From Cyanobium sp. NIES-981 (lineage in GTDB: Bacteria > Cyanobacteriota > Cyanobacteriia > PCC-6307 > Cyanobiaceae), in NCBI GenBank assembly GCA_945901765.1, contig CAMDLO010000018.1, forward strand, positions 1-33,268: 33,268 nt of DNA. Reading direction: 5' to 3'. This document shows, in pieces, positions 1 to 33,268 of the stretch. Both the position numbers and the translations under genes were made by a program. Numbering within the stretch: position 1 is the stretch's first letter; the number at the start of each line of letters is the position of its first letter. The notes beneath the pieces are model-generated. The model was not told where the DNA came from and did no database searches. It was given only the letters and a program-made list of their open reading frames with translations.

Positions 1-135
1 TTCAGCGGTGTGGCTGGAGAACTTCGCTATCAGGATGGGATTCTTTCGGCTGATCTCGATGGTGACCGACGCGCCGATTTCCAGGTGCAACTGTTGAGAC
101 AGCCTGTGCTTAAGGTTGCCAGTCTGATTCTCTGA
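1..135 (+). CDS. C-terminal fragment of a serralysin-like C-terminal (RTX/M10-type) domain protein; 5' end outside window
   Basis: Frame 1 reads FSGVAGELRYQDGILSADLDGDRRADFQVQLLRQPVLKVASLIL* with TGA at 133-135. The G-D-x-x-x-D-F pattern resembles the end of peptidase M10 serralysin C-terminal domains. Confidence 0.55.
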   Translation, partial: FSGVAGELRYQDGILSADLDGDRRADFQVQLLRQPVLKVASLIL

Positions 136-231
136 CTGCCATGCTTCTGCGCTGTTTCATTGCATGCCCTTTGCATGGCCCCGACTACAGTTTGATTGAT
201 CTCTGACCTGGCTTTGGACTTGCTGGTGCTG

Positions 232-1053
232 ATGGATCAATTGGCAGCAGTTCGCCGCAGTTGGCAGCGCTATCGGGTGCTCTGGAGTGTGCAGCTCGCC
301 TACATGGCGGAATACCGAGCCGAGATCGTGCTCTGGGCCCTCTCCGGTGTCTTGCCATTTGTGATGCTGGCCCTGTGGCGTCAGGCCGCAGTGCCGGCCG
401 CGGGATTCGATGCTGCCGGTCTGGGGCGCTACTTCCTCAGCGCCTTTGTGGTTCGTCAGTTCAGTGTGGTGTGGGTGGTGTGGCAATTCGAGGAGGACGC
501 GCTCCAGGGCCGCCTCTCGCCCTATCTGCTTCAGCCGATGCATCCGTTCTGGCGGTACGTGGCGGCCCATCAGGCCGAGCAGGCGACACGGCTCCCCTTC
601 GTGCTGTTGATCATCACCGGCTTCTTCCTGCTCCAGCCCGCCAGCTTTGCCTGGCCCGGCCCGCCCCGGCTGGCGCTCGGGGTACTGGCGGTGGGCCTGG
701 CCTTCACGCTCAATTTTCTGATGCAGAGTCTGATCGCCTGCCTCTGTTTCTGGAGTGAACGGGCCAGTGCCCTTGAACGGCTGCTGATGATCCCCACCCT
801 GTTCCTTTCCGGTCTGGTGGCTCCGTTGCAGACCTTTCCCCCAGGCCTGCGACAGCTGGCTCTGGCCACCCCGTTTCCCTATCTGATCGGCTTTCCGGCA
901 CAGCTGCTGGCCGGCGGTTCCTTCGGCCCTGAGCAGCCCTTTCAGCTGCCGCTCAGCCTGATGGTGATGGTGGGCTGGATTCTGCTGTTGCTGCCGCCAT
1001 TGCGCCTGCTCTGGCGCGCCGGCGTGCGCCGCTACAGCGCCATGGGGGCCTGA
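232..1053 (+). CDS. ABC-2 type transporter permease (first of a pair)
   Basis: ORF 196-1053 (TTG start); ATG at 232 (MDQLAAVRRSW) looks the more likely start. Multiple hydrophobic segments; EDALQGRLSPYLLQPMHPFWRYV resembles ABC-2/DUF990-family permeases. Confidence 0.75.
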   Translation: MDQLAAVRRSWQRYRVLWSVQLAYMAEYRAEIVLWALSGVLPFVMLALWRQAAVPAAGFDAAGLGRYFLSAFVVRQFSVVWVVWQFEEDALQGRLSPYLLQPMHPFWRYVAAHQAEQATRLPFVLLIITGFFLLQPASFAWPGPPRLALGVLAVGLAFTLNFLMQSLIACLCFWSERASALERLLMIPTLFLSGLVAPLQTFPPGLRQLALATPFPYLIGFPAQLLAGGSFGPEQPFQLPLSLMVMVGWILLLLPPLRLLWRAGVRRYSAMGA

Positions 1054-1056
1054 GCG

Positions 1057-1875
1057 GTGACGCCATGCCCTGCCCGTCTGCTTCATCTGCGCCGGCATCT
1101 GTTGACGCTGCGTCGCTTCTGGGGCACGGCCCTGGCCACCCAGCTCGAATACCAGTTGAATGCCCTTGTGGAGCTGGTGGCGATGGTCGCCAACCTGGCC
1201 GGCAGTCTGCTGGTGCTCTGGCTGTTCTACCGCCAGGGGGTGGCCTTGGGAGGGTGGAGCTGGCACGCCGCCCAGGTGGTGCTCGGTGCCTACACCGCGC
1301 TGTCGGGCTTCACAAGCACCCTGTTGCAGCCCAATCTCAGTCGGATCGTCACCCAGGTGCAGGAAGGCGGCCTGGATTTCGTGCTGCTCAAGCCGGTCGA
1401 CAGTCAGTTCTGGCTGTCGCTGCGCACCTTCAGCCTCGCCGGTCTGCCGGAACTGGTGGTCGGCCTGGGGTTGATGCTGTGGGCCGCTCTGCAGGAGCGG
1501 GGGGAGCTCCCCCCTCACGCCCTGTTCGCCACCGCCGTGATGCTGGGCGCGGCGGCGATGATTCTGTATACCCTCTGGTTTGCCCTGGCCACCACCACCA
1601 TCTGGTTTGTGAAGACCTGGAACGCCACCGAAGTGCTGCGGGCCGCCCTCAGTGCCGGCCGTTATCCCGTCAGCGCCTACCCGCCGGCCCTGCGTCTGCT
1701 GTTCACCCTTGTGCTGCCGGTCGCCTTCCTCACCACCGTGCCAGCGCAGGTGCTGCTGGGGCGCAGCAGCGGATTCTGGATCGGGGCCAGCCTGGCGATG
1801 GCGGCCCTGGCCTTTGCACTCTGCCGGGCCTTCTGGCAGTTTGCGCTTCGCTCCTACACCTCCGCCTCCAGCTGA
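1057..1875 (+). CDS. ABC-2 type transporter permease (second of a pair)
   Basis: GTG start 4 bp after the previous stop; motif QEGGLDFVLLKPVDSQFWLSLR and several TM segments match the partner permease family. Confidence 0.75.
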   Translation: MTPCPARLLHLRRHLLTLRRFWGTALATQLEYQLNALVELVAMVANLAGSLLVLWLFYRQGVALGGWSWHAAQVVLGAYTALSGFTSTLLQPNLSRIVTQVQEGGLDFVLLKPVDSQFWLSLRTFSLAGLPELVVGLGLMLWAALQERGELPPHALFATAVMLGAAAMILYTLWFALATTTIWFVKTWNATEVLRAALSAGRYPVSAYPPALRLLFTLVLPVAFLTTVPAQVLLGRSSGFWIGASLAMAALAFALCRAFWQFALRSYTSASS

Positions 1876-1879
1876 CGCC

Positions 1880-2158
1880 ATGGCCTGTCCCCACTGCGGC
1901 AGTTGGTCGGTGAAGGCCGATCGCTCCCTGGCTGGGCGCATGGTGTGCGGCCGCTGTGGCCGCCCCCTCGGCATCACCGCACAGGCCCGGCAGCCGCGCC
2001 GCTTCAGCATGGCCCCTGCGGGGCCTCTCGTGCGCTGGTTGTCACTGCTGCTGCTCCTGTCGTCCCTGCTGGCCTGGTTGGCCCAACCGCCAGTTCGCCA
2101 GTCAGCGCCACCGCCGGGCAACGCTGGTACGGGCGGCCACACACCCCTGCGGTGGTAG
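1880..2158 (+). CDS. Small zinc-ribbon protein with one C-terminal TM segment (92 aa)
   Basis: ATG at 1880; MACPHCGSWSVKADRSLAGRMVCGRCGRPLG (CxxC...CxxC) followed by the hydrophobic stretch WLSLLLLLSSLLAWLA. Confidence 0.6.
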   Translation: MACPHCGSWSVKADRSLAGRMVCGRCGRPLGITAQARQPRRFSMAPAGPLVRWLSLLLLLSSLLAWLAQPPVRQSAPPPGNAGTGGHTPLRW

Positions 2159-2160
2159 CA

Positions 2161-3288
2161 ATGGGCTCCCCCTCCATCACCCGCCTCACCGTGCCCGCTG
2201 CCGTTGCTACGTCGAGTCTCCCCTTGCTGGTGGGGTACTACGGCGAGCACAACCTGGGGGACGATGCCCTGCTTGAGGTGTTGCTGAGCCAGCTGCCTCC
2301 CGCTTGCGTTGCCACGGTCACCGCCCGGGATCAACGGCAGGTGGCTGAGCGTTTCGGCGTGGCCTGTGTTGATCGCACCAGCCTGCGGGCCGTGCTCCAG
2401 GCCCTGACTCCCGCCACGGCTCTGGTGCTCGGCGGTGGCAGCCTGCTGCAGGACAGCACCAGTTTTCGCAGCTTGCTCTATTACGCCGCGTTGATGCTGG
2501 CGGCGCGCCTCCAGGGCAAACCTGTCGTGCTCTGGGCCCAGGGGCTGGGGCCGCTGCGCCGCCGCCGCAGCCGCCTGCTGGTGCGGCTGCTGCTGGGCTG
2601 CAGCACCGCCTGCAGCTGGCGCGATCCGGGTTCCGCAGACCTGGCTCGCCGCCTCGGCTGGCGTGATCCGCAGCCCCAGTCGGGCCGGAGCTCGGTCGGC
2701 ACCGACCCTGTCTGGGCCATGCCGCCGCAGCCCTGGCGGGGGCGCGGCGGGCCGATCGTGCTCTGCTTCCGCCCCACCGCCCAGTTGCAGGGCGAGGCCT
2801 GGCGCCCGTGGTTGTCGGCCCTGGAGCAGCTGGCTCCTGAACGCGAGCTGCACTGGCTGCCTCTGCATGCCGGCCAGGATCAGGGTCTGCTGGAGCGGCT
2901 CCGTCAGCAGGGTCTGCTCTCTGAGGCTCTGGCACATCGCAGTCGCGAGCTGCGACCTTCTCACCCGGCAGCACTGATGGAGGCATGCGCCAGCAGTGGT
3001 CTGGTGCTGGCCATGCGTCTGCACGGCCTGATCCTGGCGGCCCTCGCCGGCGCCCCGGTGGTGGCACTCAGCTACGACCCGAAGGTTCGTGCTGCAGCCG
3101 ATGCCCTCGGCTGCGCCGTGCATGATCTGACCGAACCGGCCGATCCTGCCGTGCTCCTGTCCCAGTGGCGCCAAGCTCTCGACAGCCCGGCTTCTGCCGA
3201 GCGTCTGCTGGCGCTGCGTGCAGGCACAGCTGTGCATCGCCAGCTGCTGCACTGCGCCCTTGGCAGGGCCCTTGGCAGGACGGTATGA
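2161..3288 (+). CDS. csaB: Polysaccharide pyruvyl transferase family protein, CsaB-like
   Basis: In-frame ATG at 2161 within ORF 1903-3288; GYYGEHNLGDDALLEVLLSQL, LVLGGGSLLQDSTSFRSLLYYAALMLAA and LAMRLHGLILAALAGAPVVALSYDPKV are typical of the CsaB family. Confidence 0.85.
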   Translation: MGSPSITRLTVPAAVATSSLPLLVGYYGEHNLGDDALLEVLLSQLPPACVATVTARDQRQVAERFGVACVDRTSLRAVLQALTPATALVLGGGSLLQDSTSFRSLLYYAALMLAARLQGKPVVLWAQGLGPLRRRRSRLLVRLLLGCSTACSWRDPGSADLARRLGWRDPQPQSGRSSVGTDPVWAMPPQPWRGRGGPIVLCFRPTAQLQGEAWRPWLSALEQLAPERELHWLPLHAGQDQGLLERLRQQGLLSEALAHRSRELRPSHPAALMEACASSGLVLAMRLHGLILAALAGAPVVALSYDPKVRAAADALGCAVHDLTEPADPAVLLSQWRQALDSPASAERLLALRAGTAVHRQLLHCALGRALGRTV

Positions 3289-3292
3289 GGGT

Positions 3293-3868
3293 TCAGGCGG
3301 GATCGGCCTGAAGCTGACGCAGCAGAGTGAGCACCTCCTGGCTGTGTCCGGCCGGGCGCACGGCCACCCAGCGAGCCCGCACGATTCCCTGAGGGTCGAT
3401 CAGAAATGTGTGGCGCTGGGAGTAGGGCGCGATCCAGGAGCCATAGCGGCTGCTCACCTCGCCGGCGGGATCGCTGAGCAGGGGGAAAGCCAGATCCTCA
3501 TCGCTGCAGAAGGAAGCGTGGGAATCTGGGTCATCAGCACTGACCCCGACGACCGCAGCGCCAGCCTGGCGGAACTGGGCCAGATCGTTCTGGAAGCCGC
3601 GCGCCTCGATGGTGCAGCCCCCGGTGAAGTCTTTCGGGTAGAAGTACAGGACAAGCCAGCTGCCCTGGAAATCACGCAGGCTCAGAGTTGCTTTCTGCTT
3701 GGGCGGTACGAAGCCCTCCAGTTCAAAGTCGGGAGCTGGTTGATCCAGATCAGGCAGGACACCCCCCAGGGCTTCGGCGCGCCAAGCCCAGCCACCCAGG
3801 CCGATCAGAGCGAGCAGGGAGGCACTGATGGCCTGGCCTGAGGCGGTGATGAACGAACGACGACGCAT
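3293..3868 (-). CDS. Peroxiredoxin (PrxQ/BCP-like) with an N-terminal twin-arginine-like signal
   Basis: YFYPKDFTGGCTIEARGFQ peroxidatic region; FPLLSDPAGEVSSRYGSW; HTFLIDPQGIVR; N-terminus MRRRSFITASG followed by a hydrophobic stretch. Confidence 0.85.
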   Translation of the reverse strand: MRRRSFITASGQAISASLLALIGLGGWAWRAEALGGVLPDLDQPAPDFELEGFVPPKQKATLSLRDFQGSWLVLYFYPKDFTGGCTIEARGFQNDLAQFRQAGAAVVGVSADDPDSHASFCSDEDLAFPLLSDPAGEVSSRYGSWIAPYSQRHTFLIDPQGIVRARWVAVRPAGHSQEVLTLLRQLQADPA

Positions 3869-3949
3869 GCCTCTACTCCGGGTGGCTCGAACGGGTGGCG
3901 ATCAAGCCCAGGTCAGCCCCCCGAGGTCTGGCTGATGCTGGATCGTGAA

Positions 3950-4186
3950 TCAGACCCGGGCGAGGTTGATGCCCAGCTCGCGGGCATACACACCCAGCCC
4001 TTTCTTCTGGATGGTCTTGAGGGCGCGGGTGGAGACCCGCAGCTTCACGAACCGGTTGCCTTCGGCCCACCAGAGACGCCGTTCCTGCAGATTCACCTGC
4101 TGCAGTTTTTTGGTGCGCACGTGAGAGTGCGACACGGCCATGCCGTTGTTGGCGCGCTTGCCGGTGAGCTGGCAGACCCGTGACAT
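3950..4186 (-). CDS. rpmB: 50S ribosomal protein L28
   Basis: [64 protein letters not shown] is canonical cyanobacterial L28. Confidence 0.97.
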
Positions 4187-4260
4187 GACTCTCTACCCCT
4201 GGATGACGACTGGATGGCTGTTGAGCAAGGTGCTGCTCAAGCTGCCATGGTAACAATCGG

Positions 4261-4908
4261 TCAACCGAGGCTGGAGCCACGCTGAAGCAGCAGCGTGGCG
4301 ATCCGGATCAGGCGTGCACCGCTGCAGCCAAGTTTGGCAACGATGTTGCGCCGATGGGACTCGACGGTGCGAACGGAGAGGCCAAGAGCGGCGGCCATTG
4401 TCTTGTTGCTGTCGCCGCGTCCAAGACATTCCAGGATCTGGTGCTCCCGCTGGGTGAGATCCGCGAGGGCCTGCAGCGGCAGTTGGTCGTCATCGGCGCC
4501 GCTGGGTTCCCATCCGCTCAGGCTGGCGATCTCCTGCAGCAGATCCTCAAAGGCACGGGCCTTGTCGATCACGGCCCGGATGGTGTTGCGCAGCTCCGGC
4601 GGTCTGAGGAAGGTGCTGGCGTGGCTTGAAAGCACAATCACCAGCGCGTCGGGATTGAGCACCTGCAGGGCCCGTGCCACGTTCAGCCCCTCCGCATCAG
4701 GCAGGGCGATGTCGAGAATCAACAGGTCGGGCCGGAACTCGGCACAGGCGGTGATGCCGGCTGCTGCCGTGCTGGCCGCCCTCACCTCCCCGAGCTGGGT
4801 CTGGGTGCGCAGCATGGTGACCAGCAGTTCCTGAAACATCAGCTGGTCTTCCACAACCAGCGTGCGCATCCCCATGCCGGTGTTAGGCGGCCTGATTTCC
4901 TGCTCCAA
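4261..4908 (-). CDS. Response regulator, receiver plus LuxR-type HTH
   Basis: Receiver TLVVEDQLMFQELL..RPDLLILDIALPDAEG; HTH LTQREHQILECLGRGDSNKTMAAALGLSVRTVESHRRNIVAKLG. Start could be the internal Met at 4869 (MRTLVVEDQ). Confidence 0.9.
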   Translation of the reverse strand: MEQEIRPPNTGMGMRTLVVEDQLMFQELLVTMLRTQTQLGEVRAASTAAAGITACAEFRPDLLILDIALPDAEGLNVARALQVLNPDALVIVLSSHASTFLRPPELRNTIRAVIDKARAFEDLLQEIASLSGWEPSGADDDQLPLQALADLTQREHQILECLGRGDSNKTMAAALGLSVRTVESHRRNIVAKLGCSGARLIRIATLLLQRGSSLG

Positions 4909-4944
4909 TTCTATGGGGAGCCTGAGGCTCCCCTGCCAGGCGCA

Positions 4945-6912
4945 TCAGAGGCCCCGTTCCATCAGCTCGCCCATCAGATCGGCACTGCGTTGCTGGAAGC
5001 CGGCCAGCTGATCCGGCGCCAGTCCCCCCACGGCCAGCCATGCTGTTTCGTAGAGATGGCGGCTGAGCTTCTCGGCGAGCTGCTGGCTGGGGGACAGGTC
5101 TGCCGCCCCGGCAGCGCTGGTGATCACCGAGCCTGCCGCCAGGTTGAGCAGTCCGTTCACCAGCCGGTGGCGGCGGTTGACCAGCAGCACGTGGTGATCG
5201 GGCAGGCCAGGGAGGCGCTGCTCCATCAGGGCGCCCATGTCGTTGAGGCGACGCATCTGCTCCGGCAGCAGGATCAGGGCTGCCGGGGCGCCCTCCCCCT
5301 TGAGGGATTGCACCTGGATCGTCACCTTGTCGTTGGCGAGAGCGGCCTTGAACAGATCCCGCAGTTTCTCAGCCCCATCCTTGCCGTCGGCATCGGCCAG
5401 TTCGCTCTCCTGCTCCTTCAATGAATCATCCAGTTCGGCATCGACCCGCTGGAACTTCAGATCATCGTGGCGGTACTCCAGCCAGGGAATGAACTGGCTG
5501 TCGATGAACGTGTCGGCCAGCAGCACTTCGGCGCCCTGGCCCTTCCAAAGCGCCAAAGCCCCAGCCTGGCCGGCCTCATCGCTGCAGTAGAGGATGCGTT
5601 TGTCGTGTTCGGGGCTGAGGCGGCTGCGGTAGCCGCTCAGGGTGGTGAACGCCTTGCCATCCCCGGCGGGAATCGGATCGAGGGATTGGGCGTCATCGGT
5701 TTGATCGGGGCCACTGGGCTCGTCTGACGGGACGGCCCTGTGCTCCTGCCCTTGGGCCGTGGTGCTGAACAGCACCAGGTCAGCCACCTGGTCGGCGAAC
5801 TTCTCATCCTCCATCGCGCCGATCTTGATGAACGGGGCCAGGGAGTCCCAGATCTCGGCGTAGCGCTTGGGTTCATCCCGGTAGAGCTGCTTGAGCCGGT
5901 CAGCCACTTTCTTGGCCACAAAGCCACCGATCGAGCGGACCCGCCGGTCCGTCTGCAGGGCCGAGCGGCTCACGTTCAGGGGGATGTCGGGCGAATCGAT
6001 CACACCGCGCAGGGGCAGCAGGTAGCGGGGCACCACCTCCTTGATCGAGTCGCTCACGAACACGTTGTTGCAGTAGAGCTTGATCTCGCCTTTTTCCCAG
6101 TCGGCCCGGCCGCTGAGCTTGGGGAAGTAGAGGATGCCCTGCAGGTTGTAGGGGTAGTCGGTGTTGAGGTGCACCCACAGCAGCGGGTCGCCCTGGAAGG
6201 GGTAGAGGTAGCGGTAGAGCTCGATGTAGTCGTTGTCGCTCAGATCGCGCGGGCTCTTGCGCCAGGCCGATTCCCGCTTGTTCACCGTTTCACCCTCCAG
6301 CTGCACCGCCACGGGCAGGAAGTCGCAGTAGGTGGTGATCAGGGTGCGGATGCGGGCCGGTTCGATGTATTCGAGCTCCTCCTCCATCAGGTGCAGGATC
6401 ACATCGGTGCCCGGTTCGCTGCGCTCGGCGGCCTCCAGGCTGAAGTTGGGGGAGCCGTCGCAGCTCCAGCGCACCGCTTCGCTTCCCTCGCGGGCGGAGA
6501 GGGTCACCAGCTCCACCTGCCTGGCCACCATGAAGCTGGAGTAGAAGCCCAGGCCGAAATGACCGATGATGGCGTCGCTCTCGCTCTTGTACTTCTCCAG
6601 AAAATCCTCGGCGCTCGAGAAGGCCACCTGGTTGATGTAGCGCTTCACCTCCTCGGCGCTCATGCCGATGCCGTTATCAGAGATGGTGAGGGTGTTCCGC
6701 TCGCGGTCGATGCGGATGTTGATCAGCCCCTCGGGGCCCTCGCTGCAGTCGCCCGCCATGGCGGCCATGCGCCGCTTGCTGATGGCATCGACGCCGTTGC
6801 TCACCAGCTCTCGCAGGAACACCTCGTGGCCGCTGTAGACGGCCTTCTTGATGATTGGGAAGATGTTTTCGGTGTGAATCTGGATCTGACCCTGTTCAGC
6901 CTGCAGCGCCAC
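4945..6912 (-). CDS. htpG: Molecular chaperone HtpG (Hsp90)
   Basis: EQGQIQIHTENIFPIIKKAVYSGHEVFLRELVSNGVDAISKRR, DNGIGMSAEEVKRYINQVAFSSAEDFLEKY, IGHFGLGFYSSFMVA. The ORF runs to 7029, but homology starts near codon 40, where an in-frame GTG lies at 6912-6910. Confidence 0.92.
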   Translation of the reverse strand: MALQAEQGQIQIHTENIFPIIKKAVYSGHEVFLRELVSNGVDAISKRRMAAMAGDCSEGPEGLINIRIDRERNTLTISDNGIGMSAEEVKRYINQVAFSSAEDFLEKYKSESDAIIGHFGLGFYSSFMVARQVELVTLSAREGSEAVRWSCDGSPNFSLEAAERSEPGTDVILHLMEEELEYIEPARIRTLITTYCDFLPVAVQLEGETVNKRESAWRKSPRDLSDNDYIELYRYLYPFQGDPLLWVHLNTDYPYNLQGILYFPKLSGRADWEKGEIKLYCNNVFVSDSIKEVVPRYLLPLRGVIDSPDIPLNVSRSALQTDRRVRSIGGFVAKKVADRLKQLYRDEPKRYAEIWDSLAPFIKIGAMEDEKFADQVADLVLFSTTAQGQEHRAVPSDEPSGPDQTDDAQSLDPIPAGDGKAFTTLSGYRSRLSPEHDKRILYCSDEAGQAGALALWKGQGAEVLLADTFIDSQFIPWLEYRHDDLKFQRVDAELDDSLKEQESELADADGKDGAEKLRDLFKAALANDKVTIQVQSLKGEGAPAALILLPEQMRRLNDMGALMEQRLPGLPDHHVLLVNRRHRLVNGLLNLAAGSVITSAAGAADLSPSQQLAEKLSRHLYETAWLAVGGLAPDQLAGFQQRSADLMGELMERGL

Positions 6913-7037
6913 CGGTTTTTGAGGATGAGGTGTGCCCAGACTCTCCTGCCTGCGGTGCGATCGCCAAGGGGGTGGGGTGGGCAGGAAACCGACCAGTGCG
7001 GCCTGCATAGGATTCGGGCTCCTCACCACCTCCCGCG

Positions 7038-7784
7038 ATGGCAGGTCAGTGGTCGAACTTTCTGCGCAACCTGGGCGAGTGGCACGGGGTCTTCAGCGCC
7101 TTCACCCCGGCGGGGGATCATCTCAGCGACACGCCGTCGATTCTCAGCCTCGAGAGCGGAGAAGCCGACCCATCCGGCCGCATCACGATGGTGCGGTTCC
7201 GCTTGCGGCGATTTGGCAGCGCTGATCGGCAGGGTGAGCCGATCAGCGACATCAGCCAGGAGTACCGGAGCCTGGGCCGCCAGGTGGTGTTCTTCGAATC
7301 AGGCACCTTCTGCAAGGGCACGCTGCAGCTGGCGCCGGCGACGGCGAGTGGTGCCGAATTCGGGTTTGTGGCTGCTGACCGTCGCCATCGCCTGGTGATG
7401 CTCCACGATGCAGAGGGCAGGCCCGATCGGCTGGTGCTGATCCGGGAGTTCCGGGTCGGAAGCGACGCACCGGAGCGCCCGCTCCTCCACGCCGATCAGT
7501 TGATGGGCTCCTGGCATGGGCTGTCGGCAACGGTGACCGCCGACTGGGCCGAGCCCGATGGCGCTGACGCCACACTGGAGGTCACGCCTGCATGGCTGAA
7601 CGAGCTGGTGCTGTTGCCCGATGGTGGCTATGCGCTGGTTCCCCAGCACGTCAGCCACCGCGAAGCCGTGGTGCTGGAAGCTGGTTGGTTGCGGGCCCCC
7701 GATCGGCTGGAGCGTCTGATCAGGCGCTACGACAGCAGTGGTGCCTGGCAGTCTTCAACCCATCAGTGCCTGGTTCGCCGTTGA
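7038..7784 (+). CDS. Cyanobacterial DUF3598-like protein
   Basis: MAGQWSNFLRNLGEWHGVFSAFTPAGDHLSDTPSILSLE is the pattern I associate with DUF3598 cyanobacterial proteins. Confidence 0.65.
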   Translation: MAGQWSNFLRNLGEWHGVFSAFTPAGDHLSDTPSILSLESGEADPSGRITMVRFRLRRFGSADRQGEPISDISQEYRSLGRQVVFFESGTFCKGTLQLAPATASGAEFGFVAADRRHRLVMLHDAEGRPDRLVLIREFRVGSDAPERPLLHADQLMGSWHGLSATVTADWAEPDGADATLEVTPAWLNELVLLPDGGYALVPQHVSHREAVVLEAGWLRAPDRLERLIRRYDSSGAWQSSTHQCLVRR

Positions 7785-7829
7785 TGCCTGAGTCAGCCTG
7801 CAGCGACTGCATCCACCCATGAACCCATG

Positions 7830-7855
7830 AAAAAGCGGCCGGATGAACCGACCGC
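7830..7855 (-). terminator. Rho-independent terminator downstream of petJ
   Basis: Minus strand GCGGTCGG-TTCAT-CCGGCCGC followed by TTTTT: 8-bp stem with one G-U pair, 5-nt loop, U tract. Confidence 0.8.
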
Positions 7856-7873
7856 CAGACCGTTCAGATTGGA

Positions 7874-7910
7874 GGACCTCGAGGGCAACGATCGTCAGCC
7901 CCCGAGGTCC
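7874..7910. other. Second hairpin between petJ and its U-tract terminator
   Basis: GGACCTCG (7874-7881) pairs perfectly with CGAGGTCC (7903-7910); no obvious U tract. Confidence 0.5.
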
Positions 7911-7917
7911 GAGGTGA

Positions 7918-8259
7918 TCAGGCCCAGCCCTTGCCGGCCATTTCCTCGACGTAAGCAGCCACGTCAGCGATATCACCTTCGCTGAGCTTGCCGCCGAAGG
8001 CGGGCATGGCGTTCTTGCCGTTGGTCACCTGGTAGGCGATGGCCGCTTCATGGCCACTGCTGTAGTTGGCCAGGTATGCCTCGAGGGCATCCTGCTTGAG
8101 GGTGCGCTCGGCATTCACCACATTGCCGCCGCCCATGTGACAGGCAGCGCAGTTGGCAGAGAAGATCTGGCCGCCGTGAGCGGCATCAGCGGCGTAGCTG
8201 GGGGCGGCGCCCAGCACCAGGGCCAGGCAGAGAGCGATCAGAGAGAAGAGTCGGCGCAT
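7918..8259 (-). CDS. petJ: Cytochrome c6
   Basis: Signal peptide MRRLFSLIALCLALVLGAAPSYAADA, heme motif CAACH, and GGGNVVNAERTLKQDALEAYLANY...NAMPAFGGKLSEGDIADVAAYV. Confidence 0.95.
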   Translation of the reverse strand: MRRLFSLIALCLALVLGAAPSYAADAAHGGQIFSANCAACHMGGGNVVNAERTLKQDALEAYLANYSSGHEAAIAYQVTNGKNAMPAFGGKLSEGDIADVAAYVEEMAGKGWA

Positions 8260-8308
8260 GGAAGGGCGCTTCGCAGCACAAGCAACCGCGCAAAGTTAGG
8301 TCGGCAGG

Positions 8309-8332
8309 GGTGGCGCTGTGATCAGCGCCGCC
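8309..8332 (-). terminator. GC-rich hairpin downstream of the hemE/epimerase pair; possible terminator without U tract
   Basis: GGTGGCGCTG (8309-8318), TGAT loop, CAGCGCCGCC (8323-8332): 10-bp stem with one mismatch/wobble position. Confidence 0.4.
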
Positions 8333-8389
8333 CAGGTTTGCAACATTTGCCACACATGGCGCCAGCGCCGGCTCCTCCTCCGGTGCGGT

Positions 8390-9427
8390 TCAACCCCTGC
8401 GTTTCAGGCCCGCCGCAGCGAACACGGCGTCCAGCGTGGCGGCTTCGCTCACCAGGCCGAAGCGCTCCGGCGGGCTGACCGGGTCATGCACGAAGTGGCG
8501 CTGCTGGATCGAAAACCGGTCCCAGGGGGTGACCTCCAGCCGCAGCAGGCCGATCAGGGCCTCCACCAGCCAGGGGGTGATCGCCACGCCCAGGGGGGGC
8601 ATCCAGCCGCCGCGCCAGCGCAGGAGCTGTCGCACTGTGTGATTCACGCTCACAACCGGCTGGCCCAGCACTAGCCGCCGCATCTTGCCCTGGTCGGCCT
8701 CGGGGTTAGGGCCGTGGGGCTGGCTGAGCAGGAGGACGCATACCCGGGCGATGTCGGCGGCATGGATGAAGTGGAAGCGGGCCTCCACGCGCAACCATTT
8801 CGCCAGCCACAACCAGCGGCAGGCCTCCACCAGTCCGGCCGTGAGATAGCTGGTGGGGAAGGGGCCGCTCCCATCCACGCGGCCGCCGAACACGAGCGTG
8901 GGGAAGATCGCCACGATCCGTTCCGCCAGGGGGTGCTCTTCCAGCTGCTGCAGGCAGAGGGCCTTGGTCTGGATGTACTCGGTGCCCTCGCTGAGGGCTT
9001 CCGGCAGCAGCTGCAGCTGGCGATCGAGCACCGAGGCGGTGGAGAAGTAGAGCACCTGCTCAAGCCGCTCGGGGTTGAGCAGGGCCAGCAGCTGCTTCAC
9101 GGCCACCACGTTGACCGCCATCGCCCGCTCCGGGTCACCCCAGGCGGTGGCGGTGTGCACGACCCGGGTGGCCGTGGCGATGGTCGCGGCATGGGGATCG
9201 AGCTGGCGCAGATCACCCACCAGCAGCGTGATGCGCGGGTGATCGCTCGGTACGGCGGTGAGTCTGGCGGGATCGCGCAGCAGCAGCAGCAGTTCGGCGT
9301 CGCTGTCGCGCAGGAGCTGCTGGGCGATGTGCTGGCCGACGCAGCCGCTGGCTCCGGTGATCAGGATCCGCTGCGGCCTGGCCGTGGCTGGGTTGACAGG
9401 CCGTGGGCCTGCCTGCGGGTCGCTCAC
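8390..9427 (-). CDS. NAD(P)-dependent epimerase/reductase (extended SDR)
   Basis: [22 protein letters not shown] Rossmann motif; [42 protein letters not shown]. Confidence 0.85.
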
Positions 9428-10512
9428 ACCGCCGCTCCGAGGCGCTCCATCACGCTCTTGCCCGCCTCGAAGAAGAAGGCGCCGTTCTCCTCGGGGGTGC
9501 CAGGCAGGATGCCGTGGCCCAGGTTGAGGATGTGCTTGCGGCCGCGGGCCTTGCGCACGGTGTCGTCGATGCGGGCCCGGATCGCCTCGGGGGTGCCGAA
9601 CAGCAGGCCGGGGTCCACGTTGCCCTGCACGCCCACATGCTCCGGCAGGCGGGCCAGCCCCTCGGCCATGTCCACGGTCCAGTCGAGCGAGACGATGTCG
9701 ACACCGGTGGCCGCCATCCGCTCAATCACGCCGGCGCTGCCGGAGATGTAGAGGATGAACGGAGTGTCGGGATGGGTCTGTTTGACCAAATCCACCACTT
9801 TTTTCTGATACGGAGCAGCGAACGTGTCGTAATCCATCGGGCTGAGCTGGCCGGCCCAGGAATCGAACATCTGCACCACCTGGGCACCGGAGTCGATCTG
9901 GTAGCGCAGATAGGCGGCGATCGATTCAGCGAAGTGATCGAGCAACCTGTGCAGCAGCTCAGGCTCCCGGAAGGCCATCGCCTTGATCACGGCGTAGTTC
10001 TTGGAGCTCTTGCCCTCCACCACATAGGCGGCCAGGGTCCAGGGGGCGCCGACGAAGCCGAGCACGGCGGCCTCGTTGCCGACGGACTGGCGCAGGCGGC
10101 TGAGCACCTCCCCGACGAACGGCATGGACTCCGCCGGCTGCAGGGGGCGGAGCGCTTCGACCTGGGCCAGGCTGCGGATCGGGTCCTGAATGAGGGGGCC
10201 CTGGCTCTCGACGATGTCGAAGTCGATGCCCATGCCCGGCAGGGGCGTGAGGATGTCGGAAAACAGGATCACGCCATCGGGCTTGAAGGCGTGGAAGGGC
10301 TGCATCGAGATCTCGTAGGAGAGATCGGCGTTCTCCGACCGTTCCCGGAAACCGGGATGGCGGTCCCGCAGGTCGCGGTACACCTTCATGTAGCGACCGG
10401 CCTGGCGCATCATCCACACCGGCGGCCGCTCCACCTGCTCACCTCGGGCGGCGCGCAGCAGCAGGGGGGCGGTTCCGGTCATCGGCGGGCTGAAGTATGG
10501 GCGAGTCGGCAA
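9424..10512 (-). CDS. hemE: Uroporphyrinogen decarboxylase
   Basis: [71 protein letters not shown] is canonical HemE. Confidence 0.97.
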
Positions 10513-10603
10513 CCTAACCCAAGGGTCCTGCCCATTCCCCCGGATCCCCCTGCCCGGCTTGACAAGCCTTGATCAACAGGCCAACCGTCGCCCGGAGCCC
10601 CGT

Positions 10604-12937
10604 CTACCCGCCTTGCCTGGCACCGTCGTCCGCTGCGGAGTCGTGATCTGTTGAACCGGATGGCACCTGGCTGCGTTTGGGATCGCGGCGGAATACCAGC
10701 AGGCTCAGCGGAGGCAGACAGAGATCCAGGGAGTGGTCATAGCCATGGATGGACCACTGGTCGGTGAACTTGCCGCCGAGGTTGCCGAGATTGCTGCCGC
10801 CATAGCGTTCGGAATCGGTGTTGAACGCCTCCTCGTAGAAGCCTTCAACGGGCACGCCGACGCGATAGTGGGAATGGCTCTGGGGGGTGAAGTTGGCCAC
10901 CACCACCACCCAGCGGCCGGTGGCACTCTCCCGCCGCATGAACGATATCACCGAGTGGCGATTGTCGTTGCAGTCGATCCACTGGAAGCCGTACTCGTTG
11001 AAATCATCGCCCCAGAGCGCCCGCTCTGATTTGTAAAACACGTTGAGATCGTCGACGAGGCGTTGCAGCCCCTGATGGGGGGCGTGTTGCAGCAGCTCCC
11101 ATTGCAGATCTCCCCAGACATTCCATTCAGCCCGTTGGCCGAACTCCATCCCCATGAAGATGGTCTTTTTGCCCGGATGGGTCCACATGTAGGCCAGCAG
11201 AGCCCTCACGTTGGCAAACTTTTGCCAGTCGTCGCCTGGCATCTTGTGGAGCAGGTTGCTCTTGCCGTGAACCACTTCGTCGTGGCTGAGGGCGAGCATG
11301 AAGTTTTCGGTGTAGGCGTACCAGATCGAGAACGTGACGTTGTTCTGATGGAACTGGCGGAACCACGGATCCAGCTCAAAGTAATCGAGCATGTCGTGCA
11401 TCCAGCCCATGTTCCATTTGAGGTTGAAGCCCAGTCCGCCGATGTTGGTGGGTTGGGTCACCATCGGCCAGGTGGTGGATTCCTCGGCGATTGAGAGGGC
11501 GCCGGGGAAGTGCTGGAACAGCACGTGGTTGGCCTGCTGCAGAAAGCGCACCGCTTCGGTGTTCTCCCGGCCGCCGTGCTCATTGGGCAGCCATTCGCCG
11601 TCAGGACGCAGATAGTCGCGGTAGAGCATCGAGGCAACCGCATCGACGCGGATGCCATCGATGTGGAATTCCTCGAACCAATACACGAGGTTGGCAACAA
11701 GGAAGTTGCGTACTTCGTTGCGGCTGTAATTGAAGATCAGGGTGCCCCACTCCTTGTGCTCACCGATGCGAGGATCGGCGTGTTCGTAGAGGTGATCACC
11801 ATCAAAGAACGCCAGGCCATGGGCATCCTTCGGGAAGTGCCCCGGTACCCAGTCGAGGATCACACCGAGGCCCTCCGCGTGGCAGCGGTCCACGAAGGCC
11901 CTGAACTCATCCGGCGTGCCGTAGCGGCTGGTGGGGGCGTACCAGCCCGTCACCTGGTACCCCCAGGAGCCATCGAAGGGATGCTCGGAGATCGGCATCA
12001 GCTCGATGTGGGTGAAGCCACGGGCCTTCACGTAAGGGATCACCCGCTCGGCAAGCTCCGGATAGGTGAGCAGACGAGCGCCCGGTTTGAGGTCGGCGGC
12101 CGGCACCGGCGGACGGGGGGTGCCATCGGGCTCCAGGTAAGGCGCGTCAGCACTGGCGTGCATCCAGCTGCCGAGGTGCATCTCGTACACCGCGATCGGC
12201 TGATCGAGCGGGTTGCGAGCGTCGCGCTCGGCCAGCCACTGCTGATCGCTCCAGCTGTGGCTACCGCTGAGCGGCTGCACGATCGTGCCGTTGGCCGGAC
12301 GCACCTCGTGCCGGAAGCCGTAGGGGTCAGCCTTGGCGTAGCAGTGGCCCTGCTGGGAGCGGATTTCGTACTTGTAGATCTCGCCTGCGCTCAGGCCGGG
12401 GATGAACAGTTCCCAGATGCCGCCATCGCGCCACTGCATCGGGTGGTGCCGGCCATCCCAGCTGTTGAAGTTGCCCAGCACAGCCACGCTGCGGGCGTTC
12501 GGTGCCCAGAGGCAGAACATCACCCCGGCGACCCCATCAAGCTCCGTGAGGTGAGCCCCCATCCGCCGCCAGATGTGGTGATGGTTGCCTTCGGCGAACA
12601 GCAGCCGGTCCAGCTCTCCCATCCACGCATGGCGGAAGGCCCAGGGATCGTGGGCTTCGTGCGTGATGCCTCCGCGTTCCACCCGCAACCGATAGCCGCT
12701 GCCGGGGTCGCCGCTGACCACGGCCTCAAAGATCCACGGGTGGTGCGGCGTCTCCATCGCCTGGCTCTGACCGGCGTGCAGCAGCTCAACCCGGTCGGCC
12801 TCAGGCATCCAGACCCGGATCACCCACTGGCCCGATTCGAGCGGCTGGGGGCCAAGCACGGCAAAGGGATGGTTGTGGCTGCAGTCAGCCAGACGCTGAC
12901 CGTCCCCGATCATCCAGTCGAGGTGGGGGACGGACAT
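10604..12937 (-). CDS. glgB: 1,4-alpha-glucan branching enzyme
   Basis: [84 protein letters not shown] opens at 12988; internal Met at 12937 ([13 protein letters not shown]) is a plausible start. Confidence 0.95.
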
Positions 12938-13018
12938 CGGCAGACGGCACGGTTGGCGGGAGCTTAAGCGGCTTTCCCTCCAGACCAAGGCCGGTGGGCT
13001 TGGCGGACCCCAATCCGA

Positions 13019-13795
13019 TCAGCGCACCGGGGCAGGAACGGGTTTCGGCCTGATCGGGTCCTGGGGGAAATCGACGTTGATGATCTCGTTGTTCTGATTG
13101 AGGACCACGAACAGGGAGTCGGTGATGCGGTTGAACTCGGTGTTCACCAGCACCAGCTGGCTGTCGGGTCCCTGCTCGGCTTCGACGACGCGCCGAACCC
13201 GGATGAAGTTGCCGGTGTAGCGCTGCAGCTGCTGCCATTTCGCCTGCAGGGTGGCCGGGGTGAGTTCCTCCTGCAGGGGCAGGCTGAGGAAGCTGCGGGC
13301 GGTGATGAAATGACCGCCGCTGAGCGCCCGCACGAAGTCGGCGGCCACCTGGCTGGCCTTGGCGTCGGTGAGATCGAGGTGATAGCCGTCGAGCTCTCCC
13401 CTGCTGTTCAGCACCATGAACAGATCGCGGGTGCCGGCACTGGTGCGCAGGCTGGCCTCCACCGTGGTGGTGCGCAGACCGCCGCGCACGCTCAGCAGCG
13501 TCCAGCTGAGCAGCTGGGGCTGGGTTCGCATCGACTCCGCCACCATGGCCGGGCTGCTGGTGGCCTTGAGCTGCTCGGAGAACTGGCTGAAGCGCAGGTT
13601 GGGATCACGGCTCTGGACTGCCTCGAGAATCCGATTGGCGGCCTGCCTGGCCTGCTCCACCGTCAGGTTGGACCCTGACGGCTGCTGGAGCGCTGCACCG
13701 GCCGCAGCAGCGGGCTGGGCCATGGCGGCTTCAGGCCCGCCCAGCAGGCTCGACGAGCAGAGCAGAGCCAGGCCCAGCAAGGCGGCGCGCGACAT
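13019..13795 (-). CDS. Secreted cyanobacterial protein with two similar domains (possibly DUF3887-like)
   Basis: Signal peptide MSRAALLGLALLCSSSLLGGPEAAMAQ; repeated motifs GTRDLFMVLNSRGELDGYHLD and ITDSLFVVLNQNNEIINVDFP. The track ORF starts at 13810; the Met at 13795 overlaps the upstream stop as TGATG. Confidence 0.6.
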   Translation of the reverse strand: MSRAALLGLALLCSSSLLGGPEAAMAQPAAAAGAALQQPSGSNLTVEQARQAANRILEAVQSRDPNLRFSQFSEQLKATSSPAMVAESMRTQPQLLSWTLLSVRGGLRTTTVEASLRTSAGTRDLFMVLNSRGELDGYHLDLTDAKASQVAADFVRALSGGHFITARSFLSLPLQEELTPATLQAKWQQLQRYTGNFIRVRRVVEAEQGPDSQLVLVNTEFNRITDSLFVVLNQNNEIINVDFPQDPIRPKPVPAPVR

Positions 13796-15405
13796 CAGAA
13801 ACCGGGACAAATCTCGGCCCAGTTTGCCCCAGATTGGCGATCGGGCCGCTCCAGGGGGAGCAGCTCCAGCTGGGCTCCCGCCAGCTCCAGGCAGAGACTG
13901 ATCACGCGATGCTCCGGACCGCTGTCCCCCCAGCCGACTGCGCCCGTGCCGGGATTGACGGCGATCTGTGGCCAGGCCGCCCCGGCCAGCGACAGGCGCA
14001 AGCGCTCGCCCGCTTTGAGATCGAGCAGCAACGGCTGCAGCGTCACGGTGCGCCAGCGGCTCTCCAGACAGTGGTCACCGCGATGCCGCTGCACGCCGGT
14101 GCACAGCTGCTGCACGCGGCCGTCGGGCCAGATGCGCGAGAGGGCGATACAGAGGTCGAAGCCCGGTTGGTCGGCGCTCACCCGCAGCCGCAGGCGTGGT
14201 CGGCATGCCAGCAGCTGGGGCTTCTCGAGCGTCGGGCTGCTGAAGCAGGCCACATCGCGGCGCTGATCGAGATCCGCCCGGTCACAGCAGCCTGGATCCA
14301 GACCCAGATGGCCGCCCCGGCCGGGCACGGGCCGCCAGGGATCGTGGACCAGCCAGACCTGGCCGTCGCTGGCAGGCTCGCTGGCCAGGCTCTGGTCTGA
14401 CCTGAGCCACCAGTCCCTCCGAGCTGTGCCGCAATCCTCCAGGGACCGCCAGCTCCGGTCCCGTCCGCTCTGCAGCAGCACGGCTTGATCCAGCTCAGCA
14501 GCGGTCTGTGGCGATGACCCGTCGGGGCCGCCCAGATGCCGGCGGAAAAACGCCAGCTGCAGGGCGTCGATGCCCTCCTGCCAGTTCAGATGACTCCAGT
14601 CGCCGATGCGCAGCAGCGGTTCGCCACCAGCCGCCAGCGCCCGCCGCCAGAGGTCCAGCACCCCTTCCAGGTGGGGGTCGTGCCACCCACCCACCAGTAG
14701 CAGGGGGATGCGACCCAGGCCCGCCGCCTGATGCACAGGCCAGCCCTCGTCGTGCAGGGGATCGCTGTGCAGCCATCGCCAGGCCATGCCATCGGCGTCA
14801 TGGCGCTCCAGCAGCGCCGGACCTTCATGCAGAAAGCTGCCGTCGGCCAGGCAGCGCCGGATGGTGCTCCAGCCCTGCCGATCGTGGCGGCGGCGGCAGG
14901 CCAGGGCCGCGAGCTGCAGCCCCCAGGCCAGGCCCAGGGCCCACCAGTGGGCCCCGCCGCTGCACGCCCAGTGCTCCCGTTCCGCCAGGCCTGTCATCGC
15001 CGCGGCGGCGCAATCGGGCCAGCCCGCCGCCGCTTCGGCGTCGCTCACCAGGGCCGTCAGCCCCTGGTAGGAAAAGCCGTAGCAACCGACCTTGCCGTTG
15101 CACTCCGGCAGCTGTCGCACCCAGCGCAGGCTGTCCGCCGTATCGGCTGCCTCCTGGCTGAAGCCCCCGAAGCGGCCTGTCGCGTCGCCCTGGCCGCGCA
15201 CGTCCTGCACCACCACCAGGAATCCGTGGGCCGCGTACCAGGCGGGGTGGGCATAGGTGGGGGTGGAGGCGATCGCCCGTCCATAGGGCTGGCGCATCAG
15301 CAGTGCCGGCCAGGGGCCATCTCCCTGCGGTGCCCATAAACGACTGACCAGCCGGGTGCCATCCCGGCAGGTCATCCAGGCGTCTTGCCATTGGGACGCT
15401 GTCAC
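13795..15405 (-). CDS. CocE/NonD-family (peptidase S15-like) hydrolase
   Basis: MTCRDGTRLVSRLWAPQGDGPWPALLMRQPYGR, VVQDVRGQGDATGRF, nucleophile region VGCYGFSYQGLTAL, and C-terminal beta domain. GTG start adjacent to the upstream stop. Confidence 0.88.
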   Translation of the reverse strand: MTASQWQDAWMTCRDGTRLVSRLWAPQGDGPWPALLMRQPYGRAIASTPTYAHPAWYAAHGFLVVVQDVRGQGDATGRFGGFSQEAADTADSLRWVRQLPECNGKVGCYGFSYQGLTALVSDAEAAAGWPDCAAAAMTGLAEREHWACSGGAHWWALGLAWGLQLAALACRRRHDRQGWSTIRRCLADGSFLHEGPALLERHDADGMAWRWLHSDPLHDEGWPVHQAAGLGRIPLLLVGGWHDPHLEGVLDLWRRALAAGGEPLLRIGDWSHLNWQEGIDALQLAFFRRHLGGPDGSSPQTAAELDQAVLLQSGRDRSWRSLEDCGTARRDWWLRSDQSLASEPASDGQVWLVHDPWRPVPGRGGHLGLDPGCCDRADLDQRRDVACFSSPTLEKPQLLACRPRLRLRVSADQPGFDLCIALSRIWPDGRVQQLCTGVQRHRGDHCLESRWRTVTLQPLLLDLKAGERLRLSLAGAAWPQIAVNPGTGAVGWGDSGPEHRVISLCLELAGAQLELLPLERPDRQSGANWAEICPGF

Positions 15406-15705
15406 TCAGCGCACGTCCGGGCAGTGCAGGCCCACCACGTAGGTGGTCAGCACCTCGGCATCCATCGGCGTCAGGTTCTCCTGGCTGGCGATCTGCTGAA
15501 TGGCCCGTTTGCTCGTGTAGGAGATGCCCTGGCGGTTCAGGTCCCGCAGCTGCTCGCACAGCTTGCGGGCCCGCGCCGGATCGCGCTTGACCGCTTGCAG
15601 CAGGTTGGACTGAGCCCGGGCCGGGGCTGCAAAGCACAGGCCCGGCAGGGGACTGGCGGTGACTTGCAGCAGCAGGGTGGCGGCGAGCATGGTCAGACGC
15701 GCCAT
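15406..15705 (-). CDS. Small secreted hypothetical protein
   Basis: In-frame Met at 15705 gives signal peptide MARLTMLAATLLLQVTASPLPGLCFAAPARAQ; tail TPMDAEVLTTYVVGLHCPDVR. Track ORF opens at 15768. Confidence 0.5.
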   Translation of the reverse strand: MARLTMLAATLLLQVTASPLPGLCFAAPARAQSNLLQAVKRDPARARKLCEQLRDLNRQGISYTSKRAIQQIASQENLTPMDAEVLTTYVVGLHCPDVR

Positions 15706-15807
15706 CCCCGGGGGCCTGGCGAGCGTGGGCAGATCAGGCATCACGGCCGCACGGATCAACACCTCCATTGTCTTGACGGCAGCCGCGGCTCTGGTGGAGC
15801 TCAGGGG

Positions 15808-16188
15808 TCAGTTTCCGGCCTGGCGAGCACGCTGGATCCAGCTGTTGAGCATCGCCAGGTTGGGCGGGGGGACGGCAGTGCCCGTGAGACGGCGCTGGAG
15901 TCGTCCGGTGCGCACCCAGAGTTGCTGAGGATCGGCCGCCGCCAGGCTGCGCCGATCCGGCACACCGGCCTGCAGCAGCAGCGCTGCATGGCCGGGATTG
16001 AGGCCGAGCTCACTCACCAGCCGGGCCTGGCCGCGCAGTCGGGTCAGGGTGACGGCGCTGGCGCTGTGGCGGGTCGCGATCCTGGCCAGAGCCAGGTCGT
16101 CGAGTGCGGCCAGGGCCGGCCAGTCGGAGATCCGTTCCCGCTCCAGGGCGCGCCGTTCCCGCTCGGAATGGCCGCTCAGGTCGATCAA
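15808..16188 (-). CDS. Helix-hairpin-helix-like DUF4332-type protein
   Basis: LGLNPGHAALLLQAGVPDRRSLAAADPQQLWVRTGRLQRRLTG resembles DUF4332 HhH repeats. Confidence 0.55.
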   Translation of the reverse strand: MIDLSGHSERERRALERERISDWPALAALDDLALARIATRHSASAVTLTRLRGQARLVSELGLNPGHAALLLQAGVPDRRSLAAADPQQLWVRTGRLQRRLTGTAVPPPNLAMLNSWIQRARQAGN

Positions 16189-16652
16189 GAGCCCGCTTGG
16201 ATTTCACCGGTGCGCAGGTCCTGCTGCACCTCAGCCAGCACCACCGGTGCACTGCGACCCGGGCCGGCCGTCTCGACCCGCCGCAGGCGCACCCGCACAC
16301 GGCCGTCGTCGCTCTGGCGGCCGTTGCCGCGGAGGTTGCGGGCCACCTGTTCGATCGATGGGGCCGCAGCGGCGAGGGGCAGGTCGGCTGGGGCGGCGGC
16401 AATCACCAGGTCCCCGCCGTTGTCGAACACCACGGGCACGCTCACCGCTCCTGCCACGGTGACCCTGGGGCGATAGCTCACCGCGAAGGCCAGGCAGGAG
16501 AGCGCCAGCAACGCAGTGAAGCTGGTGATGCCGACCAGCCGGAAGCGGATTCCCCAGCGCAGCAGGAAGCCCGCGCTGGTCAGCAGGGCCAGTACCCCAC
16601 TGGCGGCACCCAGCCATTCGCCGGCCACCAGCAGGATCGGGTCGGCGCTCAT
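16185..16652 (-). CDS. Ycf51-like (DUF2518) membrane protein
   Basis: Two TM segments; LRWGIRFRLVGITSFTALLALSCLAFAVSYRPRVTVAGAVSVPVVFDNG matches my memory of Ycf51. Track ORF opens at 16673; Met at 16652 also possible. Confidence 0.6.
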   Translation of the reverse strand: MSADPILLVAGEWLGAASGVLALLTSAGFLLRWGIRFRLVGITSFTALLALSCLAFAVSYRPRVTVAGAVSVPVVFDNGGDLVIAAAPADLPLAAAAPSIEQVARNLRGNGRQSDDGRVRVRLRRVETAGPGRSAPVVLAEVQQDLRTGEIQAGS

Positions 16653-16717
16653 CAGCTCATCGCAGCTGGACAACGACCTTATATTGCGCCCGTCGCGGCG
16701 CTGGATCTCCGGGTTTC

Positions 16718-19700
16718 ATGGCGGAGTTGCCAGATTCAGGCCCGCCTTCTCCCGGTTCATCCGCTTCAGGGTCATCAGCTTCAGGGCCATCAGCTTCTGG
16801 GTTACCCGCTTCAGGGCCATCCCTACCAGTCGATCCCCCCGCGGCCCCAGCTCGCAGCCCCCAGTCCCGGCTGCGGCCACTCCCCCTGCTGCTGGCACTT
16901 GGGGCCGGATCTGCGGGTCTGATCGGCTTGGCCCTCACCATGGCGGACCGGCTGGCCGAGTCGCTCTACGACCGTCACCGCCTTCAGCTGGAGCGTCAGC
17001 TGGGGGCGGTGTTGGGTCACCAGCTGGTGCTGGGGCCCTATCGCGGCATCAGCTGGTTTGGTCTGCAACTCGGTGAGACCAAACTGCTGCCTGAGAGCGA
17101 CGATCCATCGAGGATCACCGCCAGTGGTCTGGCTCTGAGCCTGGATCCGCTCAGCAGCCTGCGCCGTCGCCTGCCGGTGCTGGAGCTTCGCCTTGATGGC
17201 CTTGATCTGGATCTGCGGCGCAACCTGGCAGGCGGAGTCTGGCGCTTTGGCCCTGTCGTTTCCGGCCAGGCTCCTCCGCGGCTGGATCTGCGCCTGCGCC
17301 TCGGCCGCTCCGCCCGTCTGCGTGCCCCCGATCTGCGTCTCGATGTGCCCGTTCAGGGCCAGGTGTCGATCAGCCCGCACCGTCAGGAGATCGCCGCTGG
17401 GCTCAGTTTTGGCTCACCCGGTGCAGGCCCCGCTCCGCTGCAGCTTGTGGGCGGGGGCAACTGGTCGCAGGGGCGCTGGCGCGGCTCCCTGCTCACGCGC
17501 CGGTTCGATCTGGCCCAGCTCACCCCCTCTCTGGCTCTGCCTGGCCAGCTGCGTGGCCGAGCCGATGGCCGCCTGCAGCTGGCCTGGGCCCGCAACCGTC
17601 CCCAGTGCCAGGGCGACCTGCGGCTGCGCGGTGTGAGCTGGCGGAGCGGCCCTGACCAGCCGTCCGTCGAGCTGGCGTCACCGCTTCTCCAATGTCGTGA
17701 GGGCACCGTCCGCTTGCCGTCCACCCCCTGGCGCTGGGGGAAGCTGGGCGGCCAGGTGGCCCTGCGGGCCGGCTGGGGAGAGCGCCAGCTGACGGTTGAG
17801 GCGATCGAGATGCGCCGCGGGGCCTCCTGGTTGCGCGGCCGGGGCCGGGTCGGCAGCCGGCTCGATCTGACCGGCCGCTGGCGGCTTCAGCCCGGGGATC
17901 TCCCTCTGCCGAGCGGCATCCCTGCCGGCCTGATCGGTGGAGAGGTGGTTGGTGACCTGCAGCTGGCGGGCAGCTGGCGCCAACCGACGTTCACCAGCAA
18001 CCTCCGCCAGAGCGTCAATCCCCTGCTCGCCGCCTGGCGGGCCCAGCTGGTCTGGCGCAACGATTGGCTGCTGCTGACGGCATTCAACAGTGACCATCTG
18101 CAGGCCCGTGGCCGCCTGCCCCTCGGCCTGAGCGGCGGCAGGGGCGTGCGTGTCGGTGATCTCACGCTCGAGACGCGGCTGCGCGCCTATCCCCTGCAGC
18201 GGCTCGGCCCCCTGTTCGGCACCCAGCTGGGTGGTCTGCTCTCCGCCGAGGGCACCGTGCGCGGTCCGCTTGCAGCGTTGACGCCCGCCTTCCAACTCCA
18301 GGTCGAGCGGCCCCGGGCCGGTCCCCTGCAGCTGGCGGAGCGCTGGCAGGGCAGCTGGCAGGGTGAACCCACAGGCGGCGGCCGACTGGCGATGCGGCCC
18401 AGCGGACGGGAGGGCCTGCTGCAGGCTCGCCTTGATCGGCGCTGGGTGCCGGTGGCCATCAGCCTCGATCGCCAGGGGGGCCGCCTTCAGCTGGATGGCA
18501 GCCCGCGGGCCTACCGATGGCAGGCGCGGGCGTTCCCCCTGGCTGGTCTGCAGCTGGCGCTCGGCTCGAGGGGGCTGTTCCAGTCCCTGCAGGGCCAACT
18601 GGCCGGTGCTGGTGTGCTCGAACTGCAGCCCTTGGCGTTTCGTGGCCGCGTGGAGCTCGAGCGGGCCGGCGTGCTGGGCGTGACGGCGTCGCGGGTGCGG
18701 CTTGAGGGTGCATACGCCCAGCGCCGCTACCAGGCCCGGGGCGCGGTGGCGCTGCTGGATGGCGGCACCCTGGACCTCGACTGGAGCGGCCGCTGGCGTG
18801 GGGCCTACCAGGCCCGCATCCGGGGCGAGTCGCTCAGCGACAGCCTGGTGCGCCAGCTTCTGGACGCCTGGCCCCGCTGGCATGGCCGCCAGGCGGCCGT
18901 CCCTGGACGGGCCGCTGATCTGGGTTCCCTGCTGATCGACACCCTCGGCGCGAGCATCGATGCCCAGCTCGCCGCACTCAACCGTGCCCATGCGGCTGCG
19001 GCCTTCGGCCTCCAGCAGCAGCGGCTCACTCTCTCCAGCGCGGAGCGGCTGGACCGCCTTGCCGCCCGCTTCAATCTCACCGCTGACCTCAGCGGTCCCC
19101 GCCTGATCGATACCCGGGTCGATCTTCAGATGAGCGGTCATCTCTGGTTGCCCGGTCAGGATCGGGACCAGGCTCTGACCGGCGATCCGCTGCGTCTGTC
19201 GCTGCAGGGGCCTGTGCGGCTTGGCGGCGGTCAGTTGTCGCTTTCCGGGGTGCCCCTGGCCCTGTTGGCCCTGCTCACCCCGGTGCCGGCGGAACTGCGG
19301 GGCACCCTGGCAGCACAGGTGCGCTACCGCCTGGCCAGCACGCCTGCTCTGGCGGTCGATCTGGCCCTCGAGGAGGCCGGTCTCGGGGAGACTGACCTCA
19401 GCCTGGAGCGCGGTACCGTCAGCCTCGAGGGGGACGCCCTGCAGCTCGATCTCGCCCTTCGGGCCGCTGAGGCCGGCGGGGGGATCGAGCTGGTGGGCCA
19501 GGTGCCGCTCGATCCCCGTCAGGACGGCGTGGAACTGCGGCTCAGCAGCCGGGATGACGGTCTGCTGTTTCTGAGTCGTCTGGCGGGTCCCGGTGTCCGC
19601 TGGAAAGATGGTCGCGCCGACCTGCAGCTGCTCGTGCGCGGCAGCCTGCAGCGCCCCCTGGCCAACGGCTTCCTGCGGGTGCAGAACGGCGAACTGGACC

Positions 19701-21124
19701 TGGCCGGACAGCCGGTGCAGGAGCTGCAGGCCACGGTGCTGTTCGACTTCGAGCAGCTGATCCTGCAGGAGTTCAAGGCGCAGGTGGCCCGTCAGGGCAA
19801 GCTCAGCGGCGCCGGCAGTCTGGGCCTGTTCAGCCCCGAGCTCACCAGTGAGGGCAAGCCGGCGCAGCTCACCTTCCAGGTTCAGGACGTGCCGGTCAGC
19901 TTTCCTCGGATCCGGGCGATCAGCAACGGCGAACTGGTCGCCGGAGGCAGTTTGGCAGGCCTGCTCGTGAGCGGTGAGCTCGCTCTCGCCAAGGGGGCGA
20001 TCAATGTTCAACCCGGCCAGCTGGAGCCGGAGAATGCCACCGCTCCGACCGACTCCGCCCCTGACACCGCCCCCGACACCGCCTCCAAGGCCGCCAAGAA
20101 GGCCGCCACCGTGACAGAGCTGGCGGAGCAGCGCTGGACCTTTGAGAAGCCGCTGGTGCTGTTCGGCGCGGAGGTGGAGAGCAGGACCAGCGAGCAGCTG
20201 CGCGCCCTGATTCCCAACCTGAGCCGGGTGCGCTTTGAGGATCTGCGCCTGCGGCTTGGCCCAGATCTGGCCGTGGCCGTACCCGGTCTGGCCAACTTCC
20301 AGACCGAGGGCAACCTGCGTATCGAGGGTCCCTTCGATCCGTCGATCACCGCCCGCGGCGTGCTGCGCCTGCGCCAGGGCAGGCTCGGTCTGTTCACCAC
20401 CACCTTCACGCTTGATCCCGGCGCCCCCAACGTGGCGGTCTTCACGCCGTCGATGGGGCTGATTCCCTATCTCGACATCACCCTGCGCACCCGCGTCTCC
20501 GACAGCCTCAATGTCGGTGGTGTCTACAGCGAGGCCAGCGGTGGTGCTCCGCAGCTGGCCCCCTCGGTGGCCCAGCTTGAAAGCCAGGGGGCGTTCAGCT
20601 CTCTCAATCAGCTCAACCTGGTGCAGGTGTACCTGAGCGTGAGCGGACCGGCGGACCGGCTTGCCGACAACATCAGTCTGCGCAGCAGCCCTCCCCTGCC
20701 GCAGCAGCGGTTGCTGGCGCTGATCGGCGGCAACTCGCTGGCGGGGGTGGTTGGGTCCGGTGCCGGTGCCGCGTTGGCCACGGTGCTCGGTCAGTCGCTG
20801 CTCTCGCCGATCCTCGGCACCCTCGGCGATGCCTTCGGTCAGCGGCTGAGCCTGGCCATCTATCCGGCCTATGTGAACCAGGCGGTCAACCGCTCCTCCG
20901 AGCAGCGCTCCGAACGGGTGCCGCCGCAGCTCGTGGTCGCCACCGAAGTCGGACTCGACCTCACGGACCGGCTCAGTGCTTCAGTGCTGGCAGCGCCCAA
21001 TGTCGACAACGTGCCCCCCCAGCTCAATCTCACCCTCAAGGCGTCCGAACTGATCAACCTGCAGGGTTCGGTCGACACCGAAGGGGCCTGGCAGACCCAG
21101 CTGCAGGTGTTCTTCCGGTTCTGA
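16718..21124 (+). CDS. TamB/DUF490-family translocation and assembly module protein (Tic236-like in cyanobacteria)
   Basis: 1468 aa, N-terminal TM anchor, very long beta-helix-like AsmA/TamB region, C-terminal LIGGNSLAGVVGSGAGAALATVLGQSLLSPILGTLGDAFGQRLSLAIYPAYV and terminal LQVFFRF, typical of the TamB C-terminus. Confidence 0.88.
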   Translation: MAELPDSGPPSPGSSASGSSASGPSASGLPASGPSLPVDPPAAPARSPQSRLRPLPLLLALGAGSAGLIGLALTMADRLAESLYDRHRLQLERQLGAVLGHQLVLGPYRGISWFGLQLGETKLLPESDDPSRITASGLALSLDPLSSLRRRLPVLELRLDGLDLDLRRNLAGGVWRFGPVVSGQAPPRLDLRLRLGRSARLRAPDLRLDVPVQGQVSISPHRQEIAAGLSFGSPGAGPAPLQLVGGGNWSQGRWRGSLLTRRFDLAQLTPSLALPGQLRGRADGRLQLAWARNRPQCQGDLRLRGVSWRSGPDQPSVELASPLLQCREGTVRLPSTPWRWGKLGGQVALRAGWGERQLTVEAIEMRRGASWLRGRGRVGSRLDLTGRWRLQPGDLPLPSGIPAGLIGGEVVGDLQLAGSWRQPTFTSNLRQSVNPLLAAWRAQLVWRNDWLLLTAFNSDHLQARGRLPLGLSGGRGVRVGDLTLETRLRAYPLQRLGPLFGTQLGGLLSAEGTVRGPLAALTPAFQLQVERPRAGPLQLAERWQGSWQGEPTGGGRLAMRPSGREGLLQARLDRRWVPVAISLDRQGGRLQLDGSPRAYRWQARAFPLAGLQLALGSRGLFQSLQGQLAGAGVLELQPLAFRGRVELERAGVLGVTASRVRLEGAYAQRRYQARGAVALLDGGTLDLDWSGRWRGAYQARIRGESLSDSLVRQLLDAWPRWHGRQAAVPGRAADLGSLLIDTLGASIDAQLAALNRAHAAAAFGLQQQRLTLSSAERLDRLAARFNLTADLSGPRLIDTRVDLQMSGHLWLPGQDRDQALTGDPLRLSLQGPVRLGGGQLSLSGVPLALLALLTPVPAELRGTLAAQVRYRLASTPALAVDLALEEAGLGETDLSLERGTVSLEGDALQLDLALRAAEAGGGIELVGQVPLDPRQDGVELRLSSRDDGLLFLSRLAGPGVRWKDGRADLQLLVRGSLQRPLANGFLRVQNGELDLAGQPVQELQATVLFDFEQLILQEFKAQVARQGKLSGAGSLGLFSPELTSEGKPAQLTFQVQDVPVSFPRIRAISNGELVAGGSLAGLLVSGELALAKGAINVQPGQLEPENATAPTDSAPDTAPDTASKAAKKAATVTELAEQRWTFEKPLVLFGAEVESRTSEQLRALIPNLSRVRFEDLRLRLGPDLAVAVPGLANFQTEGNLRIEGPFDPSITARGVLRLRQGRLGLFTTTFTLDPGAPNVAVFTPSMGLIPYLDITLRTRVSDSLNVGGVYSEASGGAPQLAPSVAQLESQGAFSSLNQLNLVQVYLSVSGPADRLADNISLRSSPPLPQQRLLALIGGNSLAGVVGSGAGAALATVLGQSLLSPILGTLGDAFGQRLSLAIYPAYVNQAVNRSSEQRSERVPPQLVVATEVGLDLTDRLSASVLAAPNVDNVPPQLNLTLKASELINLQGSVDTEGAWQTQLQVFFRF
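16754..16828 (+). repeat. 15-bp imperfect tandem repeat (about 5 units) in the TamB N-terminus
   Basis: ggttcatccgcttca / gggtcatcagcttca / gggccatcagcttct / gggttacccgcttca / gggccatccctacca, encoding GSSAS-GSSAS-GPSAS-GLPAS-GPSLP. Confidence 0.85.
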
Positions 21125-22047
21125 TGGCCATGCCCGACCCAGGCCTGCCCGTGGCGGCAGCGGCTGACCAGCTGATCGGTATCGACCTCGGCGGAACAGC
21201 GATCAAGCTGGGGCGGTTTGACCGTGCCGGCACCCTGCTGGCGGCGCGGCAGGTGCCCACACCTCGACCGGCCATGCCCGGGGCGGTCTGCGTGGCCATC
21301 GCCGAGGCCGTGGCCGACCTCGACCCCGATCGCCTGGCCCCCCTGGTGGGGATCGGTCACCCTGGACCCAGCGACCGCCAGTGCCGCATCGCCCGCATCG
21401 CCATCAATCTGCCCGGCTGGTATGACGTGCCTCTGGCCGATTGGCTGGAGCCCCTGCTGGACCGGCGCGTGACCTGTGCCAACGATGCCAACTGTGCCCT
21501 GATCGGCGAGCGTTGGCATGGGGCGGCCCGGGGTGCCGCCGACGTGGTTCTGCTCACCCTTGGCACCGGCGTTGGTGGTGCCGTACTGCTGAACGGTGAG
21601 CTGTTCACAGGCCAGGGGGGGGCGGCGGCTGAACCGGGTCTGATCGCTGTTCAGCCGGATGGCCCGCCCTGCAACAGCGGCAATCGCGGCTCCCTGGAGA
21701 GCTTCTGCAGCATCACCGGCCTGGCCAGGCTCAGCCCCCTGGATCCACCGGAGCTGCGTCGTCGGGCCGAAGCCGGTGATGGCCAGGCCCTGGCGGTGTG
21801 GCAGACCTACGGGGAACACCTCGGCATCGGCATCAGCTCCCTGCTCTATGTGCTGACGCCCCAGCTGGTGTTGCTGGGAGGCGGTCTCAGTGCCGCCAGT
21901 CATCTGTTTCTGCCGGCGGTCTGGCAGACGGTGACGGCCAGGGTTCTCGCCGTGAGCCGCGAGGGTCTGCGGATTGAGCGCTGCGCACTCGGTAATGGGG
22001 CTGGTCGGCTCGGCGCGGCGCGGCTGGCGCTGGAGCGTTTGGGCTAG
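21124..22047 (+). CDS. ROK-family sugar kinase-like protein
   Basis: IGIDLGGTAIKLGRFDRAGTLL ATPase motif, CANDANCALIGERWHGAARG, LTLGTGVGGAVLLNGELFTG. ATG overlaps the tamB stop as TGATG. Confidence 0.88.
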   Translation: MAMPDPGLPVAAAADQLIGIDLGGTAIKLGRFDRAGTLLAARQVPTPRPAMPGAVCVAIAEAVADLDPDRLAPLVGIGHPGPSDRQCRIARIAINLPGWYDVPLADWLEPLLDRRVTCANDANCALIGERWHGAARGAADVVLLTLGTGVGGAVLLNGELFTGQGGAAAEPGLIAVQPDGPPCNSGNRGSLESFCSITGLARLSPLDPPELRRRAEAGDGQALAVWQTYGEHLGIGISSLLYVLTPQLVLLGGGLSAASHLFLPAVWQTVTARVLAVSREGLRIERCALGNGAGRLGAARLALERLG

Positions 22048-22062
22048 CGACAGCGGCTTGGG

Positions 22063-23472
22063 ATGATGGTCTGCATGAACAGCCCTGCTTTCAGCCCTGC
22101 CGCCGCCCTTGCTGGCCAGGCCACCCCTGGCGGCGTTCCGGATGCCGGTGTCAACGCTGCGGATGGCGCCGTGGTGCCGGAGCCAGGCCCCGAGCTGCTC
22201 CGCCGCGCTGTCGCGGTGCGCCGCAGCGCCACCGCCCTGGGTCAGTGCGGTGATCAGCAGCGCCAGGCCGCCGTGCTGGCCATGGCTGAAGCCCTGGAAG
22301 CCGGACAGGCTGAGATTCTGGCGGCCAATCAGGCGGATCTGGCGGACGCCGTCGCCGGCGGGTTGGCACCGAGCCTGGTGGCTCGGCTGAAGCTCGATGC
22401 AGCCAAGCTGGCCGGAGCGATCGAAGGGGTGCGTCAGGTGGCCGCCCTGCCCGACCCGCTGGGTCGCCGCCAGCTGCACACCGAACTCGACCAGGGACTG
22501 GTACTGGAACGGGTCACCGTGCCGCTGGGGGTGCTCGGCGTGATCTTCGAGGCCAGGCCCGATGCGGTGATGCAGATCGCCTCTCTGGCGATCCGTTCCG
22601 GCAATGGCGCCCTGCTCAAGGGGGGGCGCGAGGCCCAGCGCAGCTGTGCGGCCATCCACGCGGCGTTACGGCAGGGGCTCACCGGCACGGGCGTGGACCC
22701 AGCCGTGCTCGAACTGCTCACCAGTCGCCAGGAGAGCTTGGCTATGTTGCGCCTGGATGGATTGGTCGACCTGATCATTCCGCGGGGCTCCAATGCCCTG
22801 GTGCGTTTCATCCAGGACAACACCCGCATCCCGGTGCTGGGCCATGCCGATGGGGTCTGCCATCTGTATGTGGACCGGCAGGTGGATCTGAGCCAGGCCC
22901 TGCGCATCGCCCTCGATGCCAAGACCCAGTATCCGGCGGCCTGCAATGCGATCGAAACGCTGCTGGTGCACCGCGCGGTCGCTCCCGCCTTCCTCGCCCT
23001 GGCAGTACCCGCCTTTGCTGCAGCCGGAGTGGACCTGCGCGGCGATGCGGAGGCCATGGCCCTCGGCGTGCCCTCGGCCGCTCGTGACGACGACTGGCGC
23101 GCCGAGTACTCCGATCTGATCCTGGCCGTGCGACTGGTGGACGATCTGGATCAGGCGCTCGAGCACATCCGTCTGCATGGCTCACGCCACACCGAGGCGA
23201 TCTGCACCACTGACCCCACGGCGGCTGACCGGTTTTTGGCGGCCGTCGACAGTGCCGGCGTGTTCCTGAACTGCTCCACCCGCTTCGCCGATGGCTTCCG
23301 CTACGGCTTCGGCGCCGAGGTGGGCATCTCCACCCAGACCCTGCCGCCCCGCGGTCCGGTGGGTCTGGAGGGTCTGGTCACCTATCGCTATCGCCTGCGC
23401 GGTGATGGCCATATCGCCGCCGACTACGTCAGTGGTGCGCGTCGCTTCAGCCATTGCCCCCTGCCGCTGTGA
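22063..23472 (+). CDS. proA: Glutamate-5-semialdehyde dehydrogenase (gamma-glutamyl phosphate reductase)
   Basis: [90 protein letters not shown]. Start may be the internal Met at 22075. Confidence 0.95.
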
Positions 23473-23873
23473 CGGCGGTGCGGATTGCTGATGGAGCGGG
23501 CGAGGAGGCCATCGTGGTGCGGGGTCTACGTCTCTGGGCTCATGTGGGGGTGCTGCCGTTCGAGCGGGAGCAGGGCCAGTGGTTCGAGCTGGATCTGGTG
23601 CTTTCCGCTCCGGTGGCAGCGGCGGGCTGCAGCGACCGGCTCGCTGACACCCTCGACTATTCCCTCCTGATCCGGGTGTTGCAGGCCCAGGCCCGTCAGA
23701 TCCGCTGTCAGACCCTCGAGCACTACGCCGAACGGATCCTTCGGCAGATCGCCGAGGCCTTCGGGCCGCTGCCGGTGGCGCTGGAGCTGCGCAAATGTGC
23801 CGCCCCCGTTCCCGGGTTCAGCGGCCAGGTGGGGATCAGGCGCTGCGGTCCGCTGCCGCCAGCCTCACCCTGA
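23469..23873 (+). CDS. folB: Dihydroneopterin aldolase
   Basis: [55 protein letters not shown]. In-frame GTG at 23469 overlaps the proA stop (GTGA). Confidence 0.85.
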
Positions 23874-24420
23874 ATCCCTCGCGCCGGTGAAAGTCGGCCT
23901 CAGCTGCTGGATGGCACAGCGCCCAGTACTCCAGCTCCCGGTCGTTCCGCTCCAGCACGGCCGTCAGTGCCACCTCCAGCCTTTCCGCCGCTGCCAGCTC
24001 GGCCGGCAGGCTGAGCTGGGCCTGGAGGCTGGCCAGCTCCGGTTCGATCCGCCACTGAATGGGCACCGCCTGGCAGCTGATCTCCGGCCGCAGGTTGCGC
24101 CGGTACCCATCGAGTCGGTAAAAATTCCAGGCGCCGCTGGGGGCCAGATTCAGTTCCCAGTAGCGATCTTCCCCTGGAATGGCCAGGAAGGCCTCGAAAC
24201 AGGTGTGTTGCCAGAGATGGTCGCAGCGGCTGGGCTGCTGCAGCGCTGCCGGAACGACCAGGGCCGCCGTGCTGCCCCTGAGTCTGTAGTGCAGGTCGAG
24301 GGTCGGTGCATCCAGCCCTCGCCAGGCCAGATCAGCCTCCAGGCTGACGGGCAGCCCTGCGGCTGAGCCGCCATTGGCTGCAATCGCTTCAAAGCGCAGC
24401 AGGGGGAGCGATTGCAGCAT
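23836..24420 (-). CDS. DOMON-like domain protein
   Basis: LWQHTCFEAFLAIPGEDRYWELNLAPSGAWNFYRLDGYR is the pattern of cyanobacterial DOMON-like proteins. Confidence 0.7.
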   Translation of the reverse strand: MLQSLPLLRFEAIAANGGSAAGLPVSLEADLAWRGLDAPTLDLHYRLRGSTAALVVPAALQQPSRCDHLWQHTCFEAFLAIPGEDRYWELNLAPSGAWNFYRLDGYRRNLRPEISCQAVPIQWRIEPELASLQAQLSLPAELAAAERLEVALTAVLERNDRELEYWALCHPAAEADFHRREGFRVRLAAADRSA

Positions 24421-25589
24421 CAGCGCAGCTGATCCACCAGGCGGTGCAGATCCTGCAGCTGCGCTTCAATGCTGTCCGTCAGTCGGAACTGGACCAGGGC
24501 CCGCTCCAGGTTGTGGCGGGGGTGCCGGCACTTGAAGTAGCGGTTGCCGGCGAGATGGTCGCTGAAGAAGCGCAGACCGAGCTCGAAGCTGATCAGCCGC
24601 ACCGCATCGACCACAAGGTCAAGGTCGGCGTCCGTGAGGATCGGTCTGGCCAGCTCCAGATAGCCGCTCAGCATCGGACGGGCCAGATCCAGATCGAGAT
24701 GAACCGTCTCCAGATCCGTGGCGTCCTCGCCGGCGGGATTGCAGCCGGAGCGGAGGCAGTCGCCGATGTCGTAATGCAGAAGGCCGGGCTTGACCGTGTC
24801 CAGGTCCACCAGGGTGACGGCCTGCCCGGTGCGTCGATCCAGCAGGACGTTGTTCACCTTTGGATCGCCATGGATCGGGCGCAGACGCAGCCTGCCGCTG
24901 GCCAGGGCTTCCTCCAGCACCGGTGCCAGGGAGCGTCGCCGCTCGATCGCCTCATGGCAGAGGCGTTCCGCCGGGTCCAACGGCAGTTTCCGGACCGCCA
25001 GCAGCGCGTCGTAAGCGTCCAGGTAGCCCGGGGTGACATGGAACCCCTCCAAGGTGTCGTGCAGCCGATCGCAGGGCAGGTCGTGGATCAAGCGGTGGAA
25101 CCCGCCGAGGGCACGCCCCACCTCCGCTGCCAGGTCCGGGCTTGAGACGCGCTCGTGGCAGATCGTGTCGGACACGTAGGTGAGCAGCCGCCAGCATTCG
25201 CCATGGCGCTCCAGCCAGGGTCGGGAGGGGCTGCCGGCTTCGCTGAGACGGGTCGGCACCAACCGGGGCAGTTCCCAGCGCCGGGGCTGGTCGGCCTGGG
25301 GCCAGTCCCGCTGGCCGGCGTGATCGCTCAGCATGGCCAGATTGGCCATCACCAGGTCGGGGCGGGTGAAGATTCCGGTGTTCAGCCGTTGCAGTACGAA
25401 CTGCTCGCCGGCTTCGCAGCGCAGCAGATAGGTGTCGTTGACATTGCCGCTACCCAGCGGCGAGAGCGCCGCCACCGGTGATGGCAGCTCGAAACTGCTG
25501 GCGATCGCAGCCAGGGAGGGGGCCCCACCGTCGAGCAGGGCGAGGGGGGGGCTGACGAGGCCTGGCTGGGGCGCACTGGTGCTGGGCAT
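24420..25589 (-). CDS. Phosphotransferase (aminoglycoside phosphotransferase fold), similar to N-acetylhexosamine 1-kinase-like proteins
   Basis: LGSGNVNDTYLLRCEAGEQFVLQRLNTGIFTRPDLVMANL, IHGDPKVNNVLLDRRTGQAVTLVDLDTVKPGLLHYDIGDCLRS. Confidence 0.78.
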   Translation of the reverse strand: MPSTSAPQPGLVSPPLALLDGGAPSLAAIASSFELPSPVAALSPLGSGNVNDTYLLRCEAGEQFVLQRLNTGIFTRPDLVMANLAMLSDHAGQRDWPQADQPRRWELPRLVPTRLSEAGSPSRPWLERHGECWRLLTYVSDTICHERVSSPDLAAEVGRALGGFHRLIHDLPCDRLHDTLEGFHVTPGYLDAYDALLAVRKLPLDPAERLCHEAIERRRSLAPVLEEALASGRLRLRPIHGDPKVNNVLLDRRTGQAVTLVDLDTVKPGLLHYDIGDCLRSGCNPAGEDATDLETVHLDLDLARPMLSGYLELARPILTDADLDLVVDAVRLISFELGLRFFSDHLAGNRYFKCRHPRHNLERALVQFRLTDSIEAQLQDLHRLVDQLR

Positions 25590-25687
25590 GGGCCCATCTT
25601 CCCGGCCCCGGGGTGTCCTGGCGTGCGGCGTCGGCCTCTTTCCCGGATGGCTGCCACCCCAGGGGCGGTTGCATGGCCTCTGGCGAT

Positions 25688-25709
25688 CCCCAGGGCTGAT
25701 CAGCTGGGG
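25688..25709 (-). terminator. GC-rich hairpin downstream of the M3 peptidase; possible terminator without U tract
   Basis: CCCCA-GG-GCTGATCAGC-TGGGG nested inverted repeat just beyond the stop at 25725. Confidence 0.35.
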
Positions 25710-25724
25710 GTGGCAGGCCCCGGA

Positions 25725-27869
25725 TCAGGCCCCGCGCAGGCCCGAATGGCGGATCAGGGCTTCACTGCTGGGGGGGCGGCCGCGGAACGCTTCGAAGATC
25801 TCCGCCGGCGAGCGGCTGCCGCCCAGGGCGAGCACGGTGTCGCGGAAACGGCGGCCGGTGGCCACCACCGCGGCTTCCACGTCCAGCCCCACCTCCTCGA
25901 AGGCGCTGAAGGCGTCGGCGCTGAGCACCTCGGCCCACTTGTAGGAGTAGTAGCCGGCCGAATAGCCGCCGGCGAAGATGTGGCTGAAGGCGCAGAGGAA
26001 GGCGTCTTCAGTGATCGGCTCCAGCACCGTGGTGGTGCGGGCGATCGCCCGGCGCAGCTGATCCGGGGTCTGGCCGCAGTCCGGGCTCCACACACTGTGC
26101 AGGCGCAGATCCACCAGGGCGAAATGGACCTGGCGCAGGGTGGCGCTGCCCCCCATGAAGGTGCGGGCCGCCAGCAGCTTCTGGTACTCGGCCTCGGGCA
26201 GGGGTTCGCCCGTCTGCCAGTGGCGGGCCATGCCCATCAGGGTGGCGCGGTCGTAGCACCAGTTCTCCATGAACTGGCTGGGCAGCTCCACCGCATCCCA
26301 CTCCACGTTGTTGATGCCGGCGGCCTGGGGCCGCTCCACGGTGGTGAGCATGTGCTGCAGGCCGTGACCAAACTCGTGGAAGAGGGTCTCCACCTCCTCG
26401 AAGGTCATCAGGCTGGGGGTTTCCCCCACCGGCGGGCTCTGGTTGCAGATCAGGTAGGCCACCGGCAACACCGGCTCGCCTGATGGGGTGCGGGAGCGGC
26501 CCAGACATTCATCCATCCAGGCGCCGCCGCGCTTGCTGCCCGGCCGGCTGAAGGGGTCGAGGTAGAAGCCCGCCAGGGGGGCGCCGCTGCTCCCGTCGAG
26601 CACGCGGAAATAGCGAACGTCGGGATGCCAGGTGGGGGCCTCGCCCGGATCGGTGCTGACGATCCGGATGTCGAACAGGCGCTGGCTGAGGCCGAACAGG
26701 CCCTGGAGAACCTGTTCCAGCGGGAACCAGGGCCGCAGCGCTTCGCTGTCGAGCTCGAAGCTCTCCTGCCGCAGTTTCTCGGCCCAGTAGGCCACATCCC
26801 AGGGCTTGAGGTCGCCGGCTTCCGGGGCGCCATGGCGGCGGGCGATGGCGCGAAGCTGCTCCAGTTCCTGCTGGGCTGCCGGGAAGGCGGCGGCACGCAG
26901 GTCCTCCAGCAGCTGTTCCACCTCGGCCACGCTGCCGGCCATCTTGCTGGCCAGGCTCACCGCGGCCCAGTTGGCGTAGCCCAGGCGCCGCGCTTGCTCG
27001 CTCCGCAGGCTGAGGATCCGTTCGATCAGCGGGCGGTTGTCGAGCTCGCCGCTGGAGGCCCGGGCCACCTGGGCGCGATACACGGTCGCGCGCAGGTCGC
27101 TGCGGGCGCTGTATTTGAGGAAGGGCATCACCCGCGGCATGTCGAGCCCCAGCAGCCAGGGGCCGTGCTCGGCGGTGGCGTCGGCGTCGGCGGGCTCCTG
27201 GCCGGCCTGGCGGGCGGCCTGGGCCAGCAGCTCCCGGAGGCTGTCGGGGAGGCCGGCCACCTCGGCCGGATCGCTCAAGCGCAGGCTCCAGCCGTTGGTG
27301 GCATCGAGCACGTGGTTGCCGAAATCGCTGGCCAACCGGGCCAGCTCGGCGGTGGCGGCATTGAAGGCCTCCTGCTCTGCTCCGCTGAGGCCCACGCCGC
27401 GCAGCTCCATGTCGCGGCGCTCGGCCGCCAGGATGCGCAGCTGGGTGGCATCGAGCGACTGGTCCTGCTCCAGCAGCTGGCCCAGGGCCCGGTAGATCAC
27501 GGCGCTCTGGCCGGCCCGGCTCCCGAAAGCCACCACGGCCTCCTGCTGGCGCTGGTGGGCGTCACGCAGCTCGGCGCTGTTGCACACGCCATTGAGGTGG
27601 CTCACCACCCCCCAGCTCCAGCGCAGCCGTTCACCGAGGTGGTGCAGGGGATCCAGCACCTCTGCCCAGTCGAGTTGGGCTCCGCCCTGGTGTGTCTCCC
27701 CCAGCCGTTGTTCCAGTCGCTGCTCCAGCTGGTTGAGCTCTCCATGGAGCTGAGCGAGCAGTTCGGGAATGGCCGTGTTCACCTGTTCGGCCGTGATGGC
27801 TTCGAACGGGGGAAGTCCCTTCCCCAGCAGCAGGGGAGAGGAACTGGAGGCGGTGGCCATGGCTGGCAC
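25725..27869 (-). CDS. M3-family oligopeptidase (oligopeptidase A / PrlC-like)
   Basis: Zn site FHEFGHGLQHMLT; SRPGSKRGGAWMDECLGR; GGYSAGYYSYKWAEVLSADAFSAF. Confidence 0.93.
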   Translation of the reverse strand: MPAMATASSSSPLLLGKGLPPFEAITAEQVNTAIPELLAQLHGELNQLEQRLEQRLGETHQGGAQLDWAEVLDPLHHLGERLRWSWGVVSHLNGVCNSAELRDAHQRQQEAVVAFGSRAGQSAVIYRALGQLLEQDQSLDATQLRILAAERRDMELRGVGLSGAEQEAFNAATAELARLASDFGNHVLDATNGWSLRLSDPAEVAGLPDSLRELLAQAARQAGQEPADADATAEHGPWLLGLDMPRVMPFLKYSARSDLRATVYRAQVARASSGELDNRPLIERILSLRSEQARRLGYANWAAVSLASKMAGSVAEVEQLLEDLRAAAFPAAQQELEQLRAIARRHGAPEAGDLKPWDVAYWAEKLRQESFELDSEALRPWFPLEQVLQGLFGLSQRLFDIRIVSTDPGEAPTWHPDVRYFRVLDGSSGAPLAGFYLDPFSRPGSKRGGAWMDECLGRSRTPSGEPVLPVAYLICNQSPPVGETPSLMTFEEVETLFHEFGHGLQHMLTTVERPQAAGINNVEWDAVELPSQFMENWCYDRATLMGMARHWQTGEPLPEAEYQKLLAARTFMGGSATLRQVHFALVDLRLHSVWSPDCGQTPDQLRRAIARTTTVLEPITEDAFLCAFSHIFAGGYSAGYYSYKWAEVLSADAFSAFEEVGLDVEAAVVATGRRFRDTVLALGGSRSPAEIFEAFRGRPPSSEALIRHSGLRGA

Positions 27870-27914
27870 TGCAACTGGTGGCCATTTCAGGGCATGGCCA
27901 GGCCGACCCGTGGT

Positions 27915-29591
27915 TCAGCCGAAGGGGGGAAGCCGACCTGCCGCCACGGCCAACCCCTGGAGCAGCTGGGTGGAGAGGGCATTGGTGCTGGCCTCATAGA
28001 GATCGATCGCCACCCTCGGCCAGAAGCCGATCACCAGGGTCGGCACCAGCAGCGTCAGGCCGATCACCAGCTCCCGGGGCCGCATGTCGCCGGTGCTGGC
28101 CAGGGCCGGGATCCGGGGGCCGAAGAACACCCGCCTGCAGAGGCTGAGCAGGTACACAGGGGTGAGCACCAGGCCGATCGCCGCCAGCACGATGGTGATC
28201 ACCCGGAAGCCGGTGGTGAAGCCGTTGTTGGCTGTGACGCCAAGGAACACGGTGATTTCGCTGACAAAACCGCTCATCCCGGGCAGGGCCAGAGATGCCA
28301 GACAGCTGGCAAGGAAAAAGGCAAAGGTGATCGGCAGGGCTTTGGCCAGCCCACCCATGTTCGGGATGGAAAGTGTTTCGGTGCGTTCGTAGAACACCCC
28401 GGTCACGAAAAACATTGCCGCCGCAATCAGCCCGTGGCTGATCATCTGCAGCATCGCCCCGCTCATGCCCAGGGCATCAATCGCTCCGATGCCCAGCAGC
28501 ACAAAGCCCATGTGACTCACCGAACTGCAGGCGATCCTGCGTTTCACGTTGTCCTGGGCGAAGGCGTTGAGCGCGCCGTAGACGATGTTCACGATTCCCA
28601 GCACGATCAGGGCCGGAGCCAGGGTCAGATGGGCTTCAGGGAGCATCTGCACGTTGAACCGCAACAGGGCATAGCCCCCCATCTTCAGAAGCACGCCGGC
28701 CAGCAGCATCGACACCGGGGCATTGGCCTCGCCATGGGCGTCGGGCAGCCAGGTGTGCAAGGGGAACATGGGCAGCTTCACCCCGAAGCCCACGAGGAAA
28801 CCGAGGTAGCAGAGCAGGCCAAAGGTGCCGCCGGCACTGCGGCCAGCCAGTTCGCTCAGGTTGAAGGTGAAAGGACCGTTGAAGGCCAGAGCCAGCCCGC
28901 TCACCAGGATCAGCAGAGAGGCGGTGGCGGTGTAGAGGATGAACTTGGTGGCGGCATATTGACGTTGCTTGCCACCCCAGATGGCGATCAGCAGGTAGAC
29001 CGGCACCAGCTCCAGTTCCCAGGCCAGGAAAAACAGCAGGAAATCGTGGGAGAGGAACACCAGCCCCTGGGCCGAGGCCTGCACCAGCATCAGGGCGAAA
29101 TAGAGGCGGCTCTTGCGGCTGATGTTCCAGCTGGCGGCCACTGAGAGCAGGGTGACCAGGCCCGAAAGCACCACCAGCGGAGCGGAGAGTCCATCCGCTG
29201 CCAGGGACCACTCCAGACCGAGCGCTGGCACCCAGCTGAGCCGTTCGACCAGTTGCAGCTCCTGGCTGCCCCCATCAAAGTGCTGGCTGAAGCACACCAG
29301 CATCAGGCCCAGGTCCGCGGCCAGGGTGCCGAGGGCCAGGGTGCGGGGCAGGCGTGGATCGCTGCCATCCCCGGGCAGCAGGGGCATCAGCAGGGCGACC
29401 GCGGCAGGCAGCAGCACGATCAGGCTGAGCCAGGGGAACGCTGTTGTGGCCTGGCTTGCTCCAGCTTCCAGCGTCTGAATCGGTTGCTGCACCGCAGCGA
29501 TGCTCGTGATGGACGCGGCCAGACTGGGCAGGTAGGCGTCCATCAGCATCCGGGCCGGGTGGTGCGTGGGTGGAAAACCGAGCCGGAGCAC
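27915..29591 (-). CDS. ndhD: NAD(P)H-quinone oxidoreductase subunit 4 (NdhD)
   Basis: [79 protein letters not shown]. Exact start uncertain (29591, 29549 or 29543). Confidence 0.93.
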
Positions 29592-29634
29592 GGTGCTTCA
29601 CCGGAAACACCACGTTACCAGTTGAGACCGGGCG

Positions 29635-29654
29635 CCTGAGTACAACTACTCAGG
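29635..29654. promoter_or_regulatory. Perfect inverted repeat CCTGAGTA-CAAC-TACTCAGG upstream of ndhD
   Basis: 8-bp arms read directly at 29635-29642 and 29647-29654, about 45 bp upstream of the longest ndhD ORF start. Confidence 0.5.
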
Positions 29655-29740
29655 GGGTGCTGCCATCTGCTGTCCTCTGTGGTGTCGGGTCGCTCGGTCC
29701 AGCGCCGGATGCGGTGTGCCGTCTCCAGAGCTGTCAGGGT

Positions 29741-29768
29741 AAAAAAAAGAGCGGCCGGAGCCGCTCTT
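29741..29768 (-). terminator. Rho-independent terminator for the outer-membrane protein gene
   Basis: AAGAGCGGC-CGGA-GCCGCTCTT with the A8 run at 29741-29748, giving a U tract on the minus-strand transcript. Confidence 0.88.
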
Positions 29769-29808
29769 GATGGGGTTTATGGGTTGCTGCCGGATGGGCA
29801 GGCCAGGC

Positions 29809-30774
29809 TCACCAGAGGCCGCGGATCGGGGCGGGGGCAGGTGCCGGGGCCGGAGCGGGCTCGCGATACACGGGTGCGGGGGCAGGTGCGGGCTCGGGAG
29901 CGGGGGTGATCACCGCTTCTTCCACCACCGCAACGGCGGGACCGCCGAACCGGTAGCGGGCACCGATCTTGAAGCCCCACTGGTTGAGGGCGTCGTAGCT
30001 GGTGCGGCCCACGTTGAAGGACTCGGCACCCTGGTACACCGCCTCGGCGTACACATCGGTGTTCCAGTTCACTCCATAGGCCACACCCACCTTGGCCTGC
30101 CAGCCAAACAGGTCGACGTTGCCGTTGCCGGTGCGGATGCGATCCGTCACCTGGCCGTTGACCACACGCTCAATCGTGTTGTTGCCCCAGTTCTGGTTGA
30201 TCCAGCCGATGCCGCCACCGATGTAGGGGGTGAATCGGGTGCCGGTGCTGATGTCCCAGTAGGCGCTGGCCATGATGCCGTTCTGGTTGCCGCCGCTGGT
30301 GTTGCGGGCTTGCCAGTTGCGACGGAACTTGATGTCATCCACACCATTGCGGTTGTAGATGTAGGTCAGCTCGGTACGAATCGGGCCGAAGTCATAGCCG
30401 ACACCGGCATCGAGGGCGAAGCCACCGGAGGTCTCAAACTTCAGATTGGGATCCGGACGGTTGGGACGACGCACGCGGCCGTCGATGTCGTTGGGCCAGG
30501 TGCCGCCGATGCCGAGCGTGCCGTAGAAACCGGTGCCCTGTTCGTAGATCACGGCTTCTTCCACGATCACTGAGCTCTGGGCCACCTGGTTGGCCTGAGC
30601 AACGAGCTCGTTGCCGTCAGCGGCGACTGCAGCCTCGGCAAGGGTCGTCTGCGCGGCAGGGGCGGCGGCATCAGCATTGGCTTCGCCAGCGCGCACAGGG
30701 GAGCCGGTGACGATGCTGGTGAAGGCGGTCACACCAGCGGCGGAGAGAAACGCTGCTTTTTGCAAAGCGCGCAT
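29809..30774 (-). CDS. Outer-membrane beta-barrel protein with Pro-Ala-rich C-terminal tail
   Basis: Signal peptide MRALQKAAFLSAAGVTAFTSIVTGSPVRA; barrel-like GTGFYGTLGIGGTWPN, VGYDFGPIRTELTYIYNRNG, FTPYIGGGIGWINQNWG, QWGFKIGARYRFGGPA; tail PAPEPAPAPAPVYREPAPAPAPAPAPIRGLW. Confidence 0.82.
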   Translation of the reverse strand: MRALQKAAFLSAAGVTAFTSIVTGSPVRAGEANADAAAPAAQTTLAEAAVAADGNELVAQANQVAQSSVIVEEAVIYEQGTGFYGTLGIGGTWPNDIDGRVRRPNRPDPNLKFETSGGFALDAGVGYDFGPIRTELTYIYNRNGVDDIKFRRNWQARNTSGGNQNGIMASAYWDISTGTRFTPYIGGGIGWINQNWGNNTIERVVNGQVTDRIRTGNGNVDLFGWQAKVGVAYGVNWNTDVYAEAVYQGAESFNVGRTSYDALNQWGFKIGARYRFGGPAVAVVEEAVITPAPEPAPAPAPVYREPAPAPAPAPAPIRGLW

Positions 30775-30897
30775 AGCAAGGGGAGTGCGGAATGCGCTTT
30801 AAGCACACACCACAGTGCTGGGTTCTGCTTGATGTGGTGGGCCAGCTTTGTTGCTGTCCTTGGTTTTCTCTGAGGCCGGTGTTTCTTTGGCCCCGCT

Positions 30898-31866
30898 TCA
30901 GATTTGCTGACCGCTGTCGATTCCGCTCGGTAGCTGCTGCCAACGGCTGCCGTCCTGCTGCACGGTGAGCAGCTCCGCACGTGACTCCACCCCGGCCCGA
31001 TGCCACGCCAGCACCATGGCCTTGGCCACGCCCTCGGCGAGATCCGGTCTGCAGAGCGCCAGCAGGCTGGGCCCGGCACCGCTGATCACACACCCCCATG
31101 CACCAGCTTCTATCGCGGCGTCGCGCACTTTCGTGCCACCGACAATCAATCCCCAGCGATAGGGCTCATGCAGCCGATCGTGCATGCCATCGGTGATCAG
31201 ATCGCCGTTGCCGGTGCGCAAGCCCTGAAGCAGCAGGGTGAGGGCTCCCAGGTTCATCACCGCATCGCCCACCGGGATGGCCTTCGGCAGGGCTCGCCGT
31301 GCCTCGCTGGTGGTGAGCCGCAGGGCGGGAATCGCCACAACCGCCATCACCTGCGTCGACCACTCGCAGCGCACGACCCGCCAGCGATGCGATGCCGCCC
31401 GGGCGGTCATGCACAGGCCGCCCACCAGGGATGGCACCACGTTGTCGGGATGGCCTTCAATGTCAATCGCCAGCTCCAACAGTTTTTCCTTGCTCAGCGG
31501 CTCACCAACCAGCGCGTTGGCACCGATCAGCCCTGCCACGATGGCGGTGGCGCTGCTGCCCAGGCCGCGGGCGGGAGGCACCGCCAACCGCACCCTTGCC
31601 TCCAGCCCCATCGGGGCTTCGTCCGCCTCTTTCCACACGCGCTGCGCGGATCGGTAGATCAGGTTGTCCGGGCCGCCGCGCAGATGGGCGCCCTCACTGC
31701 CCTCAATGATCAGGTCGAAGCGATGGCCGTCGCCTTCGATGCAGCGCAGTTCAAAGACGTTGTCCAGCTCAAGCGCCGCACCGAGGCAGTCAAAGCCCGG
31801 CCCGATGTTCGCCGTCGTCGCCGGCACGTGAACCACCACACCTTGGCCGACCCGGGGGCGCGCCAT
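30898..31866 (-). CDS. thrB: Homoserine kinase
   Basis: VVVHVPATTANIGPGFDCLGAALELDN, VPPARGLGSSATAIVAGLIGANAL, EGHPDNVVPSLVGGLCM, GAWGCVISGAGPSLLAL. Confidence 0.96.
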   Translation of the reverse strand: MARPRVGQGVVVHVPATTANIGPGFDCLGAALELDNVFELRCIEGDGHRFDLIIEGSEGAHLRGGPDNLIYRSAQRVWKEADEAPMGLEARVRLAVPPARGLGSSATAIVAGLIGANALVGEPLSKEKLLELAIDIEGHPDNVVPSLVGGLCMTARAASHRWRVVRCEWSTQVMAVVAIPALRLTTSEARRALPKAIPVGDAVMNLGALTLLLQGLRTGNGDLITDGMHDRLHEPYRWGLIVGGTKVRDAAIEAGAWGCVISGAGPSLLALCRPDLAEGVAKAMVLAWHRAGVESRAELLTVQQDGSRWQQLPSGIDSGQQI

Positions 31867-31937
31867 ACCGCTCGTTCTGCTGGGGCCAGTGTCTCAGTTC
31901 GCAGTCCCCCCTCGGATTGGGCGTGCTCCCGGGCTGT

Positions 31938-32951
31938 TCAGTCCAGCAGCATCCGCGCCCGGCATGCGGCGCTGAACTGGCCGACGGCGGGGTCTGTGAC
32001 AGCAGTGATCGGCACCGAATCCAGCACCGGGGCGAGGCGGCCCTTGGCCTGGAAGGCCTGCACGAACGGATCACCCTGCAACGCTGTCAGCAGCTTGCCG
32101 GCGGTTCCGCCGGCAAGCCATACTCCGCCCCGGCAGAGACCCGCCAGCGCCAGGTCTCCGGCGACAGCTCCGTAGGCCCTCAGCCAGAGATCGAGCGCCT
32201 TGCTGGCCAGGGGATCCCCTGCTGACGCTGCAGCAGCGACGGCTGCCGGCAGATCGGCAGCCACCTGGCTCTGCAGAGGATGGTCACCCTGTGGATGGTG
32301 CAGCTGCAGCAGCCAGCGGGCCACCGCTCCCAGACCGGTGCCGCTCACCACCCGTTCGATCGACAACCGGTCCAGGTTCAGATCGCTCAACAGCCACTGG
32401 CGCAGCAACCACTCGTCCTGGTTGCGGGCTGCGAATTCGCCATGGCCCGCTTCGCTGGCGATCGCCTGCAGACCTGTCGCCGTCGGAATCCCGAAGGCCA
32501 CCCCCAGACCGGTTCCCGCACCCAGCACCAACAGCGGAGCGCTGCTGTCAGGGTTGCCGGCGCGGATGGTGGCCTGCTGGTTGCCCTGAAGGTGGGGCAG
32601 TCCGTAGATCAGCACTGCGAAATCGTTGACCAGCTCCAGCTTGCCCCTGCCCAGACCGACTGCGGCTGCCAGGGCATCCTGGTCGAGAAGCCAGGGCAAG
32701 TTTGTGAGCCTGGCCTGGCTTCCTTCCACTGGGCCGGCCACCGCGAAGCAGGCGGCGGCTGGCTGGGCAACACGGCCTGGTATTCCCACACCGGCTGAGT
32801 TGAGAAACCGTTGCACCATCGGCTCCAGTTCGGGCCAGTCTGCCGAGATGAAACGCTCAGAGGCCTGCAGCACGAGACGATCGTTTTCGCAGCTGTACAG
32901 CGCCAGCAAGGTTTTGGTGCCGCCTATATCGCCGGCCAGCAGGGTCGTCAT
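31938..32951 (-). CDS. glk: Glucokinase (Glk family)
   Basis: MTTLLAGDIGGTKTLLALYSCENDRL, CFAVAGPVEGSQARLTNLPWLLD, LVNDFAVLIYGLPHL, VLGAGTGLGVAFGIP, AGHGEFAARNQDEWLL, GVWLAGGTAGKLL. Confidence 0.93.
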   Translation of the reverse strand: MTTLLAGDIGGTKTLLALYSCENDRLVLQASERFISADWPELEPMVQRFLNSAGVGIPGRVAQPAAACFAVAGPVEGSQARLTNLPWLLDQDALAAAVGLGRGKLELVNDFAVLIYGLPHLQGNQQATIRAGNPDSSAPLLVLGAGTGLGVAFGIPTATGLQAIASEAGHGEFAARNQDEWLLRQWLLSDLNLDRLSIERVVSGTGLGAVARWLLQLHHPQGDHPLQSQVAADLPAAVAAAASAGDPLASKALDLWLRAYGAVAGDLALAGLCRGGVWLAGGTAGKLLTALQGDPFVQAFQAKGRLAPVLDSVPITAVTDPAVGQFSAACRARMLLD

Positions 32952-32955
32952 CGTT

Positions 32956-33006
32956 GGGCTGGCTTTGTCATAGGGCTGGCTTTGTCATAGGGCTGGCTTT
33001 GTCATA
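32956..33006 (+). repeat. Three perfect tandem copies of a 17-bp unit at the thrS/glk junction
   Basis: gggctggctttgtcata at 32956-32972, 32973-32989 and 32990-33006, identical in all three copies. Confidence 0.97.
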
Positions 33007-33268
33007 TCGATGGGCTCCCTGCAGCATGAGCCGCTGCCCAGGCCCGCTGCCCGCGCTGTGTTGGCGTAGACGGCGGCCTCCCTCAGCTCCGCCAGCGACA
33101 CCGCACCGAGGTCGCTGTCACGGCGGCTGCGCAGACTCACCTGGCCGCTTTCAGCCTCCTTGGCCCCGATCACCGCCAGCACTGGAATCTTCATCTGTTC
33201 GCCGTTACGGATCAGCTTGCCGAGACGATCGCCCGAGTGATCGACCGTGGCGCGGATGCCTGCCGCCC
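32985..33268 (-). CDS. thrS: Threonyl-tRNA synthetase, C-terminal anticodon-binding end; 5' part outside window
   Basis: Minus strand reads GIRATVDHSGDRLGKLIRNGEQMKIPVLAVIGAKEAESGQVSLRSRRDSDLGAVSLAELREAA..., the usual end of ThrRS, with an extra tail SCCREPIDMTKPAL*. Confidence 0.9.
   Translation of the reverse strand, partial: AAGIRATVDHSGDRLGKLIRNGEQMKIPVLAVIGAKEAESGQVSLRSRRDSDLGAVSLAELREAAVYANTARAAGLGSGSCCREPIDMTKPAL

Follow-up and report, generated by a model that had tools for sequence, protein, structure and literature searches.

Three perfect tandem copies of a 17-bp unit were found at the junction between thrS and glk on the minus strand of the window, that is, the whole stretch of DNA analysed (33,268 nucleotides), and they link the two genes through a succession of stop codons, each of which overlaps the following start codon. 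The arrangement probably results from a recent slippage triplication at an ordinary ATGA-coupled gene pair, which would have been tolerated with coupling kept by reinitiation, and no tuning of glk by copy number is needed to explain it. The window is an entire contig of 33,268 bases in a genome of 129 contigs that is 94% complete, and the named relatives of this genome are Cyanobium, Synechococcus, and related picocyanobacteria.

Tandem Repeats Finder detected the three copies of TATGACAAAGCCAGCCC at positions 32956-33006 on the minus strand (period 17, 3.0 copies, 100% matches), with a score of 102, the highest in the window. On the minus strand, from 33006 to 32956, the three units run without interruption and are followed by AACG and then by the glk ATG at 32951. 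As a repeat, the perfect 3 × 17 array is far beyond chance. The 17-mer occurred nowhere else in its own genome when up to 2 mismatches were allowed, and an exact search of viral contigs for the repeat returned no match; a dispersed element was therefore ruled out as the identity of the repeat, which has a single site in the genome and none in the viral contigs. None of the 399 further genomes searched in the family contained the 24-mer that spans the copy junction, at up to 3 mismatches, which suggests a recent origin.

The gene upstream of the array is the 3′ end of thrS (32985-33266, minus strand), encoding threonyl-tRNA synthetase and ending in ..PIDMTKPAL*; the contig ends within this gene. 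It matched NCBIfam TIGR00418 (4.3e-14 over residues 2-64) and Pfam HGTP_anticodon PF03129 (5.6e-14). Downstream lies glk (31938-32951, minus strand), encoding a glucokinase of 337 aa that scored 229.4 bits against TIGR00749, above the cut-off of 225.45, and its relatives in the alignment are 61-70% identical; glk is followed by thrB. The array would have changed the tail of ThrRS from MTKPAQR* to MTKPAL*, with QR replaced by L outside the anticodon-binding domain match, so that the enzyme is predicted to be hardly changed.

As the sequence-only reading had said, the 17-bp unit contains no Shine-Dalgarno (SD) sequence. The nearest candidate is a weak ribosome-binding site with a GGAG core at 33015-33018 (minus strand), 9 nt before the copy-1 ATG and outside the unit; because 15% of the 15-nt stretches in thrS coding DNA contain an SD-like 4-mer core, this GGAG is not distinguishable from background. 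No SD core was found ahead of glk in the window, and among the relatives such cores were no commoner before glk than the background in thrS coding DNA, an absence of excess that fits the low SD use in cyanobacteria (PMC6728339). No promoter-like site was seen in the last 669 bp of the window, and neither a promoter- nor a terminator-like site was seen between thrS and glk, which would be compatible with one shared transcript. A conserved regulatory RNA at the junction was also considered and rejected, as Rfam found none (one sub-threshold antisense match lay inside glk) and folding of the junction was no stronger than that of shuffled sequences (z 0.63).

The chain itself runs as follows. The thrS frame reads through copy 1 and stops at a TGA (32987-32985) that overlaps the ATG at 32988. 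This ATG opens mini-ORF 1 (ATGACAAAGCCAGCCCTATGA, MTKPAL*; 32968-32988, minus strand), the stop of which overlaps the start of mini-ORF 2 (ATGACAAAGCCAGCCCAACGATGA, MTKPAQR*; 32948-32971, minus strand), and the stop of the latter overlaps the glk ATG (32951-32949). The order is thus thrS ...MTKPAL*, MTKPAL*, MTKPAQR*, and glk, with a 4-nt ATGA overlap at every joint (32988, 32971, and 32951). With the mini-ORFs left aside, the direct spacing from the thrS stop to the glk ATG is +33 nt. Rereading of the sequence together with the ORF list confirmed the sequence, coordinates, and frames given by the sequence-only reading. Its arithmetic, according to which gain or loss of copies leaves the ATGA chain whole, was also correct: the chain was kept at every copy number computed, from 1 to 7, because the thrS tail holds an in-frame ATGA. 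At three copies, thrS and glk share one frame, with a single TGA (context TGAC) between them; besides this TGA, 11 sense codons (QSQPYDKASPT; window 32951-32987, minus strand) separate the two genes. Read-through of the TGA would yield a ThrRS-glucokinase fusion, which applies to every third copy number only.

When the array was collapsed to one copy, thrS ended in ..IDMTKPAQR* with its TGA inside the glk ATGA, a gap of -4. This collapsed junction was used for a simulated null model in which every possible unit of 6-40 nt within 60 nt before the glk ATG was duplicated in tandem. With two copies and a period of 2 mod 3, 285 of the 305 distinct duplications (93%) gave an ATG mini-ORF relay. With three copies, an ATG relay was formed by 411 of all 983 triplications (42%), while the direct overlap was kept in 344, thrS ran into glk in 207, and a gap was left in 21; among the distinct 17-nt registers at three copies, the relay was obtained in 9 of 29. 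The stop/start chain, unlike the repeat itself, is not beyond chance under this duplication model. The relay is frequent because a Met codon lies in frame in the thrS tail and has an A after it (ATGA), and, being a frequent outcome of duplication at this place, it is no evidence of selection or design. Slippage with a fortuitous ladder, which the sequence-only reading had offered as its simple alternative, is hence the better-supported origin in view of the relay in 42% of triplications.

A series of events can be proposed on this basis. The single-copy ancestor, a state found in none of the genomes and derived from the sequence, would have been an ordinary ATGA-coupled pair of thrS (..MTKPAQR*) and glk, since the 4-nt ATGA overlap is the commonest arrangement in the relatives. 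Replication slippage, the presumed process, would have triplicated 17 bp in the last thrS codons, in a unit carrying the in-frame thrS Met codon followed by A. Each extra copy would displace the reading frame by 17 nt (2 mod 3), with the result that thrS would terminate at the TGA hidden in the ATGA of the next copy; from the ATG at that point the old thrS frame would be resumed as far as the following ATGA and, in the end, glk. The glucokinase gene would thereby be reached by up to three serial termination-reinitiation steps, with output probably somewhat below that of the single-copy state. The duplication may have been tolerated because serial reinitiation plausibly still feeds glk.

A total of 146 thrS-glk junctions were collected, nearly all from the family and with the window and the second allele described below included, and 115 of them were distinct. 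The spacing most often observed was the same 4-nt ATGA overlap (47 of 115), and the others were a 1-nt overlap (3), gaps of 2-7 nt (10), gaps of 8-40 nt (30, including the window), and gaps of more than 40 nt (25). One-step mini-ORF bridges (TGATG...ATGA) across the gap were present in a few related picocyanobacteria: three related genomes (L063, L198, and L202) had the nearly identical bridge TGATGGGAGTCCATCGCCTGAT(T/C)TCCCCATGA, that of L051 was TGATGCTTCCATCACGATGA, and that of L217 starts with GTG. Over 43 gapped junctions, the window included, 5 ATG relays were observed vs. 1.5 expected from shuffled gaps, and 9 vs. 4.2 when ATG, GTG, and TTG starts were counted; 3 of the 5 ATG cases belong to one clade. 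A general enrichment of mini-ORF relays at gapped thrS-glk junctions, being weakly above chance and clustered in one clade, was not convincing and was rejected. In another relative (L130), a 14-bp perfect tandem duplication (TTCGATGTCCCACT) was seen within the thrS-glk gap at positions 2592-2620.

Other repeats were also noted. A scan for similar ladders over about 760 kb yielded nothing beyond short matches of period 8 and a small number of longer arrays, of which the match at 7815 was the only one checked in detail for its position relative to genes. This period-8 repeat (ACCCATGAACCCATGAA; window 7815-7831) lies outside the listed genes and also makes an overlapping mini-ORF, ATGAACCCATGA, probably by chance. 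At window positions 16757-16821, a 15-bp unit is repeated in tandem about 4.3 times, in imperfect copies; this repeat is possibly coding, as its period is a multiple of three.

Published data show coupling to depend on an overlap or a very short gap between the genes (PMC10666635, PMC12548453), with the highest efficiency at spacings of -4 to +3 (PMC12548453). In three E. coli pairs, reinitiation fell by 80-90% or was lost altogether when the gap was 38 nt, and an upstream ORF of 15 nt was enough for termination-reinitiation (PMC10666635). According to these spacing data, a bare 33-nt gap would lose most of the coupling. It is plausible that ribosomes reinitiate serially via the two ORFs, with six and seven sense codons, and part of the coupling to glk would thereby be kept, since a 15-nt ORF suffices, short overlaps are efficient, and a bare gap is costly. 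Passage of ribosomes from thrS to glk by termination-reinitiation, as proposed by the sequence-only reading, is therefore upheld as plausible by the 47 of 115 relatives' junctions with a 4-nt overlap, the lack of an SD before glk, and the published spacing data; its operation in vivo is presumed. It is also conceivable that the repeat is neutral, with glk initiating independently (SD-less) or by local unfolding and the mini-ORFs remaining unused. That gaps of 8-40 nt (30 of 115) and longer ones (25 of 115) are tolerated means that coupling may not matter for glk, and the existence of the latter class, the ordinary folding of the junction, and the weak enrichment of bridges all agree with a neutral repeat. 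However, 4-nt overlaps dominate in the relatives, glk of the other allele in the assembly is likewise joined by a TGATG overlap to the gene before it, and reinitiation is best documented at short overlaps, so that unused mini-ORFs are considered rather unlikely.

A selected rheostat would be a further possibility, in which the 17-bp unit varies in copy number within the population and thereby determines glk translation, through the number of serial reinitiation steps, without ever turning it off. The chain would be intact at any copy number from 1 to 7, a perfect 3 × 17 array is expected to be slippage-prone, and the mini-ORFs could matter because a bare 33-nt gap is poorly coupled (PMC10666635). 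These points are opposed by the occurrence of the array in one genome only, with no variation in copy number seen, and by the many relatives that manage with gaps; moreover, as 42% of random triplications give the ladder, its form says little for selection. We therefore regard population-wide tuning of this kind as very improbable, and give as little credence to the broader notion of a self-propagating reinitiation ladder, in which slippage would add or remove stop/start steps and act as a graded, never-off dial on a downstream metabolic gene. The sequence-only reading had suggested that copy number could tune glk output and had proposed an alignment across relatives as a check; the suggestion is unsupported, as the array was confined to one genome when 399 others were searched and no copy variant was seen. 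Switching between on and off, or in and out of frame, is not expected from a change in copy number, as the chain leads to glk at all of 1-7 copies. As a biological regulator, the array is probably incidental, and triplication by slippage at a coupled pair is preferred.

A second allele of the locus was found on contig C5 of the same assembly. This contig carries a complete thrS, then a Sulfotransfer_4 gene (PF17784, 1.7e-34), and then the first 158 glk codons, with the glk start overlapping the sulfotransferase stop as TGATG; it has neither the 17-bp repeat nor a direct thrS-glk junction. Accordingly, the glk of C5 was ruled out as a copy-number variant of the repeat. The two contigs have the same thrS sequence for about 148 bp, as far as the codons for SLRSRR, and almost the same glk sequence from about codon 45 onward. 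The sequence between the shared parts differs; the shared parts comprise about 148 bp of the end of the window contig and about 125 bp of the end of C5 itself. When C5 (L032, G000:C5:1-3500) was compared with window positions 32500-33268, the thrS tail, the insert, and the glk start were seen to be replaced. The sulfotransferase gene and the glk start of C5 have 48-51% G+C vs. 64-68% around them. The comparison suggests horizontal exchange at the thrS-glk junction. Because C5 carries another allele at the same locus, the bin most likely mixes two strains, one of which owns the three-copy allele. The window allele looks native, since its thrS tail is closer to those of the relatives (identity up to 71%) than that of C5 (up to 53%).

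Such a mixture raises the question of an assembly artefact, by which the copy number or the entire junction would be wrong through collision of two strain alleles. The end of the contig is 262 bp away from the array and probably lies in a strain bubble, and C5 shares ends with the locus yet differs between them. On the other hand, the array, at 51 bp, would fit within a typical short read, the junction is internally consistent, its thrS tail and glk start being typical of the family, and the repeat is absent from C5 and so does not represent a graft of one allele onto the other. An artefact is judged very improbable, and a slippage triplication in one of the strains is retained as the probable explanation.

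The junction would represent a natural case in which a coupled gene pair has absorbed a tandem duplication that shifts the frame. The frame would be recovered at an ATGA lying in frame close to the 3′ end of the upstream gene, and short overlaps would keep the pair linked at any copy number. The array would also be a ready-made construct of 1, 2, 3, and more steps for direct measurement of the efficiency of serial termination-reinitiation. Among the open-licence papers listed on tandem repeats or duplications combined with overlapping stop/start codons, no title or abstract gave a precedent for a relay built from a repeat.

In simple-sequence contingency loci, phase variation is brought about by slippage of tandem repeats. 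The present array is similar in being a perfect tandem repeat at a gene border, the copy number of which could change, but it differs in its 17-bp unit, its three copies, and the lack of copy variation seen, and it is not an on/off switch since every copy number keeps glk accessible. The axe-txe minigene (PMC8708949) and engineered bicistronic leaders resemble it in that the stop of a tiny ORF lies at or near a gene start and could deliver ribosomes there; here, in contrast, the mini-ORFs are tandem copies that probably lack an SD of their own and would receive their ribosomes from a full-length upstream gene. There is also a likeness to the termination-reinitiation at ATGA/TGATG overlapping pairs (Huber et al., PMC6728339, PMC10666635), as each of the three joints is a standard 4-nt ATGA overlap, and the difference is that two extra mini-ORFs would make three serial steps necessary instead of one.
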